64,000 nt of DNA from Pontibacter coccineus (GTDB lineage: Bacteria > Bacteroidota > Bacteroidia > Cytophagales > Hymenobacteraceae), in the NCBI RefSeq assembly GCF_030546575.1, contig NZ_JAUOTN010000003.1, positions 310,001 through 374,000 of the forward strand, read 5' to 3'. Of the stretch, positions 1-64,000 are shown one piece after another (position 1 is the stretch's first letter; every line of letters starts with the position of its first letter). Made by a program: the position numbers and the translations under genes. The notes below the pieces were generated by a model that was given only the letters and a program-made list of their open reading frames with translations, searched no databases and had not been told where the DNA came from.

Positions 1-2070
1 TCCTACGTGACCTGGTCACCGGACGAAAAGCAGATCGCCTTCACCATCACCAAAGCAAACGGCATCGAGCTGTGGGTGGCAGGTATAGCCGACCGCCAGG
101 CCCGCAAGCTGACCGAAGCCACGCTCAACGATGCGTATAGCGGTCGTCCGTTTTCGTGGCTGCCGGATAGCAAGTCGCTGCTGGTGAAGTTCGTAGACGA
201 GAAGCGTGGCGAAATGCCGAAAGCCAACCTCGTACCGACGGGCCCGAACATCCAGGAGAACATCGGCAAGGCCAATCCTTCGCGCACCTACCAGGACCTG
301 CTCAAGAACAGAAACGACGAGCAGCTCTTTGACTACTACATGCAAACCCAGCTCACACTGGTGAGCCTCGACGGCAAGCAGCAGCCCGTTGGCCAGGCCG
401 GTATCATCAAGAGCGCCGACGTGTCGCCGGACGGACAGTACCTGCTCGTGGAGACCATTCAGAAGCCTTACTCATACCTGGTGCCGCACTATTACTTCCC
501 TTACAGCGTGGAGGTATGGGGCCGCGATGGCAAAGTGGTGAAGCAACTGGCTCAGCTGCCACTTGCCGAGGATATTCCAATCGGTTTTGATAACGTGGCC
601 AAAGGTCCGCGCGGCTACAGCTGGCGCCCCGACAAACCTGCCACGCTCTACTGGGCTGAAGCGCAGGACGGCGGTGATGCCAGCAAAGAAGTAGCAGAGC
701 GCGATGTGGTGTTCATGCTGGATGCTCCTTTCTCCGGAAAACCTGCCAAGCTGGCCGGTACCAAGTTCCGTTACCGCGGCGTACAGTGGGGCAACAACGA
801 TCTGGCGCTTGTAAACGAGCGCCTCTGGAAGACCCGCACAGAGCGTGTAGTGCGTGTGAATCCATCGAAGCCTGCCCAGGCTGGCACGGTGCTGATCGAG
901 CGCTCTTACGAAGATGGCTACAGTGACCCGGGCAGCCCGGTGTTTACCAAAAATCAGTATGGCCAAAGTGTGCTGCTGACTGACAAGAAAGGCGATAACA
1001 TCTACATGATCAGCGAAGGCGGCTCTCCGGAAGGCAACCGTCCGTTCTTGAGCGAGTTCAATCTCAAGTCTAAGAAGGCAAAGATCCTGTTCCGTTCTGA
1101 AGCGCCTTATTACGAGCGTCCGGTGGACATCATTGACCTGAACAGCAAGCGCATCATCACCCGCCGCGAGTCGGAGCAGGAGGTGCCGAATTACTTTGTG
1201 CGCGACCTGAACAAGAAAAAACTGACGCAAGTAACCAAGTTCCCGCATCCGTACCCGCAGCTGCAAGGCGTGCAGAAAGAGATGCTGCAGTACGAGCGCA
1301 ACGATGGGGTGAAACTGACGGCCGTGCTATACCTGCCGAAAGACTATAAGAAAGGAAGTGGCCCGCTGCCGATGCTGATGTGGGCGTATCCCCGTGAGTT
1401 TAAGAACGCCGCCGCTGCCGGCCAGGTGAAGAGCTCGCCTTACGAGTTTACCCGCATCAGCTCTGGTTCGCCGCTGTTCTGGGTAACGCAGGGCTATGCC
1501 GTGCTCGACCGCACCGACTTCCCGATTGTGGGGGAGGGCGATGCACAGCCGAACGACACGTATGTGGAGCAACTGGTTGCCAGCGCTAAAGCCGCCATCG
1601 ACAAAACCGTGAGCATGGGCGTGGCCGATCCGAAGCGCATTGCCGTGGGCGGACACTCATACGGTGCTTTCATGACCGGTAACCTGCTGGCGCATTCTGA
1701 TCTGTTTGCCGCAGGTATAGCCCGCAGCGGCGCCTATAACCGTACGCTCACACCGTTTGGTTTCCAGCAGGAGGAGCGCACGTACTGGCAGGCGCCGGAG
1801 GTATACAACCGCATGTCGCCGTTCTCAGCTGCCCATAAAGTGAAGACGCCGATTTTGCTGATCCACGGAGAGGCTGATAATAACTCGGGTACTTTCCCGG
1901 TGCAGAGCGAGCGTTTCTACAACGCCCTGAAGGGCCACGGAGCCACGACGCGACTGGTGTTCCTGCCGCACGAGAGCCACGGCTACGCAGCCCGTGAGTC
2001 GATCCTGCACATGCTCTGGGAGATGGATACCTGGCTGAACACCTACGTGAAGAACCGTCAGGTGCAGTAA
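1..2070 (+). CDS. S9 family serine peptidase, glutamyl endopeptidase-like (S9D), 5' truncated
   Basis: The reading frame is open at the window edge, so the true start lies upstream; about 690 residues remain. The N-terminal part carries WD40/TolB-like blades (SPDEKQIAF, SPDGQYLL) expected of the propeller that gates S9 peptidases. The C-terminal third is an alpha/beta hydrolase with nucleophile motif GHSYGA (Ser codon at 1657), Asp in HGEAD (codon 1876) and His in ESHGY (codon 1978). The motif spacing and the EERTYW and SPF segments resemble plant and bacterial glutamyl endopeptidases of subfamily S9D, which cleave after Glu. The product is probably exported, but the signal peptide is out of view. 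It is convergent with the cyclophilin gene across a shared hairpin. The family is secure; the substrate preference is inferred. Confidence 0.9.
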   Translation, partial: SYVTWSPDEKQIAFTITKANGIELWVAGIADRQARKLTEATLNDAYSGRPFSWLPDSKSLLVKFVDEKRGEMPKANLVPTGPNIQENIGKANPSRTYQDLLKNRNDEQLFDYYMQTQLTLVSLDGKQQPVGQAGIIKSADVSPDGQYLLVETIQKPYSYLVPHYYFPYSVEVWGRDGKVVKQLAQLPLAEDIPIGFDNVAKGPRGYSWRPDKPATLYWAEAQDGGDASKEVAERDVVFMLDAPFSGKPAKLAGTKFRYRGVQWGNNDLALVNERLWKTRTERVVRVNPSKPAQAGTVLIERSYEDGYSDPGSPVFTKNQYGQSVLLTDKKGDNIYMISEGGSPEGNRPFLSEFNLKSKKAKILFRSEAPYYERPVDIIDLNSKRIITRRESEQEVPNYFVRDLNKKKLTQVTKFPHPYPQLQGVQKEMLQYERNDGVKLTAVLYLPKDYKKGSGPLPMLMWAYPREFKNAAAAGQVKSSPYEFTRISSGSPLFWVTQGYAVLDRTDFPIVGEGDAQPNDTYVEQLVASAKAAIDKTVSMGVADPKRIAVGGHSYGAFMTGNLLAHSDLFAAGIARSGAYNRTLTPFGFQQEERTYWQAPEVYNRMSPFSAAHKVKTPILLIHGEADNNSGTFPVQSERFYNALKGHGATTRLVFLPHESHGYAARESILHMLWEMDTWLNTYVKNRQVQ

Positions 2071-2098
2071 GGTATAGCGACACGTTCTTTAATAATGC

Positions 2099-2131
2099 AA
2101 AATGCCCCGGCCATATAGGTCGGGGCATTTT
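2099..2131. terminator. Bidirectional hairpin terminator
   Basis: An 11-bp stem (AAAATGCCCCG paired with CGGGGCATTTT) around a short loop lies between two convergent genes. It has A-runs on one side and T-runs on the other, so it can serve both strands. Confidence 0.85.
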
Positions 2132-2156
2132 GTTTATACCTGGTGTCGGGTACTGC

Positions 2157-2924
2157 TTATTGCTTAATTGTTTTGATGGTGTGCGGTACAATATTGCGTG
2201 GCCAGCTCTGTCCGTCTACCGGCTCTTCCGAGATCTTATCCACTACCTCCATCCCTTCTATAACTTCCCCGAACACGGTATACTCCTGGTCCAGCGAGGG
2301 CTCACCTCCGATGGAGGTATAGAGCTGGATCTGCTGCGGGGTGTACTTCATGTTGTGTTTGGCTTCGAAAGCCCTCAGCTCCTGAACTGTTTTCGGCTCA
2401 CCCTGCACAATGTAAAAGTTGTGCGAAGAGGACTCCTTCTCGGGGTTGCGTTCGTCGCCGTAGCGGGCCATGGCCAGGGCACCACGCTTGTGGATGTATT
2501 TTGGGTTGAACTCCTGCGGAATTTTATACGCTCCGTTTTTCATCGTCCGGGTATCGGAGTCGCCCCCCTGTACAGCAAATCCTTTTACGACGCGGTAAAA
2601 CTCACCCTGATCATAAAAGCCTGCTTTGGTGAGGCGCACGAAATTGGCGCGGTGCAAAGGCGTTTCAGGGTATAGCCGCAGCTTGATATCACCGTGGCGT
2701 GTGCTGATGAGGATCAGGCTATCGGGGTGCTCTTTTTCATAGGCGGTCAGCACTGCGACTGCGCTCTCCGAAGTGAGCGGTTCCAGCTTTTCTTCTGTAT
2801 CGGTCTCGCGATTCTCGGATTTGGCCTGTTCCTCTGTGTTGGGTTGGCAGCCTGTCAGGCTGATGAAGAAAGCGACCACCCAGAGCAGATGCCGGGAAGC
2901 GCGTGTTTTTTTCGAATAGTTCAT
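2157..2924 (-). CDS. Peptidylprolyl isomerase (cyclophilin type), lipoprotein
   Basis: Predicted 255-residue cis-trans prolyl isomerase that would assist folding of envelope proteins. The start was placed at MNYSKK, directly before a signal peptide ending in the lipobox LTGC (Cys26); a longer frame upstream to 2996 adds a hydrophilic stretch with no signal character. The cyclophilin fold follows from about residue 70, with the motifs HRANF, FYRVVKGF, VQGGD and the late VFGEVIEGMEVVDKI. A charged linker rich in Glu and Lys separates the lipid anchor from the domain. Bacteroidota often have several such lipoprotein cyclophilins. It ends at the bidirectional hairpin shared with the S9D gene. Confident on family; outer- versus inner-membrane placement is unknown. 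Confidence 0.92.
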   Translation of the reverse strand: MNYSKKTRASRHLLWVVAFFISLTGCQPNTEEQAKSENRETDTEEKLEPLTSESAVAVLTAYEKEHPDSLILISTRHGDIKLRLYPETPLHRANFVRLTKAGFYDQGEFYRVVKGFAVQGGDSDTRTMKNGAYKIPQEFNPKYIHKRGALAMARYGDERNPEKESSSHNFYIVQGEPKTVQELRAFEAKHNMKYTPQQIQLYTSIGGEPSLDQEYTVFGEVIEGMEVVDKISEEPVDGQSWPRNIVPHTIKTIKQ

Positions 2925-3342
2925 AACGGTGAGTTTAGTGCATCTGTTAATATAGTGAACTGTAGGTATAGGGTGCAAATAAAATTGCACCGGCAAGCTG
3001 TTAAAATAGAATTAAAATTAGACTTTTCGAGGATAGTGTTCCGCTAATGCAAACTTTGTTTTGCGAACATCGTATAAAGCCGCCTCTATATATTCTGATC
3101 CCTGCATACACCTTTAAAAGGGCCCTTGCTGCTGTATAAACAAGAATTTATACCCTGATTTCAGTGCAATTTAAATGTTGTAACAATGTATGGCTTCCTG
3201 CTAGTGTCAGGCGCATTTCAAAAAAATATATTCAAAAAAATTATACTTTTATTTGGATATATAAATCTCATTCAATAGTTTGGCTTTCACTATCCTTATA
3301 ATAAACCTTAAAACTTTAACTAACCTAACATTTTTTACAAGT
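2925..3342. other. Divergent intergenic region, no gene seen
   Basis: This A+T-rich stretch separates the divergently transcribed cyclophilin and S8 peptidase genes. It contains heptamer copies (near 2964) but no convincing full TAnnTTTG box. A weaker TACTTTTA near 3244 may serve the peptidase. Confidence 0.5.
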
Positions 3343-4563
3343 ATGAAAAACACCTTACGCATTAAGAACGTTCTGCGTTCTGTACTATTTGGCGCAGCCC
3401 TCTCTACTGCAGCCGTATCGTTTACCTCTTGCGACTCTGAGGCGCCTGAAGCCACTGAAGTAGCAGAGAATTTACAGACTTCCACCCAAAATGGAGCTGT
3501 TATCAAAGGCCAGTACATTGTAGTATTTAAGAAGGATGCCAACCAGCGTCTGGATGGTACTGCTACCTATGCCGAGCGTGTAGGCGCGGTGCGTGAAATG
3601 GGACAGGAATTACTCTATTCTAAAGGTATTGCCAATGCAACAATTGAGCAGGCCTATGGTCAGGCGTTAGTCGGCGTGGCAGTAAAACTGTCGGATGACC
3701 AGGTGGATGCGCTCCGTAGCGACAGCCGTGTGGATTATATCGAGCCAGACAGAATCGTGATGCTGGCGAAGCCAGGAACAGGTGGTGGCGGTTCTACAGG
3801 CCAGACAGTACCTTACGGCATTGCCCGTGTAGGTTATGGTGACGGTACCGGCAAAACCGCCTGGGTGATTGACTCAGGTATAGACCTGACGCACCCTGAC
3901 CTGAATGTGGATGTAAACCGCAGCAGAACTTTCTTTACCTCAGGTAGAGATGCCAGCGATGCGAACGATGGCAATGGCCATGGTACACACGTAGCTGGTA
4001 CGATCGCTGCTAAAAACAACTCGATCGGTGTGATCGGTGTAGCCCACGACGCAACCGTAGTTGCTGTGAAAGTGCTTGACTCACGCGGAAGCGGTTCTTA
4101 CTCTGGCGTAATCGCTGGTGTTGACTATGTGGCTTCGGCTGCTCAGTCTGGTGACGTGGCAAACATGAGCTTGGGCGGTCCAACTTCCCAGGCACTGGAT
4201 GATGCAGTGATTGCTGCTGCCAGCAAAGGTATTAAGTTTGCCCTGGCTGCCGGTAACGAGTCGACGCATGCCAATAGCTCGTCTCCAGCGCGCGCTAACC
4301 ACGCCAACATCTACACAGTGTCTGCCATGAACTCTTCTGACTCATGGGCCAGCTTCTCAAACTATGGCAACCCGCCAGTAGACGTGTGCGCACCTGGTGT
4401 GAGCATCAACTCTACCTGGAAAGGTGGTGGTTATAACACGATCAGCGGCACGTCTATGGCGTCTCCGCACGTAGCGGGCCTCTTGCTGCACGGTCCTCTT
4501 AGAACAAGCGGCACTGTGAAGAACGATCCGGACGGAAACCCGGATCCGATTGCAGTGAAGTAA
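3343..4563 (+). CDS. S8 family serine peptidase (subtilisin-like) with I9 propeptide, lipoprotein
   Basis: Predicted 406-residue secreted protease. The start MKNTLRIKN was chosen because it begins a signal peptide; an in-frame upstream extension to 3280 is A+T-rich leader. The signal ends FTSC (Cys30), a plausible lipobox. Residues about 54-135 form an inhibitor I9 prodomain (QYIVVFK, YIEPD). The catalytic triad is visible: Asp177 in VIDSGIDL, His213 in GHGTHVAGT and Ser371 in SGTSMASPHVAG. The short C-terminal tail after the serine (35 residues) is usual for Bacteroidota members of this group. The enzyme would mature by autoprocessing of the prodomain. Confident on enzyme class. Confidence 0.95.
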   Translation: MKNTLRIKNVLRSVLFGAALSTAAVSFTSCDSEAPEATEVAENLQTSTQNGAVIKGQYIVVFKKDANQRLDGTATYAERVGAVREMGQELLYSKGIANATIEQAYGQALVGVAVKLSDDQVDALRSDSRVDYIEPDRIVMLAKPGTGGGGSTGQTVPYGIARVGYGDGTGKTAWVIDSGIDLTHPDLNVDVNRSRTFFTSGRDASDANDGNGHGTHVAGTIAAKNNSIGVIGVAHDATVVAVKVLDSRGSGSYSGVIAGVDYVASAAQSGDVANMSLGGPTSQALDDAVIAAASKGIKFALAAGNESTHANSSSPARANHANIYTVSAMNSSDSWASFSNYGNPPVDVCAPGVSINSTWKGGGYNTISGTSMASPHVAGLLLHGPLRTSGTVKNDPDGNPDPIAVK

Positions 4564-4587
4564 TCCTAACGACAAGGGATAGTACAG

Positions 4588-4620
4588 AAACGGGCAGCTG
4601 CGAAGCTGCCCGTTTTTTTT
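4588..4620. terminator. Rho-independent terminator
   Basis: The stem CGGGCAGCT / AGCTGCCCG with a short loop is followed by eight T. It serves the S8 gene; the convergent GNAT gene stops within the T-run. Confidence 0.9.
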
Positions 4621-5122
4621 ATGCCAACCCTTTGCGCATCACATAATCGTTCATCCAGTAAGGCCCGATCGGGATGTCCTCTTCCAGCAGCACCTGGTAG
4701 CCTGCGCGCTCATAAAATGCTTTCGCCTTGTTATACTTGTTCACATTCAGGTCCAGGTAGCGGGCACCCGCCTCACGTACACGTTTTTCCACCGCTTCGA
4801 GCAACAGCTTGCCCAGCCCTTCGCCCTGCCGGCTGGGGAGCAGGTATATTTTGTTCAGTTTGTATACGGCGCCTGCTGGTTCTTTTGTGGAATAAGCCGC
4901 AAAACCGATCGGCTCCGCACCATCGTACAGCAGAATGAACTTCTGGCCTTCCATCATTTGTCGTTTCAGGGCGTCGTAGGTATAGATCACCTCAAACATA
5001 TAATCGATCTGCTCCCGCGAAAGAATGGGACGGTAAGTAGGTTCCCAGATGGCCTCGGCCAGTGGATGGATGGTAGGTATGTCAGTGATCGTTGCTTCCC
5101 GGATGCTATACTTGGTGTTCAT
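4619..5122 (-). CDS. GNAT family N-acetyltransferase
   Basis: A 167-residue single-domain acetyltransferase using acetyl-CoA. It has the GNAT core: an N-terminal strand (IREATITDIP), the acetyl-CoA pyrophosphate loop around LLPSRQGEGLGKLLLEA (R/QxxGxG/A type), and the C-terminal AxxFYERAGY motif. The substrate cannot be told from sequence; related proteins acetylate small amines or protein N-termini. It stands alone and is convergent with the S8 peptidase. ATG at 5122 is the only sensible start. Confidence 0.9.
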   Translation of the reverse strand: MNTKYSIREATITDIPTIHPLAEAIWEPTYRPILSREQIDYMFEVIYTYDALKRQMMEGQKFILLYDGAEPIGFAAYSTKEPAGAVYKLNKIYLLPSRQGEGLGKLLLEAVEKRVREAGARYLDLNVNKYNKAKAFYERAGYQVLLEEDIPIGPYWMNDYVMRKGLA

Positions 5123-5196
5123 GTGCGCTCATGTTGCTGTGCTGGCAACGAAGATAGGGGCTCCCGTATAAAAAGCCAATGCCTACCCCGATAGGT

Positions 5197-5226
5197 TTTC
5201 AGCTTAGGGCAGAAGTTATACCTTTG
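5197..5226 (+). promoter_or_regulatory. Promoter for the MDR oxidoreductase gene
   Basis: A -7 box TACCTTTG (5219-5226) fits the Bacteroidota TAnnTTTG consensus, with TTTC (5197-5200) 18 bases upstream as -33. The first bases of the -7 box belong to a TATACCT heptamer, and two more copies follow immediately. Confidence 0.6.
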
Positions 5227-5252
5227 TATACCTATACCTTCATCCAACAACT

Positions 5253-6251
5253 ATGAGAGCCATCTACCTGGAAGCCATCAACAGCCCTTTTGTGCTGATC
5301 GAGAAAGAGAAACCTGCTGCCGGAGCCGGAGAAGCCATTGTGCAGGTAAAAGCTGCCGCCCTGAACCACCGCGACGTCTGGATACAGTACGGCCGCTACT
5401 TCACCAAAGACTACCCGGCCATACTGGGGTCTGACGGAGCAGGTATCGTAACCGAAGTAGGCGAGGGGGTGGACGAGCGCTGGGTAGGGCAGGAAGTGGT
5501 GATTGACCCTTCCACCGACTGGGGCGATAATCCGCAGGCGCACAGTAAGGCGTATAAGGTGCTGGGCATGCCCGAGGACGGCACGTTTGCAGACTACGTG
5601 AAAGTAAAAGCCACTAACCTGCACCGCAAACCTGCGCATCTGAGTTTTGAAGAAGCGGCTGCCCTGCCGCTGGCCAGCGTTACGGCCTACCGCGCCATGT
5701 TCACGAAGTGCGGCTTGAAAGCCGGTGAGCGGGTACTGATAACAGGTGCCGGTGGCGGCGTGGCTTTGTTTGCCGTGCAATTTGCGGTAGCAGCCGGAGC
5801 GGAGGTATGGGTGACATCCGGGTCGGACGAGAAGATCGAAAAGGCCAAAGAACTGGGTGCAACAGGCGGCATTAATTACAGGAAAGAAAACTGGGGCAAA
5901 GAGTTGAAAGCTATGGTTGGTGGGTTTGATGTAGCCATAGATGGGGCAGCGGGCGAAGGTTTTGTCCAGCTGGTGAAACTGGCCAACCCAGGCGGACGCA
6001 TTGGGATTTATGGCGGCACCACCGGTATGATCGGCCAGATCAATCCGGCTGAGATTTTCTGGAAGCAACTCGCCATACACGGCAGCACGATGGGCACCAA
6101 CCAGGATTTCGCCGAAATGATCGCCTTTGTAGCAGAGAAGCAAGTAAAGCCCGTGGTAGACATCGTTTTCCCGCTCGAAGAAACCGAACAAGCCATGCGC
6201 TACATGGAAGCCGGCAAGCAGTTTGGTAAAATTGTAGTGAAGGTGAGTTAA
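5253..6251 (+). CDS. MDR-family NAD(P)-dependent oxidoreductase (quinone reductase/zinc-type ADH superfamily)
   Basis: Predicted 332-residue medium-chain dehydrogenase/reductase. The N-terminal GroES-like domain contains LNHRDVWIQYG and GSDGAGIVTEVG. The Rossmann domain begins ITGAGGGVALFAVQFA at about residue 165, followed by the nucleotide-sensing segment SGSDEKIEKAKELGA. The catalytic-zinc Cys of classical alcohol dehydrogenases is replaced (HRDVW), as in zinc-free quinone or enoyl reductases of the superfamily. The substrate is unknown. It is a single gene with its own promoter and ends before a repeat pair and a strong terminator. Confidence 0.92.
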   Translation: MRAIYLEAINSPFVLIEKEKPAAGAGEAIVQVKAAALNHRDVWIQYGRYFTKDYPAILGSDGAGIVTEVGEGVDERWVGQEVVIDPSTDWGDNPQAHSKAYKVLGMPEDGTFADYVKVKATNLHRKPAHLSFEEAAALPLASVTAYRAMFTKCGLKAGERVLITGAGGGVALFAVQFAVAAGAEVWVTSGSDEKIEKAKELGATGGINYRKENWGKELKAMVGGFDVAIDGAAGEGFVQLVKLANPGGRIGIYGGTTGMIGQINPAEIFWKQLAIHGSTMGTNQDFAEMIAFVAEKQVKPVVDIVFPLEETEQAMRYMEAGKQFGKIVVKVS

Positions 6252-6273
6252 GTTCTTTTATCTACACTCACAT

Positions 6274-6356
6274 TGTCATCTCGACGAAAGGAGAGATCTG
6301 AATTTTTCCAAAACCGGAACCCTATTCAGGATTTCTCCCTAAGGGTCGAAATGACA
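6274..6356. repeat. GIY-YIG-associated repeat family, paired inverted copy
   Basis: The left arm (6274-6302, beginning TGTCATCTCGA and ending GAGAGATCTGAA) is answered by a right arm (6325-6356, GGATTTCTCC to TCGAAATGACA) in inverse orientation, with a loop of about 22 bases. Both arms match the termini of the GIY-YIG element at 42573-42973. Confidence 0.8.
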
Positions 6357-6370
6357 GTATAGGGTAATAA

Positions 6371-6412
6371 CAAGCAACCCCGCCGCAAAATCATTTGCGG
6401 CGGGGTTGCTTG
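6371..6412. terminator. Long perfect hairpin terminator between convergent genes
   Basis: A 19-bp perfect stem (CAAGCAACCCCGCCGCAAA and its complement) around ATCA is followed by TTTT. It lies between the convergent MDR and oligopeptidase genes. Confidence 0.9.
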
Positions 6413-6490
6413 TTTTCGGGGATAATGAAGACAACCTCTATTGATTGATCATTATTGTCTCATTAATCATTCTTCATTACCCATTAATCA

Positions 6491-8698
6491 TCACTCCTTG
6501 ATCCCTGCCAGCTTCAAAAAGAAAGCATACTGCAGGGCAGTTTCGCGGTAGGGCTGGAAGCGGCCGGAGGCACCGCCGTGGCCTGCTTCCATGTTGGTCT
6601 GGAAGAGGAGCAGGTTGTCGTCGGTCTTTAGCTCACGCAGCTTGGCCACCCACTTGGCTGGCTCGAAATACTGTACCTGCGAGTCGTGGAGACCGGTGGT
6701 GACGAGCATGTTCGGGTATTCCTTGGCCTCTACGTTGTCATAGGGCGAGTAGGAGAGCATGTAGTCATAAGCGTCTTTGTTGGCCGGGTTGCCCCACTCG
6801 TCAAACTCACCGGTGGTGAGCGGAATGCTGGTATCGAGCATGGTGGTGACTACATCCACAAACGGTACGGCGGCGTGCATGCCTTTGTACAAGTCTGGGC
6901 GCATGTTGGCAACAGCACCTATCAACAAGCCACCGGCGCTACCGCCTTGTGCAAACAGCTTGTCCGGATTGGTATAGCCCTGCTTGATCAGGTATTCCGA
7001 TACATCGATAAAGTCCGTGAAGGTGTTTTTCTTCTTCATCAGTTTACCGTCCTCATACCACTGGCGGCCCATCTCCTGTCCACCCCGGATATGGGCAATG
7101 GCGTACACAAAGCCGCGGTCCAGGAGGCTCAGGCGAACGGAGCTAAAACCAGGGTTCATACTGATGCCGTAGGAGCCGTAAGCGTACTGCAGTGTCGGGT
7201 TGTTGCCGTCGAGCTTGAGGCCTTTGCGGTATACCAGCGACACCGGAATTTTGGTGCCGTCTTTAGCCGTGGCGTAGATGCGCTTGGATTCGTAGTTGTT
7301 CTTATCGAAATCGCCTACCACTTCCTGTTCTTTCAGCAGCGTTTTCTGCTTCGTTTGCATGTTGTAGTCAAACGTGGAGCTTGGTGTGGTGAGGGAACTG
7401 TACACATAGCGCAGCACCTTGCTGTCGAAGTCGGGGTTGATGCTGATGCCGGCGGTATACGCCTCTTCCCCAAAATCTACATAGTAATCGGTCTTCGGAT
7501 CGTTCCACTTCTTCACGCGCAATTCCGTCAGGCCGTTCTTACGCTCCTGCAGCACCAGGTAATCCTGAAATATTTCAGCCTCTTCCAAGTACGTGTCAGC
7601 GCGATGCGGAATTACATCCTTCCAGTTTTGCTTGGTGGTTTTGCCTACCGGTGTTTTCATCAGCTTAAAGTTGGTCGCGCCGTCCTTGTTGGTGCGGATG
7701 TAGAAGCTGTCCCCGAAGTGGTCGACGCTATACTCCAGGCCGCGCTCGCGGGGCTGAATCACTTTAGGCGTGGCTGTTGGGTTAGCGGCATCCAGGAAAC
7801 GGAATTCCTGTGAGAGCGTGCTGCTGGAGCCGATGATGATGTACTTGTCTGACTTGGTCTTATATACAAACGTGTTGAAAGTCTCATCAGCCTCGTGGTA
7901 TACCTCTTTGTCCTGTGCGGTGGGAGTGCCCAGGGTATGGCGGAAGATCTTGAAAGAGCGCAAAGCCGGGTCTTTCATGGTATAGAAGACGTTCTTGTTG
8001 TCGTTTGCCCACACTGCCCCGCCCGTGGTGTTGGGTATACGGTCAGGCAGCAGCTCGCCGGTCTGCAGGTCCTTGAAGCGGAGGGTGTACTGGCGGCGGC
8101 TCACGGTGTCTTCCCCGAAAGCCACCAGCCGGTTATTGGGGCTCACGTTCATGCCGGCGGCGGCATAGTAGCTCTTGCCCTCGGCGCGCTCGTTGGCGTT
8201 CACCATCACCTCTTCCTTGGCATCCAGGCTGCCTTTCTTACGGGCATAGATCGGGTACTCTTTGCCGGCCTCAAAGCGGGTGTAGTAGAAATAGCCGTTC
8301 TTCTTATAAGGCACCGACTCATCAGTTTGCTTGATGCGGCCCACAATCTCGTTAAAGAGCTTTTCCTGCAGCTGCTCTGTATCGGCCATTACCTGCTTGG
8401 TATATTCGTTTTCGGCGTTCAGGTAGGCGATCACTTCCGGGTTGTCGCGCTCGTTCATCCAGTAGTAATTGTCGGTGCGGGTATCGCCGTGCGCTGTGAG
8501 TTCTTTCGGTTTCTTGGCAGCCACAGGCGGTTGAGGCAGAGCGGCCTCCGCCTTTACCGTGGTGTCGGCCGTTTGATCGGTCGTGGCCGTCTCGGTTGTG
8601 GTGGGTTGTTGCGTCGTCGTGCTGCAGGCTGTCCCTGTCAGCAGGCAGGCCGAAAGCAGTAGGGCCGGAGCAGAATTGCTGTAGTGTGCTTTTTTCAT
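6491..8698 (-). CDS. S9A prolyl oligopeptidase family protein (oligopeptidase B type), lipoprotein
   Basis: Predicted 735-residue serine peptidase. It has a signal peptide with lipobox TGTAC, then a Thr/Gln/Ala-rich linker to about residue 65. The propeller domain starts after the typical N-terminal helix (YYWMNERDNPEVIAYLNAEN). The catalytic domain carries GGSAGG (Ser587), GLHDSQ (Asp672) and EAGHGG (His707). The SIPLTTGEFDEWGNP segment is characteristic of oligopeptidase B, which cleaves short peptides after basic residues. The lipid anchor places it in the envelope, unlike cytosolic PtrB of enterobacteria. It is divergent from the acyl-CoA-binding protein gene. Confident on family. Confidence 0.95.
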   Translation of the reverse strand: MKKAHYSNSAPALLLSACLLTGTACSTTTQQPTTTETATTDQTADTTVKAEAALPQPPVAAKKPKELTAHGDTRTDNYYWMNERDNPEVIAYLNAENEYTKQVMADTEQLQEKLFNEIVGRIKQTDESVPYKKNGYFYYTRFEAGKEYPIYARKKGSLDAKEEVMVNANERAEGKSYYAAAGMNVSPNNRLVAFGEDTVSRRQYTLRFKDLQTGELLPDRIPNTTGGAVWANDNKNVFYTMKDPALRSFKIFRHTLGTPTAQDKEVYHEADETFNTFVYKTKSDKYIIIGSSSTLSQEFRFLDAANPTATPKVIQPRERGLEYSVDHFGDSFYIRTNKDGATNFKLMKTPVGKTTKQNWKDVIPHRADTYLEEAEIFQDYLVLQERKNGLTELRVKKWNDPKTDYYVDFGEEAYTAGISINPDFDSKVLRYVYSSLTTPSSTFDYNMQTKQKTLLKEQEVVGDFDKNNYESKRIYATAKDGTKIPVSLVYRKGLKLDGNNPTLQYAYGSYGISMNPGFSSVRLSLLDRGFVYAIAHIRGGQEMGRQWYEDGKLMKKKNTFTDFIDVSEYLIKQGYTNPDKLFAQGGSAGGLLIGAVANMRPDLYKGMHAAVPFVDVVTTMLDTSIPLTTGEFDEWGNPANKDAYDYMLSYSPYDNVEAKEYPNMLVTTGLHDSQVQYFEPAKWVAKLRELKTDDNLLLFQTNMEAGHGGASGRFQPYRETALQYAFFLKLAGIKE

Positions 8699-8828
8699 AG
8701 TGTGTATCTTTTATACAGAATATAAAAATAAGGAAAATAATGAGAAGTTAATTATAAATTAAAGTTATGCATGCAGCGTATTTTTTTATACCTTGTCCTC
8801 ACTAAAAAAACAATTTATCCGACACACT

Positions 8829-9080
8829 ATGGCAACACAAGAAGAATTTGAGCAGGCAGTGGCTCAGTCGAAGGAGCTAACGGAACGCCCGTCGAATACT
8901 ATTCTGCTGCAACTTTACAGCTTATTCAAGCAGGCTACGGAAGGGGATGTGAACACGGAGCGTCCGGGTGGTTTTGATTTTAAAAACATCGCCAAGTGGG
9001 ATGCGTGGAAAAGCCTGCAAGGAACGAGTCCGGAAGATGCCCGCGCACAGTATGTGCAGCTGGTAAACAGTTTGAAGTAA
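8829..9080 (+). CDS. Acyl-CoA-binding protein
   Basis: An 83-residue cytosolic four-helix protein of the ACBP family, which binds long-chain acyl-CoA esters and buffers their pool. Family hallmarks are FEQAVAQSKEL, LLQLYSLFKQATEGDV and the AKWDAWKSLQGTSPEDARAQYV block. The start MATQEEF was chosen over one 12 codons upstream because family members begin here. ACBP is mainly eukaryotic, but it is widespread in Bacteroidota. The gene stands alone with a strong terminator behind it. Confidence 0.95.
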   Translation: MATQEEFEQAVAQSKELTERPSNTILLQLYSLFKQATEGDVNTERPGGFDFKNIAKWDAWKSLQGTSPEDARAQYVQLVNSLK

Positions 9081-9107
9081 GACCGGCGGACAGCATTTGG
9101 CAGGCAT

Positions 9108-9136
9108 AAAAAAAGCGCCCCACGGGGCGCTTTTTT
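9108..9136. terminator. Bidirectional hairpin terminator
   Basis: The stem AAGCGCCCC / GGGGCGCTT with flanking A and T runs separates the convergent ACBP and DUF2007 genes; the latter's stop codon lies within it. Confidence 0.9.
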
Positions 9137-9557
9137 AGTTTTCTTTCCAAGTATAGTGGCAGTCGTGGCAACCGTAACGCCTGCTGACGAAGGGTAGGGT
9201 GATACCCAGCACTCCTCCAAAAAATCCACGGGCAGAGATGTTTTTTGACTCGCATATCGGGCATGCCTCAGCATCCAGGTATACCTGAGCGGGCGGTGCC
9301 AGCTCAATGTTGTCGTCAATGATGTACTCACTGGTGCCGCGCTCAATACGGCCCAATAACTCGAGGGCCTCTTCTACATCGCCTTCTGTCACCTGCAGTT
9401 TCACGCCACCCACCGCCAGCGAGTACAGTGGCTGTGCCGCAATGATCTGCTCGTCACCCAAAAAGCACAGGATTCCCTCTGCTTCCAGGCGGCCTTTCAG
9501 GATGTGGGCCTCAGTGGGTTGGCTGAAGGTGGCAACGGTGATCAGGCGCTCGGCCAT
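9135..9557 (-). CDS. DUF2007 domain protein with C-terminal zinc ribbon
   Basis: A 140-residue cytosolic protein of unknown function. Residues 1-70 match the DUF2007 pattern (ITVATFSQPTEAHILKGRLEAEGI, then a hydrophobic GGVKLQV), a small ferredoxin-like fold related to putative signal-transduction proteins. The C-terminal half has two Cys pairs (CPICES and CHDCHY), likely a zinc ribbon. It lies 21 bp from the CDGSH gene upstream on the same strand, so the two are probably co-transcribed. Metal binding is inferred from the cysteines. Confidence 0.8.
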   Translation of the reverse strand: MAERLITVATFSQPTEAHILKGRLEAEGILCFLGDEQIIAAQPLYSLAVGGVKLQVTEGDVEEALELLGRIERGTSEYIIDDNIELAPPAQVYLDAEACPICESKNISARGFFGGVLGITLPFVSRRYGCHDCHYTWKEN

Positions 9558-9578
9558 GGTGAACGGGTTGTGTTAGGG

Positions 9579-9803
9579 TTACTGTTTTTTGGGAGGAAGA
9601 TCAAAGGCCTCGGCATCATGCTCGAAGTGGCCTTTGTGCGAGCCGTCGCAGAAGGGTTTGTTCTGCGACATGCCGCAGCGGCAGATCGAAACCAGTTCGC
9701 GGCCACCGAGCCCGTATACGTTGCCGTGCTTGTCCACGATCTCAAACTCACCCTCTACACGCAGGGAGCCATTGCTGTTCACTGTTATTTTCGTCTTCGA
9801 CAT
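9579..9803 (-). CDS. CDGSH-type iron-sulfur protein
   Basis: A 74-residue protein with the CDGSH signature ICRCGMSQNKPFCDGSHK, in which three Cys and one His bind a [2Fe-2S] cluster (CxCx6-8CDGSH). Single-CDGSH prokaryotic proteins are probably electron-transfer or redox-sensing proteins of the cytosol. It is likely the first gene of a two-gene unit with the DUF2007/zinc-ribbon gene. Confidence 0.92.
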   Translation of the reverse strand: MSKTKITVNSNGSLRVEGEFEIVDKHGNVYGLGGRELVSICRCGMSQNKPFCDGSHKGHFEHDAEAFDLPPKKQ

Positions 9804-9892
9804 TGTCTTTTGTTTAGTACAATAACAAATATAGCTTTTTTACGGCACAATTACCAGCCGTCTGCCTGCAACAGGAAAGGGCCAGAAACACC

Positions 9893-9924
9893 ACAGCCCC
9901 CGGACGTGGACGGCCGGGGGCTGT
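9893..9924. terminator. GC-rich hairpin, possible terminator
   Basis: The stem ACAGCCCCCGG / CCGGGGGCTGT lies directly past the end of the lipoprotein gene at 9946. There is no clear T-run, so its function as a terminator is uncertain. Confidence 0.5.
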
Positions 9925-9945
9925 GACTCTGACGGCGTACCGGCA

Positions 9946-10746
9946 TTAGTTGCTGTACACGTAGTTGAATGTTTGGGACTTACCGTTTGGCAGTGTCACC
10001 GTCTGGCTGATCGGCATGCCGCTGTCGTCGTACTTGTACGAGTAAGAGCGTGTGAAAGCCTTTTGGCTGTTGTGTACTTCCATAGAAGAGCGCACCAGGT
10101 TGTTTGGGCTGCTGGCCGAACCTGGCTCTGCAAATGCGTGCAGTGGGTTCGGGTTAGCATCGTAAGAGTTGGTTGTGGTCGCGTAAAGCTTCGCATCTCC
10201 AGTACCATCAATCACAAACTGCTTTTCCTGGGCGTAGTTACCGTTTGGCATCACTTCATATGTCGTGAATGACTTCAGTTTGCCTTTCTCCTCGGTGCCT
10301 TCGTACACTGACTTCTTGCTCAGCTTGTTGGCGGCATCATAAGAATATGTGCTGTAGGTCTGGTACTCCGGCTTGCCACCTGTAAAGTAAGTGGAAACCG
10401 ATTTGCTCAACTCGCCTTTGTCATTGTAGGTGTAGTGCTGCTCTGTCAGAAGCGCCTGGTTTTTGCCGGCGTAGGTAGTGCTCTTGATCAGGCGGCCCTT
10501 GTTGTCACGCTCATACTTGTCGAAACTATCCACCTCGCCTGTCTCCTGGTTGTAGTGGTTTACCTGGCTAAGCTGCTTGCCCACCACTTTGTAAGAAGTA
10601 ACCTCGGCGGAATCCAGCATCACATGTGACAGGGCACCCTGGTCAAAAGTAGGCTCTGCAGACTCGTTGTCATTTTTTTCGCAAGACGAAAGTGCTACCA
10701 CGCCAAACACGAGCATGGCAGGTAAAAAACGGTTTTTCAATTTCAT
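9946..10746 (-). CDS. Lipoprotein with YD/RHS-like repeats
   Basis: Predicted 266-residue surface lipoprotein. The start MKLKNRF precedes a signal peptide with lipobox ALSSC. The mature part contains several imperfect repeats of the type YxYDxxGxLxK (YTYNDKGELSKSV, YSYDAANKLSKKSV, YSYKYDDSGMPIS) alternating with KSxTxY strands, like the beta-wrapped YD repeats of RHS proteins but short and without a toxin tail. No enzyme motif is seen. Such small YD lipoproteins are common in Bacteroidota and have no assigned function. Confidence 0.8.
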   Translation of the reverse strand: MKLKNRFLPAMLVFGVVALSSCEKNDNESAEPTFDQGALSHVMLDSAEVTSYKVVGKQLSQVNHYNQETGEVDSFDKYERDNKGRLIKSTTYAGKNQALLTEQHYTYNDKGELSKSVSTYFTGGKPEYQTYSTYSYDAANKLSKKSVYEGTEEKGKLKSFTTYEVMPNGNYAQEKQFVIDGTGDAKLYATTTNSYDANPNPLHAFAEPGSASSPNNLVRSSMEVHNSQKAFTRSYSYKYDDSGMPISQTVTLPNGKSQTFNYVYSN

Positions 10747-10979
10747 TTGGCTAAAAGTTGAAAAGTGAAAATAAATAAACAGCACAGGGCGCTTCCCCGG
10801 CAGTCTCAGGTAAAACGCCCTTTCCTTTAAAATAATTGCACTGTGGCAGAGAAAATTACAGCAATGCCTGTAGTTGGTAGAATCTTACAAGCGTCATTGT
10901 ACTGTAAATAGCTTATTTATAGCCAATTGGAATTTGAATTTATTTTTAAAAAAGTTGCGCTTTGCGAAAAAGTGCAATT

Positions 10980-13418
10980 TTAATTGAGTGTGGCCGCCCG
11001 TGCGATCTGAAGCAGCTCGTCGCCGGCATCAATGTCGTGGCGCAGTTGCTCCTGGAAATTGATCGAAATGCGGAGCGCCTTCAGTCCCTGCACGCCCTGT
11101 AGCTCTTCTATCTCCAGGTCCTCTACTCCCTGCTCAATATACCCTTCCGCCTGCAGAAAGTCGATGTAGCGGCGGTACTCCTGCGCCTCGCGTGGCTGTG
11201 TGTACACAATGGCCACCTTGCCGGGCTGGGTGAGGCGCTCCTCGGTACCGCGCAGCGTGGCCTTGTCTATTCGCTTCTTGATGATCTCGTAGCGGATGTT
11301 GTCGGCGCCTTCCACATCAAACTTTTTCTCGTCGAGCCGGAAGCGGATGCAGATCGGGTTGCTGTGCACCAGGATCAGCTGGGTGATCTCGAGCGGCAGT
11401 TTCAGGTTAGCGCGCAGTTTATGTATGCGGCGGGCTATCTCGCAGGTGAGCATCAGTTGCCACAGGCGCATGTTCTTCAGGTATAGCTCCTCAAAATGAC
11501 CGCTGTTCAGTAGCGATGCCCCGATGTAGATGTTGTACTCCAGCCCATCCGTCTTATACTTCTCAAAGTAGTGCGGAAAGATCTGCTGCGCCTTTTCCTC
11601 CTCCCGGTCCAGGAAGCTGGAAATGGTGTCGTTGATCAGGTATAGGCTCTCTTCGTAGGCGCGCCGCTTGTTGTACACCACGCCGTTTGGATTGTTGGTG
11701 GCTTTGCGATAGGCTTCGATGGCCTTTTGGGTAGAAGGGTACTTCTGGGTGAAGTGATTGAAGAGCGGTTCGATCTCGCTGCGCAGAAACTCCAGCACCA
11801 CAGCCTCGTCGCCCGAGCCCAGTTCCTGCACGATGTTTTGCGAGTACTTGTCTATCTTATAGATCAACTCATCCAGAATGGAGAGCGGCAGCTTGTCTTT
11901 GGCGGCCAGAATCACCTCTTTGGCCAGTACCAACTGGTCTATCAGGTCGCCTTGTATGGCCCTATTGCGCTCCGAAGCCGAACTGCGAACGTCCGATACC
12001 CCGTAAAGTGGGAAAATGTCGCGGAACACGATCGGTTCGATCTCGGCCGGCACATTGCGCTCCATCTTATCGAGCAGGTTGATGGCTGCCTGCGTAAAGC
12101 GCCACTCCACGATGGGGTGAATGGCCGTGTACTTCTCCTTGATGATGTTTTGGATGCTGCTGCGCAACTCATCGAGCATGCGGTTGAGGGCCAGCGCAAA
12201 AAGTGGCAGTATCTCCTTGAGCTTGATGGTGGAGAGGGCATTCAGCTCGCCAGGTATAGGCGAGGCCAGTTCCAGCATACCGATCGTTTTGCCCTCGTAG
12301 TGAAGCGGCGCGATGATCAGGTTTCGAACACCGGACTTAATCAACTCCTGCTCCAGTCTGTTGGTCTCATCCAGCTGCTCCAGGTCGTCTACTATAATGG
12401 TGTTGCCCTTGATGAGCACGGGGGCGTAGATGGACTCCGTCAGATCTTCCAGTTTGATGTGGGAGTCTTTCTGAAGCACCAGCCCGTTCCAGGTTTTGCG
12501 GGTAAAGTTAGTGTCGAACTCATGCAGTTCAGGCAGGGAGGCCAGACCTAGCCGCAGCCCCGGCAGCCCGAAGAGCACGCGCAGCTTCTGCTGCAGGCTC
12601 TCAAACCCCTCCGGTGTGGTCACTGAGTCCTGGTCGAGGAGGTCGTAGCGCAACGAGGAGATGGTCGCCTCGTTGGTCACGTCCGTGAAATCGTAGATGG
12701 CAAAGCCGCTGAACTCGAAGTTCTCTGGCGGAATCTTCTGCATCCAGAGGTCCAGGTCGTTGTAGCGGTTGATCAGAAAGTTTATCTCCTGCGTGCTGAG
12801 TTTCTTGATCGGACCCTTGGCCTTCACTTTCATGAACTTCAGGTCCGTGATCAGCTTGTAGTGCCGGTCCAGCTTGGTGAACTTGTCTTTGATACTGAAG
12901 ATAAAGGGCTCGTCCACAAAGAAGTTGGCGTTGTAGAACTTCTCCAGGATCAGGGTATAGGCCGAGAGCGTCTGGCGGAAGAGCAGTGTCTTGAGGTCGA
13001 GGTTGAGCTTTTGGGTATAGTTGCCGCCTCCCAGCAGGTCGAGCTCCTCCAGGCGTGGCGTGGCGTAGAAACTGTCGAAGTGAAAGGGCAGCACCGTAGC
13101 ACGCAGGTCGTTCTCCCAGAGGGCGCTCGGGAAAATATCCTCCATCAGGATATCGACCGTGTCGATGTATTTATTGATAATGGACACATCCTCGATAGGC
13201 TCCAGCAGCTCGGGGTTTTGGCGCAGCAGACCGGCCAGCTCGTTCACACGGGACACATTGCAGTTCGGGTCGGTCTTGATCTTGTTCTCCCAGTAAGTCA
13301 CCAGCGGTGACAGGCTGAGGGTCGCCTTGAACGGAAAGCGTTCGGCGCTCAGGATGATCTCGTCCCGGTTAGGTATGGAAACAACGGTTTCGTGGAAGTT
13401 GTCCCTCGTTTTGCGCAT
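10980..13418 (-). CDS. Large GAF-domain protein of unknown function
   Basis: An 812-residue cytosolic protein without signal or membrane segments. Around residues 340-415 there is a GAF-like module (NLIIAPLHYEGKTIGMLELASP), a ligand- or cofactor-binding fold. The remainder is mostly alpha-helical with few recognisable motifs; there is no kinase, HD, GGDEF or response-regulator domain. Proteins of this length with a central GAF are seen in Cytophagales and are usually annotated only as GAF domain-containing. It stands alone between a lipoprotein gene and a divergent exported coiled-coil protein. The specific function is unknown. Confidence 0.8.
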   Translation of the reverse strand: MRKTRDNFHETVVSIPNRDEIILSAERFPFKATLSLSPLVTYWENKIKTDPNCNVSRVNELAGLLRQNPELLEPIEDVSIINKYIDTVDILMEDIFPSALWENDLRATVLPFHFDSFYATPRLEELDLLGGGNYTQKLNLDLKTLLFRQTLSAYTLILEKFYNANFFVDEPFIFSIKDKFTKLDRHYKLITDLKFMKVKAKGPIKKLSTQEINFLINRYNDLDLWMQKIPPENFEFSGFAIYDFTDVTNEATISSLRYDLLDQDSVTTPEGFESLQQKLRVLFGLPGLRLGLASLPELHEFDTNFTRKTWNGLVLQKDSHIKLEDLTESIYAPVLIKGNTIIVDDLEQLDETNRLEQELIKSGVRNLIIAPLHYEGKTIGMLELASPIPGELNALSTIKLKEILPLFALALNRMLDELRSSIQNIIKEKYTAIHPIVEWRFTQAAINLLDKMERNVPAEIEPIVFRDIFPLYGVSDVRSSASERNRAIQGDLIDQLVLAKEVILAAKDKLPLSILDELIYKIDKYSQNIVQELGSGDEAVVLEFLRSEIEPLFNHFTQKYPSTQKAIEAYRKATNNPNGVVYNKRRAYEESLYLINDTISSFLDREEEKAQQIFPHYFEKYKTDGLEYNIYIGASLLNSGHFEELYLKNMRLWQLMLTCEIARRIHKLRANLKLPLEITQLILVHSNPICIRFRLDEKKFDVEGADNIRYEIIKKRIDKATLRGTEERLTQPGKVAIVYTQPREAQEYRRYIDFLQAEGYIEQGVEDLEIEELQGVQGLKALRISINFQEQLRHDIDAGDELLQIARAATLN

Positions 13419-13660
13419 ATAAGTTTATTTGGTTGATGGGGGAAGAACGTGTATGGCACAATCCCAAGTGCGGCGCAGGCAAAATGCCTATCTTTGCATT
13501 AAACGTAAGCAACCGCAAAAGGATAGCAAACGGCATGTTATAGTGGGAGCAGGTATAGTGGCAGGATTAAAAAAATATAGCGCCATCAGAATATTCTGGC
13601 ATAATATTTAATAGGAATGCTGTGTTAAAAGAGTATGCTGTAACATTATAAAACCAACCT

Positions 13661-14293
13661 ATGAAGAAGCTATTTGTTTACGCCCTCATGCTTTTTATGG
13701 CCCTAAGCACGCTCGGCGCCCAGGCCCAGACCAAATCGAAACTGGAGCAGGACCTGGAGGATTTCAGAACCTGGATGAACAAAAGAGTAAACCAGGGCGA
13801 TAGTATAACAAAGGCTGAATGGCCGGTAGTCAAGCAGGAGTTCAGGGCCCGCACCCAAAGTCTGGACCGCAGCAGCAGCCAGATGAACGAAGCCTCGAAG
13901 CAGGAGTATGGCGAACTGAAAAACCAGTACCAGGCGTGGGAGGCTGAGAAGGAAGAACGCTACGGACAGCCGCTTAGCCGCGAGACAGCCGTTACCTGGG
14001 AGCGCCGCCTGGCCGGCACCAACAAGATCGGACAGCTAAAGGCCAGTCAGTTGCGCGGCACTTTTGTCAGGTTCATGGAAAACGTGCGGGCGCAGCGCGC
14101 CGACTGGAGCCTCCGCGACTGGGACTATGCCGAGCACGTATACCTGCAGCTCAACGACCGCAGGCAGCAGGTACTCAGCCAGATGACCAACAGCGACAAG
14201 ATGAAAGTGGCCGCGCTGCAAGTAGAGTTCAACACCCTGCGCAAAAGCCGTGACGCCAAGGACAGGTATAACCAGATGCGGGAGCAACGCTAG
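13661..14293 (+). CDS. Exported coiled-coil protein of unknown function
   Basis: A 210-residue protein with an N-terminal signal peptide (MKKLFVYALMLFMALS...GAQAQ, cleavage after AQAQ). The mature part is highly charged and almost entirely helical (repeated ERR, QLND, EEKEERYGQ), consistent with a periplasmic helical bundle or coiled coil. No family was recognised. A TATCTTTG sequence at 13489-13496 fits the -7 consensus but lies 165 bp upstream and lacks a clear -33, so the promoter is undecided. It is followed by a strong terminator. Confidence 0.75.
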   Translation: MKKLFVYALMLFMALSTLGAQAQTKSKLEQDLEDFRTWMNKRVNQGDSITKAEWPVVKQEFRARTQSLDRSSSQMNEASKQEYGELKNQYQAWEAEKEERYGQPLSRETAVTWERRLAGTNKIGQLKASQLRGTFVRFMENVRAQRADWSLRDWDYAEHVYLQLNDRRQQVLSQMTNSDKMKVAALQVEFNTLRKSRDAKDRYNQMREQR

Positions 14294-14331
14294 GGATACC
14301 CGTCTTACAGCGGGAGAATCCCATACCTAAC

Positions 14332-14377
14332 AAAACAGCCGGGACTTGCAGTGATTGCTGCACGTCCCGGCTGTTTT
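14332..14377. terminator. Strong bidirectional hairpin terminator
   Basis: A 14-bp perfect stem (AAAACAGCCGGGAC / GTCCCGGCTGTTTT) around an 18-base loop lies between convergent genes. Confidence 0.88.
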
Positions 14378-14392
14378 CGGTTATAGTGTTAA

Positions 14393-14569
14393 CTAGATGG
14401 CGTTCTGGCCTTTGGTGCCGCCAGACTGGTCGCCTTTGTTGCGGCCCTGGTTCGGGCTCTTGTCCTTCTTCTGGTCAGGCATGTTGCGGTTTCCTTCCTG
14501 GCCGCCCTGCTTTTTAGCCTCAGGCTGTTGCTGCGACTTGTTTTTGTCCTGGTTATGTCCCTTTGTCAT
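14393..14569 (-). CDS. Small hydrophilic Gln/Lys/Gly-rich protein
   Basis: A 58-residue, extremely hydrophilic and probably disordered protein (MTKGHNQDKNKSQQQ, later KKDKSPNQGRNKGDQ). Composition resembles small stress-associated or seed-LEA/KGG-like proteins, but no definite motif is present. The start MTKG follows TAAATAAAG, a typical A-rich Bacteroidota leader; a start eight codons further upstream is possible. Composition and flanking terminators support a real gene; function is unknown. Confidence 0.6.
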   Translation of the reverse strand: MTKGHNQDKNKSQQQPEAKKQGGQEGNRNMPDQKKDKSPNQGRNKGDQSGGTKGQNAI

Positions 14570-14830
14570 AGCTTTATTTAAGTTTGGTTTCACTTACTGT
14601 TTACGCAGCCTGCTCTGATGGGTTGATGGCAACCAGAACAGCATTGGAGTCTAACTGGGCCGCTACACCCGTCGGTTTATTCCTCTGAGGTAGAGTACAG
14701 AGCGGGCTGGGGTGCATACTTCGACAGGCAGTGTGCATAACCACGTTGGTAAGTTTCAGGAAGAGAGACAAACAGGCACGAAAAAAAGCTTTAATTTGCA
14801 GCCGGTTTCTTCATCCATTATACCATTACC

Positions 14831-15445
14831 ATGCACATTGCGATCGTCGGCAACATTGGCGCCGGCAAAACTACCCTGGCCACCAAACTTTCCCAGCACT
14901 TTAAGTGGGAGCTATACCTGGAGGCAGTCGAGAATAACCCCTACCTGAAGGATTTTTACGAGGACATGGAGCGCTGGGCTTTCCACCTCCAGGTGTACTT
15001 TCTGAACAGTCGCTTCGGACAGGTGCAGCAGATCCAGTCCAAGGACGGGCATGTGATCCAGGACCGCACGATTTACGAAGACGCTTTCATCTTCGCTAAA
15101 AACCTGCACGATTCCGGGCTAATGAGCACGCGCGATTACGAGAACTACTTTGCGCTTTTTCAGTCGATGATCAGCATGGTGAAGGCGCCTGACCTGATGA
15201 TTTACCTGAAGGCCGACCTGCCGAAACTGATCGGACAGATCGAGAAGCGCAACCGCGAGTACGAAAACAACATCAGCATCAACTACCTGCGCAACCTCAA
15301 CGAGCACTACAACACCTGGATGAGCAGTTACGACCAGGGCAAACTGCTGGTGATCGATGTGAACAACATGGACTTTGTGGCCAACCCCGAGGATCTGGGA
15401 AGCATTATTGAGCGGATTAACAGCGAACTGTTCGGTCTGTTTTAA
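14831..15445 (+). CDS. Deoxynucleoside kinase (dNK family)
   Basis: A 204-residue cytosolic kinase that would phosphorylate deoxynucleosides for salvage. The P-loop is GNIGAGKTT (residues 7-15). The substrate-binding segment VENNPYLKDFY, the DRTIYEDA motif (DRS-type, with general base and Arg) and the lid RNREYE follow in the family's order. It resembles bacterial deoxyadenosine/deoxyguanosine kinases; the exact base preference is not readable. It is a single gene with a terminator 30 bp downstream. Confidence 0.93.
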   Translation: MHIAIVGNIGAGKTTLATKLSQHFKWELYLEAVENNPYLKDFYEDMERWAFHLQVYFLNSRFGQVQQIQSKDGHVIQDRTIYEDAFIFAKNLHDSGLMSTRDYENYFALFQSMISMVKAPDLMIYLKADLPKLIGQIEKRNREYENNISINYLRNLNEHYNTWMSSYDQGKLLVIDVNNMDFVANPEDLGSIIERINSELFGLF

Positions 15446-15472
15446 GCAAGTGAAAAGCATCACATAGGTATA

Positions 15473-15510
15473 AGCCGCTGCTCTGATAAAGAGTGGCGGC
15501 TTTTTCTTTT
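15473..15510 (+). terminator. Rho-independent terminator
   Basis: Hairpin AGCCGC-T-GCTCT / AGAG-T-GGCGGCT followed by TTTTTCTTTT, 27 bp behind the kinase gene. Confidence 0.85.
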
Positions 15511-15562
15511 ACCCCAAATCCTGTATCTTTCTCTTGAAAAATAAAACTAACCTGATACCTAC

Positions 15563-17230
15563 ATGAAATCACGCCACCTGATACTAGCCTCCGCTGTAGC
15601 CGCCATGACGGCCGCCTGCACCGGCAGCACCACCGACGAAACTCAAACCACCGAGACTGAGCAGACCGGTGCCGCCACCACCGACCTGCAGCAGAAGTTG
15701 GGCATGTACACCACCGTGCGCCTCACCGCTGACCTGAACGGCCTGAGCGAAAAAGAGCGCCAAATGATTCCCTTGTTGATCGAAGCAAGCGACATCATGG
15801 ACGAGCTGTTCTGGTATGAGGCCTATGGCAAGAAAGACTCCTTGCTCAGTGCCCTGACCGACGATGCCGCCAAACAGTTTGTGAAAATCAACTACGGCCC
15901 CTGGGATCGCCTCAACAACAACGAGCCCTTTATACCTGGCGTGGGACCAAAGCCGGACGCAGCCAACTTCTACCCGCACGACATGACGAAGGAGGAGTTT
16001 GAGAAGGCGAACCTGAAAGACAAAGCCAGTCAGTATACCTTGCTGCGACGCGACGCCAAGGGTAACCTGATCACGGTTCCTTACCACGAGCAGTTCAAGG
16101 AGCAGGTAAAACGCGCTTCTAACCTGTTGCGCCAGGCAGCGAACCTGGCCGAGGAGCCAGGCCTGAAAAAATACCTGACCCTGCGTGCTGATGCGCTGCT
16201 CAACGATAACTACCAGCCAAGCGACCTGGCCTGGATGGACATGAAGAACAACCGCATCGACGTAGTGATCGGCCCGATCGAAACTTACGAAGACAAGGTA
16301 TTCGGCTACAAAGCGGCGCACGAAGCCTATGTGCTGATCAAGGACATGGACTGGAGCAAGCGCCTCGAGAAGTATGCGGCCTTCCTGCCCGAACTACAGC
16401 GTGGCTTGCCGGTAGCAGCCAACCTTAAAAAAGAAACCCCGGGCACCGATTCGGACCTGAACGCCTATGACGTGGTTTATTACGCCGGCGACTGCAACGC
16501 GGGCAGCAAAACCATCGCCATCAACCTGCCCAATGACGAAGAGGTGCAGCTGAAGAAAGGCACACGCCGGCTGCAGCTCAAGAACGCCATGCAGGCCAAG
16601 TTCGACAAGATCATGCTGCCGATTGCTGATGAGCTGATCGCCGATGACCAGAAGCAGCACATCACCTTCGATGCTTTCTTTGCCAATACCATGTTCCACG
16701 AAGTGGCGCACGGTCTGGGCATCAAGAACACCATCAACGGCAAAGGCACCGTACGGGAAGCTTTAAAAGAACACGCCTCAGCGCTGGAAGAAGGCAAAGC
16801 CGACATCCTGGGCCTGTACATGATCACGCAACTGCACAAGAAAGGCGAAGTGAGCGGCAGCCTCGAGGACTACTACACCACTTTCATGGCGGGCATTTTC
16901 CGCTCGGTACGTTTTGGCGCGGCCAGTGCGCACGGCAAGGCCAACATGGTACGCTTCAACTTCTTTAAGGAGAACGGCGCCTTCGAGCGTGACGCGCAGA
17001 CGGGCAAGTACCGCGTGAACTACGTGAAAATGGGGGAGGCCATGGACAAGTTATCTGAACTGATCCTGACGCTGCAGGGCAACGGCGACTACGCCGGTGT
17101 AGGCAAATTGCTGAATGAGCAGGGGCAGATCAGCGCCGAACTACAAGCTGACCTTGACCGCCTGAGCCAAAAGAACATACCCGTGGACGTGGTGTTTGAG
17201 CAGGGCGTAGACGTGCTGGGCTTAAAGTAA
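15563..17230 (+). CDS. M49-like (dipeptidyl-peptidase III-related) zinc metallopeptidase, lipoprotein
   Basis: Predicted 555-residue envelope enzyme. The signal peptide ends MTAAC (lipobox) followed by a Thr-rich linker. The zinc site is FHEVAHGLG (His379, Glu380, His383), with the second zinc Glu in EEGKAD (Glu409/410), the arrangement of the DPP III-related family. Animal and yeast DPP III have a six-residue HExxGH; here the His spacing is the five-residue HExxH, as in plant Nudix-fused homologues. It may release dipeptides or act on other small substrates. The next gene starts 4 bp downstream, so the two are translationally close. Confidence 0.88.
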   Translation: MKSRHLILASAVAAMTAACTGSTTDETQTTETEQTGAATTDLQQKLGMYTTVRLTADLNGLSEKERQMIPLLIEASDIMDELFWYEAYGKKDSLLSALTDDAAKQFVKINYGPWDRLNNNEPFIPGVGPKPDAANFYPHDMTKEEFEKANLKDKASQYTLLRRDAKGNLITVPYHEQFKEQVKRASNLLRQAANLAEEPGLKKYLTLRADALLNDNYQPSDLAWMDMKNNRIDVVIGPIETYEDKVFGYKAAHEAYVLIKDMDWSKRLEKYAAFLPELQRGLPVAANLKKETPGTDSDLNAYDVVYYAGDCNAGSKTIAINLPNDEEVQLKKGTRRLQLKNAMQAKFDKIMLPIADELIADDQKQHITFDAFFANTMFHEVAHGLGIKNTINGKGTVREALKEHASALEEGKADILGLYMITQLHKKGEVSGSLEDYYTTFMAGIFRSVRFGAASAHGKANMVRFNFFKENGAFERDAQTGKYRVNYVKMGEAMDKLSELILTLQGNGDYAGVGKLLNEQGQISAELQADLDRLSQKNIPVDVVFEQGVDVLGLK

Positions 17231-17234
17231 AATC

Positions 17235-17690
17235 ATGGCGTTGCTGCATTGGAAACAGGAAAATCTGACGTCCAGGAGGTATACTGTCAACGACGAAAAC
17301 GGCGTGGTTGGCGAGCTCACCTTCAGGGGCTGGACAAGCAACGACGCCGATTTCAGCTCCGAGCGGATCAACCTTTATTTTCAGCGGAAGGGCTGGCTTG
17401 AGCATGATGTTACGATTCACTTCAAAGAGGAGGTGATCGGTATGAGCAAATCGTCAGGCTTTGGCCAAAGCACCACTACCTTGGTCACGGGCGAGCAGTT
17501 TACTTTCAAGGGAAAAGCATTGGACAGCAGCAGAGACTTACAGGACGAAGCGGGCAATAACCTGATGCGCTTTGAGCAGGGAAACTTTTCCATCGCAAGC
17601 GGGCAGATTTCCATTATCAGGGAAATTTCGGAGCTTACCAGGCTGCTGCTCGTGGCCACCGGACTCTACTTTAAGCATCTTAGTCAGTAA
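17235..17690 (+). CDS. Uncharacterised protein downstream of the M49-like peptidase
   Basis: A 151-residue protein with alternating beta-strand character (RRYTVNDENGVVGELTFRGW, ITIRE) and no signal peptide. The pattern loosely recalls LURP/scramblase-like beta-barrels, which bind lipids, but this is only a resemblance. It begins 4 bp after the metallopeptidase stop, so the two genes almost certainly share an mRNA. A terminator follows. Function not recognised. Confidence 0.7.
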   Translation: MALLHWKQENLTSRRYTVNDENGVVGELTFRGWTSNDADFSSERINLYFQRKGWLEHDVTIHFKEEVIGMSKSSGFGQSTTTLVTGEQFTFKGKALDSSRDLQDEAGNNLMRFEQGNFSIASGQISIIREISELTRLLLVATGLYFKHLSQ

Positions 17691-17757
17691 CAGAGTGGCC
17701 CTCCTTGTGACAAATTTTACCAGACCGAACTACACAAGTAGTTGATACTTTGGCTTA

Positions 17758-17787
17758 AAGCCCCTGCCAAACGGCAGAGGCTTTTTA
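17758..17787 (+). terminator. Rho-independent terminator
   Basis: Hairpin AAAGCC-CCTGCC / GGCAG-AGGCTTT followed by a T-run, closing the M49 two-gene unit. Confidence 0.85.
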
Positions 17788-17929
17788 ATTGTTAGCCTCA
17801 GGGGTAGTCTTTTGTTGGTTTGCAGGCATTCAGGGCAAATTGTGGAAAATTGCTCTTAAATATAGACAACCTAAAAGTGATCAGGGAGTAAAACTGTTTT
17901 CCAACTCACTTTAAATCAACTATTTAATT

Positions 17930-18151
17930 ATGAAAAATTTTGTGAAATCCTTTTACGATTTTAACAGAGACAGCCCGCAGGAGCGCCAGGAACGCAACCA
18001 ACTATACCCTGAACTGGCCAAATTCCACATTGCCCTTCGCGAAGAAATGAGCGAGGAAGAGTATCAGGAATTTTACAGAGCGGAGAAGGAAGCCGCCAAA
18101 AACCTGATGATCCCTAAACCTAACCCCACGTCTCAATGGATACGGATGTAA
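17930..18151 (+). CDS. Small acidic helical protein of unknown function
   Basis: A 73-residue protein rich in Glu and Arg (PQERQERNQLYPEL, SEEEYQEFYRAEKEAAKN). It is predicted as two amphipathic helices and a Pro-rich tail, without signal peptide. Preceded by an A+T-rich leader with AATTATGAAA at the start and followed 30 bp later by a clear terminator, which supports a real transcript. No family recognised. Confidence 0.65.
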   Translation: MKNFVKSFYDFNRDSPQERQERNQLYPELAKFHIALREEMSEEEYQEFYRAEKEAAKNLMIPKPNPTSQWIRM

Positions 18152-18173
18152 CTCGTACTGACGATAGAAACTG

Positions 18174-18206
18174 AAAAAGGTAAACCGCTAGTGGTTTACC
18201 TTTTTT
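18174..18206. terminator. Perfect hairpin terminator
   Basis: AAAAAGGTAAACC paired with GGTTTACCTTTTT around GCTAGT. It can serve both the small + gene and the convergent membrane-protein gene. Confidence 0.9.
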
Positions 18207-18236
18207 GTTTATGCACTTCCCCAAAACTATCGGTGG

Positions 18237-18629
18237 CTATACCTCCAGGATATTTCCATTCGATTCAGTTAACCGGATATACCTGCCCGAGCCTTTGTAT
18301 AAGTAGAACCCAACCAAAGGCATAATAACCAGGAGCGGAATATATTTCCAGATCATACCCATCCCATAGAGCAGTCCTAATGCAACGGCTGGCAATAGTG
18401 CAAAAAGAGATGGAGCTAAAAGCACGATGGCCCCTATCTTTACGGCTTGCTTCAGGTATAGACTTTTGGTAAAATAGCAGAAGAGGATAGCCGAATTAAT
18501 AGCCAGGCTACCCAGGGAGATCAAATCAAAATCCATGGTCAGTATATAAAGCCCCGCCACGATGTTGAGCGTTACCCAGGCCAACAGGATAATCCTGAAG
18601 GTAGTGTTGGTGATGATTGCTGTAGTCAT
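18237..18629 (-). CDS. Small integral membrane protein, unknown function
   Basis: A 130-residue protein with about four hydrophobic segments (FRIILLAWVTLNIVAGLYI, LGSLAINSAILFCYF, AVKIGAIVLLAPSLFAL, YIPLLVIMPLVGFYLY) and a short polar tail. No transport or enzyme motif is seen. It lies 20 bp downstream of the FAD oxidoreductase gene on the same strand and may be the last gene of that operon. Confidence 0.7.
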   Translation of the reverse strand: MTTAIITNTTFRIILLAWVTLNIVAGLYILTMDFDLISLGSLAINSAILFCYFTKSLYLKQAVKIGAIVLLAPSLFALLPAVALGLLYGMGMIWKYIPLLVIMPLVGFYLYKGSGRYIRLTESNGNILEV

Positions 18630-18649
18630 TCAGATAGTGGCCAGAGTCA

Positions 18650-19789
18650 TTAAAGTCTTTCTAATAGCAAGGCTGCCCCTTCTTCCCCCACCAGCGAACC
18701 AATGGCCACCCCCATGCCCCCCATGCGCACGGCACAGCATACGTGCTCCGATACCGGCTGCACGATGGTCGTCTTGCCGGGGCCTACCCCCATGATGCCG
18801 CTCCAACGCTGCTCTACTTCATACGGTGTGCCCGGTAAGATCACTTCGCGCAACAGTTCGTCCAGTTTGTTCTGCACCAATTCCGTTAGGCCCATCTCGG
18901 TTGTTTCTTCGGTTTTGAAATCGAGGTTGCGGCCGCCGCCGAAGAGTACCCGGTTGCCGATGTTGCGGAAATAGTAAAAGCCTTTGTCGTAGTGGAAAGT
19001 GCCTTTGAAGCGAAGGTCAGGTATAGGCTTGGTGATGAGCACCTGCGCCCGGGCCGGCACCACCTGCAGCTGTGGCAGCAGCTGGCGGGCAAAGCCGTTG
19101 GTGGCGACCAGGGCAGCGCGGGCAGGTATGGCGATGCCTTGTTTGGTGAGGGCGGTGATGCCGGCGCTTTCTTCCTGCAGACTCTCGATCTCCAGTCCGT
19201 TCAGCACGAGCACGCCCAGGGCCTGCACCTTCTGCGTGAGCGCCAGTATCATCTTGCCTGTGTCAATCTGCCCTTCGGCCGTGCTCTCGATCAGGTGTGC
19301 CAGTTGCTTAAATCCAAAATCACTGATCTTGTGGTCAGCCGGGCGGTACACATCCTGCTCGCCTATAACCTGCTGCAGCTGTTGGTTGAGGTAGGGCAGT
19401 TGCGCAAGACAGGCTTCGTACAGTGGCTTTTGGCTTTCCTCAAACAGTTCGTAGCCGCCCCAGCGGTGATAATCGATGGCCTGGTCGCCAAGGTTCCGGC
19501 GCAGGCGCTGCAGCCCGCGCCAGCGGCGCTCCACCAGCGCAAACACCTCTTCTTCGCTGTGGTGGCTCAGGTCGTCGAGCAGCTCGGAGGGACTTCCGAA
19601 GCAGGCGAAGCCGGCATTTCGGGTGCTGGCCCCAGTGGGCAACAGGCCGCGCTCCACGACCATCACTTTCAAGGCAGGCTGCTGTGTCTTCAGGTATAGC
19701 GCCGCGTTCAGCCCCACGATGCCGCCGCCCACGATGAGCACATCCACGTGGCTGAAATACGATTCCTTTTCCCAGAAACTCAACTCCAT
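18650..19789 (-). CDS. FAD-dependent oxidoreductase (DAO/glycine oxidase-like)
   Basis: A 379-residue flavoenzyme. The FAD-binding dinucleotide fold is at the N-terminus (VLIVGGGIVGLNAALYL, then VVERG), followed by STRNAGFACFGSP, typical of D-amino-acid-oxidase-superfamily members that oxidise amines or amino acids. The C-terminal WSGIMGVGPGKTTIVQPV and GGMGVAIG complete the FAD site. An ATG at 19789 was preferred; an adjacent GTG at 19792 would overlap the upstream stop codon. Upstream lie a small protein gene and an alpha/beta hydrolase in a tightly packed unit. Confidence 0.9.
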   Translation of the reverse strand: MELSFWEKESYFSHVDVLIVGGGIVGLNAALYLKTQQPALKVMVVERGLLPTGASTRNAGFACFGSPSELLDDLSHHSEEEVFALVERRWRGLQRLRRNLGDQAIDYHRWGGYELFEESQKPLYEACLAQLPYLNQQLQQVIGEQDVYRPADHKISDFGFKQLAHLIESTAEGQIDTGKMILALTQKVQALGVLVLNGLEIESLQEESAGITALTKQGIAIPARAALVATNGFARQLLPQLQVVPARAQVLITKPIPDLRFKGTFHYDKGFYYFRNIGNRVLFGGGRNLDFKTEETTEMGLTELVQNKLDELLREVILPGTPYEVEQRWSGIMGVGPGKTTIVQPVSEHVCCAVRMGGMGVAIGSLVGEEGAALLLERL

Positions 19790-19791
19790 CA

Positions 19792-20046
19792 CTACTCGTC
19801 TTCGCGGGTGTAGGTATGGGTATAGCCGCGGGCCGTCGCCTCGTCGATGATCTCAAAGCCGGTCAGCATGATCTCGCGCTCGCCGCTGTTGTAGCCGCGC
19901 ACAAATACGCCTTCCGGACTTTCATAGATAGAGTAGTTGTGACGGCCGAAAGGGTAGAGGTTATTGCTTCTAAGCGTAGTCGCGTTGGTGAGGTCGGCGG
20001 TGCGGCCATCTGGTGTTTTGATGATGAATTTCTTTTTATCTGTCAT
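19792..20046 (-). CDS. Small uncharacterised protein in the oxidoreductase operon
   Basis: An 84-residue protein with strand-rich sequence (FIIKTPDGRTADL, NYSIYESPEGVFVRGYNS, IMLTGFEIIDEATARGYTHTY). Its start codon overlaps the stop of the upstream hydrolase gene (ATGA-type, 20043-20046), and its stop nearly touches the oxidoreductase start, showing translational coupling through three genes. No known domain recognised. Confidence 0.75.
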   Translation of the reverse strand: MTDKKKFIIKTPDGRTADLTNATTLRSNNLYPFGRHNYSIYESPEGVFVRGYNSGEREIMLTGFEIIDEATARGYTHTYTREDE

Positions 20047-20696
20047 GTTTCGCAATCTTCTAAAATCTTATCCAAGATAGCACTTATCTCGGAAGCGTGG
20101 CTCAAAACCATCAGGTGGCCACCCCTTTTTACTTGGATGATGCCCGGGTAGGAACCCATCGGCAGGATGCGGTCGGCCGTGCCGTGTATCATCACCGCAC
20201 TCTCGTAGTGGTCGGGTTGGTGCCAGTTGAGCAACTGCCCGATGGCCCAGCGCAAAAAGTTGGGGTCGGTTTCGAGGATCACCTGCTTGAGCAAGGCTTT
20301 TTCGGCTTTGGTGCTGGCGCCGAACAGCAGCGGGCCTACAAAATGAAAGCGCTTGAGCCAGGACGCCGGTATAAGACGGTGGAGCCGAAGGAAGCCCATC
20401 AGGCGGTAGTACCATGGGAGGATCTTGCTGCTGGCGATGCTTGAGATCAGGATGGTTTTGCGCGGGCTTAGAAACCTGGAGAGCTCAATGGCCACCACCC
20501 CGCCGAAAGACATGCCCACCAGCACCGGGTTGGGTTCGGTGATCTGCTCGGCCAGCCGCAACGCATAAGCATGCAGGGGCTCATCGTCATAAGGCTGAAT
20601 CCAGCGCACGTATACCTTGTTCCTGCATTTGATGTGCAGAAACTGAAACATGCGCTCGTCCGCCCCAAGTCCGCTGATAAAATAAACGGTGCTCAT
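20043..20696 (-). CDS. Alpha/beta hydrolase
   Basis: A 217-residue serine hydrolase of the alpha/beta fold. The oxyanion region is near FISGLGADERMF. The nucleophile elbow is GMSFGG (Ser at about residue 63), the acidic residue is in HGTADRILP and the base His is in KRGGHLMV. There is a short cap domain and no signal peptide, so it acts in the cytosol. It is the first gene of a coupled set with the small protein and the FAD oxidoreductase; the substrate is unknown. Confidence 0.88.
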   Translation of the reverse strand: MSTVYFISGLGADERMFQFLHIKCRNKVYVRWIQPYDDEPLHAYALRLAEQITEPNPVLVGMSFGGVVAIELSRFLSPRKTILISSIASSKILPWYYRLMGFLRLHRLIPASWLKRFHFVGPLLFGASTKAEKALLKQVILETDPNFLRWAIGQLLNWHQPDHYESAVMIHGTADRILPMGSYPGIIQVKRGGHLMVLSHASEISAILDKILEDCET

Positions 20697-20753
20697 ACAG
20701 CTTTGCCTCTACGGCTTTTGGCCAGGTAGGGCAGCAAAGCTACGGTTTTTCTG

Positions 20754-21704
20754 CTAATCGAGCTGGGCCACTTCCTGGCTGAGGAAGGACAGCACGTCCT
20801 GTACGGTTTCGTGTGCCTGCTCCTCCATCGGGATATGGCCCGCACCCGCATACAGCTTCAGTTGGGCACCTTTTATACCTTGCTGAAAGCGGCTGGCATC
20901 GGCAACCGGCACCCAGGCATCGGCCTTGCCCCACAGGACCAGGGTGGGTGCTCTCACATGCTCCAGCATGTGCAAGTTGTCAGTGTCCACCGTGTTGAGG
21001 CGATCTATCAAAGCGCGCCGGTTTCCCTCATGTAGCAGCAAGTCATGGCTCAGACTGATCGTTTCGGGTTTCAGTTTGTTATCATCGCCATATACCTCTC
21101 TGAGGCTCTGCTCTACAATAAAGCGCGGTGTTATGTACTTCAAAGTGTGCTTAAGCAAAGGCGTCTGGGCCAACCGGAAGGGGAGGGTAATGCGCTTGTC
21201 ATTGGCGTTGGTGAAGCCAGTAGGGGAGACGAGAATCAGTTTACGCACGCGCTCCGGATGCGTAGCTGCAAAGTCGAAGGCGATCTGGCCGCCCAGGGAG
21301 CTGCCCCCAATATGCGCCCGCTCGATGCCCAGACTGTCCATAAAATGCATGAGCAGGTCACGGTAGTAGTCGATCGAGTACGAGCCGGATGCATTGGGAC
21401 CGGTCAGGCCGAAGCCGGGCAGGTCGAGCCGCAGCACCCGGTACTGCTTGCTGAGTTCGGCAGACCAGCCGTCCCAGGTCTGGAGCGAGGCTGCCGTGCC
21501 GTGCAGCAGGATGATCGGTATACCCTGCCCTTCGTCGCGGTAGTGCAGGTCGGCGCCAGCGATGTTCATAAAACGGGAGGAGGGTGTCGTATACCTGTCT
21601 TTCAGCTCCTCGGCAGGTATATCCGCTCTGATCATCAGCGCAAAAGCAACAGGTATGGCCAGCGCAGCAACGACAGCTAGATGTTTTACCTTGATACGCA
21701 TCAT
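20754..21704 (-). CDS. Alpha/beta hydrolase with N-terminal membrane anchor
   Basis: A 316-residue hydrolase of the epoxide-hydrolase/haloalkane-dehalogenase-like group. An N-terminal hydrophobic helix (LAVVAALAIPVAFAL) acts as anchor or signal. The oxyanion motif is LLHGTAASLQTW, the nucleophile GGSSLGG, the acid in LWGKADAWVPV and the base in GAGHIPME. The sequence GLTGPN before the nucleophile is common in C-C bond or ester hydrolases of this fold. It is not close to the preceding hydrolase in sequence. Two start codons (21704 and 21701) are adjacent. Confidence 0.9.
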   Translation of the reverse strand: MMRIKVKHLAVVAALAIPVAFALMIRADIPAEELKDRYTTPSSRFMNIAGADLHYRDEGQGIPIILLHGTAASLQTWDGWSAELSKQYRVLRLDLPGFGLTGPNASGSYSIDYYRDLLMHFMDSLGIERAHIGGSSLGGQIAFDFAATHPERVRKLILVSPTGFTNANDKRITLPFRLAQTPLLKHTLKYITPRFIVEQSLREVYGDDNKLKPETISLSHDLLLHEGNRRALIDRLNTVDTDNLHMLEHVRAPTLVLWGKADAWVPVADASRFQQGIKGAQLKLYAGAGHIPMEEQAHETVQDVLSFLSQEVAQLD

Positions 21705-21811
21705 GGCCTTCGGATTGTAAATGTGAAATTCCTTTGTACTAATATATGAAATTATCTCCTGGCTGTTCTCTTCCCTGATACTCCTTTACTCCTAAAGTAT
21801 TTGCGCGAAAC

Positions 21812-21848
21812 AAAAAAGCAGCCTGCCATACCCGACAGACTGCTTTTT
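21812..21848 (-). terminator. Rho-independent terminator of the APC permease gene
   Basis: On the minus strand the stem AAAAAGCAGTCTG pairs with CAGGCTGCTTTTT (one G-T pair), and a T-run follows. Confidence 0.85.
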
Positions 21849-21869
21849 AGCTATTGTATAGGGAGGTGC

Positions 21870-23357
21870 TTACGAACCGGCATCTTCCTTGAACTTGTTT
21901 CCGAAGAAATAATAAACCGGAATGCCCAGCGCCACGATGATCAGGCCCGGCCAGGTATAGACTGGCTTGTAGATAAGCAGGATGATGCAGATGCCTGAGG
22001 CAATGAGTACGTACAGGGCCGGCAGGATCGGGTAGCCGAACGCTTTGTAAGGGCGGTTGAGATCCGGACGGCGCACGCGCAGCACAAATACCCCGATGAT
22101 GGTGAGGATGTAAAAGAGCATCACCGCAAAGATCACGTAGTCGAGGAGGTCGTTGAAAGTGCCGGAGAGGCAAAGCAGGCAGGCCCAGGCGCACTGCATC
22201 CACAGCGCGGCGGCAGGCACGCCGTTTTTATTCAGATGCCCCATCTTCTCGAAGAACAGGCCGTCTTTGGCAATGGCGTAGTATACCCGAGCTCCGGACA
22301 GAATGGCGCCGTTGTTGCAGCCAAACGTGGAGATCATGATCAGGATGGCGATGCCTACGGTAGCCGGATAACCGCCGATCACCTCTGCCACAGCCGTTGC
22401 CACCCGGTCATTGGAGGCATATTTTATACCTTGCCCTATCACGTCCGTTGCGTTCGGGTCGCCGTTTAGCGGGAGCACGAGCAGGTATACCAGGTTGATG
22501 ATCAGGTATAGGCCCATCACAATCGCGCTTCCGATCACCATGCTCAGCACGATGGTGCGCTTTGGGTTCACGATCTCATCGCCCGAGAAGCCGATGTTGT
22601 TCCAGGAGTCAGCTGAAAACAAGGCACCCACCATGGCAATGCCGATGGCCGTGATCAGCGCCATACCCACCGGAGGCGCTTCGCTGGTTCCCGCTGCGGC
22701 GGCGGCAGAACCCCAGAAATCAGAGAAGTTGGCCTGCACCGCTGTTTCGTTAATGCCGAAAAGCAGCCCGAAGAGAATCAGGCCGAACAGGGCGATGAGC
22801 TTGGTGCTGCCAAAAATGTTCTGGATCAGCTTGCCACTCTTTACGCCCCTGGAGTTGATGTACGTCAGGTATAGGATGCTGGCAATGGCCAGCAGCTGCA
22901 CCGAGCTGAATTGGAAACTGCCCAAAGAAAACAGCACATTGCTTTCGCTGAACCAAGGTATAAGCACCCCTGTAAAGCGGGCAAAAGCGACGCCCACCGC
23001 TGCGATCACCCCCGTTTGGATCACGAGAAAGAGCGTCCAGCCATAGAGGAAGGCTACCATCTTGTTATAGGCCTCTTTCAGGTACACGTACTGGCCGCCC
23101 ACTTTCGGAAACATAGAAGACAGTTCGCCATAGCTGATGGCGCCCACCATGGTCAGGAAGCCTGAGAGCACCCATACCAGCAGCATATTGCCCGGACTTA
23201 CGACCGCCCTGGATATATCGGCGGTCACGATAAAGATGCCTGAGCCGATCATGCCGCCGGTCACGATCATGATGGCATCGAAAAGGGTGATCTCGCGCTT
23301 AAATTCGCCTTCTTTTTCTTCTTGCTGTATGCTCTTTACTTCTTCAATTTCCTGCAT
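21870..23357 (-). CDS. APC-superfamily amino acid permease
   Basis: A 495-residue inner-membrane transporter with about 12 hydrophobic segments. The first helix contains GGMIGSGIFIVTADI, the unwound GSGIF motif that binds the substrate amino group in APC permeases; TM6 shows SADSWNNIGF. The C-terminal part has the FGYPILPALYV segment of LAT/YfnA-type exchangers. The start MQEIEEVKS was preferred because a longer upstream extension to 23489 is not family-like. CAAAATTA at 23420-23427, read on the minus strand as TAATTTTG, is a plausible -7 box. The amino acid specificity is unknown. Confidence 0.93.
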   Translation of the reverse strand: MQEIEEVKSIQQEEKEGEFKREITLFDAIMIVTGGMIGSGIFIVTADISRAVVSPGNMLLVWVLSGFLTMVGAISYGELSSMFPKVGGQYVYLKEAYNKMVAFLYGWTLFLVIQTGVIAAVGVAFARFTGVLIPWFSESNVLFSLGSFQFSSVQLLAIASILYLTYINSRGVKSGKLIQNIFGSTKLIALFGLILFGLLFGINETAVQANFSDFWGSAAAAAGTSEAPPVGMALITAIGIAMVGALFSADSWNNIGFSGDEIVNPKRTIVLSMVIGSAIVMGLYLIINLVYLLVLPLNGDPNATDVIGQGIKYASNDRVATAVAEVIGGYPATVGIAILIMISTFGCNNGAILSGARVYYAIAKDGLFFEKMGHLNKNGVPAAALWMQCAWACLLCLSGTFNDLLDYVIFAVMLFYILTIIGVFVLRVRRPDLNRPYKAFGYPILPALYVLIASGICIILLIYKPVYTWPGLIIVALGIPVYYFFGNKFKEDAGS

Positions 23358-23629
23358 AGGAGCTGTCTTATACCTGCTTAAGCAGCCGCAAACCCACAAA
23401 GTGGGCAATGGCTGAGAGGCAAAATTAAAGCTAATTTTTTGGGAAAGGACAACTACAGGGGCATTATCTGTTAGAAAGCCTACAGTCAAGAAAATATATA
23501 TAACTATACCTGTTAAAAATTGATTTTTTTGGCTTTAAAAAGGGATGGATGTTCGTCTGGTTTTTTGGGTACTTCACGGATGATTCCGGGCCCTTGGTAT
23601 AAAATAGTAGTAATTAGTGCAACAGTACC

Positions 23630-23660
23630 TTGCATAACAAAGTACTATAGAATAACTTTG
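23630..23660 (+). promoter_or_regulatory. Strong Bacteroidota-type promoter
   Basis: TTG (23630-23632), a 20-base spacer and a perfect TAACTTTG (-7, 23653-23660) lie 40 bp before the small exported peptide gene. Confidence 0.75.
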
Positions 23661-23699
23661 TCACAGTAATAAATTGATAACCATTTAAATATTAAAGCC

Positions 23700-23897
23700 A
23701 TGAAAGTATTATTCGTAATCGCCGCCTCAGTATCTTGCTTCGGTCTTGCATTGCAACCAGCTACAAAAAACGCTCAGACTGTTGATGCTGTTGTAGCCAA
23801 CCATGTTGAAATAGCTGAACCTATGATGACTGTCCTGCTCGACACAGTCGTGATCACACCTGTTGCGCCACAAGCGGTAGCTGCCAACGTGCGCTAA
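23700..23897 (+). CDS. Short exported peptide, unknown function
   Basis: A 65-residue protein: a signal peptide (MKVLFVIAASVSCFGLALQ), then about 40 residues rich in Val, Ala and Pro (VVANHVEIAEP, TVVITPVAPQAVAANVR) with no Cys or Trp after the signal. It has a consensus promoter and an A+T-rich leader, and its stop overlaps the end of the convergent gene by 4 bp. No family recognised. The strong promoter and small size suggest an abundant envelope or secreted peptide, which is an inference. Confidence 0.65.
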   Translation: MKVLFVIAASVSCFGLALQPATKNAQTVDAVVANHVEIAEPMMTVLLDTVVITPVAPQAVAANVR

Positions 23898-24373
23898 GCC
23901 GTAGCAGCCCGCTGGCCGGCGGCAGTGTCATCCTGCTCCAGGAGCCACTCTACGGCCAGGCGCCGTTCATAAAAGTTTTTCATGGAGAGCTGAGGGGTAA
24001 TGCGCTCTTCAAGCTCTCGGGCAGCGAGTTTGCTGAACATACTGAAGGAGTAAACGTGCGCCATGTAGCGCAAACCGGCTCCGAGTACTTGCGGCAACCA
24101 CTCAAACTGAAGCCAGTCATTGGCTTCCTGCCAGTCGCCGGTTACCTCCGACTTGTCGTTGAGTAACTTCGGGCAAGGGTCTTTTCTCAGCAGTTCGAGA
24201 AAGGCCTGGGCTGCGCAAACCACGTTGTCAGCCGTTATGTGGCCCTGCCACTTGGCTTCTATGTAGTCCTGTTTTCGCTGAATGGTCACGTACAAATCAC
24301 CCATCATGTGGCGCAGTTCTACCGGTGCAGCCGGCGGTATTTCCGTACGAATGATTTTGTTTGCCATAGTCAT
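23894..24373 (-). CDS. Uncharacterised cytosolic protein, possibly STAS/SpoIIAA-like
   Basis: A 159-residue protein. The N-terminal half (YVTIQRKQDYIEAKWQGHITADNVVCAAQAFLELLRK ... KLLNDKSEV) follows the strand-helix order of SpoIIAA/STAS-like proteins of Cytophagales, in which a conserved LLND or LVDL loop ends a strand. The C-terminus is an amphipathic helix. It is convergent and overlaps the short peptide gene by 4 bp at the stop codons. Function is unknown; the fold assignment is tentative. Confidence 0.7.
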   Translation of the reverse strand: MTMANKIIRTEIPPAAPVELRHMMGDLYVTIQRKQDYIEAKWQGHITADNVVCAAQAFLELLRKDPCPKLLNDKSEVTGDWQEANDWLQFEWLPQVLGAGLRYMAHVYSFSMFSKLAARELEERITPQLSMKNFYERRLAVEWLLEQDDTAAGQRAATA

Positions 24374-24478
24374 AACAACAGTTGGTTGCGCATCAATGTA
24401 AACAATTCGTGCACCTCACCCACAGATATCGCCCTATTTTAAGTGGAGTGCTCCCTAACAGGGGTAAAGGCCTCTTTT

Positions 24479-24841
24479 TCAGGTAGTAGCCTCCCTCTGT
24501 TCTATTCCCACAAACACACCCTCATCCCTTAGCTCTACCCGGTGGAGAACCGCCTTGCGGGTACGAAAGTCACACTCTCGCCCATCCTGTAGGCTAAACC
24601 TGTAGCTGTGCCAGGGGCATATCACTTCATTCAGGTAATTCGTAGTGCCTTTGCTGAGGGAGTAGCCCAGGTGCGGACAGCTGTCGTCGAGGGCAAAAAA
24701 GCCGGTGGCGGTATGCGCAAAGCAGATGGACCGGCCATCCAGCACCAGTTGCTTCAGTTTGCGCGGAGGCACCTGCTCGTGGGCTTCATTCACGCTGTCA
24801 AACACCTTGTACCAGGTATAGCGCACTTGTTTCTGTTCCAT
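24479..24841 (-). CDS. Rieske [2Fe-2S] ferredoxin-like protein
   Basis: A 120-residue soluble Rieske protein. The cluster ligands are in CPHLGYSL and CPWHSYRF (two Cys, two His; spacing typical of NirD/biphenyl-dioxygenase ferredoxin types). It would transfer electrons to an oxygenase or reductase partner, none of which is adjacent. It follows the DUF3221-like lipoprotein gene by 8 bp, so they form a pair. Confidence 0.92.
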   Translation of the reverse strand: MEQKQVRYTWYKVFDSVNEAHEQVPPRKLKQLVLDGRSICFAHTATGFFALDDSCPHLGYSLSKGTTNYLNEVICPWHSYRFSLQDGRECDFRTRKAVLHRVELRDEGVFVGIEQREATT

Positions 24842-24849
24842 CTGTCCAT

Positions 24850-25221
24850 TTAGTTGCTTACCCGCACGGCAGATGCATGGGCCTGCACCGGAAAGGATTC
24901 CATTGCCTGTTCATCAAACCAGGCCTCTACCAGCTGACCCTCGCGCAGGTGGTCCAGCCGGAGCGTGGCTCCCTGCACGTTTTCAATATAAGTTTTGGCA
25001 TCTATGCGCAGGGTTGCCTGTGTATAGTTTGTTCGCACTCCTTCCACAGATTCGACCAGCACCACGGCCACGCCTTCCTTCTTCTTAGAGTTGGTTTTTT
25101 TGATGTTGGTGATACTGCCCCGCATGTCGGGTTGCGTGTTGGGGATCTGGAAGCCGTCCTGCGGCTGGCATCCGGCCAGGAGGAGCGCTGCCAGGGGCAG
25201 TATGTTCAGGAATCTACTCAT
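24850..25221 (-). CDS. DUF3221-like (YobA-type) lipoprotein
   Basis: A 123-residue lipoprotein: start MSRFLNILPL, lipobox LLAGC, then a small beta-rich domain (RGSITNIKKTNSKKKEGVAVVLVES) with a GQLVEAWFDEQAMESFPVQAHASAVRV ending. That ending matches the layout of DUF3221/YobA proteins, where WFDG and SYPxQ are conserved. An in-frame extension to 25272 was rejected because the signal peptide starts at MSRF. Pairs with the Rieske gene. Function unknown. Confidence 0.75.
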   Translation of the reverse strand: MSRFLNILPLAALLLAGCQPQDGFQIPNTQPDMRGSITNIKKTNSKKKEGVAVVLVESVEGVRTNYTQATLRIDAKTYIENVQGATLRLDHLREGQLVEAWFDEQAMESFPVQAHASAVRVSN

Positions 25222-25326
25222 GGCACAGGGTCGTGTCGAGCCCATACCTTCTGGTTGGGCCTGCTTTGACAATTGTACGCAGGAGGGAGAGGATTAGTAA
25301 AGGAGCAGGCGCATTTTATTTGCCGC

Positions 25327-26010
25327 TTACGCTACCCGCATGAACTGGTCTGACAGCTCTCTGCGCAGGCTTTCGCCCTGGGTATAGTAAGAAAGGAAAT
25401 CGGTGCGGCGGCAAGTGGCCAGGCGCGGTTCCTGACGCAGGGTGAGTCGGGAGCGTTTTCCTATCGTGAGTAGGCCGACCCCTTTTCGTTCGCATAGTTT
25501 GGAGAGGTAGTCTGCCATGGCATTGCCGCGCCAGCACAGGCTGCTCACCTGTATACCGAGCCACTGATGGTCGCCGGGTTGCTGCTTGAGTTGGTCTACC
25601 GCCACTTTGAGTTGCTGCTGAATGTAGTGCTTACGAAATCTGGAATGAAGGACAAAGCCAGCCACGGCAAGTATAGCAGGTATAGCGGCCATTGCCAGCC
25701 AGCTGCCGACCAGGTAGCAAGCGTAGGATGCTGCCCCAAAAATAGAGGCCGCCGTTAAATAGCGAACCCTGCCCAGTCCCCTTTTCTTGTAGGAGGAGAG
25801 AACACGCGCAATCTTGTCAGAAGCAGAGGTACTGAGGGAAACGGCAAAAAAGCTGTTGTCATGTTTCTGGTAGGCAAACAGCGCATCAGCAAAGGTGCCT
25901 TGATGGGTGGACACCGTTCTGTTTACAAGTAAACCAGATTTTTTTTCATGTTTGGCATAATAGGATCCAAGAAATTCGATTGCCTGGTCTCCGATGCTGC
26001 TCTCTGCCAT
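25327..26010 (-). CDS. Membrane-anchored protein of unknown function
   Basis: A 227-residue protein. An N-terminal soluble part is followed by one hydrophobic hairpin (SIFGAASYACYLVGSWLAMAAIPAILAVAGFVL, about residues 85-120) and then a basic C-terminal domain (QWLGIQVSSLCWRGNAMADYLSKLCERKGVGLLTIG). The layout resembles a membrane-tethered nuclease-like or regulatory domain, but no catalytic motif is secure. Standalone gene before a 400-bp A+T-rich gap. Confidence 0.65.
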   Translation of the reverse strand: MAESSIGDQAIEFLGSYYAKHEKKSGLLVNRTVSTHQGTFADALFAYQKHDNSFFAVSLSTSASDKIARVLSSYKKRGLGRVRYLTAASIFGAASYACYLVGSWLAMAAIPAILAVAGFVLHSRFRKHYIQQQLKVAVDQLKQQPGDHQWLGIQVSSLCWRGNAMADYLSKLCERKGVGLLTIGKRSRLTLRQEPRLATCRRTDFLSYYTQGESLRRELSDQFMRVA

Positions 26011-26422
26011 ATGCGTCAGTAGTTGTTTGTAGCCTTCAAATGCATTGTTTCATAGTTGGGGCTACCCAGTAAAACTGATGAGCCTTAGGCAGGATGCGTT
26101 AAGTGTCTTCCACTTTTTTACAAATATAGCGAGGGTAAAATATAAAGCTAATAATTAGATTATTTTTTTTAAAAATTTACTTTAGCCTATACCATTCTTT
26201 GATAAGTCCAGACTAGTCATATTACTATTCTATACTACCTGATTGCGAATTGTTGAGCTATTGGCTGTTTTAAATACAAGAAAATTATATCAATAGTTAT
26301 ATGTCGGGTTGGAGCGGCTTTCTGTCCTATAAAACCTGAAAAACTGGGTTGGCTAACGCAAATTTTTTAGATTTACGCCTCAGTGATAATGGCTCACGCT
26401 CACTGCTCTTTTAACTAAAACC
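26011..26422. other. A+T-rich intergenic region, no gene seen
   Basis: Separates two divergent genes. It holds poly-T tracts and TAGATTTA (near 26365), a seven-of-eight match to the -7 box, which may serve the PIG-L gene. No repeat family member or RNA gene was recognised. Confidence 0.45.
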
Positions 26423-28957
26423 ATGAAAAAAAGTTTTCCGCTCTTATTTGCCCTATTTGTGCTGCTGACCTGTGGTCGGCTAGAGGCGCAGGCGCCCGCC
26501 AAACCCAATGCTGCTGAGCTACTGCAGGATCTGAAAAAATTGAATGTGCTGGGTACTGCGCTGTATGTGGCAGCACACCCCGACGACGAGAATACCCGCT
26601 TTATCGCTTACCTGTCCAACGAGAGGCTTTACAATACCGGTTACCTGTCCGTGACTCGTGGCGATGGCGGTCAAAACCTGATCGGGCCGGAGATTCGGGA
26701 AGGACTGGGTATTATCCGCACGCAGGAGTTGCTGCAGGCACGCCGCATCGACGGGGGGCAGCAGTTCTTCACTCGTGCCAATGATTTTGGCTATTCCAAA
26801 AATCCGGAGGAGACCTTTGCCATCTGGGACAAAGAGAAAGTGCTGCACGACGTGGTCTGGGCGATTCGCAAGTTCAAACCAGACGTCATCGTTACCCGTT
26901 TCTCCCCGAAGCCTTCTGAAACGCACGGTCACCACACGGCCTCGGCCATGCTGGCAAACGAAGCCTTCGAAGCCGCTGCCAACCCGAAGCGTTTCCCGGA
27001 ACAGCTCAAGCACGTGCAGGTATGGCAGGCCAAACGAGTGCTTTGGAACACAGGCGTGTGGTCTTTCCGCAACCAGAAAGAATTTGAGGATTATGGCTCC
27101 CAGCTTCTGAAAGTGGACGTTGGTGGCTATAACCCGCTGTTGGGCAAATCTTATCCGGAGATCGCCGCCCTGAGCCGCAGCATGCACAAGAGCCAGGGCT
27201 TTGGTGCCACGGGTACGCGCGGTGTTACCATCGAGTATTTAGAGCATACCAAAGGAGAACGTGCCAAAGAAGAGCTTTTTGAAGGTATAAACACCACCTG
27301 GAGCCGCGTGAAAGGGAGCGAGAAAGTAGCTGCCCTGCTGCAGCAGGCGGTGGCGGAGTTTAAGCCCGAGCAGCCGTCCGCCGTAGTGCCTACGCTGCTG
27401 GCGGCCCGAAAAGAGCTGGCCAAACTACCGGACAGCTACTGGAAGCGCCTCAAAACCGAGGAGCTGGAGCAGGTGGTGAAGCACAGCCTGGGGCTATACC
27501 TGGAGGCGGTGGCCACAGACTATGCCGTAACGCCGGGCGAACACCTGAACGTGCAGCTGGAAGCCATCAACCGCTCGCCTATACCTGTGCAACTGGTAAG
27601 CATGCGGCCTGCCTTTGCTTCGAAGGACAGCATCCTGAATAAAACCCTTGCGCCAAATGAGGAACATTTGATTTCTTTTAAATTGCCGATTCCGGCCTCG
27701 GCACAGTTGTCTCAGCCTTACTGGCTCCGGCAGGATGGAACGCTGGGGCTGTTCCGGGTGGATGAGCTGCAGGAAATCGGAGCGCCGGAAAATAAGGCAG
27801 CTGCTGAAGTACGTTTTGACTTGAAGATCAACGGGGAGCCGTTCAGCTATACCGTGCCGGTGGTGTACAAGCGCAACGACCCGGTAGAGGGGGAGCAGTA
27901 CCGGCCGCTGGCCATTACGCCGCCCGTGTTTGTGAACATCTCGGAAAAAGTGCTGATGTTTGCCGCGCAGGAGCCCAAGCCGGTGCATGTGCTGGTGAAA
28001 TCGGGCAAGGCAGGTATAAAAGGCCATGTCGCCCTGCAACTGCCGAAAGGCTGGCGGGCAGAGCCCACTCAGGTGGCTTTTGACCTGGAGCAGAATGGGG
28101 CAGAGCAGCTGGTGCGCTTTATGGTGCATCCGCCAAAAGGGCAGCAGGAAGTAGAACTGAAAGCCGTGGCTACTGTCGGGGGCAAGCCCTATACCCGCGG
28201 ACTCAACCTGATCCAGTACAGCCACATCCCCACCCAGACCACTTTCCCTGAGGCCGTGACCAAAGCCGTGCGCCTCGACCTGAAGCGTAACGGGGAGCAG
28301 ATCGCTTACCTGATGGGGGCCGGCGACGACATACCTGCCAGTCTGCAACAGATCGGGTACAATGTGACGTTGCTGAAAGACGAGGATATCACCGACCAGA
28401 ACCTGAAGCGCTTTGATGCGGTGATACTGGGTGTGCGGGCCTACAACACAGTGGACCGCATGAACTTTTACCAGCCGCGTCTGCTCAACTACGTGCAGCA
28501 GGGCGGTACCGTCATCGTGCAGTATAACACCGGGCACAGCCTCAAAACCAATACCATCGCCCCATATCCTCTGAAGATTTCAAGCCAGCGGGTAACGGTA
28601 GAGGATGCTGACGTGCGTTTCCTGAAGCCAGATCACCGCGTGTTGAACAGCCCGAACAAGATCACCAAAAAAGATTTTGAAGGCTGGGTGCAGGAGCGGG
28701 GCTTATACTTCCCGAATGAGTGGGGCAGTGAGTTTGAGGCCATTCTCTCGAGCAACGACCCCGGCGAGCCGGCCCGTGACGGCGGCCTCCTGATCGCGCG
28801 CTACGGCAAGGGGCACTTCGTGTATACCGGCTACTCCTGGTTCAGACAACTGCCCGCCGGGGTGCCGGGTGCCTACCGCATCTTCACCAACCTGATCTCG
28901 CTCGGAAACGGACACAGCGGCGCGCAAGGCAGCAGCGCGGAGAGTACAGCGAAATAG
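26423..28957 (+). CDS. Large secreted PIG-L family deacetylase
   Basis: Predicted 844-residue exported enzyme. A signal peptide (MKKSFPLLFALFVLLTCGRLEAQA) precedes the PIG-L fold. The zinc-binding motif AHPDDE is near residue 52 and the second metal His in HGHHTAS near residue 168; VTRGDGGQN lies between, as in LmbE-type N-acetylglucosaminyl deacetylases. After about residue 300 follow NPCBM/Ig-like beta regions and a C-terminal glutamine-amidotransferase-like domain (GAGDDIPASLQQIGYNV, VILGVRAYN). It likely deacetylates an extracellular amino-sugar compound. The next two genes encode a symporter and its small partner, suggesting uptake of the product. Confidence 0.92.
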   Translation: MKKSFPLLFALFVLLTCGRLEAQAPAKPNAAELLQDLKKLNVLGTALYVAAHPDDENTRFIAYLSNERLYNTGYLSVTRGDGGQNLIGPEIREGLGIIRTQELLQARRIDGGQQFFTRANDFGYSKNPEETFAIWDKEKVLHDVVWAIRKFKPDVIVTRFSPKPSETHGHHTASAMLANEAFEAAANPKRFPEQLKHVQVWQAKRVLWNTGVWSFRNQKEFEDYGSQLLKVDVGGYNPLLGKSYPEIAALSRSMHKSQGFGATGTRGVTIEYLEHTKGERAKEELFEGINTTWSRVKGSEKVAALLQQAVAEFKPEQPSAVVPTLLAARKELAKLPDSYWKRLKTEELEQVVKHSLGLYLEAVATDYAVTPGEHLNVQLEAINRSPIPVQLVSMRPAFASKDSILNKTLAPNEEHLISFKLPIPASAQLSQPYWLRQDGTLGLFRVDELQEIGAPENKAAAEVRFDLKINGEPFSYTVPVVYKRNDPVEGEQYRPLAITPPVFVNISEKVLMFAAQEPKPVHVLVKSGKAGIKGHVALQLPKGWRAEPTQVAFDLEQNGAEQLVRFMVHPPKGQQEVELKAVATVGGKPYTRGLNLIQYSHIPTQTTFPEAVTKAVRLDLKRNGEQIAYLMGAGDDIPASLQQIGYNVTLLKDEDITDQNLKRFDAVILGVRAYNTVDRMNFYQPRLLNYVQQGGTVIVQYNTGHSLKTNTIAPYPLKISSQRVTVEDADVRFLKPDHRVLNSPNKITKKDFEGWVQERGLYFPNEWGSEFEAILSSNDPGEPARDGGLLIARYGKGHFVYTGYSWFRQLPAGVPGAYRIFTNLISLGNGHSGAQGSSAESTAK

Positions 28958-29021
28958 GCATTTAGCCTGGAACGGCAGCGATCAGCGCCTTGTCACCAAT
29001 ACTTTTGTCTAAAAGAATACC

Positions 29022-29165
29022 ATGAAGGAAACCGATAGCAAGCCTGCAGAAGAGCTTGACAAGCCACCCTTTTTTAAGAGCTGGAAAAGCATGTACTGGC
29101 TGGTACTGGGCAACCTGGCTTTTCTAATCACCCTGTTTTACATCATCACCCGCATCTATTCATGA
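29022..29165 (+). CDS. Small single-span membrane protein, symporter partner
   Basis: A 47-residue protein, too short for most gene callers: charged N-terminus (MKETDSKPAEELDKPP), then one transmembrane helix (MYWLVLGNLAFLITLFYIIT). Its stop TGA (29163-29165) overlaps the ATG of the symporter gene (29162) in an ATGA arrangement, so it is translationally coupled to it. Tiny single-span subunits preceding SSS-family symporters are a known gene order in bacteria. The role in assembly is inferred. Confidence 0.8.
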   Translation: MKETDSKPAEELDKPPFFKSWKSMYWLVLGNLAFLITLFYIITRIYS

Positions 29166-30865
29166 GGTTACTCGACTGGATTGTACTGCTCGGCACACTG
29201 GGCTTTATTGTGATTTACGGCGTCTGGAAAACACGCGGCAGCAAAGACATAGAAGGCTACCTCAAAGGCGACAACAGCATGAAGTGGTGGACCATTGGCC
29301 TTTCCATCATGGCCACACAGGCCAGTGCCATCACCTTTCTCTCCACACCGGGCCAGGCCTACGAAGACGGTATGCGCTTTGTGCAGTTCTACTTTGGCCT
29401 TCCCATCGCCATGGTCATCATCTCGATCACGGTTATTCCAATTTTTTACCGCCTCAAGGTATACACGGCCTACGAATACCTCGAGAGCCGCTTCGACCTC
29501 AAAACGCGCTCGCTGGCTGCCCTGCTCTTTTTGATACAGCGCGGACTGGCGGCAGGCATCACCATCTATGCGCCGGCGATTATTCTCTCCACTATTCTGG
29601 GCTGGAACCTGACGCTCACCAACCTGTTCATCGGTGTTCTGGTGATTGTCTATACCGTGTCGGGAGGTACAAAGGCGGTGAGCGTGACGCAGAAACAGCA
29701 GATGGCCGTGATGATGGGCGGTATGCTGGTGGCCGGTTTCATGGTAGTGCACTACCTGCCTGAAAGCGTATCCTTTGGCGATGCCGTGGCCGTGGCCGGC
29801 AAAATGGGCAAAATGAACGTGGTGGACTTCTCCTTCGATTGGAACGACAGGTATAACTTCTGGTCAGGTATGACGGGAGGTCTGTTTCTGGCGCTCTCGT
29901 ATTTTGGTACCGACCAAAGCCAGGTGGCCCGCTACCTGGGCGGAAAATCGGTGGCAGAAAGCAGGCTGGGTTTGCTTTTCAACGGGCTTCTCAAGATCCC
30001 GATGCAGTTTATTATCCTCTTCATCGGCGTGATGGTGTTTGTATTCTATCAATTCAACCAGCCGCCGCTCTTCTTCAACGAGGCCACCAAAGGCAAGGTA
30101 TACGCCACGGATTTTGCGCCGGAGATGGAAGCCCTTGAAGAGCAGCACACCGCTTTGTTCAACCAGAAACAGGAAGCGATGCACGGCCTGGTTGCTGCCT
30201 TAAGGACCGATGATGAAACCGCCATTGCCGCTGCCCAGGCTGAGGTACAAGGTATAACTGATGCCTCCAAAGTGGTGCGTAACGATGTGAAGGCGCTGAT
30301 CGCCAAGGCCACGCCCGATGCCGAGACAAAAGATACCGACTATGTCTTCATTTCTTTTGTGATGAAGTACTTGCCGGCCGGATTGGTGGGATTGCTGATC
30401 GCTGTGATTTTCTCGGCAGCCATGTCATCCACGGCCTCAGAACTCAATGCGCTGGCGTCCACCACGGTGGTGGATATCTACAGGCGATCCATTAAGAAGG
30501 ATAAGGATAATTTCCACTACCTGCGGGCGTCCCGCGTTTTTACAGCTGCCTGGGGCGGGCTGGCCATTATCTTTGCCACCTACGCCTCCCTGCTCGACAA
30601 CCTGATCCAGGCCGTCAACATCATTGGGTCCATTTTTTATGGCACCATCCTGGGCATTTTCCTGGTGGCCTTCTACGTGAAGTACATCAAAGGCAACGCG
30701 GTCTTTATCGCGGCGCTGCTGGCCGAGGCGGTGGTGCTGTACTGCCATTTCTACACCGACATCGCCTTCCTGTGGTTCAACGTGATCGGTTGCGCAGCCG
30801 TGGTGGTGTTCGGCGCAATCATTCAGTTCTTTATCGGGCAGAAGAAAGAGGAATTAGTGGCCTAG
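29162..30865 (+). CDS. Sodium:solute symporter (SSS/SLC5 family)
   Basis: A 567-residue Na+-coupled transporter with many transmembrane helices. The family signature is seen in GLSIMATQASAITFLSTPGQAY, GLAAGITIYAPAIIL and the Na+-site-like FSAAMSSTASELNALAST. Unusually, residues about 316-393 form a charged helical insert (MEALEEQHTALFNQKQEAMHG ... DASKVVRNDVKALIAK) between two membrane segments. Some Bacteroidota sugar symporters carry such an insert. The upstream PIG-L deacetylase and coupled small subunit indicate uptake of a sugar-like compound. Confidence 0.92.
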   Translation: MRLLDWIVLLGTLGFIVIYGVWKTRGSKDIEGYLKGDNSMKWWTIGLSIMATQASAITFLSTPGQAYEDGMRFVQFYFGLPIAMVIISITVIPIFYRLKVYTAYEYLESRFDLKTRSLAALLFLIQRGLAAGITIYAPAIILSTILGWNLTLTNLFIGVLVIVYTVSGGTKAVSVTQKQQMAVMMGGMLVAGFMVVHYLPESVSFGDAVAVAGKMGKMNVVDFSFDWNDRYNFWSGMTGGLFLALSYFGTDQSQVARYLGGKSVAESRLGLLFNGLLKIPMQFIILFIGVMVFVFYQFNQPPLFFNEATKGKVYATDFAPEMEALEEQHTALFNQKQEAMHGLVAALRTDDETAIAAAQAEVQGITDASKVVRNDVKALIAKATPDAETKDTDYVFISFVMKYLPAGLVGLLIAVIFSAAMSSTASELNALASTTVVDIYRRSIKKDKDNFHYLRASRVFTAAWGGLAIIFATYASLLDNLIQAVNIIGSIFYGTILGIFLVAFYVKYIKGNAVFIAALLAEAVVLYCHFYTDIAFLWFNVIGCAAVVVFGAIIQFFIGQKKEELVA

Positions 30866-30870
30866 CGATT

Positions 30871-30904
30871 TCTATAGCGCGAGCGTGTACGCTCGCGCTA
30901 TAGA
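30871..30904. terminator. 15-bp perfect inverted repeat, bidirectional terminator-like
   Basis: TCTATAGCGCGAGCG and its exact complement around TGTA lie 5 bp past the symporter stop and just before the stop of the convergent methyltransferase. The core GCGCGAGCG recurs at 45181 and in the element at 54713-54829. Confidence 0.75.
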
Positions 30905-30907
30905 TAC

Positions 30908-31825
30908 CTAATGCCGCGGCTTCTGCCCCGCCACGATGTAAACCAGACTACCGCCCGCCGACACATACTCCTCGTTCAGGAGCCTTTGCTTGAGGGCGAT
31001 CTTGTTGTAGAGCAGCTTCTGCCAATAAGCGTCGAACTTGTCTTTGTCGCCGCCGCCGGCCATGAAATAGTTCAGGTTGTCTTGGTAGTCGTAGCCCATG
31101 GAGTCGGAATCGATCCACTGCAGCATCTGCTCCACGCGAAGCATTTTCTCCTGCGTATCGTAGGGCGGAATGATCGATAAGGCTTTGTCCGAGATCCATA
31201 CCTTGATGTTTTCAAGGCCGGCCTTCAGGTATAGGTCCGGTATCACGTCGCCGAGTGAGTTGAAGCCTTCGCCGAGCCTTTTTTTGCCCTTCTCAATGCG
31301 CAGCTTAATCTCCAGCACTTCCAGGGTGCTTTCCACGTCAAAATCCGTTTCGCCATAGCGATCGAACATCAGGTTGGGCACGAGGTTGTTGGGCTCCAGC
31401 GCCAGCACCCAACCGCCAGGCTTTGTGATGCGGATCATCTCGTTTATGACCTGTTTCGGATCTTTCACATGGATCAGCAAGGTCTGGCAAAGTGTAATGT
31501 CGGCCAGGTTATCAGCCAGGGGGATGCTGGAGGCGTTGCCCACCCGGAAATCGTAGCTGATGTCGTTGTGCAGGTAGATGCTTTGCGCCTTTTGCCTTGC
31601 TTCTTCGATGTAACCGGGTTCAAAATCGACGCCGTATACCTTGGCGCCAGAGGGGAGGTGCTTCGAGAACATGAAGCCCATCATGCCCTTGCCGCAGCCA
31701 ATATCCACGAGCGTGCCGGTATAGTTCAGGTGCAGGCGTTGGGCCAGCAACTCCAGGTAGTCCTCATTCCACCAATATTCGCGGGCGGGCCCGAGGTGGT
31801 CTTCCGAATGTTTCTTCTCTTCCAA
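30908..31825 (-). CDS. Class I SAM-dependent methyltransferase
   Basis: A 305-residue cytosolic enzyme. Motif I is LVDIGCGKGMMGF, motif II VYGVDFE, the acidic loop is near RVGNASSIPLADN, and post-motif IITLCQTLLIHVKDPKQVI and ITKPGGWVLALEP complete a Rossmann-type methyltransferase. The C-terminal part is long (about 130 residues), suggesting a specific substrate domain. Substrate unknown. Convergent with the symporter. Confidence 0.9.
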   Translation of the reverse strand: MEEKKHSEDHLGPAREYWWNEDYLELLAQRLHLNYTGTLVDIGCGKGMMGFMFSKHLPSGAKVYGVDFEPGYIEEARQKAQSIYLHNDISYDFRVGNASSIPLADNLADITLCQTLLIHVKDPKQVINEMIRITKPGGWVLALEPNNLVPNLMFDRYGETDFDVESTLEVLEIKLRIEKGKKRLGEGFNSLGDVIPDLYLKAGLENIKVWISDKALSIIPPYDTQEKMLRVEQMLQWIDSDSMGYDYQDNLNYFMAGGGDKDKFDAYWQKLLYNKIALKQRLLNEEYVSAGGSLVYIVAGQKPRH

Positions 31826-31908
31826 CAGGTATAGTGTATTAGGTAGGTTAAATCAGGGAGCATTCTTTTTCAGCGCTTCACTGGAAAAACAAGCTGTCAA
31901 AACTCAAA

Positions 31909-31993
31909 TTGCCATCTGGATAGCATGGAAAGATCTGAATTGTTGTAGCACTCAGGCAATGGCTCAGACTTCTCCCGGAGCTCGGGATGATCA
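31909..31993. repeat. Diverged paired copy of the GIY-YIG-associated repeat
   Basis: The left arm (TTGCCATCTGGA ... AAGATCTGAA, 31909-31939) and right arm (CAGACTTCTCCC ... GGGATGATCA, 31963-31993) face each other like the copy at 6274-6356, with more mismatches. Recognised by eye; moderate certainty. Confidence 0.45.
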
Positions 31994-32045
31994 AATACTT
32001 AAGTTGACAGCACTGGTTGTACTCCTTGAAGTTTATTTAAAAAAG

Positions 32046-32071
32046 AAAGCCCCTGCCAGAGCAGAGGCTTT
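32046..32071 (-). terminator. Rho-independent terminator of the DUF2911 gene
   Basis: On the minus strand the hairpin AAAGCCTCTGC / GCAGGGGCTTT is followed by a CTTTTTT run. Confidence 0.8.
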
Positions 32072-32095
32072 CGGTAAAAAGCGGGCGGGTATAGC

Positions 32096-32974
32096 CTACT
32101 TCATTTTCTTCCACTCGGCAATGGCCTTTTCATTCATACGCACATAGTCGTCATTGTTTGCCTTTTTTGCCAGCTCTATTGATTGCTCGGCAGTTTTTGT
32201 GGCGCCTTTGTAGTCTTTCAGTTTCGCCTGGATCTTGGCCTGCGCGTGGAGGTTCCAGAATTTAGGATCGTTGGCATTGGCTTTTTTTATCCACTCCAGC
32301 GCTTGCTTCAGGTCTTTGTTGTTGTCAGCGTAATAGTTGGCAGCGGCTGCGTAAAGCGCAGGAGACACCTCTTTGCCGTTTACCACGCGCTCCTGAATCT
32401 GTGCCATCACTTTGCCGTCTACTTCTGTCTCAATGGTGAAACTGGCGATGGTTTTGTCCCACAGAATCTCCAGATCAGCAGAGTTCGGCTTTAGGTTAGC
32501 GAAATTGATGGTGAAGGTTTCCACCGCTCTTGGGTTGGTCTGCGGCTTCACGGTGAAGCGGAGCTGGTCGTTTTCTTGCTTGTAGTCGGCCACGTTTCCA
32601 CCCAGTTTGGTGTCTTTGTAGAGGATGATGGTCCACTCGTTCTGGTTCGGAATGGTCAGCAGGGCGTACTCCCCAGCAGGCACTTTTTTGCCTTGGATGG
32701 TTACTTCGTCGCTGAACTTAAGGGTAGTGGAGTTGTTAGCTCCTGTGCGCCATACCTTACCGAAAGGCACAACGTCGCCACCGAAAACCGAGCGTCCTTT
32801 CATGGATGGGCGGGAGTAGCTCACGGTTGCGTTCGTAAGGCCGATTTCCTGCGTTACCGTGGACAGTGGGCTGGCAGCAGGCATCGCTATACCTTGTTGC
32901 TGGGCCTGAACTGTTACGGCTGTGCCGCATAGCAGTGCTGCCGAAAGCATGATGCTGTAAAAAGTCTTTTTCAT
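32096..32974 (-). CDS. DUF2911 domain exported protein with C-terminal helical repeats
   Basis: A 292-residue secreted protein with signal peptide (MKKTFYSIMLSAALLCGTAVTVQAQ). DUF2911 covers residues about 30-190, seen in IGLTNATVSYSRPSMKGRSVFGG, VPFGKVWRTGANNSTTLKFS and KVPAGEYALLTIP, a small beta-sandwich widespread in Bacteroidota. Residues about 200-292 are TPR-like helices (ALEWIKKANANDPKFWNLHAQAK). Start at MKKTF; a longer frame to 33013 was rejected. Function unknown, envelope location inferred. Confidence 0.88.
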   Translation of the reverse strand: MKKTFYSIMLSAALLCGTAVTVQAQQQGIAMPAASPLSTVTQEIGLTNATVSYSRPSMKGRSVFGGDVVPFGKVWRTGANNSTTLKFSDEVTIQGKKVPAGEYALLTIPNQNEWTIILYKDTKLGGNVADYKQENDQLRFTVKPQTNPRAVETFTINFANLKPNSADLEILWDKTIASFTIETEVDGKVMAQIQERVVNGKEVSPALYAAAANYYADNNKDLKQALEWIKKANANDPKFWNLHAQAKIQAKLKDYKGATKTAEQSIELAKKANNDDYVRMNEKAIAEWKKMK

Positions 32975-33077
32975 TGCTCTATATTTAAAAATTGTGGATG
33001 GTTTGCGACTCAAAAATACTCAAAAATGCTGACAATACCCCTTAACCGTTTCATTCGGAATAAGTTTTCGGGATATC

Positions 33078-33602
33078 TTAAAAACTTCGCCCCACGCTAA
33101 AACCAAAACGGGGAACGAAGGCGGGACCCGGTGACTTGGTATTGCTCTCGGTGGACAGGAAAGGCGTAAAGCCGACGCGCACCACCAGTCCGCCTGTCGG
33201 GTTCTGATACCGGAAACCGATGCGGCTGAAGTACATGTTTCGCAAGAGGTCGGGCTCGTTGGTGAAGCGGCGGGTATAGCCCAGCCCGAATTCGAAGTGC
33301 TTTTGAAATCGCCCGATCATACCCAGCGCCTCGACCGGCACAACCGGGTAGAAGCCTGGCTCCTCAGCAGAAAAAAACTGGTTGCTTGCTATACCTATCC
33401 TGAAAGCAGCCTTCACCATGGATTTCTGGTAGACGATTCGGTCGTAGTTCGCCGACAGTAAATCACCATTGCCTCCCAATTCGGCATATACCGCATTGCG
33501 CGCCCTGAACGAGTCGCGGTAATTCTGAGACGAAGCCGAAAAGCCAGTTACAAGCAGCAAGCTAAAAAGAAAGGCTCGGGTGAAAGCGCTGATTGTGTGC
33601 AT
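33078..33602 (-). CDS. Exported protein, probable small outer-membrane barrel
   Basis: A 174-residue protein with a signal peptide (MHTISAFTRAFLFSLLLVTGFSASSQ) and a strand-rich mature part. Alternating aromatic and polar residues (NAVYAELGGNGDLLSANYDRIV, FEFGLGYTRRF) end in FGFSVGRSF; a terminal Phe is the usual insertion signal of outer-membrane barrels. It resembles short porin-like proteins common in Cytophagales. No substrate evidence. Start chosen 11 codons inside the longest frame to begin at the signal. Confidence 0.75.
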   Translation of the reverse strand: MHTISAFTRAFLFSLLLVTGFSASSQNYRDSFRARNAVYAELGGNGDLLSANYDRIVYQKSMVKAAFRIGIASNQFFSAEEPGFYPVVPVEALGMIGRFQKHFEFGLGYTRRFTNEPDLLRNMYFSRIGFRYQNPTGGLVVRVGFTPFLSTESNTKSPGPAFVPRFGFSVGRSF

Positions 33603-33711
33603 AAAGTGATTCAGGGGCGAGGGTGCAGGTATCAATAGAATATCCCCTGCAAATTAGTGAATTATTAGGATATATTGATGTAGAAGTATGTAGGGGTGAG
33701 GTAAAGAGGAT

Positions 33712-33770
33712 TGTCAGATTCAGGATTTACAGGTTTGTGGGATTGACTGGATTATCATGCATGATTAACA
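33712..33770 (+). repeat. CAGGATTTACAGG-type dispersed repeat
   Basis: Contains GATTCAGGATTTACAGG followed by GGATTGACTGGATTATCATG. Related copies are at 36246-36303, 54658-54706 and, inverted, 54843-54912. Confidence 0.7.
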
Positions 33771-33841
33771 TCTCCTCCCAACCTTCCTCTTTTATAGAGG
33801 GTCCATATTCTCAAAGCAAAGGAAGGAGTTTCGGGAACGAT

Positions 33842-33872
33842 TGACATCCCCCTGCCCCCTTCGAAGGGGGAC
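33842..33872. repeat. C-rich palindromic intergenic repeat (CCCCCTTCGAAGGGGG)
   Basis: A palindrome CCCCCTTCGAAGGGGG preceded by ATCCCCCTG. The same family appears at 56887-57033 and other intergenic sites. Confidence 0.75.
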
Positions 33873-33934
33873 TTTCTGCCGTTACCAGTTCGCAAGTATA
33901 AGCGGTGTAGATTCCGCAATTCTTTTGCTACACC

Positions 33935-34186
33935 GGGTCCAACCACCCCTAGCCCCTCCTTGTCTAAGGCGGGGAATCTGTAATCGCCATTCCAAGTTAT
34001 AGCTTCGTTATTTCTGTCATAAACCACTTGCACGCATAGAAAGAGTGACTTGCCCTGGAGCTATGAAGCAAATAGCTTTAGCCAGGTGCACCAGTGACGA
34101 TTTTTTGTTTGAGCGGTCAGCGAGTTCAAAATCGTCTTGACTTTTTTGCTTACTTTTTGTGTCAAGACAAAAAGTGAGTGCTCGCC
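33935..34186 (+). repeat. Composite dispersed repeat module, copy 1
   Basis: About 250 bp without a gene. It begins with GGGTCCAACCACCCCT and a CCCCTCCTT...AAGGCGGGG hairpin and ends with TTTGAGCGGTCAGCGAG and a hairpin of TACTTTTTGTG / CAAGACAAAAAGT. A second copy lies inverted at 45318-45569, with the same order and nearly equal internal spacing (about 130 bp). Confidence 0.75.
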
Positions 34187-34254
34187 GCTCAGGCGAAGCT
34201 ACAAAGCAATTCAAGTCGCTATACCCGGACTACAGCCACTGCTATACCTAAAAC

Positions 34255-34288
34255 AAAAAAGCCCTGTCGGCTTAACACCAACAGGGCT
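34255..34288 (-). terminator. Rho-independent terminator of the ABC exporter gene
   Basis: Read on the minus strand, AGCCCTGT pairs with ACAGGGCT and is followed by TTTTTTG. Confidence 0.88.
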
Positions 34289-34310
34289 CCTATACCTTAT
34301 AATATCAAGT

Positions 34311-36131
34311 TTAACTCATCTCAAACTGCAGCCTGAGCAGGTTGGCATAAATACCGTTGTCATTAAGCGACAGCACTTCATGCGAGCCTTCCTCTACGAT
34401 CTCACCGCCATCAATCACCAGGATTTTATCCACTTTGCGGATAGTGGCCAGGCGGTGCGCGATCACGATAGTCGTTCTGTTTTTCATCAGTTCATCCATG
34501 GCCTGCTGCACCAGGTGCTCCGACTCCGAGTCTAGGGAGCTGGTGGCTTCGTCTAGCACGAGGATGGCTGGGTTCTTCAGGATAGCACGGGCAATAGCGA
34601 CCCGCTGGCGCTGACCGCCGGAGAGTTTGATGCCACGCTCGCCTACCAGGGTATCCAGCCCTTCCGGGAAAGACGAGATAAAGTCGTAGGCATTGGCCTT
34701 GCGGGCTGCTGCTATGATCTCTTCTTCGGATGCTTCCGGGCGACCATAGGCAATGTTCTCGCGGATGGAACCACCAAACAGCAGTACCTCCTGCGGCACG
34801 ATGCCCACGTTGGCACGCAGATCCGTAAGACTCATCTGACGTATATCCTGCCCGTCGACAGTGATGCTGCCGTGGCTCACGTCATACAGACGAAGCAAAA
34901 GTTGCACAATAGTTGATTTACCGGCGCCACTTGGGCCCACCAGCGCAATCTTCTCCCCGTAGTTGATGCTGAAATTAATGTCGCGGAGCACCTGAATATC
35001 CGGGCGGGTAGGGTATGAGAAGGCCACCTGGTTATAACTGATATCGCCACGTACCCGTCTGATCTCGCTCAGTGGGCGCTGACTCTTGTCAGTTGGCTCT
35101 TCCGGCTCTGCCAGTATCTCCTGTATGCGTTCTGTTGCCCCTAGGGATGACTGAATTTTGCCGTAAAGCTCACCCAAACCGCCCACGGATGCACCGATGA
35201 ACACAGTATAAATGATAAAGGAGATCAGCTCTCCAATGGTCAGGTCACCGTTCTGCACCAGCGTAGCGCCGTACCAGATCACCAGGATGATACCGCCAAA
35301 CAAACCCACGATCACAAAGGAAATGAAAGCACCGCGGTAGTTGGCCGCTGAAAGCGCCGCCTTCACAGCTTTGCTGAGGGAGTGACGATAACGTCCGATC
35401 TCGAAGTTTTCGTTGGTATAGGCCTTCACCGTGTTAATGGCCTGCAGCGTTTCCTCCACAATCACGTTGGTATTGGCCAACTCATCCTGTGTTTTCTTGG
35501 AGAGGCTCTTGATCTTGCGACCGAAAACAAGCGTGAGGGCAACCAGCACCGGGAAGGTCGCCAGCATGAACATGGACAGCTTAATGGAGGTCCAAAGGAT
35601 GATGATGATGCCCACCAAAAGGGTAGTGATCTGGCGGAATAGCTCGGCCAGCGTGATGGACATGGCATCCTGTACCTGGGCCACATCGGTGGTAATGCGG
35701 CTGGTGATCTCGCCTACGCGCCTTTTTTCATAAAAATGGATCGGCAGCATCATAAATTTGCTGTAGAGGTCACGACGGATGTCGGCGACGGCGTTTTCAC
35801 TTACCTGCGCAAAGAAGTATACCCGGAAAAAAGAGAAAATACCCTGCGCCAGGATCACGGCAAACAGGCCAAGGGCGATCATGTCGATGTCTTCGAGAAA
35901 CCAGTCGGCGTTGCCGGTAGAGGAATCGACCAGCTTGCCGGTGAGCAGCGGGAAGATCATGAAAGTCAGGCTGGAAAGTACCAGAAAGCCCAGGCCGACC
36001 AGAAATTTGAACTTGTAGGGTAGTACGTAGCTAAAGATCCTGATGCCGCGACGAAAGCTGTCCTTACTGATTTTCTTTCTGCCTTCTTTCTCCTGTGTGC
36101 TGTCGTTTAGCCCGATTCCGCGTTTTGCCAT
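34311..36131 (-). CDS. ABC exporter, fused permease-ATPase (MsbA/lipid A exporter-like)
   Basis: A 606-residue half-transporter that would act as a homodimer in the inner membrane. Six transmembrane helices occupy residues 30-330, including the coupling-helix segment RRDLYSKFMMLPIHFYEKRRVGEITSRITTDV. The nucleotide-binding domain has Walker A GPSGAGKST, the Q-loop PQEVLLF, signature KLSGGQRQRVAIARA, Walker B ILVLDEATSSLD and the H-loop AHR. It is of the type that moves lipids or hydrophobic molecules; the substrate is not determined. Single gene with its own terminator; TACCTTTG read on the minus strand at 36217-36224 fits a -7 box. Confidence 0.95.
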   Translation of the reverse strand: MAKRGIGLNDSTQEKEGRKKISKDSFRRGIRIFSYVLPYKFKFLVGLGFLVLSSLTFMIFPLLTGKLVDSSTGNADWFLEDIDMIALGLFAVILAQGIFSFFRVYFFAQVSENAVADIRRDLYSKFMMLPIHFYEKRRVGEITSRITTDVAQVQDAMSITLAELFRQITTLLVGIIIILWTSIKLSMFMLATFPVLVALTLVFGRKIKSLSKKTQDELANTNVIVEETLQAINTVKAYTNENFEIGRYRHSLSKAVKAALSAANYRGAFISFVIVGLFGGIILVIWYGATLVQNGDLTIGELISFIIYTVFIGASVGGLGELYGKIQSSLGATERIQEILAEPEEPTDKSQRPLSEIRRVRGDISYNQVAFSYPTRPDIQVLRDINFSINYGEKIALVGPSGAGKSTIVQLLLRLYDVSHGSITVDGQDIRQMSLTDLRANVGIVPQEVLLFGGSIRENIAYGRPEASEEEIIAAARKANAYDFISSFPEGLDTLVGERGIKLSGGQRQRVAIARAILKNPAILVLDEATSSLDSESEHLVQQAMDELMKNRTTIVIAHRLATIRKVDKILVIDGGEIVEEGSHEVLSLNDNGIYANLLRLQFEMS

Positions 36132-36245
36132 TAATGAAATCTATACTTAATAATAGGGGGTGCTGGCTTATAACAGCCAGACAGCACTAAAAATGCCACG
36201 TACCCGAAAAATCTTCCAAAGGTAAGCAAAGTATAGGATATAAAC

Positions 36246-36303
36246 GTCAGAATCGGGATTTACAGGATTTAAGAACGCTCCTGGCCACGGATTATCAGGA
36301 TTC
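36246..36303 (+). repeat. CAGGATTTACAGG-type dispersed repeat
   Basis: AATCGGGATTTACAGGATTT followed by a GGATTATCAGGATTCT half; same family as 33712-33770. Confidence 0.7.
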
Positions 36304-36330
36304 TATTTGGCCTTTGTCAGGATGTTGTAA

Positions 36331-36360
36331 GAACAGGTCGCGACCTACCCGAATCATTCC
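36331..36360. repeat. GGTCGCGACC palindromic repeat
   Basis: ACAGGTCGCGACCT followed by ACCCGAATCATTCC. Family members are at 36431-36457, 54942-54980, 55971-56007 and 56827-56864. Confidence 0.75.
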
Positions 36361-36430
36361 CTTTCAATCCTGCCTGTTTGAGCACCAGAGTAACACCCGA
36401 GTATATATGCAGGTGCCGGATACCAGGTGA

Positions 36431-36457
36431 GCGGACAGATTACGAACTGTCCCTACA
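36431..36457. repeat. Diverged GGTCGCGACC-family copy overlapping the symporter stop codon
   Basis: GGACAG...CTGTCCCTACA keeps the outer arms of the family (GGACAGG / CTGTCCCTACA), but the central GGTCGCGACC is replaced by GATTACGAA. Its CTA supplies the stop codon of the symporter gene on the minus strand. Confidence 0.55.
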
Positions 36458-37904
36458 CATGAACCACTCTTTTATACGACACTGCCCATAACCCCACAAA
36501 CGTCAGAAGTCCGTTCAGGATCAGTACCTCAAAACCGAACTGATAGCCATTGAACCAGGCGGCGGAGTTGGCGCTGATGATGTAGGTGAGGAGCGGGGCC
36601 GCAAGGCAGATCGCCGGCACAAAGCGGTCGCGTACCTGGCGGCGGGTAAAGAGGCCGAAGCTGTAGAGCCCCAGCAGAGGCCCGTAGGTATAGCCGGCCA
36701 CCTGCAGCACCGTCGCAATCAGGCTCTGGCTGTTGAAGGCGTTGACAGCGATGATGACCAGACCGATCAGCAGGGAAAACCCGATATGTACCATGTAACG
36801 CTGCCTAACCCGTTCGTGCTCACTTTTATCCTTGAAATTGAGGAAATCTACGCAGAAAGAGGTGGTGAGCGAGGTGAGTGCCGAGTCTGCGGAGGCGTAG
36901 GCGATGGCAATGATGCCGAGGATGAACGCAATGCCTACCACTGGCGGGAAATGGTTCAACGCCAGGTATGGGAATACGTCATCACCCCGCTCCGGCAATG
37001 CTATACCTTTGGCGGAGGCGTACAGGTAGAGCAGGGCACCCAGCGAAAGGAACATGACAATGACCACCGTTAAAATGCCAGTGAACCAGAACATGTTCTT
37101 CTGTGCTTCCCCGAGGTTCTTGCAACTCAGGTTTTTCTGCATCATGTCCTGGTCCAGGCCCGTCATGGCGATGGTGATGAAGGCGCCTGCGAAAAACTGC
37201 TTCAGAAAATACTTGTCGTCCTTAAAATCCCAGGTAAATACGTTCGAATAATCGCTGGCAGCTATCGTGTCGACCATCCCCTGAAAACCGAGATTGAGTT
37301 CGTCAGATACCACCCAGATACTTACCCCGACTGCCGTAAGCATGGCCGCGGTTTGGAAAGTATCGGTCCAGATAATGGTTTTCATGCCACTCCGGAAGGT
37401 ATAGACCCAGATCAGCAGGATGGTAACGGCCACGGTTACGGCGAACGGAATGCCGATTTCGTCGAAGACAGCCAGCTGTAATACGCTTGACACCAGAAAA
37501 AGGCGGATGGCCGTGCTCAGTGTGCGTGACAAGAGGAAGAAAGCAGCGCCGGATTTATAAGACCAGAAGCCAAAGCGCTGCTCCAGGTAGGTATAGATAG
37601 AAACCAGGTTGAGGCGGTAATACAGCGGCAGTAGCACCGTCGCGATCACAATATAGCCGGCTATGTAGCCCAGCAACAGCTGCAGGTACGAAAACTGCGC
37701 AGCGCGCACCATGCCCGGCACCGACACAAAGGTCACACCCGAGAGCGTAGCGCCGATCATCCCGAAGGCCACCACGTACCAGGGCGACTTCCGGTTTGCC
37801 AGGAAAAAGGTATAGGAATCCGTATTCTTACCGGTGAGGAAAGAAATCAGGACCAGGATGAAGAAATAGCCGACAATGAGGCTGAGGATGAGCGTTGCAG
37901 ACAT
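36453..37904 (-). CDS. Sodium:solute symporter (SSS family)
   Basis: A 483-residue Na+-coupled transporter with about 13 hydrophobic segments. Family markers include FGMIGATLSGVTFVSVPGMV, TYLEQRFGFWSYKSGAAFFLLSRTLSTAIRLFLV and IAYASADSALTSLTTSF, the last one a Na+-binding helix. It is shorter than the symporter at 29162 and lacks that protein's charged insert, so the two are not recent duplicates. The 3' end runs into a dispersed repeat, which may have altered the C-terminus. Substrate unknown. Confidence 0.92.
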   Translation of the reverse strand: MSATLILSLIVGYFFILVLISFLTGKNTDSYTFFLANRKSPWYVVAFGMIGATLSGVTFVSVPGMVRAAQFSYLQLLLGYIAGYIVIATVLLPLYYRLNLVSIYTYLEQRFGFWSYKSGAAFFLLSRTLSTAIRLFLVSSVLQLAVFDEIGIPFAVTVAVTILLIWVYTFRSGMKTIIWTDTFQTAAMLTAVGVSIWVVSDELNLGFQGMVDTIAASDYSNVFTWDFKDDKYFLKQFFAGAFITIAMTGLDQDMMQKNLSCKNLGEAQKNMFWFTGILTVVIVMFLSLGALLYLYASAKGIALPERGDDVFPYLALNHFPPVVGIAFILGIIAIAYASADSALTSLTTSFCVDFLNFKDKSEHERVRQRYMVHIGFSLLIGLVIIAVNAFNSQSLIATVLQVAGYTYGPLLGLYSFGLFTRRQVRDRFVPAICLAAPLLTYIISANSAAWFNGYQFGFEVLILNGLLTFVGLWAVSYKRVVHV

Positions 37905-37954
37905 GTGAAATGCGGAAAACGCTGCAAATATAGCACAGCCTGCCGGTTTTCGGG

Positions 37955-38971
37955 CTATACCAGTTCCCCCAGCAGCACCGGTTCGCCAATGGCAGGTATA
38001 CGCAGACCCTGCATCATACCCGAGGCCGCTATCTGCTCGAGCAGGCGCACCGGCTCACCCGCCGGTTCATCCGACAGGTCGAAGGTACCGTAGTGCATCG
38101 GTATAAAGGTGCCACCGCGCAGCACATTGTAGGCCCGTACCGCTTCATGCGGATTCAGGTGGCTCTTCTGCATCAGAAAGCTCGGGCGGTAGGCACCCAC
38201 CGGCATCAGGCACACATCCATCGGACCAAACAAGGACTCTATTTCCTCGAAATGCCCGTTATAGCCCGTGTCGCCGGCAAAGTAAAGCTGCATGGTCGGC
38301 GTCTTGATCAGGAAACTTCCCCAGAGCACTTTGTTCATGTCGAACATGCCACGACGGTGCCAATGCGAGGCCGGTAGAAAGTAGATCTCTATACCTTCCG
38401 GCGTGAGGTCGAATTTTTGGTACCAGCCCGCCTCCTGGTAGGGCAGATGCGGCTCAGCGCTTCGAAGCAGGTCGCCGGCATGCAAAGGTGCAAGGGCCTT
38501 CATATCCGGATTCTGGCGGTAGAGCGTTTTAATGGAGCGTTCGTCGAGGTGGTCGCGGTGGCCGTGCGAGAACAGCACGAGGTCTATACCTGTGAGTTGC
38601 TCCGGCGCGCAGGGCAGCCCGATGCGGCGCTTGATCATGGGCAGGTCGTAGAACACGGGGTCGGTGATCATGGTTAGGCCGTTTACCCGGATCAGGAACG
38701 TGGCGTGCCCAAGCCAGACCACCATATCTTCCTTCGATTGGATGAAATCGGTGCCGTAAAGGACGGGCGGCACATAAGTATCGGCCTTTTTCTCCTCGCG
38801 CTGTGGATTGCGGGAGGTTTTCCAGCGCAGTACCTTGCTCAGTTTAGGGTTAAAGAGCTCGTCGCCGTTCACAAACTGTCCGTTAATGGTCTTGTTGCCG
38901 CGGAAATCTGGTTTCACCACGGGCAGTTTGTCGTTTTTCAGATGTCTTACTGTTTCGTTCTTCTGCCTCAA
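37955..38971 (-). CDS. MBL-fold metallo-hydrolase (NAPE-PLD/UlaG-like)
   Basis: A 338-residue metallo-beta-lactamase-fold enzyme. The metal motif is SHGHRDHLD, preceded by VVWLGHATFLIRVNGLTMITDPVF; later metal ligands are in FAGDTGYNGHF and FIPMHYGTFDL. The layout matches the zinc phosphodiesterase group that includes NAPE-hydrolysing phospholipase D and UlaG lactonase. There is no signal peptide, so it is cytosolic. Possible roles include lipid or phosphodiester hydrolysis; the substrate is not readable. Confidence 0.92.
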   Translation of the reverse strand: MRQKNETVRHLKNDKLPVVKPDFRGNKTINGQFVNGDELFNPKLSKVLRWKTSRNPQREEKKADTYVPPVLYGTDFIQSKEDMVVWLGHATFLIRVNGLTMITDPVFYDLPMIKRRIGLPCAPEQLTGIDLVLFSHGHRDHLDERSIKTLYRQNPDMKALAPLHAGDLLRSAEPHLPYQEAGWYQKFDLTPEGIEIYFLPASHWHRRGMFDMNKVLWGSFLIKTPTMQLYFAGDTGYNGHFEEIESLFGPMDVCLMPVGAYRPSFLMQKSHLNPHEAVRAYNVLRGGTFIPMHYGTFDLSDEPAGEPVRLLEQIAASGMMQGLRIPAIGEPVLLGELV

Positions 38972-39068
38972 AATCTGAATAAGCTTGTTTCAGGGATTAT
39001 TAACACGATAACGCGCACGAAAGTTGAAACGTGTGCGGGTAATTAATTTAAATACGCCAACAGGCATT

Positions 39069-39103
39069 AAAAAAACGCCTTCTCCTTACGGAAAAGACGC
39101 TTT
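39069..39103 (-). terminator. Rho-independent terminator of the outer-membrane protein gene
   Basis: On the minus strand, GCGTCTTTTCC pairs with GGAGAAGGCGT (three G-T wobbles) and is followed by TTTTTT. Confidence 0.8.
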
Positions 39104-39129
39104 GTGATTTTTTATCCTACCCCGGTAGT

Positions 39130-39783
39130 CTAGTACCAGAAACCTCCGCTTCGGCCCACAGACACCGGGTGGTGAAATGGACTATAGAACGGGGAGGCGC
39201 CTTTGGAGTAGCGCATAGCACCGGTCACCGAAAAGTGCTCGGTAATTTTATAGGTCGCCCGCATGTCCATGCCCTGACGGCCCGGGTTCATAAAGTTCAT
39301 GTAAGCCGGGTTCTGAGCCGGGATGTCCGAGAAATCTTTCCATACGCTGCCACTCAGGATCAGACGCTCGTTTACCAGGTAATCGGCACCCACGTGCGCA
39401 ATGTAATGACTGCTGGGGTTGGTGCGCATGAGGGTGGTGCCACCGTCAGAAGTAGGAGCGGTATAGTGGCCCGGCATCACCGACATATAGGTCAGGCTGC
39501 TGAAAACGCGCAGGCGTGGATTGAGCTGGTAGCGCACGGTTGGTTCGAGGTAAGTAGCGCCAAAGCCGCTACCAAAGCTGGCGCCGGCTGAAAGACTGTA
39601 GCTGAGGCGCTTGGCCGGCATCTCAAATTTTGTAGGCCTATCTTCCTCATTGGCTGGGGCTGCTCGCTCCTGCCGAGCCGGGGCGGGCGCCGTTTCCAGA
39701 CTGGCTTTCTGGCCTGTCTGTGCCATGGCGCTCCCTGCGAAAAGCAGGCTGCAGGTCAGGAAAGTGCTCAAAAATATTTTCAC
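39130..39783 (-). CDS. Exported outer-membrane beta-barrel protein
   Basis: A 217-residue protein starting at GTG with a signal peptide (KIFLSTFLTCSLLFAGSAMAQ). No ATG fits in front of the signal; longer frames to 39885 have no export signal. A linker rich in Ala, Pro and Glu leads to a barrel (LSYSLSAGASFGSGFGATYLEPTVRYQL, RATYKITEHFSVTGAMRYSKG) ending GGFWY with an aromatic terminus. Probably an outer-membrane protein with a C-terminal insertion signal; no ligand evidence. Confidence 0.75.
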   Translation of the reverse strand: MKIFLSTFLTCSLLFAGSAMAQTGQKASLETAPAPARQERAAPANEEDRPTKFEMPAKRLSYSLSAGASFGSGFGATYLEPTVRYQLNPRLRVFSSLTYMSVMPGHYTAPTSDGGTTLMRTNPSSHYIAHVGADYLVNERLILSGSVWKDFSDIPAQNPAYMNFMNPGRQGMDMRATYKITEHFSVTGAMRYSKGASPFYSPFHHPVSVGRSGGFWY

Positions 39784-40036
39784 GTGAAAAAAATCAGTTG
39801 AATGTGGTACTAAGTTACAGCGCAATTGCTTCAGAAACAAGCCGGTGTCTCTTTCCAAACGGGCACACAGGCCTTTTGTTGTCACCAGCTATGAGCTTGT
39901 TTTTGCTCCACAAGCCAGGTATACGCTTGCTCAAAAAGCCAGCTGAAAGCTCAAGCCCGGTAAAAACAGTCAGTTTCAGGTATAGGCTGTCATCATTAAA
40001 GCTGAAACGAGCCTCCGCGAGCAAAAAGGAGGGAGA

Positions 40037-41866
40037 CTACTTTGCCTTTGACCCCAACCAGGCTTCCCGGAAGGTTTTCATGGCAGGTGTGAGCTCTTTG
40101 CCTGCGCTCTCAAAATGTTCGATCATCAGCTCCGGCATCTCCTCCAGCACAATCTGGGTACTGATGATCGGGGCCTGTTCGTTGCTTCGGTAGGTGATCG
40201 GCACACTGTGCGTTGGCTTTAGTTTGCTCAAGATTTTCTCCAGATCTTTCTCGCTGGTCACTTTCTTGCCATTGAGCGTCAGGAGGATGTCGCCCCGGTC
40301 CAGACCGGCTTTGTAAAGTGGTGAGGTCACATAAGTGCCGCTCATAAGTTTCGCGCCGTTCTTGCTGAACTCGAATTGTGCAGGTCCCAGGCTGGCTTTG
40401 CCGGGTTCGGCTTTGCGCAGCTGCAGACCGGCTTCGGCCAACAGGGCGGCGTAGTCTGGCAGTTCGCTGCCGTATACCTGCCGTCTGAAAAAGTCGGCTG
40501 CCCAAGCGGTGTCTTTGGTCACTTCAGCCAGCGTGCGCTCCAGATCAGCCATCGTGTAAGGCTTTTCGGTTTTGCCATACTTCTGCCAGAGCGCCTGCAT
40601 GTAAGTGTCGAGAGTGGAGTTGAAGTCTCGGCGCAATGTCAGGTCCAGCCCCATGCCCAGCATGCTGCCATAGGTATAGTACGAAATAAAGGTGTTGTGG
40701 CGGTTATTGGGATCCACGGAGCGGGCCGCATCGACAAAGGGCGCCTGCATGCTCATCTCCACCAAGCTATGGTAGTGTCTGCCCGGTGTGAGCAGCACAT
40801 AGTTCAGGTCGCGGGCAACGTTTTTAACATCATTTATACCAAGGCGGTACATGGTCAGGGCACCATAGTAAGAGGTGAAACCCTCGGCCAGCCACAGGGC
40901 CTCCGTCATGTTGGCCCGTTGAAAATCGAAAGGTTCGAGACTCTTCGGGCGCAGGCGCTCCACGTTCCAAGCATGGAAAAACTCATGCGACACGGTACCG
41001 AGCAAGGCCGGGGTAGAAGTGCCGAGCGGACGGGAGCTCGACACGATGGTGGAGTTGCGGTGCTCCATGCCGTCGCCGATGGCCTGCGGACCGTAGCAGG
41101 CAATGAAGGTATAGCGGCCGAAATCAAAGTCGGGCAACTCGCCGAAAACCGCTTGCTGCTCGGCCACAATCTGCTTGGTTTTCGCTACGTACTCATCAAA
41201 CTGCGCCTTGTTGCCGTGGTGGTGCATGGCTACCTGTATGGTTTTGCTTTTGCCGCGGTCCTGCACGGTCCACTCTGCCAATTCGAAGTTGCTCAGTTCG
41301 GTAGGGCTGTCCATGAGGTACTGGAAGTCGGGCGAGGTGAAAGTAGAGTCATTTTGAGGTTTCAACTGCGTGGCTACTTTCCAGTTGCTGCCCTCAGGTA
41401 TGCGAAACGTAACACGGGCGGGCACTTTCTCGAAGCCTCGGGCATACATGAGCGTGGCCGGCATGTTCAGGTGCGCGTGCGTCTCGTCAATGCCGGTATA
41501 GGTGCCGTCGGCGTGGGCGCCAAACAAGGTATAGCTCAGCGTGATCTCTCCCTGATGACCGCTCACATTCCACTGATGCGGATTCGGACGGCTGATGGTA
41601 AGCGGCTTGCCTTTGCTGTCGGTCGCTTTCACGCTGTACACGTTTTTGGCAAACTCGTGCAGGGCATAGCGCCCCGGCGAACTGCGGGGCATGAGCACCT
41701 GTAGGGTGTCGCTCTTTATACCTGTAAACGTGACGCTGATCTGTGCCTCGTGGTGCACGGCGTTCGGGAAGGAGAGGTGGTAGCTAACTTGCTGTTCCTG
41801 CGCCAGCAGCGGTGTAAACGACAGCGACAGGGAGGCACACAGGGCGCCAAAAAGTCTCATGGACAT
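40037..41866 (-). CDS. M61 family glycyl-type aminopeptidase with PDZ domain, secreted
   Basis: A 609-residue zinc metallopeptidase. A signal peptide (MRLFGALCASLSLSFTPLLAQ) is followed by an N-terminal beta domain. The catalytic region has GTVSHEFFHAWNVERLRPKSL, with HEFFH as zinc site and the downstream EGFTSYYG supplying the third ligand. A C-terminal PDZ domain (YKAGLDRGDILLTLNGKKV) completes the M61 layout. Family members release N-terminal Gly or Ala from peptides. A 442-residue frame on the opposite strand is a shadow. Confidence 0.95.
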   Translation of the reverse strand: MSMRLFGALCASLSLSFTPLLAQEQQVSYHLSFPNAVHHEAQISVTFTGIKSDTLQVLMPRSSPGRYALHEFAKNVYSVKATDSKGKPLTISRPNPHQWNVSGHQGEITLSYTLFGAHADGTYTGIDETHAHLNMPATLMYARGFEKVPARVTFRIPEGSNWKVATQLKPQNDSTFTSPDFQYLMDSPTELSNFELAEWTVQDRGKSKTIQVAMHHHGNKAQFDEYVAKTKQIVAEQQAVFGELPDFDFGRYTFIACYGPQAIGDGMEHRNSTIVSSSRPLGTSTPALLGTVSHEFFHAWNVERLRPKSLEPFDFQRANMTEALWLAEGFTSYYGALTMYRLGINDVKNVARDLNYVLLTPGRHYHSLVEMSMQAPFVDAARSVDPNNRHNTFISYYTYGSMLGMGLDLTLRRDFNSTLDTYMQALWQKYGKTEKPYTMADLERTLAEVTKDTAWAADFFRRQVYGSELPDYAALLAEAGLQLRKAEPGKASLGPAQFEFSKNGAKLMSGTYVTSPLYKAGLDRGDILLTLNGKKVTSEKDLEKILSKLKPTHSVPITYRSNEQAPIISTQIVLEEMPELMIEHFESAGKELTPAMKTFREAWLGSKAK

Positions 41867-41924
41867 AAGGGAGTGTTTGGTTCGAAACTAAAAGTAGGAA
41901 TTTTACAGCTACCGCGCAAAGTGG

Positions 41925-42578
41925 CTATACCTTTCGGAAGGCCCTGGCCTGTACCAAGCCGCCGTAAAAAGCTGCGGAGGCCTGCAACTGCAGCGGTTGT
42001 CTGGCAAAATGCTCACTAAAGTCAGGTAGTCGGGAGGCTTTCACGTCGCTCACCAATCCGAAAAAACCATACATGCTTTTGAGCAGTAAGCGCTGCCAAA
42101 CCGGGGCCGGCGCTTGGGCTGGCCATAAATCACTGAAAAGCCAGAGCCCCTGCGGGCGCAATGCTGCGCACAACCGATCCATCAGGTATAGCAGACGCTC
42201 ATCCGGGAAAAGATCGAGCAGGAAAGGCGTGAGGATCACGTCGAACCTTTCATTGGGCTGCAGGCCATTTTCGTCGCCTAAGCGAAAGTCTATCCTGGGG
42301 AGATCAGAAGTTTGATTCGCTACGCGCCGCTGGGCCAGTTGCAGCATTTTAGGCGAAACTTCCAGGTAGGTCACTTTCACCAGCGGCTGCCGTTTCAGCA
42401 ACTGCTCCAGCAGCCACCCGGAGCCTCCTCCGATCAGCAATACTTTTGCCTGTTCAGGTATAAGAGACAAGTGTTCTGTCTGAGCCCGCCGCAACGCATT
42501 GCCAAATACTAGCCGCGAAAGGCCATCGTAGACTGGGGCAATGCGATCGAAATTGGTGTTGCTTGCGGTCCTTGTCAT
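41925..42578 (-). CDS. Class I SAM-dependent methyltransferase, start inside a repeat
   Basis: A 217-residue cytosolic methyltransferase. It begins MTRTASNTNFDRIAPVYD, typical of UbiE-like enzymes, with motif I VLLIGGGSGWLLEQLL, motif II VTYLEVSPKML, GDENGL for the adenine and LTPFLLDLFPDE after motif IV. Substrate unknown; its relatives methylate small lipophilic molecules. Oddity: the ATG at 42576-42578 lies within the terminal inverted repeat of the GIY-YIG element (TCGAAATGACA). The upstream promoter must therefore be inside or beyond the element. Confidence 0.88.
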   Translation of the reverse strand: MTRTASNTNFDRIAPVYDGLSRLVFGNALRRAQTEHLSLIPEQAKVLLIGGGSGWLLEQLLKRQPLVKVTYLEVSPKMLQLAQRRVANQTSDLPRIDFRLGDENGLQPNERFDVILTPFLLDLFPDERLLYLMDRLCAALRPQGLWLFSDLWPAQAPAPVWQRLLLKSMYGFFGLVSDVKASRLPDFSEHFARQPLQLQASAAFYGGLVQARAFRKV

Positions 42579-42973
42579 TTCGAACGCTAGTGAGAAATCT
42601 GGGAGGATAAAAAGTTATTCATTCCAGTCTTTAACTTCATCATTTAGCTGAGTCCATTCAGGATTGAAACTACGAATTAATTCCTCCTTTTTCCTTCTAC
42701 CCCATTTCTTTAATTGCTCTTCACGATCAATGGCATGTTGCACATAGGTGAAACGTTCATAGTAGACAAGATGGTAACAAAAATAACGTCCTGCAATAGA
42801 ATTTGGATTACTGGCACGTCAAAACGTGCTCATCCATTCTACGTGGGAGATCATTGGTCATGCCTATGTAAAGCGCAGTCTTCTTGGGGTTTGTAGTAAT
42901 ATAAACAAAATAATTGTGGCTAATCATGCACTTGTTTTTCACTGCAGATTTCTCACTTGCGTTCGAAATGACA
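42573..42973. mobile_element. 401-bp element with near-perfect inverted termini carrying a GIY-YIG gene remnant
   Basis: The termini (42573-42601 and 42945-42973, 29 bp each) match in inverse orientation at 28 of 29 positions; each begins TGTCATTTCGAAC and ends GAGAAATCTG when read inward. The interior is a broken GIY-YIG nuclease gene. The element fills nearly the whole gap between the methyltransferase start and the cinA stop (10 bp remain). No target-site duplication was seen. Short versions of the termini recur at 6274, 31909, 46910, 53126 and 55850. Confidence 0.75.
42615..42927 (-). pseudogene. GIY-YIG nuclease, frameshifted pseudogene
   Basis: Read on the minus strand from ATG at 42925-42927: an N-terminal part with FVYITTNPKKTALYIGMTNDLPRRMDEH, the GIY-YIG catalytic core (YVYI/LYIG and Arg of RRM), then a stop after VLTCQ. 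Changing frame around 42815-42820 restores the rest: NPNSIAGRYFCYHLVYYE, then AIDREEQLKKWGRRKKEELI and FNPEWTQLNDE, the standard C-terminus of small (about 95-residue) URI-type endonucleases, ending at 42615. One indel thus breaks an otherwise intact gene. Host function of this family is unknown. Confidence 0.85.
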
Positions 42974-42982
42974 GAAAAACGA

Positions 42983-43474
42983 TCAGCGATTATAATGCTC
43001 CTCTACAATTCCTTTGAGCTTTTCGAGCACGTATTCGGTAAATTGTTTCAACATACTTTGGCCGTTGCCTTTGAACACTTCCCGGAACTCCTCCGCTTTG
43101 CCATCATACAGGAAGGAAACGAAAATGGTGCCCACTGGCTTTTCCGACGTTTCGGAGCCTCCGGCACCGGCAAGCCCCGTAGTGGCGACACTGATATCAG
43201 CATTCAGCGCTTTCTTCAGCCCCATCACCATCTCGTTGGTTACCTGCTGCGACTCGGCGGTGTAAAGGTTGAGCGTGTCCTGCTTTACGCCCAGGAGTTT
43301 TTTCTTGGCTTCGACATTGTATACCACCAGGCTACCGATCAGCACATCGCTGCTGCCTTTGGCTTTTACCAGTTCAGAGGACAGCATGCCAGCGGTGCAA
43401 CTCTCGGCAAAGGCGACGGTCAGGCCATTGTCTTTCAGCATCTTGGTCAGTTCGGTGAGATCCGTTTGATTCAT
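42983..43474 (-). CDS. CinA C-terminal domain family protein (nicotinamide-nucleotide amidase)
   Basis: A 163-residue protein corresponding to the stand-alone CinA/PncC amidase domain, which converts NMN to nicotinate mononucleotide for NAD recycling. The family hallmarks are TVAFAESCTAGMLSSEL (with catalytic Ser), GSLVVYNVEAKKKLLGV and the ATTGLAGAGGSETSEKPVGTIFV block. Cytosolic. Possibly co-transcribed with thpR, whose stop lies 33 bp upstream. Confidence 0.93.
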   Translation of the reverse strand: MNQTDLTELTKMLKDNGLTVAFAESCTAGMLSSELVKAKGSSDVLIGSLVVYNVEAKKKLLGVKQDTLNLYTAESQQVTNEMVMGLKKALNADISVATTGLAGAGGSETSEKPVGTIFVSFLYDGKAEEFREVFKGNGQSMLKQFTEYVLEKLKGIVEEHYNR

Positions 43475-43507
43475 AGGGTTATATTGACTTCAGTTTAGGG
43501 GTGATTC

Positions 43508-44080
43508 TCATACTGTTTTGCCGTCCGGGGGGTTACCTGTCAGTGGGTAGCGCTGCAGGATGCTGTAGCGGGGATGCGGCGATCCTAGCTCTGAGTGCCA
43601 GACTGCGATTTCGTCCACCCGCAGCGTGATTGGTTCATCGGGGCTGAACGATTCGAGGGGATGGGGCGCAGGACGGTCCTTGCGAAAGCGGGCGAGTGTG
43701 ATGTGCGGTTTAGGCTCACGGTTGAGGGGCGGCTCCTCAGAAAGTGCCACCGTGAGGCTACGGCTCAGTTGGGCGAAGGCATCATGGCTCTTGAACCTGG
43801 CCCAGATGAGACGTGGGGAGCGGGGTTTGGGGCCCGGCTCTATGGCCTCGAGGTGCAAGTCAAACGGGGCGAACTGCCTGGCTATGTGGGCGGTGACATT
43901 TTGTATAGCGGCTAGCTGGCTGGCAGGTACGTTGCCGATAAAGTAAAGCGTCAGGTGCAGGTTCTCCGTGGGAACTTGCCGTATGGCATCACTTTTATAC
44001 CTGTTGGCCTGCTCGGTTAAATACTGCTGGAGCGCGTCAGGAATTGGCGCCGCAATGAATAGTCTGGTGGTTTGGCCCAT
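43508..44080 (-). CDS. thpR: RNA 2',3'-cyclic 3'-phosphodiesterase (ThpR/LigT)
   Basis: A 190-residue member of the 2H phosphoesterase family that opens 2',3'-cyclic phosphates of RNA. The two catalytic HxT motifs are NLHLTLYFIG and PHITLARF. The start GQTTRLFIAAPIPDAL matches the family's RLFIA N-terminus. It is divergent from the first PAP2 gene and upstream of cinA on the minus strand, so the two minus genes are probably an operon. Confidence 0.95.
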   Translation of the reverse strand: MGQTTRLFIAAPIPDALQQYLTEQANRYKSDAIRQVPTENLHLTLYFIGNVPASQLAAIQNVTAHIARQFAPFDLHLEAIEPGPKPRSPRLIWARFKSHDAFAQLSRSLTVALSEEPPLNREPKPHITLARFRKDRPAPHPLESFSPDEPITLRVDEIAVWHSELGSPHPRYSILQRYPLTGNPPDGKTV

Positions 44081-44170
44081 GCGCTGTCGTGTCTATACTG
44101 TATGGCTTCGCATACGTAATTACAGGGCAGGCGTATACTTAGCCTAAATCTGAACCAAGACCCAGTCTAT

Positions 44171-44878
44171 ATGATACGAAACTTCTATAAAAAGCTGGCA
44201 GCGGGCTTTGCGTTGTTCACCCTCGAGCTGCTCTTTGTGATGGTGGTTTTCCTGGCCTGTGTGCTGGTCTTCCTCTATGTGAGCGCACAGGTGGTGGAAG
44301 CGTCCGGCCCGATCAAGTTCGACGAAGCAGCCTTTGCCGTGGCTGCCGACCTGCGAAGCGATGGCTTCACCCAATTTATAGAGTTTATTACCTTTTTCGC
44401 CTCCCGCCACTTCATGACGGCAGCGGGACTGTTGCTTATCGCTTATTTTCTGTTCGTGCGGCGGCACAAGTGGTATTCGCTTAAAGTGCCGGTGGTGGCG
44501 CTGGGCAGCATCTCGCTCAACCTGGTGCTCAAGTTCTTTTTCGACAGGGCACGGCCCACTATGCCCTTGGTCGATGCCTCCGGCCTGAGTTTCCCGAGCG
44601 GCCACTCCATGATCGCCGCCTCATTCTACAGCTTGCTCATTTACCTGACCTGGCGACATGTGGAATCGAAGCCGCTTCGAAATTTTTTAGTAGCCCTGCT
44701 CGTTATTTTTATTCTGCTCATCGGGTTCAGTAGAATTTACTTGCGCGTGCATTATGCGACGGATGTGGTGGCAGGTTTTGCTGCTGGTATTCTGTGGGTT
44801 ATCATCGGTATCTGGCTGCTGCGCCGTATCGAGAAGTATACCCGCAAAGAGATTGCACCGGTGGTAGAAGAGGAGTGA
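44171..44878 (+). CDS. PAP2 family lipid phosphatase, paralogue 1
   Basis: A 235-residue integral membrane phosphatase. The three-part PAP2 active site is seen: KFFFDRARP (motif 1), SFPSGHSM (motif 2) and SRIYLRVHYATDVVAG (motif 3, catalytic His). Six hydrophobic segments surround these on the periplasmic side. Enzymes of this type dephosphorylate undecaprenyl pyrophosphate or phosphatidylglycerol phosphate; which one is open. A close paralogue lies at 45969-46679 across the tRNA-Leu gene. Confidence 0.93.
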   Translation: MIRNFYKKLAAGFALFTLELLFVMVVFLACVLVFLYVSAQVVEASGPIKFDEAAFAVAADLRSDGFTQFIEFITFFASRHFMTAAGLLLIAYFLFVRRHKWYSLKVPVVALGSISLNLVLKFFFDRARPTMPLVDASGLSFPSGHSMIAASFYSLLIYLTWRHVESKPLRNFLVALLVIFILLIGFSRIYLRVHYATDVVAGFAAGILWVIIGIWLLRRIEKYTRKEIAPVVEEE

Positions 44879-44913
44879 TTCTTTGTGAGAGGAATTTTTT
44901 TTCGGGTGAGGTA

Positions 44914-44943
44914 TTGCAGATAATAATTTCTGTTATACCTTTG
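44914..44943 (+). promoter_or_regulatory. Promoter of the tRNA-Leu gene
   Basis: TTG (44914-44916), 19-base spacer and TACCTTTG (44936-44943) match the Bacteroidota consensus. The -7 box overlaps a TATACCT heptamer copy. The transcript would start about 50 bases before the tRNA. Confidence 0.7.
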
Positions 44944-45002
44944 CAATCCCAATCAACAAGGGTTAAAGGGTTTTGGGAAACACATTTTGAATAATACCAA
45001 AT

Positions 45003-45084
45003 GCGCACGTGGCGAAATTGGTAGACGTGCAGGTCTCAGAAGCCTGTGCCTTCGGGTGTGGGAGTTCGAGTCTCCCCGTGCGCA
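45003..45084 (+). tRNA. tRNA-Leu (anticodon CAG)
   Basis: An 82-nt class II tRNA. The acceptor stem GCGCACG pairs with CGTGCGC (45077-45083) with discriminator A. The D arm contains TGGCGAAATTGGTAGACG; the anticodon loop CTCAGAA sits on a CAGGT/GCCTG stem and gives anticodon CAG. The variable arm TGCCTTCGGGTGT and the T loop GGAGTTCGAGTCTCC follow. CCA is not encoded. It has its own promoter and a strong terminator 15 bp downstream. Confidence 0.95.
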
Positions 45085-45098
45085 CTGATTCAAAATGT

Positions 45099-45129
45099 AA
45101 AAAAAGCCGGCTGCAAAGCCGGCTTTTTT
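45099..45129 (+). terminator. Rho-independent terminator of tRNA-Leu
   Basis: AAAAAGCCGGC pairs with GCCGGCTTTTT around TGCAAA; T-run follows. Confidence 0.92.
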
Positions 45130-45317
45130 GTTTTTATACCTTTCAGGAGTGAAATTCAATTAAGTATTGAAGGGTATGATGGCGCGAGCGTCATCTCTAG
45201 TGTTTGCTAAGTGGGGCCTCTGGCCCAGGCATAGGTATCTGGGGCTATACCTAAACTTGTAGTAGCTTAAGCCTTCCTATCCCTAACCATTTCTGTTCTA
45301 TAGCTTGCCCTGGCCGG

Positions 45318-45569
45318 GCGGGCCCTACTTTTTTCCTTGATGAAAAAAGTAGGCAAAAAAATCAAGACGCTCCAAACTCGCTGACCGCTCAAACAGTGGA
45401 GCGCCGAAAAGTGCACCGGGCACCGCTTTCTGCTGCGTAGTTAGCGTGCAAGTTAGTCTTGCTATACCTGCCAGTGGTATGTGAAAGTGACTATAGGGCT
45501 TATACCTTGAATTGGCAGTTATAGGTTCCCCGCCTTGGATAAGGAGGGGTCAGGGGTGGTTGGACCCGG
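45318..45569 (-). repeat. Composite dispersed repeat module, copy 2 (inverted)
   Basis: The reverse complement of this stretch aligns with 33935-34186: the CCCC-rich hairpin block (45525-45569), a middle part containing CCGGTGCAC, and the TTTGAGCGGTCAGCGAG block (45318-45394). The blocks keep order and spacing. No gene is present in the 45130-45968 gap beyond repeats and scattered TATACCT heptamers. Confidence 0.75.
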
Positions 45570-45624
45570 TATTGTTTAGAAAGTCACAACGAAGCTTATT
45601 CCTGTGAAGTAGTAGCGGCTGCAA

Positions 45625-45652
45625 TTCCCCTCTCAGGAGGGGCAGGGGTGGG
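45625..45652. repeat. C/G-rich intergenic repeat (CCCCTCTC...GAGGGGCAGGGGTGGG)
   Basis: A short hairpin CCCCTCTCAGGAGGGG with the family tail CAGGGGTGGG. Same family as 57001-57033 and the copies between the exopolysaccharide genes. Confidence 0.75.
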
Positions 45653-45968
45653 TATAATCCATGGGAGTAATTAAAGACTGTTGCTGAGAAGCTATACCTA
45701 AAAACCGACAGTAACGGAGAGTCCCACTCCGTAGGGTGCAGGTGGATGACAATCGTTCCCCAAATCCCTTAAGAATAAGGATCCTCTACGGAGAGAGCAG
45801 CGGGAGAATGTTGATTGTGTCTCTATATTCTGCAGCCACAACAGCTATACCTGTTGAATGGCAGCAAAAGACTCTCCTTCGAAAATCACTGAGGGTTAAT
45901 ACTCAACAAACCCACCAAATGCACACCAGCGCTACATTTTCCCGTAAAGTGGGCAAAATGCATGCGCC

Positions 45969-46679
45969 ATGAAAAGCCTTACCAAGCGGTTTCTGAAACT
46001 TCTGACGCTTCTGTCGGCCGAAGCGGTGCTGGTGGCGCTGGCTTTTATTGCCTGTCTGCTTGTGTTCGGCTACATGACCCGCGAAGTTTTCATTCAGCAG
46101 GACACCGATTTTGACCATGCCATGTTTCGTTATGCCGCGACGCACCGTTCCGAAAGCATGACCCGCCTGATGCGCTTCTTCTCTTTTTTCGCATCTGCTG
46201 ACTATTTGCTGGTCGCGCCTGCCCTTATCGTGCTGGTCATGGCTTGGTTTCATCATCTGCGCTGGTATGCCCTCAAGGTGCTGGTGATCGCCTTCACCAG
46301 TACGATGCTCAATCAGTTGCTTAAGCGTTTATTCGAGCGACCCCGGCCTATGACGGCTATGCTCGAGCAGTCAGGCCTCAGTTTCCCCAGCGGACACGCT
46401 ATGATTGGCAGCTCATTTTACGGACTACTCATTTACATCGTGTGGCGTGAAGTGAGGAGCCCTTTCTGGCGCTGGTTATGGGTAAGTCTGCTTTCTGTCT
46501 TGCTGTTGCTCATTGGGTATAGCCGCATATACCTTAACGTGCATTACACCACCGATGTACTCGCAGGCTATGCAATGGGTATTATCTGGTTATTGATTGC
46601 TGTTTGGCTGATGAAAAAACTGGAGCGATGGTATTTTGGGGGGTTAGAAAATATGGAAGGGAGGAAGTTAGAAAGTTGA
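45969..46679 (+). CDS. PAP2 family lipid phosphatase, paralogue 2
   Basis: A 236-residue membrane phosphatase with the same layout as the gene at 44171: motifs KRLFERPRP, SFPSGHAM and SRIYLNVHYTTDVLAG. The two proteins align along their full length (both begin with K, F/L-rich helix and ELLF-like segment LSAEAVLVALAFIACLLVFGY). The C-terminal residues GGLENMEGRKLES are encoded by a purine-rich repeat (46641-46680), so the tail may be an acquired extension. Confidence 0.92.
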   Translation: MKSLTKRFLKLLTLLSAEAVLVALAFIACLLVFGYMTREVFIQQDTDFDHAMFRYAATHRSESMTRLMRFFSFFASADYLLVAPALIVLVMAWFHHLRWYALKVLVIAFTSTMLNQLLKRLFERPRPMTAMLEQSGLSFPSGHAMIGSSFYGLLIYIVWREVRSPFWRWLWVSLLSVLLLLIGYSRIYLNVHYTTDVLAGYAMGIIWLLIAVWLMKKLERWYFGGLENMEGRKLES

Positions 46680-46680
46680 A
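46641..46680 (+). repeat. GTTAGAAAGTT purine-rich repeat, overlapping the PAP2 3' end
   Basis: GGTTAGAAAATATGGAAGG and GAAGTTAGAAAGTTGAA repeat with variation. A related stretch follows marR (53766-53798); a pyrimidine-rich counterpart is at 50138-50162. Confidence 0.6.
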
Positions 46681-46909
46681 GTTCGTTGTGTGGTCAATTT
46701 GCTACTTCATGCAGTCAACTTTAGCAATTAGAAGACGCTGATCCGCGAATATTTATCAGAACCCGAAACAGGGCCTCCAAATCCGTATCTGTCAGCGCGT
46801 GGGTATGTGGACATCCCCAGCAGTCAACTTACGGATCTGGAGATCCGGAAGAGCGGTTAGGAAGTGCACGAAGAGGAATTTGAACTATAACCAATGCGGG
46901 AGAATAATT

Positions 46910-46938
46910 CAGATATCTCATGATATTCGAGATGACAG
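46910..46938. repeat. Single arm of the GIY-YIG-associated repeat
   Basis: CAGATATCTCATGATATTCG then AGATGACAG aligns with the right terminus of the 42573-42973 element. A left arm was not clearly found. Confidence 0.6.
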
Positions 46939-46999
46939 TTTAGCCCTTATCCATGGAGTTGCATGTATCATGTTACAACCTGCCTAATCGTGCACCGGT

Positions 47000-47081
47000 A
47001 ACAATTAACAATCAGCAATTAACAATTCAACCAATTAACAATTTAACGATTCAACCATCCAACAATCAACAATTAAAAATT
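47000..47081 (+). repeat. Degenerate AACAATT/AACCATCC array
   Basis: About ten imperfect units of AACAATTAAC, CAACAATT and TTCAACCATCC precede the TPR protein gene. A second such array precedes yceI (53847-53928). The rest of 46681-47147 holds no gene. Confidence 0.65.
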
Positions 47082-47147
47082 TCCCTTTGTCTTCAGAATA
47101 AGGCAGCTTAATTTAGGGTGATCAATCGCCTTGCCAAAACAGAAACT

Positions 47148-50024
47148 ATGCCGCGCCTCCTGATTGCCTGCCTTTGCTATACCTTGTTGTGCCTTTCTAT
47201 ACCTGCCCTCGCCCAACAGCCCGACCAGATTGCCGAAGTGAAGGCCAGATTGGAGAAAGAGAAAAGCGCCCTCCGGGAGAAAGGTACAAGACCGTTGCCT
47301 GAGAGGGCAGACCGCATGCTGGACCTGGGGATGTGGCAGGAGGCCGAGGCGCTGCTGAGATCAGCTACTCCCTCTACTACTGTTAACTTAGCGAAGGCCC
47401 GGCTTGCCATGTTGCGCCATGAATACCAGGCGGCCGATGCGTTGGTGGGAGGGGTACTGAAGCAGGAGCCCGCCAACAGAGCAGCCCTGATATTGCATGG
47501 CAAATTGCAGATTCAAGCCTGGGAATTGAAGGAGGCGCTGGCCACTACTCAAAAACTGCTGCGTGTCAATCCGAAAGATGAAGAGGCTACCCTGCTGGCA
47601 GGACGCATCCTGATGCTGCAGAAAAAGTACAACGAGGCCTTGGCGCAGGCACTGAAAGTGCAGCGCTGGAACCCCAGCAATGCGGCCGCTTACCTGCTGG
47701 AGTCTGATGTGCTATTCTGGGACCAAAAGCCCGAGGAGGCCGAGAAGCCCCTTGTCAAAAGCCTGACTCTTGACCCATTCGATGCGGATGCCCGTTTCAA
47801 CTACGGCTATGCCATCTGGCGCCGGGTAGACGCCACGCAACTGAACGCCATGGCTGCGCAGTGGGAACTGGCACTGGAACTCAACCCACTGCACTATGTT
47901 ACGCACTGGCACTGGGGCAATGGCCACACCAACCTCACCTATGCCGATTATGCCCAGCCGGAAGACGAAGCTGTTCGTAAAGCCCTGCAACCCGCTGATC
48001 AACTTATTTCTCAAAACAAACTGCAGGAAGCCCTGGCTGAGATCCGCAAAGTGCAGCAAGCCTACCCGGCTTCGGTACTGCCCGACATGCTGCGCGGCTC
48101 TGCCTATTACATGGCCTTCGACTTGCCGCGCCAGCCGCGTCTCGACTCGGCGGAAGTTATTTTCCAGCGCATCCTCCGCAATAAACAGCACTATGGTCCG
48201 GCGCACAATGCCCTGGCTGCTGTCATCAAGCAAAAACAGCTCGTATACCTGGCCGCTTATGATTCACTCTCGCAGGTGATCTGGCAGACGGAGGTCAAGG
48301 ACCCGGTCAACTTTGCCCGCGTTTTTCCGGATGTAACCTACTATCCCGGAGAGACCGTGCAGAAAATGGTCTGGTCGCAGCTCTACGCCAGCACGGTGTA
48401 TTTCCCTTTCCTATCTCGGCAGGGCGAAAAGTTCGTGATCCCGCCCCTGCACATCGACCTGGCCATTGCCATGAATTCGCCTTACTTCCGGCAGGCCACC
48501 ACCTTCGACAACCGCCAGTGGATGGACATCCGGGGAGTAGGAAGCGGGGCGGCCGCCATTGAGTACGTGATCCGGGGAGCTTACCTGGAGCGGAACGTGG
48601 TGCTGCACGAGTATGTGCACCTGTTTCACGGACGTGTGTTTACAGACGCTGAAAACCGGGCTGTGCGCCAGCTTTACCACAATGCCATGAAAGAGGGGCG
48701 CACGCTCGATTATTACTCGGCCAACAACGAGCATGAGTACCTGGCCCAGACCTATCCGGCTTATTTCGAGCCCGTGAAAGTGCATCCGCTCAACCACAAG
48801 TCCATCAACACCACCGGCGACCTGAAGGCAAAGGATCCGGCGCTCTATACCTTCCTGGACGAGCTTGTGAAAAGGCAGCAAGCCTACCTGGCCGGCAACA
48901 AACAGGCCATGGCCAGCAACTGGGCACAGGTATATCTGAACCTGGCCGATCGCGAAACCAGAGCACAGAACTACCCCAAAGCCGCCGCACTTCTGGACTC
49001 AGCTCTCACCTGGGATGCCAGCTACCAACCTGCCCTGATAGCCTATGCCGGTCTGAAGCAGAGACAACTGGCCTTCGACGAAGCGCAGCAGTGGCTGCAG
49101 CGGGCACAAAAAGTAAACAAGGACTATGCACCGATCTATACCGCAGAGGCAGATTTGTTCGAAGCGCGCCGCAGAGCCGGACAATTGTCGGTTCGCCGGG
49201 CAGTGCAGGAGCAGCAGTCGCGCTACGACCAGGCCCTTTTGCTCGAGGATGACCTGCTGACCCGTGCCCGCATTAACCAAGCTTTCCGGGAGATGTATGC
49301 ATCCTATGGACGTCTTTCAGAGGCTATTGCGGTAGGAGAGCGCTACGTGCAGGAAGCACCGACCATCTCCACCTATCTGCGCGATCGTCGCGACGAGGCA
49401 CAGGCTTATACCAGCTGGCTGCGCGGCACAGCCGCCCCATCGCAGGAGGCGGAGCGTACGTTGGCGACACTGGTCGCCCGCAAGCCGCAGCATTACGAAC
49501 TGCGCCAGCAGTATGCAGAAGTTTTGGCCACACAGGGCAAGTATACCGAAGCCATCGCTACCCTCGCAGAAGCGCAGCGCATCCTCACGGCTGCAGGTAC
49601 GCCCCGACCGGGCTACATGGTGCGCATGGCGGCCTGGCAGTTGCAGTTGGGAGATAAAGCCGCCGCCCTGCAATTGCTGGAGCCAATCAACAACGGTAAA
49701 ATGCGTGCCCGCAGCGAAGCCACCTTGCTAGCCAGGGTATACGCCGGACTAGGAGACACTCATAAGGCACAGGAAGAACTCAAGAAGCAACCCGTACAAA
49801 ACACGCCTGCCGAATTAGCTAATTTCCTGTTCGCCTCCGGCAAGGTATGGGAAGCGGAAAAAGAACCCAAGCGCGCCCGGAAAGCCTACGAAGCCGCCCT
49901 CCGCGAAAACCCATACCTGTACGAAGCCCGCCAAAGCCTGGTCCGACTGCTGCTCGAAGAAGGGAAAAACAGCCAGGCCGAACGTTTGCTTACAGAAGGG
50001 ATAGAGTTGGGGTATAAGTTGTAG
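47148..50024 (+). CDS. Large secreted TPR protein with HExxH metallopeptidase-like region
   Basis: Predicted 958-residue exported protein. Start MPRLLIACLCY begins a signal peptide ending ALAQQ; a GTG frame ten codons upstream was rejected. Residues about 60-330 and 640-958 are tetratricopeptide repeats (EALATTQKLLRVNPKDEEATLLAGRI, EALAQALKVQRWNPSNAAAYLLE, KARKAYEAALRENPYLYEARQSLV). Between them, residues 440-600 include VVLHEYVHLFHGRVF (HEYVH at 487-491) and later DYYSANNEHEYLAQ, a pattern like peptidase MA/gluzincins with a downstream Glu. Activity is not proven. Single gene. Confidence 0.85.
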   Translation: MPRLLIACLCYTLLCLSIPALAQQPDQIAEVKARLEKEKSALREKGTRPLPERADRMLDLGMWQEAEALLRSATPSTTVNLAKARLAMLRHEYQAADALVGGVLKQEPANRAALILHGKLQIQAWELKEALATTQKLLRVNPKDEEATLLAGRILMLQKKYNEALAQALKVQRWNPSNAAAYLLESDVLFWDQKPEEAEKPLVKSLTLDPFDADARFNYGYAIWRRVDATQLNAMAAQWELALELNPLHYVTHWHWGNGHTNLTYADYAQPEDEAVRKALQPADQLISQNKLQEALAEIRKVQQAYPASVLPDMLRGSAYYMAFDLPRQPRLDSAEVIFQRILRNKQHYGPAHNALAAVIKQKQLVYLAAYDSLSQVIWQTEVKDPVNFARVFPDVTYYPGETVQKMVWSQLYASTVYFPFLSRQGEKFVIPPLHIDLAIAMNSPYFRQATTFDNRQWMDIRGVGSGAAAIEYVIRGAYLERNVVLHEYVHLFHGRVFTDAENRAVRQLYHNAMKEGRTLDYYSANNEHEYLAQTYPAYFEPVKVHPLNHKSINTTGDLKAKDPALYTFLDELVKRQQAYLAGNKQAMASNWAQVYLNLADRETRAQNYPKAAALLDSALTWDASYQPALIAYAGLKQRQLAFDEAQQWLQRAQKVNKDYAPIYTAEADLFEARRRAGQLSVRRAVQEQQSRYDQALLLEDDLLTRARINQAFREMYASYGRLSEAIAVGERYVQEAPTISTYLRDRRDEAQAYTSWLRGTAAPSQEAERTLATLVARKPQHYELRQQYAEVLATQGKYTEAIATLAEAQRILTAAGTPRPGYMVRMAAWQLQLGDKAAALQLLEPINNGKMRARSEATLLARVYAGLGDTHKAQEELKKQPVQNTPAELANFLFASGKVWEAEKEPKRARKAYEAALRENPYLYEARQSLVRLLLEEGKNSQAERLLTEGIELGYKL

Positions 50025-50192
50025 GGGGTAAAGTACATTTTCCAATGTGGGGGTATCTGCCTTCTAATTCAAAAAAAGCTTAAGTCTCTTTAAATCACAC
50101 TGACAATTATATTGTAAAAATCAAAGCTTGAAATTCCGTTTAACTTCTTAACTTTCTACATCTAAACACCCCCTCTTCCAAATTCTAAACTC

Positions 50193-50753
50193 ATGAAAAA
50201 TCTCTTCCGACTCAGTTTCTTTCTTTTATTCCTGGGCCTTTTCAGTGCCTGTAATTCCAGCACCTCAACTTCTGATCAGCAGATCGAGGAGATTGAGACC
50301 GCTACGGAAGTGACCACCGTATACCTGGTGCGCCACGCCGAGAAGGATACCACCGATGCTTCCAACGAAGATCCGGAGCTGACAGAGGCGGGACATGCAC
50401 GGGCTGAGGCCTTGCGGGCTTTGCTGGAAGGGCAGGAGGTGGATGTTTTGTATGCGACGAAGTATATGCGCACCGGTCAGACGCTTTACCCCCTGGCCAA
50501 GGAACGTAACTTGGAGGTGGTGCAGTATGAGGGGCATGATTTCGAAGGGCTGAAAGCACGTATACTGCAGGAGCACCGCGGACAAACGGTTGTAGTGGCC
50601 GGGCACTCTAATACCCTCTTGCCGATTATCGAAGCGTTTGGGGCGACAAAGCCCTTTGAGGAGATCGCTGACAGCCAGTACCGTTATTTGTTTAAAATGA
50701 CTGTTCGTCCGGACAGTACGGCTAGTGTGGAAGTAACTGAGTTCGGGGCCTAA
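50193..50753 (+). CDS. Histidine phosphatase superfamily lipoprotein (SixA/phosphoglycerate mutase-like)
   Basis: A 186-residue lipoprotein with lipobox LFSAC and a Ser/Thr-rich linker. The catalytic motif is LVRHAEKDTTDA (RHAE, the phosphohistidine motif of the branch containing SixA). The second His is in VVAGHSNTLLPII, and ELTEAGHARAEAL follows the usual order. Location in the envelope suggests hydrolysis of extracellular phosphoesters or phosphohistidine; substrate unknown. Convergent with the RDD gene, 3 bp away. Confidence 0.9.
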   Translation: MKNLFRLSFFLLFLGLFSACNSSTSTSDQQIEEIETATEVTTVYLVRHAEKDTTDASNEDPELTEAGHARAEALRALLEGQEVDVLYATKYMRTGQTLYPLAKERNLEVVQYEGHDFEGLKARILQEHRGQTVVVAGHSNTLLPIIEAFGATKPFEEIADSQYRYLFKMTVRPDSTASVEVTEFGA

Positions 50754-50756
50754 GTT

Positions 50757-51188
50757 TTAAGACAGGACCCTGGTTTTGCAAATACGGTCGTGAAACAAGC
50801 GGGAATGGGAGGAAGCTTTCGTTCCTGTTAACGCCTGCATGAGCAGCACAAAAATGCTGATTGGCCTGAAAAGGTAGCGGAGGCTGGCGCATCGGAACGA
50901 GATGCGGTCACCAGATTGCCCTACGACGCGGAGTCCCAGCAGATGTTTGCCCACAGAACCCTGCCAGGCGGCACTTTCGGTACCGGCAAAGTATAACCAA
51001 CCCATCAGGAGGTGCAGCAGCCGCTCTGACTTAAGTAGGAACGCCTCTTCGTTGCTGCTAATGGTAAAGTACTCGATCAGTCCGATAATGGTAAGCAGAA
51101 ATAGAGTGTCCAGGCAAAAAGCAAGTGCCCGGGTTCCCAATTGGGCTTCGAGCAGGTTCGGTTTCGCTTTCTGATAAGACAATTGCAT
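50757..51188 (-). CDS. RDD family membrane protein
   Basis: A 143-residue inner-membrane protein with the RDD layout: an R-D pair in the first helix region (GTRALAFCLDTLFLLTIIGLIEYFTI) and the second conserved block WQGSVGKHLLGLRVVGQSGDRISFRCASLRYLFRPISIFVLLM. Start MQLSYQKAKPN was preferred over one seven codons upstream. RDD proteins are of uncertain function, some linked to Na+/H+ exchange. Its stop is 3 bp from the histidine-phosphatase stop (convergent). Confidence 0.85.
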   Translation of the reverse strand: MQLSYQKAKPNLLEAQLGTRALAFCLDTLFLLTIIGLIEYFTISSNEEAFLLKSERLLHLLMGWLYFAGTESAAWQGSVGKHLLGLRVVGQSGDRISFRCASLRYLFRPISIFVLLMQALTGTKASSHSRLFHDRICKTRVLS

Positions 51189-51284
51189 ACAATAAGGGAG
51201 TAATAGCACCTTAACATAGGGTGCTATTATGTTATACTACATACTGTCAGGTGGGTTGCAGTATTTTATTTATAATTTGAACTT

Positions 51285-51788
51285 TTAAAAGAGAGAGGTT
51301 TGTGTAACAGTTTGCAATGCCCCTTCATGGCGTAAAAGCCATTCTTTCCGCCACAATCCTCCAGCATAACCCGTCAGGCTTCCGTCGCTGCCGATTACCC
51401 GGTGGCAGGGTACCACAATACAAATTGGGTTGCGGCCATTGGCAGCCCCTACGGCTCGTATCGCCTTCTCACCCGAAACACCTCTCGCTATAGCCAGGTA
51501 ACTGGTCGTTTTGCCGTGCGGTATACCTTGCAGTGTGTGCCATACCTGCTTCTGGAAAGGGGTACCTGCAGGCGCCAACGTTAAGTCAAAATCCTGGCGC
51601 TTTCCCGCAAAGTACTCTTCGAGCTGCAGTGCGCAGGCGCTGATGCAGGCGGGCATTACATGAGTCTGCTCAGAAGGTGCTCCCTCCGCATCACAGAATC
51701 TGACTTCTGTTATACCCTGGTCTGTGCCGCTTATTCGAAGCAGCCCAAGAGGCGACTGCATATAGGTAGTGTAGGTTCTGCTTTCCAT
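51285..51788 (-). CDS. ogt: Methylated-DNA-[protein]-cysteine S-methyltransferase
   Basis: A 167-residue suicide enzyme that moves methyl from O6-methylguanine to its own Cys. The active site is [12 protein letters not shown] (PCHRV), followed by [10 protein letters not shown]; the DNA-binding helix is [24 protein letters not shown]. There is no Ada-type N-terminal regulatory domain, so it is the Ogt/MGMT form. Start [10 protein letters not shown] chosen over a longer frame to 51866. Single gene. Confidence 0.95.
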
Positions 51789-51892
51789 GTTTTGCGCTTG
51801 GCTATACCTCAAATATAGAAATAGTATAGCACGTTTGCCACCATACCTCTGAAAGCATAGTAGCAAATAGGCGGGGCAGGTATAGGATAGAA

Positions 51893-52900
51893 CTAGTTGC
51901 TCGCTACTGCAGCTGGCGGGGTGTAGCGCTCTACCTTGTTGGGGTTCGCTTCTACTGACATGAGGTATTTGTAAATGGCTTTCAGGTCAGCTTCCTCCAT
52001 GCCGGCATACATGGTCCAGGGCATAATGGTGTTGAAGGCATCCGGCGCTAACTTAGCAGCAGTAGCTTCAGATATTTCATGGCTTTTGAAGCGTTTTACA
52101 AAGGCCTCTTCTGTCCAGCTACCTATACCTGATTGTTTGTCTGGTGTAATGTTAGCGGAGCGCAACACAGCTCCGTTCGGTGCTTTAAACTCAAATCCGC
52201 CGGCCAGGTACTTCCCTTCGATAGGTGCTCCTTTCTCCTGAGGTGTGTGGCATTCAGCGCAAGCTGCTATTGTAAGCAGGTACTTGCCGCGGACCAGTTC
52301 ATCCTGCAGCGCGTGCTCGTCGGTGGGAGTTGGCTTGCCTGACGGGATGGTGCGCAGAATTAAACTCATTGGAAAATCGGGTTTTGATTTCGGTACCTCG
52401 TGCCTGATGGGGTCAAGTGACCGGATGTAGGAGACGATAGCGTAGGCATCGTTAGTAGTCATATTGGCATAAGACTTATAAGGCATCACCGGGAAGAGCG
52501 GGTCTCCATTGCGGCTCACACCGGTTGTGAAGGCACGGTATACCTCGCCGTCAGTCCAGTTGCCTATACCTGTCTCGTTGTCGGATGTGATGTTGCGGGC
52601 ATAAAATATGCCGGGAAAGCCCATCGAATGATCAAATACATCGCCTCCCTTGCCCTCGGTGCCCGGTATAATCGGGCCTGAGAAGCGGGAAAAGTCACGG
52701 GTAGAGTGGCAATCGATGCAAACAGCCACATGATTGGCCAGGTAAGCGCCCCGCTCAATTAGCTCCGGCGTTTTATTAATGGTGATAGCAGGCGCTGCAT
52801 CCACCTTTGGGAAGGTATAGCGTAGGTATAAGACTCCTGCCGCCGCAATCACCACCAGCGCCACAAGCAGCATACCGAGGATCCTAAATGCTTTTTTCAT
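51893..52900 (-). CDS. Dihaem cytochrome c, membrane anchored
   Basis: A 335-residue protein: N-terminal helix ([24 protein letters not shown]) and two haem-binding motifs, CIDCH and CAECH, about 150 residues apart. Axial Met ligands are in [11 protein letters not shown] and the final MPWTMYAGM segment. The [12 protein letters not shown] and [17 protein letters not shown] segments are the duplicated cytochrome domains seen in alcohol-dehydrogenase subunit II and thiosulfate/gluconate dehydrogenase partners. It would carry electrons in the periplasm; no dehydrogenase is adjacent. Confidence 0.93.
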
Positions 52901-53074
52901 ACAAGTGAGGGGTATAAGGTATACTATAGGTTTCTGAATCAACTATAAAGTGTAATATTTTAAATAAATATCTTTATAATCAAGTCGTGCTACAGTTTAC
53001 CTGTCTTGTTTTGAGTATAGTGAACCAGGACCTATGTGAAACGCCAAATAAATTAAGTAAATAATCGAACTATG

Positions 53075-53105
53075 TTTCTGTATTAAATGTATGTACATAT
53101 ATTTG
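53075..53105 (+). promoter_or_regulatory. marR promoter with operator between the boxes
   Basis: TTTC (53075-53078) and TATATTTG (53098-53105) form a Bacteroidota promoter. The spacer holds AATGTATGTACAT (53086-53098), which differs by one base from the operator in the second yceI promoter. Preceded by GAACTATGTTT, also shared. Confidence 0.7.
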
Positions 53106-53125
53106 TGAGGAGTTTTTTCCTTTAT

Positions 53126-53155
53126 TGTCATCCTGACACTATAATGGATCCGGAT
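53126..53155. repeat. Single arm of the GIY-YIG-associated repeat in the marR leader
   Basis: TGTCATCCTGACACTATAAT then GGATCCGGA aligns with the left arm at 55850. It lies in the 5' untranslated part of the marR transcript and may account for its length (about 200 nt). Confidence 0.55.
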
Positions 53156-53311
53156 TTCACGAGAACTTGAGCAATACTTCATATTTTTCCCGCATAAGGA
53201 GCCCTTACTCTCTAATTGAAATGAACTAATAAAGCTTAAGTTGAGGGCACTGAGCAAGGAGATGGTTTTAGCATCCTGAAACCAAACCAACTTATCAAGA
53301 AACCACATAAA

Positions 53312-53767
53312 ATGAACATAGAAGAAGAAATCAAGCAGCCGGTTTTTAGGAGTCCGCACCAAAAAGCGTACATTAACCTGGTGTATACTGCAGGGTGGGT
53401 GGAGCAACAGCAAAGCGCGCAATTCAAACCATTTGGTGTAAGTTTGCCACAGTATAATATTTTGCGTATCCTGCGCGGACAATACCCAAAGCCCACTACC
53501 GTTAGCATGCTGATTGAGCGTATGCTCGACAAGACCTCTAACGCTTCGCGGATCGTTGATAAGCTGGTAGCCAAAGAACTGGTGACTCGGCAGCAGTGCC
53601 CAAACGACCGGCGTACGGTCGATGTGCTGATCACTGACAAAGGCCTCGACCTGCTTAAAAAAATGGACGAACTGGAGGGAGGGAAGGGAACAGGTATAAC
53701 CAACCTGTCAGACGAAGAGGCCCTGCAACTAAGCAAACTTCTAGATAAAGTGAGGGGTGGGAGTTAG
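53312..53767 (+). CDS. MarR family transcriptional regulator
   Basis: A 151-residue winged-helix regulator. The helix-turn-helix is LRGQYPKPTTVSMLIERMLDKTSNASRIVDKLVAKELV and the wing has the conserved DRRTVDVLITDKGLDLL. It forms dimers and binds short palindromes. A matching palindrome lies in its own promoter and in that of the second yceI gene, and the first yceI follows 166 bp downstream, so autoregulation and control of both are predicted. Effector unknown. Confidence 0.93.
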   Translation: MNIEEEIKQPVFRSPHQKAYINLVYTAGWVEQQQSAQFKPFGVSLPQYNILRILRGQYPKPTTVSMLIERMLDKTSNASRIVDKLVAKELVTRQQCPNDRRTVDVLITDKGLDLLKKMDELEGGKGTGITNLSDEEALQLSKLLDKVRGGS

Positions 53768-53928
53768 GAAGGTAAAAGGTTAGAAAGTTTGGAAGAGACA
53801 AAGTATGTACCGACGTTATACCGTCACGTGTCCAAATCGTGTTCTTAATAATTAACCATCAACAATTTAACAATTTAGTTATTAAACCATTTAACAATAT
53901 AACCATCCAACCATTCAACAATTTATAA
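53766..53928 (+). repeat. Purine-rich repeat followed by AACAATT/AACCATCC array
   Basis: GTTAGAAAGTTTGGAAGAG (53766-53798) then AACAATTTAAC-type units (53847-53928) fill the marR-yceI gap. The same pair of sequences, in the same order, follows the second PAP2 gene. No promoter box was recognised here, so yceI may rely on read-through from marR. Confidence 0.65.
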
Positions 53929-53933
53929 ATCAC

Positions 53934-54593
53934 ATGAAGAAAACCGCTATTCTGGCATCGCTCGCAGCTGCGCTGATGCTTTCTGCCTTTACCGGCACCT
54001 CCCGCACTGATTTGAATGCAACTGAAGCAGCCGCTCCTGCCAAGGCTCGTACGTTTGCTGTGGAGACTGCTGCCAGCGAAGTGAACTGGAACGCCAAAAA
54101 AGTGACCGGTGAGCACTACGGCAAAATATCCATGAAAAGCGGTCAGCTGCAGGTTGACAAAAACCGTGTGACGGGCGGCACCTTCGAGTTTGACATGAGC
54201 TCCATCACAGTAGAGGACATCAAAGATGCCGGCATGAATGGCAAGCTGGTTGGTCACCTGAAGTCAGACGATTTCTTCGGTGTTGAAAAGAACCCGAGCG
54301 CTACTTTTGTGATTACAGAAGCCACCCCAATTGCCAAAGCTGCCGCTGGTCAGCCTAACTACAACGTAAAAGGTAACCTGACCATCAAAGGCATCACCAA
54401 TCCGGTTAGCTTCCCGGCTACCATCACGGTAAAGGACGGCGTAGCCACTGCCAAAGCCGATGTAACCGTAGACCGCACCAAATACGACATCCGCTACCGT
54501 TCCAGCAACTTCTTCGAGAACCTGGGCGATAAGGCGATCTACGATGAGTTTACAGTGAGCTTTAATGTAAAAGCGAAGCAGAAGAATAGCTAA
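53934..54593 (+). CDS. YceI family protein, paralogue 1
   Basis: A 219-residue exported protein: signal peptide (MKKTAILASLAAALMLSAFTG) without a lipobox Cys, so it is soluble or periplasmic. The YceI lipocalin-like barrel binds isoprenoid/polyprenoid lipids in family members. Visible blocks are SEVNWNAKKVTGEHYGKI, GTFEFDMSSITV, LVGHLKSDDFFGVEKNPSATF and FENLGDKAIYDEFTVSF. It lies behind marR and is closely related to the lipoprotein paralogue at 55102. Likely MarR-controlled. Confidence 0.93.
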   Translation: MKKTAILASLAAALMLSAFTGTSRTDLNATEAAAPAKARTFAVETAASEVNWNAKKVTGEHYGKISMKSGQLQVDKNRVTGGTFEFDMSSITVEDIKDAGMNGKLVGHLKSDDFFGVEKNPSATFVITEATPIAKAAAGQPNYNVKGNLTIKGITNPVSFPATITVKDGVATAKADVTVDRTKYDIRYRSSNFFENLGDKAIYDEFTVSFNVKAKQKNS

Positions 54594-54618
54594 GGTATAA
54601 CTGAAGAAATTCCATTCG

Positions 54619-54650
54619 AGCCCTCCCCTGAAAATAGGGGAGGGCTTTTT
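54619..54650 (+). terminator. Rho-independent terminator of the marR-yceI unit
   Basis: AGCCCTCCCCT pairs with AGGGGAGGGCT around GAAAAT, with TTTTTG after it. Confidence 0.9.
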
Positions 54651-54657
54651 GTTTCTT

Positions 54658-54912
54658 GTCTGAATCAGGATTTGCAGGATTTAGGGATTAACAGGATTAA
54701 TTCCTGCACACCCTCGCTCGCGTCCCGCGAGTGTGGGCTATCTGCCGGACTCTGACCGCTATAATATGTGTCTCCGGCACAAGTGGCGAGACACCACTAA
54801 ATACATCACACTCGCGGGACGCGAGCGAGAGCAGTATATACAATTCATGATTAATACTTTCTTGAGCCTCAAGAGCCTTATTAACCCTTTAATCCTGTGA
54901 ATCTTGTGGGTA
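54658..54912. repeat. Nested composite repeat, outer CAGGATT-type arms
   Basis: The outer arms (54658-54706 and, inverted, 54843-54912) belong to the CAGGATTTACAGG family and enclose the 117-bp element with perfect terminal repeats. No gene lies in this stretch. Confidence 0.65.
54713..54829. repeat. 117-bp element with 23-bp perfect terminal inverted repeats
   Basis: Termini 54713-54735 and 54807-54829 are exact complements (begin CTCGCTCGCGTCCCG, end GAGTGTG). Inside, GTGTCTC and GAGACAC form a second hairpin. The outer sequence resembles the GCGCGAGCG hairpin at 30871. No protein coding capacity. Confidence 0.75.
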
Positions 54913-54941
54913 GAAGTACTCGACAAGATTCAGGTAATTTA

Positions 54942-54980
54942 CCCGTGTACGATTCGGACAGGTCGCGGCCTGTCCCTACA
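54942..54980. repeat. GGTCGCGACC-family repeat
   Basis: GTGTACGATTCGGACA then GGTCGCGGCCTGTCCCTACA; one base differs from the perfect palindrome. Confidence 0.75.
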
Positions 54981-55026
54981 GGCTCTTTTCATTTTTCAAT
55001 AATTCAACAATTTTTTCTGAACTATG

Positions 55027-55058
55027 TTTGTACAATTAATGTATATACATTAGATTTG
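55027..55058 (+). promoter_or_regulatory. Promoter of the second yceI gene with palindromic operator
   Basis: TTTG (55027-55030), 20-base spacer, TAGATTTG (55051-55058): both boxes match the consensus. The spacer contains the perfect 14-bp palindrome AATGTATATACATT (55038-55051), sharing all but one of its first 13 bases with the marR promoter. The start codon is 43 bp downstream. Probably the MarR binding site. Confidence 0.8.
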
Positions 55059-55101
55059 CAACTCAAGTTCAGAAAACTATTATTATCTAAATTAGAATTA
55101 C

Positions 55102-55764
55102 ATGAAAAAGACAGCAATCCTTGCTTCTATGGCCGCAGCGCTTTTCTTCACTGCCTGCACCGACAGCAACACTGCAACTGAGAACACAACTGCCGTAACA
55201 ACTGAAGCCACTGCTGCTGCAGAGGGTGAAGCTTATGCCGTAGATACGGCTGCCAGCGAACTGACCTGGAATGGTAAAAAAGTAGGTGGCGAGCATTCTG
55301 GTAACATCGGCCTGCAAGGTGGCGAACTGGTAGTAACTGATGGCCAGTTAGTAGGTGGCGAGTTTACCATCGATATGGCCTCCATCACCAACACTGACTT
55401 AACAGATGCCAAGTACAATGCTGACTTAGTAGGTCACCTGAAGTCAGACGATTTCTTTGGCGTAGAGCAGCACCCAACAGCTAATTTCAAGATAAATAGC
55501 ATCAACCCGATTGCTGACGCTGCTGCCGGTCAGCCAAATTATAACGTAGAAGGCGACCTGACGATCAAAGGCAAAACCAACCCGGTAAGCTTCCCAGCAA
55601 CAGTTACTGTAGAGAATGGCACAGCCACTGCGAAAGCTGATGTGATCGTTGACCGTGCCAAGTATGATGTGCGCTACGGCTCTAAGAGCTTCTTCGATGA
55701 CCTGGGCGACAAAGTAATCGACGATAACTTCACCGTAAGCCTGGATATTACAGCTAAAAAATAA
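55102..55764 (+). CDS. YceI family lipoprotein, paralogue 2
   Basis: A 220-residue YceI protein. Unlike paralogue 1 it has a lipobox (FFTAC) and a Thr/Ala-rich linker, so it should be lipid anchored. The barrel blocks are nearly the same (SELTWNGKKVGGEHSGNI, LVGHLKSDDFFGVEQHPTANF, ITFNDLGDKVIDD-like end). Transcribed from its own promoter with the predicted MarR operator. The pair probably arose by tandem duplication and diverged in localisation. Ligand unknown. Confidence 0.93.
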   Translation: MKKTAILASMAAALFFTACTDSNTATENTTAVTTEATAAAEGEAYAVDTAASELTWNGKKVGGEHSGNIGLQGGELVVTDGQLVGGEFTIDMASITNTDLTDAKYNADLVGHLKSDDFFGVEQHPTANFKINSINPIADAAAGQPNYNVEGDLTIKGKTNPVSFPATVTVENGTATAKADVIVDRAKYDVRYGSKSFFDDLGDKVIDDNFTVSLDITAKK

Positions 55765-55788
55765 TTGCCTCTCGTAGGTAGACTTCAC

Positions 55789-55822
55789 AAAAGCCCTCTC
55801 CTAATAACAGGAGGGGCTTTTT
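55789..55822 (+). terminator. Rho-independent terminator of the second yceI gene
   Basis: AAAAGCCCCTCCTG-like stem (AAAAGCCCTCTCCT / AGGAGGGGCTTTTT) and T-run. Confidence 0.88.
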
Positions 55823-55849
55823 GTTTTTAGGAGGAGCAGGTTCCTGTTT

Positions 55850-55931
55850 ATCATCTCGACAGTAGGAGGGATCCGGATCATTTCAAAGCCTGTACAACAG
55901 TTCAGATTTCTCACTGGCGTTCGGAATGATA
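55850..55931. repeat. GIY-YIG-associated repeat, paired inverted copy
   Basis: Left arm TCATCTCGACAGTAGGAGGG (55850-55879) and right arm CAGATTTCTCACTGGCGTTC (55903-55931) face each other around a 23-base loop; the right arm matches the 42945 terminus almost exactly. Confidence 0.8.
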
Positions 55932-55970
55932 AAAAAATACTTTCTGCGAGTGTTAGGATCGATACAGATT

Positions 55971-56007
55971 ACTCGTGCACGATTCGGGAAGGTCGCGACC
56001 TATCCCA
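55971..56007. repeat. GGTCGCGACC-family repeat
   Basis: CGTGCACGATTCGGGAA then GGTCGCGACCTATCCCAAC. Confidence 0.78.
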
Positions 56008-56067
56008 ACAATGAGATTGGATTTGAAAAATGATTAACTTGCCCTTACAAATTAATCTCAATATGCC

Positions 56068-56829
56068 ATGCCGCACAAAGCACTCTATACCTTACTATTT
56101 CTTTTGCTGATCACCATCACCTCCTGCCAAACAGAGAAGCAGCCAGATGCGCAGCAGATCGTGGACCAGGCCATAGAAGCACATGGCGGTGAACGTTTCC
56201 TGAAGAGTGCAGTCAGCTTTCAGTTTAGGGACCGGCAGTATAGGGCTTTGCGCGATGGTGGGGCTTTTGTGTATAGTAGAACTCTTACGGACTCTACGGG
56301 GCAGCAGGTGCGGGACGTATGGCGCAACAGTGGCTTTACCCGCACCGTCAACGACGTGGAGGTAGAATTGCCAGAAGAAAAACAGAAAGCTTATACTGCT
56401 TCCGTTAACTCAGTAATATACTTTGCGCTCCTGCCTTATGCGCTGAACGACGAGGCCGTGCGCAAGGAATACCTGGGAGAGGCTACTATCAAAGGTGAGC
56501 CCTACCACAAAGTGCGGGTGACCTTTGCGCAGGAAGGCGGTGGCGAAGGTTACAAGGATGTCTACGTCTACTGGTTCCATCAGCAGCGCCACACTATGAA
56601 CTACCTGGCCTACTCATTTCAGGAAAACGACGGCGGCACCCGTTTCCGCGAAGCCTTCAACCCCCGTACCATCGGCGGCATCCTCTTCCAGGATTATAAC
56701 AACTATACCTTAAAAAACGAGACTATTCCCCTGGAAGCCTATGACCAGGCCTTCGAAGCTGGTAAAATGGAGAAGGTATCAGAAGTTGTGTTGGAAGATA
56801 TTGAAGTGAAAGAGTTAGAAGGTCTGTAG
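56068..56829 (+). CDS. Lipoprotein of the DUF6503-like family
   Basis: A 253-residue envelope lipoprotein (lipobox ITSC). It is strand-rich with IVDQAIEAHGGERFLKSAVSFQFRDRQY, a start seen in LolA/LppX-fold-like proteins of Bacteroidota, and later VYWFHQQRHTMNYLAYSF and FNPRTIGGILFQDYNNYTL. No catalytic motif. Its 3' end abuts a dispersed repeat (the GGTCGCGACC family starts at 56827). Function unknown; the fold link is tentative. Confidence 0.75.
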   Translation: MPHKALYTLLFLLLITITSCQTEKQPDAQQIVDQAIEAHGGERFLKSAVSFQFRDRQYRALRDGGAFVYSRTLTDSTGQQVRDVWRNSGFTRTVNDVEVELPEEKQKAYTASVNSVIYFALLPYALNDEAVRKEYLGEATIKGEPYHKVRVTFAQEGGGEGYKDVYVYWFHQQRHTMNYLAYSFQENDGGTRFREAFNPRTIGGILFQDYNNYTLKNETIPLEAYDQAFEAGKMEKVSEVVLEDIEVKELEGL

Positions 56830-56864
56830 GGACAGGTCGCGACCTTTCTGAATCGTGTACGAGT
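56827..56864. repeat. GGTCGCGACC-family repeat (inverted)
   Basis: TAGGGACAGGTCGCGACCTT then CTGAATCGTGTACGAG, reverse orientation relative to the 54942 copy. Overlaps the stop codon of the preceding gene. Confidence 0.78.
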
Positions 56865-56886
56865 ATATACCTGCTATATATAGTGC

Positions 56887-57033
56887 GTCATCCCCCTGCC
56901 CCCTTCAAAGGGGGACACTCAATATGTGAGAATCATTATTGAAGTACGCATTGAGAAAAGTCGCCCTTTGAAGGGGCAGAGGGATGACAATCGTGCACAG
57001 AATCCCCTCTTGGGAGGGGCAGGGGTGGGTTAG
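56887..57033. repeat. Cluster of C-rich intergenic repeats
   Basis: GTCATCCCCCTGCCCCCTTC...GGGGGAC (56887-56918), an inverted partner (56959-56990, GCCCTTTGAAGGGGCAGAGG) and a CCCCTCTTGGGAGGGGCAGG copy (57001-57033). Fills the gap after the lipoprotein gene. Confidence 0.75.
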
Positions 57034-57050
57034 GAGTGCACCAACAACAA

Positions 57051-57941
57051 TTAAACCATCAAGAACACCTTCCAAGCCTTTAGCACCTGGTGGTCATCCA
57101 GCAGCTTCCTGCCAAGTTTCTCCAATTCCTCCCGCAACTGCGTCTGGTCTCCTTTATACTTATTTAAGGTATAAGCTACTATCGGATCAGCTTTAAAAGC
57201 CTCTACCTCCTCAGCAGTAGGTATAACCTCTGTATTGCCGAGACGAGCCAGGTGGTTGCCTGTCAGGATACTGCTGTAGCGGATATGCTCCGGTAGTTGA
57301 TCTATGCCAATGCCCTTGTTGCGCACGGGCTTAGGTAGTTCGAAGATGCAATCGCCATTAGCTCTGAGGTAATAATCACCACCCATACGGGCCACAGCAT
57401 CGAGTTTGTAAGGATCTATCTTGCCTTCCTCGTTCAGTATGTTTTCATTCACATGAATCAGCAGCACCTCGCAGATCACCAGGTTACCCGCGCCGCCTTC
57501 CGGCCCCAGGCTGATTATTTCATTCACACGGCATTCCATGGCCACAGGGGCTTCCTTCACACGTGGGGCACGTACCATCATCGACGGCTCGGGTGTCAGG
57601 CCTGATTTGATAAACTCGTTAATGCCCTTGTCATACTCCGTGCTGGCCAGCGACATCTGCTCTACGATATCATAGTTGCCGATATTGATCACCACCTCAC
57701 GGGTTGTTTCTACATTTTCCAGGGTATGCTTGCCTGTATTGTCACGTACCCGGCGGGCAGGGGAGAAGACCACAATGGGCGGTTTGGCGCTGAACACATT
57801 GAAGAAACTAAACGGGCTTAGGTTCACATTCCCCTCCTCATCCACCGTACTGGCAAAGGCAATCGGCCGCGGCGCAATGGCTCCTAACAATAAAGCATGC
57901 ACTTCCGCCGTTTTGGTTTCTTTCGGGTTTATCGTTTTCAT
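57051..57941 (-). CDS. Flavin reductase family (FMN-binding split-barrel) protein
   Basis: A 296-residue flavoprotein. The N-terminal split-barrel has GAIAPRPIAFASTVDEEGNVNLSPFSFFNVFSAKPPIVVFSP, the flavin-binding stretch of the DIM6/NTAB group, and APVAMECRVNEIISLGPEG later. The C-terminal extension (residues 200-296) includes MGGDYYLRANGDCIFELPKP. Such proteins reduce flavin or bind FMN as oxidoreductases. No monooxygenase partner is adjacent. Confidence 0.9.
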   Translation of the reverse strand: MKTINPKETKTAEVHALLLGAIAPRPIAFASTVDEEGNVNLSPFSFFNVFSAKPPIVVFSPARRVRDNTGKHTLENVETTREVVINIGNYDIVEQMSLASTEYDKGINEFIKSGLTPEPSMMVRAPRVKEAPVAMECRVNEIISLGPEGGAGNLVICEVLLIHVNENILNEEGKIDPYKLDAVARMGGDYYLRANGDCIFELPKPVRNKGIGIDQLPEHIRYSSILTGNHLARLGNTEVIPTAEEVEAFKADPIVAYTLNKYKGDQTQLREELEKLGRKLLDDHQVLKAWKVFLMV

Positions 57942-58041
57942 GGTGTGTCTAGTTCAGGAAGTGGTAAAAGTCTGCAAGTTACGAAATGTATGAATATAGA
58001 AATTACTGTTGTGAGACTGAAAGGGATAAACTTACCTATCA

Positions 58042-58150
58042 ATGGAGGGGAGTATCTTCAGTGTATATCCCCTCCTTGGAGAGGCAGGGGTGGGTTAGTC
58101 TTTGTCCTCCAGTCCCCTCCTGCTTTTAGGAGGGGACTGGAGGAGGTATA
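58042..58150. repeat. C-rich intergenic repeats before the exopolysaccharide genes
   Basis: CCCCTCCTTGGAGAGGCAGG (around 58068-58098) and CCAGTCCCCTCCTGC...GGAGGGGACTGGAGG (58110-58143), the latter an inverted hairpin. Confidence 0.72.
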
Positions 58151-58190
58151 ATTAACCACATATATTAAATGTTTTCAAAAACATTTTGCG

Positions 58191-58198
58191 TAATTTTG
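58191..58198 (+). promoter_or_regulatory. Possible -7 box for the exopolysaccharide operon
   Basis: TAATTTTG matches TAnnTTTG, with only a weak TGTTTT at about -33. The first gene starts 84 bp downstream. Confidence 0.5.
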
Positions 58199-58281
58199 CT
58201 TTCTAGCGACAATGAGTTTGCGTCACTGAGACTTAGCTGTGTCCTTTAGCTTGTTGCATTAGCAAATGCTATTTACCCTAT

Positions 58282-59070
58282 ATGAAAATTAAACTAGTAC
58301 TCTTCCTGAGTCTTCTCTTCCTGGCCTCCTGCAGTTCACTGCGCACCCGTAACATCGTCTATTTTAGCGACCTGGAGCAAAAGCCCCTTCTCACAGAGTC
58401 AATAGAAATAAAGCGTCTGACCATTAAGCCGGGTGACTTATTAGCTATTGAAGTGCTTACTCCAAACATGGAAACGAACCTGCTGTTCAATAGAGGCATT
58501 ATTATGGAGGAGGGTGCCAGTGGCGGTGGACAGATGATGCGGCAGCAGGGTAACCAAAACGAAGGCTATTTAGTAGATACGCGCGGCACTATTGACTTTC
58601 CTATATTGGGCACGATGCCTGTCAATGGGATGACGACGGAACAACTTCGAGACTCCATCCTGTTAAGGGTAAAAGAATATGTGCAGGATCCAATCGTAAA
58701 AGTAAGGTTGCAAAATTTCAGGTTTACCATGATGGGCGAGACCGGACCTTCAGTAGTAGAAGTTCCAGCCGACAACGAGGATGTGAACCTCCTTGAAGGA
58801 CTGGCAATGGCAGGCGGCATTTCAATATACGGCAAGATGGAAAACGTGCTGGTGATCAGAGAGCAAAATGGTGAACGTACTATGGCTCGCTTAAACCTCA
58901 ATAGTAAGGAAACGCTTACTTCGCCTTACTTTTATTTGCAGCAGAATGACATTGTGTATGTTGAGCCAGATAAGGCTAAGGTAACAGGTACCAGCTTTAT
59001 CCGCCGTAACTGGGGCTTTGCAGCAGGCATTGTGTCTTCAGCCTGGGTACTCTACCAATTGTTAAAATAA
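58282..59070 (+). CDS. Polysaccharide export lipoprotein (Wza-like)
   Basis: A 262-residue outer-membrane lipoprotein (lipobox LASC) of the polysaccharide biosynthesis/export family. The export domain holds LTIKPGDLLAIEVLTPN and VDTRGTIDFPILGTMPVNGMTTEQLRDSI. An SLBB-like part (MGETGPSVVEVPADNEDVNLLEGLAMAGG) follows, and a C-terminal hydrophobic helix (WGFAAGIVSSAWVLYQLL) can cross the outer membrane as in Wza. First gene of the locus, 21 bp before the kinase gene. Confidence 0.93.
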   Translation: MKIKLVLFLSLLFLASCSSLRTRNIVYFSDLEQKPLLTESIEIKRLTIKPGDLLAIEVLTPNMETNLLFNRGIIMEEGASGGGQMMRQQGNQNEGYLVDTRGTIDFPILGTMPVNGMTTEQLRDSILLRVKEYVQDPIVKVRLQNFRFTMMGETGPSVVEVPADNEDVNLLEGLAMAGGISIYGKMENVLVIREQNGERTMARLNLNSKETLTSPYFYLQQNDIVYVEPDKAKVTGTSFIRRNWGFAAGIVSSAWVLYQLLK

Positions 59071-59091
59071 TATAACGCTTCCTTCTATACA

Positions 59092-61449
59092 ATGTCCGAA
59101 CTCGATTTTCAGGAAGATAATTCTGAGTCTTTAGATATAAAGGGACTGGTCATGCGGTACCTTCGCTATTGGTACCTCTTTGTGATCGGTGGAGCCATTG
59201 CTCTCACCGCGGCACACCTTTACCTGCGTTATTCTACCCCGGTTTATAGTGTGAAGGCTACTATTCTCATCAAAGATGAAAGTGGCGCTGACCTGGCGAA
59301 TAGTGGCGTGTTTGGCGACATGGGTCTATTGAAATCGAACAAGTCTTTCTCAAACGAGGTGCTGGTCATCAAGTCGAAAGGCTTGATGGAGCGCGTACTA
59401 ACGGAGTTGGGAATGGAAGTGTCGTATTTTGGCGAAGGACGGATCAAGTCACCAGAGTTATACGGTGGGCGAAGCCCAATTAAGGCGGTTATTGCACAAC
59501 TTGACTCAGCAGGGCTTGGTAAGAGCTTTGTGGTAGAAGTAGAAGATAACAACACTTTCAGTATTTATGAAGGCGAGAACAAAGTCTCCACCCACAAGTT
59601 CGGTGAGCAGATAAAGAAACATTACGGGACTTTTACTATTGTGGCAGATTCGGATATCACCAATGATAGGGGTCGTCGTGTATTAGTGCGTTTTAATAAC
59701 CTCGGTAAGCTGGCGAACAGCTACAGCAAACAGCTGGGGGTGAAAAGCGTGAACGAGTACGCTACGGTAATGGAACTCAGCCTAACAGACCCCGTACCAG
59801 CCAAAGGGAAAGACATTCTGAACAAGCTGATTGAAGTATATAATCGTGAAACAATCAATGAAAAGAACCTGGCTGTTTCGAAGACCATACAGTTTATTGA
59901 TGACCGTTTAGTATACCTCACCCGGGAGCTGACAGATGTTGAGAAGGATGTAGAGCGCTATATGCAGGATAACAAATTGATAGATCCTGCTGCCAGTGGA
60001 GGGATATATCAAAGTACTGCACATGCTTACAACCAGCAGATCACAGAGAATGAAGTTAAGCTCGAAATATTAAAGTCAGTTGAATCTTACCTCCAACAGG
60101 AAGAAAATAAATATGAACTGGTTCCAACCAGCCTTGATATTGCTGACCCAACCTTAGGAGGGCTAATTGCTAACTTCAACGTCCTGCAAAACCAGCGTCG
60201 GCGCCTGGGACGTTCTGTTACGGAAAGCAATCCGGTACTGCGTAATGTAAACGAGCAGCTGGAAATTCTGCGTTTGAATATTCTGGAAAATATTCGAAAT
60301 ATCAGAGAAGGCTTATTGGTAGTGCGCCGGAACCTACAAGCCAGCGCCCGGCAGTTTGAATCTCAGGTTCGACAAGTACCCTCCATGAAGCGCGAGCTCA
60401 CCGAAATTGAGCGACAGCAGGGTATCAAAGAGGGTTTGTACCTCTACCTACTCCAAAAGCGTGAAGAGGCCGCCTTGTCACAGGCTATTACGCCCTCCAA
60501 TTCCCGTGTTCTTGATCCGGCAGCGGCCAGTGGAAGCCCCATTGAGCCTCAATCCACCAACATATACCTAATGGCTTTGTTAGCCGGACTCGCTATACCG
60601 TTCGCAGGTATATTCCTGCGCGATATGCTGAACGATACGATACAGGAGGTGCGTGAAGTTGAGAAGGCTACATCTACACCCATCCTTGGTGAAATCGGAC
60701 ATAATGATTCTGGTCAAATGTTGGTTATCAGCCAGGAGAGCCGTAGTTCCAGTGCTGAGCTTTTCCGTTTATTGCGTGCAAATATGCAATTTGCTGCAGG
60801 AGGCAAAGAAAATAAGGTGATTCTAGTAACTTCCAGCATGAGCGGAGAAGGTAAAACCTTTTTCAGCTTGAACCTGGCTGCCAGTTTGGGGATGACTGGT
60901 AAAAAAGTAGTTGTACTGGGTTTTGACTTAAGGAAGCCTAAGTTGACACAAGGGGTGAACTTGCCAAACAATATTGGCATTACCAATTACCTGATCTCAG
61001 ACAGCGTTCAGATTGAGGATATGATTCAGTTTGCACCCGAGATGCCAGATTTAGCTATCATCGGCTCAGGGCCTATTCCACCAAATCCTGCAGAACTGAT
61101 GTTGTTGCCGAAGATTGGAATGCTAATTGAAGAACTCAAGAATGCATTTGACTATATCATCCTAGATTCATCACCTGTTGGGCAAGTGGCTGATACCTTA
61201 GCATTAGCGCCCTATATCGATTCGAGTTTATACATAGTACGCTATAACTACACGCATAAAAAACAGCTACAAATTGTAGATGACCTATATAAGTCACGTA
61301 AGCTCAAGCATCTGATGATTGTGCTCAATGATGCTAAAAAGAGCAATAGTTATGGTTATTCATATGGTTACGGCTATGGGTATGGTAACTATTATGAAGA
61401 AGAGTCGAAGGGTCTGGGGAGTAAGTTGAGGAAGTTGGTGAAGGGATAA
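59092..61449 (+). CDS. Wzc-type polysaccharide co-polymerase with tyrosine autokinase domain
   Basis: A 785-residue inner-membrane protein. It has a Wzz domain between a first helix ([18 protein letters not shown]) and a second ([19 protein letters not shown], about residue 495), with a long coiled coil between. The cytosolic BY-kinase has Walker [10 protein letters not shown] (near 584), Walker A' [11 protein letters not shown] and Walker [10 protein letters not shown]. The C-terminus is a tyrosine cluster ([16 protein letters not shown]), the expected autophosphorylation site that controls chain length. Works with the Wza-like pore upstream. Confidence 0.95.
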
Positions 61450-61486
61450 AACCCCACCCCAGCCCTCCCCTAAAAACAGGGGTGTG
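61450..61486. repeat. C-rich intergenic repeat inside the operon
   Basis: CCCCACCCCAGCCCTCCCCT...AGGGGTG hairpin directly after the kinase stop codon. Confidence 0.7.
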
Positions 61487-61537
61487 TTAAATGAACCCAA
61501 TAAATTAGAGCATACAAAGAAAAACGAACATAAAGAA

Positions 61538-62848
61538 ATGTCAGTTACAGAGATGACAGCTATAAAAAATGCCAAAATTGCCGTAATCGGTTTGGGGTAT
61601 GTAGGTTTACCACTAGCCGTTGAATTTGCTAAGAAATTCTCTACTGTCGGATTCGATATAAACGAGGGTCGGGTGCAAGAGTTGAATGATGGGTATGATC
61701 GCACTTTAGAGATTGAAAATGATTATTTAAAATCAGTTTTAACTTCAAGCTCTAATGGACAGATAGGTTTGTATTGCTCCAATAACCTGACAGACATTGA
61801 ATCCTGTAATTATTACATCGTCACTGTGCCTACCCCAGTGGATAAAAACAACCGCCCCGACCTTACTCCGCTCTACAAAGCGAGTGAGACTGTAGGGAAG
61901 GTACTAAAGCGCGGAGATACAGTGATCTATGAATCTACTGTTTACCCTGGTGTAACAGAAGAAGAATGTGTGCCGGTACTGGAGCGTATGTCTGGGCTAA
62001 AGTTTAATGTAGACTTTTTTGCAGGCTATTCTCCTGAGCGCATTAACCCGGGAGATAAGGAGCATACTGTTGCTAAAATACTAAAGATCACTTCCGGTTC
62101 TACTCCTGAAGCTGCTGAGAAAGTGGATCAACTGTATAGAACAGTGATCACAGCCGGAACTCACAAGGCAGCTTCCATCAAAGTAGCAGAAGCAGCAAAG
62201 GTAATTGAGAATGCGCAGCGCGATATTAACATTGCCTTCGTGAACGAACTTGCCAAGATTTTCAATCGCCTGGGTATTGATACTGATGAGGTGTTGGAAG
62301 CAGCCGGAACGAAATGGAATTTTCTCAAATTCAAACCTGGATTAGTAGGAGGGCACTGCATCGGCGTAGATCCTTATTACCTGGCACAAAAAGCCCAGGA
62401 AGCAGGTTATCACCCGGAGATTATTTTGGCTGGTCGCCGATTAAATGACGGTATGGGAGAGTATGTAGCCCATGAAGTGATTAAGTTGATGGTGAAAAAG
62501 GATATACCTGTGAAGGGGGCAAAAATCCTGGTGCTCGGCATAACATTTAAGGAGAACTGCCCGGACGTGCGCAATACTAAAGTAGTAGACATCCTGCGCA
62601 CGCTCAAAGATTACGATACCAATATCACGATCTACGACCCATGGGCTGAGCCAGCGGAAGTGAAGCATGAGTATGGTTGGGATTCTGTTAAAGAATTGAA
62701 TGGTGTAACTGATTGCGATGCCATTATCTTAGCCGTATCTCACGATGAGTTTAAGTCAATGAACTTAAGCAAACTCTGTAGAGAAAAAGCCGTTATCTAC
62801 GACGTGAAAGGCGTATTGCCTAAGGAATTGTCTGATGCCCGATTGTAG
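61538..62848 (+). CDS. Nucleotide sugar dehydrogenase (WbpO/TviB-like UDP-HexNAc 6-dehydrogenase)
   Basis: A 436-residue NAD-dependent enzyme oxidising C6 of a UDP-N-acetylhexosamine. NAD motif [15 protein letters not shown]; catalytic Cys274 in [14 protein letters not shown]-terminal [18 protein letters not shown]. The order and the [14 protein letters not shown] segment fit the WbpO/TviB group (UDP-GlcNAc or GalNAc to the uronic acid). Start MSVTEM follows AAAGAA; an upstream in-frame GTG at 61484 lies in the repeat and was rejected. Paired with the epimerase downstream, as in Vi-antigen and O6 LPS loci. Confidence 0.93.
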
Positions 62849-62867
62849 GTAAACTAACTGAGTCTAA

Positions 62868-62901
62868 AATTCCCTTCATCGGAGGGACTAGGGGTGGTTA
62901 A
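62868..62901. repeat. C-rich intergenic repeat, diverged
   Basis: AATTCCCTTCATCGGAGGGA then CTAGGGGTGGTTAATT; occupies the gap before the epimerase gene. Confidence 0.6.
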
Positions 62902-62958
62902 TTGTTTGAAGGTAATAAAACTCTTAACTCATCACTTTTAACTTTTAACTAATTAATA

Positions 62959-63954
62959 GTGTACGATACTAAATATCACACGACAGATCTAAGCCAAAAT
63001 AGCTTCCTCATTACAGGCGGAGCAGGCTTCATCGGCTCTAATATCGTCGAATACCTACTCAAGTTTGGGGCAGGAAAAGTGCGTGTACTTGATAACTTTT
63101 CTACCGGTTCTATAGCAAATATTGAAGAATTCAAAAGCAAGCCGGCTTTTGAACTAATAGAAGGTGATATCCGGGATCTGGAAACCTGCAAAAGAGCGCT
63201 GGAAGGTATAAACTATGTGTCGCATCAAGCTGCACTAGGCTCGGTACCCCGCTCCATTAACGACCCAATAACGAGTAATGAAGTAAACGTAAGCGGTTTT
63301 CTGAACATGCTGGTAGCGGCAAGAGATGCAAGAGTAGAAAACTTTATCTATGCTGCAAGCTCTAGTACTTACGGTGACCACCCGGGTCTACCTAAAATTG
63401 AGAGCCAAATTGGCAATCCGCTGTCTCCGTACGCCGTGACCAAATACGTGAACGAACTTTATGCAAGTGTCTTCTCCAAGACTTATAATTTTCACACAAT
63501 AGGTCTGCGCTACTTTAATGTGTTCGGACCGAGGCAGAATCCAAAAGGACCATATGCAGCAGTGATTCCACTCCTTATTGAGGCAGCAATTGAGAACAAG
63601 CAGCCTTATATTAACGGGGACGGGGATACGAGCCGTGACTTTACTTTTGTTGAGAATGCGGTACAAGCAAACATCAAAGCCCTGCTAGCTGGAAAAATAG
63701 ACAAGCATGAGGTGGTAAACATTGCATATGGCGAGCGTACTACCCTGAACCAACTATGGCAAAGAATAACTGAAACCGCAGGAATAGAACTTAACCCGGA
63801 GTATCGGGAAGAGCGACAAGGTGATGTGCGTCACAGTTTGGCGGACATCAGCAAGGCAAACCAACTAATAGACTACAATCCTCAATTTTCTGTGGCGGAA
63901 GGTTTAGATATAGCTTTCAACTGGTATAAGCGAAACAGCACTGTAGTTCAGTAA
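62959..63954 (+). CDS. NAD-dependent epimerase (WbpP/TviC-like UDP-HexNAc 4-epimerase)
   Basis: A 331-residue SDR-family epimerase. GGAGFIGSNIVEYLL at the N-terminus binds NAD; the catalytic set is SSSTYG and YAVTKYVNE (Tyr158, Lys162). The segments AALGSVPRSINDP and RYFNVFGPRQNPKGPYAAVIP match the UDP-GlcNAc/GalNAc epimerases WbpP and TviC. The start appears to be GTG: the frame has a stop codon 9 bp upstream and no ATG at the N-terminus. With the dehydrogenase it would provide UDP-GalNAcA or a related uronate for the exopolysaccharide. Confidence 0.92.
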   Translation: MYDTKYHTTDLSQNSFLITGGAGFIGSNIVEYLLKFGAGKVRVLDNFSTGSIANIEEFKSKPAFELIEGDIRDLETCKRALEGINYVSHQAALGSVPRSINDPITSNEVNVSGFLNMLVAARDARVENFIYAASSSTYGDHPGLPKIESQIGNPLSPYAVTKYVNELYASVFSKTYNFHTIGLRYFNVFGPRQNPKGPYAAVIPLLIEAAIENKQPYINGDGDTSRDFTFVENAVQANIKALLAGKIDKHEVVNIAYGERTTLNQLWQRITETAGIELNPEYREERQGDVRHSLADISKANQLIDYNPQFSVAEGLDIAFNWYKRNSTVVQ

Positions 63955-63956
63955 TT

Positions 63957-63992
63957 GCCCTCCTCAAAAAGGCGGGGTTAGGGTTGGTTGAA
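63957..63992. repeat. C-rich intergenic repeat at the window end
   Basis: CCCTCCTCAAAAAGGCGGGG then TTAGGGTTGGTTG; diverged member of the family. Confidence 0.6.
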
Positions 63993-64000
63993 CAAACTAC

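Follow-up and report, generated by a model that had tools for sequence, protein, structure and literature searches.

A REP-associated GIY-YIG nuclease with a RAYT-like layout: a decayed gene unit in Pontibacter and a candidate partner of CGTC-like repeats

Introduction

Among the described systems closest to the locus analyzed here are the RAYT (TnpA-REP) genes with their REPtrons and REPINs, in which the gene is flanked by hairpin REPs carrying an unpaired tag, the REP type is specific for the enzyme, and gene-free REP pairs are dispersed. The enzyme is an HUH/Y1 tyrosine nuclease and the tag is GTAG; according to the accessible part of the source, TnpA-REP recognizes REPs in single-stranded form and cleaves them, the GTAG tag being a determinant (PMC8266576). 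The CGTC-tagged REPs form another class, reported from five phyla in a 2013 survey and taking in the Rickettsia RPE and the Neisseria repeats. As far as the available portion of that survey goes, these REPs "apparently lack a dedicated transposase", and CGTC repeats adjoin transposase genes in only a few, fortuitous cases (Di Nocera et al., 2013; PMC3733652).

The nuclease gene described here has the layout of the RAYT genes in all three respects named above, but it codes for a GIY-YIG nuclease and the tag of its repeats is TGTC or CGTC. With the CGTC-tagged REPs, as the accessible text presents them, these repeats have in common the CGTC/TGTC/CCTC tag, a stem that starts with AT, the arrangement as pairs in opposite orientation and some of the organisms; whereas no transposase is associated with the repeats of the survey, a GIY-YIG gene is the partner here. 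The protein has the fold and the size of the UPF0213/YazA proteins, one of which (1zg2) is its closest match by fold. However, yazA is found in two Bacillaceae records in the same gene order without REPs, and a conserved AI-REK...NP pattern belongs to the REP-associated clade. With the GIY-YIG homing endonucleases of the I-TevI type it shares the catalytic domain, but the REP-associated protein is only about one GIY-YIG domain long and its gene has REP borders. We found no earlier report linking GIY-YIG genes to REPs in the open-access PMC literature, preprints excluded, which does not prove that none is in print; no word beginning with "GIY" occurs in the part of the 2013 survey that was available (PMC3733652), nor does any beginning with "GIY", "nuclease", "transposase" or "RAYT" in the available part of the RepRanger paper of 2025 (PMC12306157). 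Our best reading is that this nuclease, RAYT-like in layout but unrelated in fold, cuts at these REPs and probably spreads them, both cutting and mobilization being inferred.

Results

A broken GIY-YIG gene between two inverted REPs

The window (the whole stretch of 64,000 nucleotides that was analyzed, G000:C6:310001-374000, from a genome of 4.66 Mb in 12 contigs) contains a 401-bp unit. An earlier note, made from the sequence alone, had described this unit as a small GIY-YIG gene, broken by one frameshift, between 29-bp inverted termini matching at 28 of 29 positions, and had reported the termini without the gene elsewhere in the window; all of these elements were recovered (Table 1). The arms are 29 nt each, 97% complementary and spaced by 343 nt, and the tag of the left REP points outward from the unit. 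In the DNA fold each end consists of an unpaired TGTC, a stem starting with AT, a loop and a short tail. The gene is free-standing between its REPs. Its N-terminal piece scores 30.5 bits with PF01541 in the Pfam search (cut-off 22.6), and because the family profile matches in two overlapping frames, the second of which has no stop, a single frameshift accounts for the break. The gene-free sites in the window are a REP pair, a single hairpin, which is the weakest of them, and a diverged copy of the terminus. The looser structural detector, applied to the window alone, gave 5 matches against 3 in the reversed window and has therefore limited specificity. A known Rfam element was rejected, there being no Rfam match at E <= 1 in 42000-43500.

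Table 1. Positions of the 401-bp unit, its gene and the gene-free REPs in the window
Feature	Position	Strand	Description and evidence
Left REP	42573..42601	+	Unpaired TGTC tag, hairpin ATTTC..GAAAT with internal GA/GA mismatch, tail CTG; inverted repeat, genome pattern, DNA fold
Right REP, inverted	42945..42973	-	One mismatch to left REP; inverted repeat, genome pattern, structural detector
REP-associated GIY-YIG gene, N-terminal part	42784..42942	-	PF01541 match 42811-42942; family profile positions 1-53 on 42784-42927
REP-associated GIY-YIG gene, C-terminal part, other frame	42633..42818	-	Family profile positions 37-98, no stop
REP pair without gene	6274..6356	+ and -	REPs 6274-6300 (+) and 6328-6356 (-); structural detector
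Single REP-like hairpin	46912..46937	-	Structural detector only
Diverged terminus copy	55903..55929		93% over 27 bases; sequence match (G000:C6:365903-365929)

The unit ends are not chance matches, since the REP pattern has 23 matches in genome G000 and the reversed pattern none, and since two REP patterns gave 0-203 and 0-65 matches each in 41 genomes of the genus, the reversed control remaining at 0 in 41/41. Many REPs of the genus form pairs whose tags point outward, with a spacing of about 40-60 bases. The pairing of the three inner stem bases was scored for every [CT]GTCAT with an ATC at hairpin distance near the genes: the triplets are complementary in 288/415 (shuffled mean 41.9, maximum 64 in 1000 shuffles) and comprise 15 types, so that the stems of the REPs co-vary. 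The fold of the single window REP (5+2 bp with an internal mismatch, 4-nt loop) is no more stable than those of shuffles (z = -0.23); the folds of a REP pair and of a Shinella REP (9 bp, 5-nt loop) are. A type A REP (see below) folds into 5 bp with a 3-nt loop.

Measured against the description of the CGTC-tagged REPs in the accessible text of the survey (PMC3733652), the Pontibacter REPs have the unpaired CGTC/TGTC/CCTC tag, the stem beginning with AT, and the many copies, often as pairs in opposite orientation. They lack the stem of 8-9 bp with a loop of 4-5 nt, their stems being shorter or mismatched, as well as the CCA tail, in place of which they have CTG, CTT or CTA; CCA is the tail of most alpha- and gammaproteobacterial REPs that we saw. 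For these two reasons we regard the Pontibacter REPs as CGTC-like but not as strict members of the class.

The protein is a conserved GIY-YIG nuclease

A Pontibacter relative of the window protein was modelled by AlphaFold2 with a mean pLDDT of 95.3. The predicted fold is closest to the UPF0213 protein BH0048 (1zg2, E 1.1e-3), followed by Slx1 (E 0.03 and up), and the closest solved chains by sequence are 1zg2 and 1ywl. Residues Y9, Y20, G22, R30, H34 and E69 show no variation among 39 relatives; on the catalytic roles that we assume for the invariant GIY-YIG residues (Y, Y-x-G, R and E), the active site has been kept. With a domain over the cut-off and the conserved Y, Y-x-G, R and E, the protein qualifies for the GIY-YIG superfamily (PF01541). 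No named NCBIfam family was over threshold, and the group I intron endonuclease family, at 18.9 against 56.05 bits, was discarded. The type A clade, the one tested, is under purifying selection, with a median dN/dS of 0.056 (33 of 153 pairs, those with dS between 0.05 and 2).

REPs accompany one clade of small GIY-YIG genes, and their type follows the clade

Small GIY-YIG loci were collected as the best matches of 59 genomes, so that weaker small GIY-YIG genes there are outside the sample. A tree was made of 71 of 79 such loci from genome G000 and its relatives in Pontibacter and its order; the eight left out as broken or misregistered (L011, L015, L043, L056, L076, L081, L090 and L093) have a REP near in five cases and none at L056, L076 and L081. 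From 420 bases before to 660 after the domain start, a REP was found in 40/41 rows of the clade of the window gene, with L083, whose flanks were available, as the sole exception, versus 2/30 rows of other small GIY-YIG proteins, ten of which form the clade of another type. The first flank scoring dropped matches with a CC tail; this filter lowers the second figure to 1/30 (L073 being the difference), and without it the clade remains at 40/41. On the tree, the REP-flank label changes 3 times (shuffled mean 23.1; 0/500 shuffles as low), and at control loci, uvrC or DnaQ-type GIY-YIG, any REP is found within 5.4 kb in only 2/32. The association with GIY-YIG genes that the earlier note had proposed to look for with the 29-bp terminus is thus present in the genome and its relatives, and its absence elsewhere, which would have refuted the proposal, did not materialize. 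(Strand lists, coordinates and per-genome counts were transferred to scripts by hand.)

At loci with REPs on both sides, the nearest ones form a simple inverted pair with outward tags in only 34/67, so that the gene often stands among REP pairs and is not the sole cargo of one pair. In 21 aligned type A loci, the left ends coincide in 19, at or beside TTTGTCAT, and the right ends in all 21, at or beside ATGACAAA. The sequence outside these ends is unrelated at several distinct sites; one type A locus has flanks common to several species. No nuclease match over 100 bits was obtained in 11/41 genus genomes, among them G027, G028 and G032 with 73-99 REPs. The median REP number is 49.5 in the 30 genomes with the nuclease and 16 in the 11 without it (one-sided p = 0.018, uncorrected for kinship), and the modestly higher number where the nuclease is present is only suggestive.

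The kind of REP also goes with the gene. The genes with type A REPs (TGTCATCCTGnAAGGATCTT) are a single clade of 18 in the 71-protein tree, and all seven labels require 10 changes on the tree versus 36.5 when shuffled. As vertical descent alone could yield such clustering, REP types were compared inside single genomes: in the eight that hold type A together with other clades, 17/17 genes have the REP type of their own clade. If each of the 17 genes had drawn its REP randomly from the pool of its genome, log10 P would be -5.83; this figure is overstated, because several of the 17 represent a single locus shared by sister species and because the protein motif that identifies genes of type A was picked after the tree had been seen.

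The association extends to several phyla

A scan with one genome per species was evaluated for the best 80 of 565 confirmed stretches, nearly all from Bacteroidota, four of them from Pontibacter (at least one of the four on a contig also present in the genus set); a Balneola and an Anaerolineaceae were included as well. Among these best 80, a REP lies within 500 bp of the gene in 61 and on both sides in 44 (57/76 and 40/76, respectively, outside Pontibacter). REP density at the same loci is 4.2/kb within 250 bp of the gene versus 0.03/kb at 1.5-2.5 kb, and the reversed sequences gave 10 matches versus 278 in the true ones. The strict detector found no REP within 500 bp at 19 of the best 80 loci.

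In a plasmid collection, 18 loci were examined out of 36 records found. CGTC/TGTC/CCTC REPs or a close variant flank the gene at 13/18: Azospirillum, Novosphingobium, Sinorhizobium (two), Shinella (two), Rhizobium CIAT894, Neorhizobium, Sphingobium, Aeromonas, Neisseria, Planktothrix and Spirosoma. For Novosphingobium and Sphingobium the count rests on long inverted repeats (CGTCGCCC and CGTCACCC variants) that the strict detector missed. In R. tumorigenes and Photobacterium, REPs begin only about 460 bases downstream of the gene, and the flanks available in the collection have none at the Bacillus yazA, Radiobacillus or Acetoanaerobium loci. The REP-gene-REP layout therefore also occurs in other Bacteroidota, in Alpha-, Beta- and Gammaproteobacteria and in a cyanobacterium, and organisms named for CGTC REPs in the available part of the survey (PMC3733652) have the nuclease gene beside REPs here, namely A. 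lipoferum, N. aromaticivorans, S. meliloti and Neisseria.

For IMG/VR the detector was made to accept AC stems and CCTC-like tags in addition. The loci, some of which are near-copies, were divided by us into close relatives (at least 44% identity) and distant GIY-YIG genes (at most 36%). A REP lies within 500 bp at 26/49 of the former versus 2/22 of the latter. Of the 23/49 close loci without a REP in that span, 15 were inspected, and 10 of them have an inverted repeat of at least 17 bases. We regard the association of the gene clade with REPs across phyla as near certain.

At two Hymenobacter loci (L213 and L217) another inverted repeat, of 12 and 15 bases (GAAGGACCTTAT...), borders the gene; the strict detector missed this repeat, which is possibly a diverged REP type.

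Occupied and empty sites

The window site lies between a methyltransferase gene and a CinA-like gene and was compared in 24 of the 41 genus genomes. Four of the 24 (G000, G029, G005 and G011) have the unit with the gene there, which by eye has the same direction in G000, G029 and G011 and is reversed in G005; the G005 copy is open, that of G011 is open over profile positions 1-94, and that of G029 is damaged. In G017, G015, G010 and G009, REP ends surround shortened inserts, with a C-terminal gene remnant still readable in G017 and a decayed left REP, recognized by eye, in G017, G015 and G010. G028 has a short REP pair, and 15/24 have no REP at this site. The methyltransferase ORF at 41925-42578 (- strand), as listed, has its ATG start inside the left REP (42573-42578, TGTCAT on the opposite strand), and insertion of the unit may have supplied it with a new start codon; at the empty site of G016 the N-terminus of the methyltransferase differs.

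Both states were also found outside the genus. On plasmid AZO_p3 of A. lipoferum 4B the unit lies between sufB and sufC of the suf cluster, its gene being flanked on both sides by a REP pair; four Azospirillum relatives have the sufB-sufC intergene without the unit, and six further records match the query except in the unit part. In Sphingobium, seven records cover the gene, which is missing from this position in four others. Sphingobium TomTYG64 has a solo palindrome (L325, 940-1085) where the unit would stand, and it looks as if the left tag had been joined to the right hairpin; our data cannot decide whether a deletion produced the palindrome or whether it represents the state before insertion. 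Several gene copies occur per genome at different sites, some of them broken. The type A copies within G029 are 81-89% identical, and hence no very recent jump is seen.

The earlier note had proposed comparing occupied with empty sites to define the ends of the element and any target duplication. Occupied and empty sites are at hand, and the ends of the aligned type A loci are sharp. Neither the Azospirillum sufB-sufC nor the Pontibacter L089 insertion yielded a clean junction against an exact empty site, as the surrounding intergenic DNA has diverged, and the Rhizobium CIAT894 site has no counterpart in the plasmid collection. No target duplication was detected in 158 distinct outward REP pairs: direct repeats of 3 to 10 bp occur in 0-2 pairs per length, and at no length do they exceed the maximum of 500 shuffles. 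For this reason an ordinary DDE-type transposon, IS or MITE is disfavored; old copies could have lost a target duplication. A pyrimidine directly precedes the tag in 92% of cases, and there is a tendency for the inverted repeat to continue for another 2-3 bases (22/158 match inverted over 3 bases, shuffled mean 8.9).

Y1 transposases and REPs

A RAYT or IS200/IS605 element would bring a Y1 transposase (PF01797) beside the REPs, and this was not seen. Genome G000 has no Y1 match, and at 30 Y1 loci, taken from more than 100 places listed with a maximum of one per genome, a REP of the present kind lies within about 500 bp at none (0/30); a RAYT is on these grounds disfavored as the mover for genome G000. 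Seven of the 41 genus genomes have no Y1 match, yet they hold 2-93 REPs.

Discussion

We propose, with a probability of roughly 0.6, that the 401-bp unit represents one degraded copy of a REP-gene-REP arrangement and that the nuclease of about 100 amino acids is the dedicated partner of TGTC/CGTC REPs, whose binding, cutting and spread are inferred. The earlier note had likened the unit to RAYT genes with their REPs, as an autonomous-type unit with short derivatives but with another nuclease fold, and this likeness holds well: REPs are near the genes of the clade and rarely near other small GIY-YIG genes, the ends are sharp, REP pairs and internal-deletion derivatives exist, and sites are found with and without the gene. 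Since the nuclease clade predicts which tag-and-hairpin repeat adjoins it, the nuclease most likely acts on that repeat, and enzyme and REP are likely a cognate enzyme-substrate pair, for which there are no binding or cutting data.

How the nuclease might spread REPs can be outlined by analogy with TnpA-REP and Slx1. It would recognize the tag and the hairpin in single-stranded or extruded DNA and would nick or cut at the folded REP; host repair or replication of the breaks, with another REP copy as donor, could then give rise to new REP-gene-REP units and REP pairs. GIY-YIG enzymes hydrolyze DNA and are not known to keep a covalent link or to rejoin what they have cut, and rejoining must therefore be left to the host. 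If breaks were repaired between REPs, this would also explain why the gene is found in either orientation at one site, and spread through host repair moreover fits the lack of a target duplication, the different REP subtypes at one site and the internal-deletion derivatives. Neither cleavage nor movement has been observed. That the nuclease mobilizes REPs was a hypothesis in the earlier note and is an inference here, to which we give about even odds.

The evidence can also be read in other ways. These REPs may be spread by other means, with the GIY-YIG protein acting as a free-standing homing endonuclease that inserts a copy of its own gene into REPs after cutting them. GIY-YIG is a classic homing fold, and a parasite of this kind would suit the REP type specific to each clade, the insertion in either orientation at one site and the existence of REP-rich genomes without the gene. 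What makes us doubt it, without dismissing it, is that no other enzyme has so far been tied to these REPs: the Y1 loci examined have none nearby, genomes without Y1 matches have them nevertheless, and the CGTC repeats beside transposase genes are few and fortuitous in the accessible text of the survey (PMC3733652). Whether REPs are moved by the nuclease or whether its gene homes into REPs spread otherwise is not decided.

A host-domesticated enzyme seems less probable again. Such a housekeeping or regulatory nuclease would trim or resolve REP hairpins in the manner of Slx1, with the REPs at its own gene serving self-regulation, and it would be at home with the purifying selection on type A (median dN/dS 0.056, 33 pairs), with the one type A locus whose flanks are common to several species, and with UPF0213 and Slx1, a structure-specific nuclease, as the closest solved folds. 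It is at odds with the patchy presence of the gene (11/41 genus genomes without a match over 100 bits), with several copies per genome at different sites, with broken copies and with presence and absence at one site. Finally, small GIY-YIG genes and REPs are both mostly intergenic and might simply gather in the same DNA. We give this hardly any credence, as the other small GIY-YIG genes of the same genomes are mostly without REPs (2/30 rows), REP density drops more than 100-fold from the gene edge to 1.5-2.5 kb (best 80 of 565 stretches), and REP type matches clade inside genomes.

The nuclease has a strong claim to be considered the enzyme so far lacking for a large class of dispersed bacterial repeats. 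The 2013 survey, so far as its available text goes, left the maker of the CGTC REPs open, and the nuclease is a concrete, testable candidate that has the specificity to be expected of a cognate enzyme. If it is indeed the partner of these REPs, two unrelated nuclease folds would each serve tagged hairpin repeats, an informative case of convergence, and a function would be suggested for proteins whose only annotation is "GIY-YIG nuclease family protein". A wider proposal, for and against which we see the chances as balanced, is that of a second, independent REP-dispersal system in several phyla, in which a GIY-YIG nuclease recognizes the CGTC/TGTC hairpin and, through break repair, multiplies REP-gene-REP units as well as gene-free REP pairs, with no transposase and no target duplication. 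If correct, this would explain the CGTC REP superfamily, among them the alphaproteobacterial repeats and those of Neisseria, which we take to be dRS3.

Other small GIY-YIG proteins came to light in the course of the analysis. A second clade in Pontibacter (L047, L058, L059, L065, L075, L084, L085, L086, L101 and L113) is REP-less, and its upstream translations, for example VIGSTPIFSTK, suggest that several members stand directly after tRNA genes; that such translations represent tRNA genes is our assumption, and the clade is perhaps a tRNA-targeted element. A third small GIY-YIG protein, matching at about 42-60 bits, was found in most of the 41 genus genomes, about one in each, and may have a housekeeping role.
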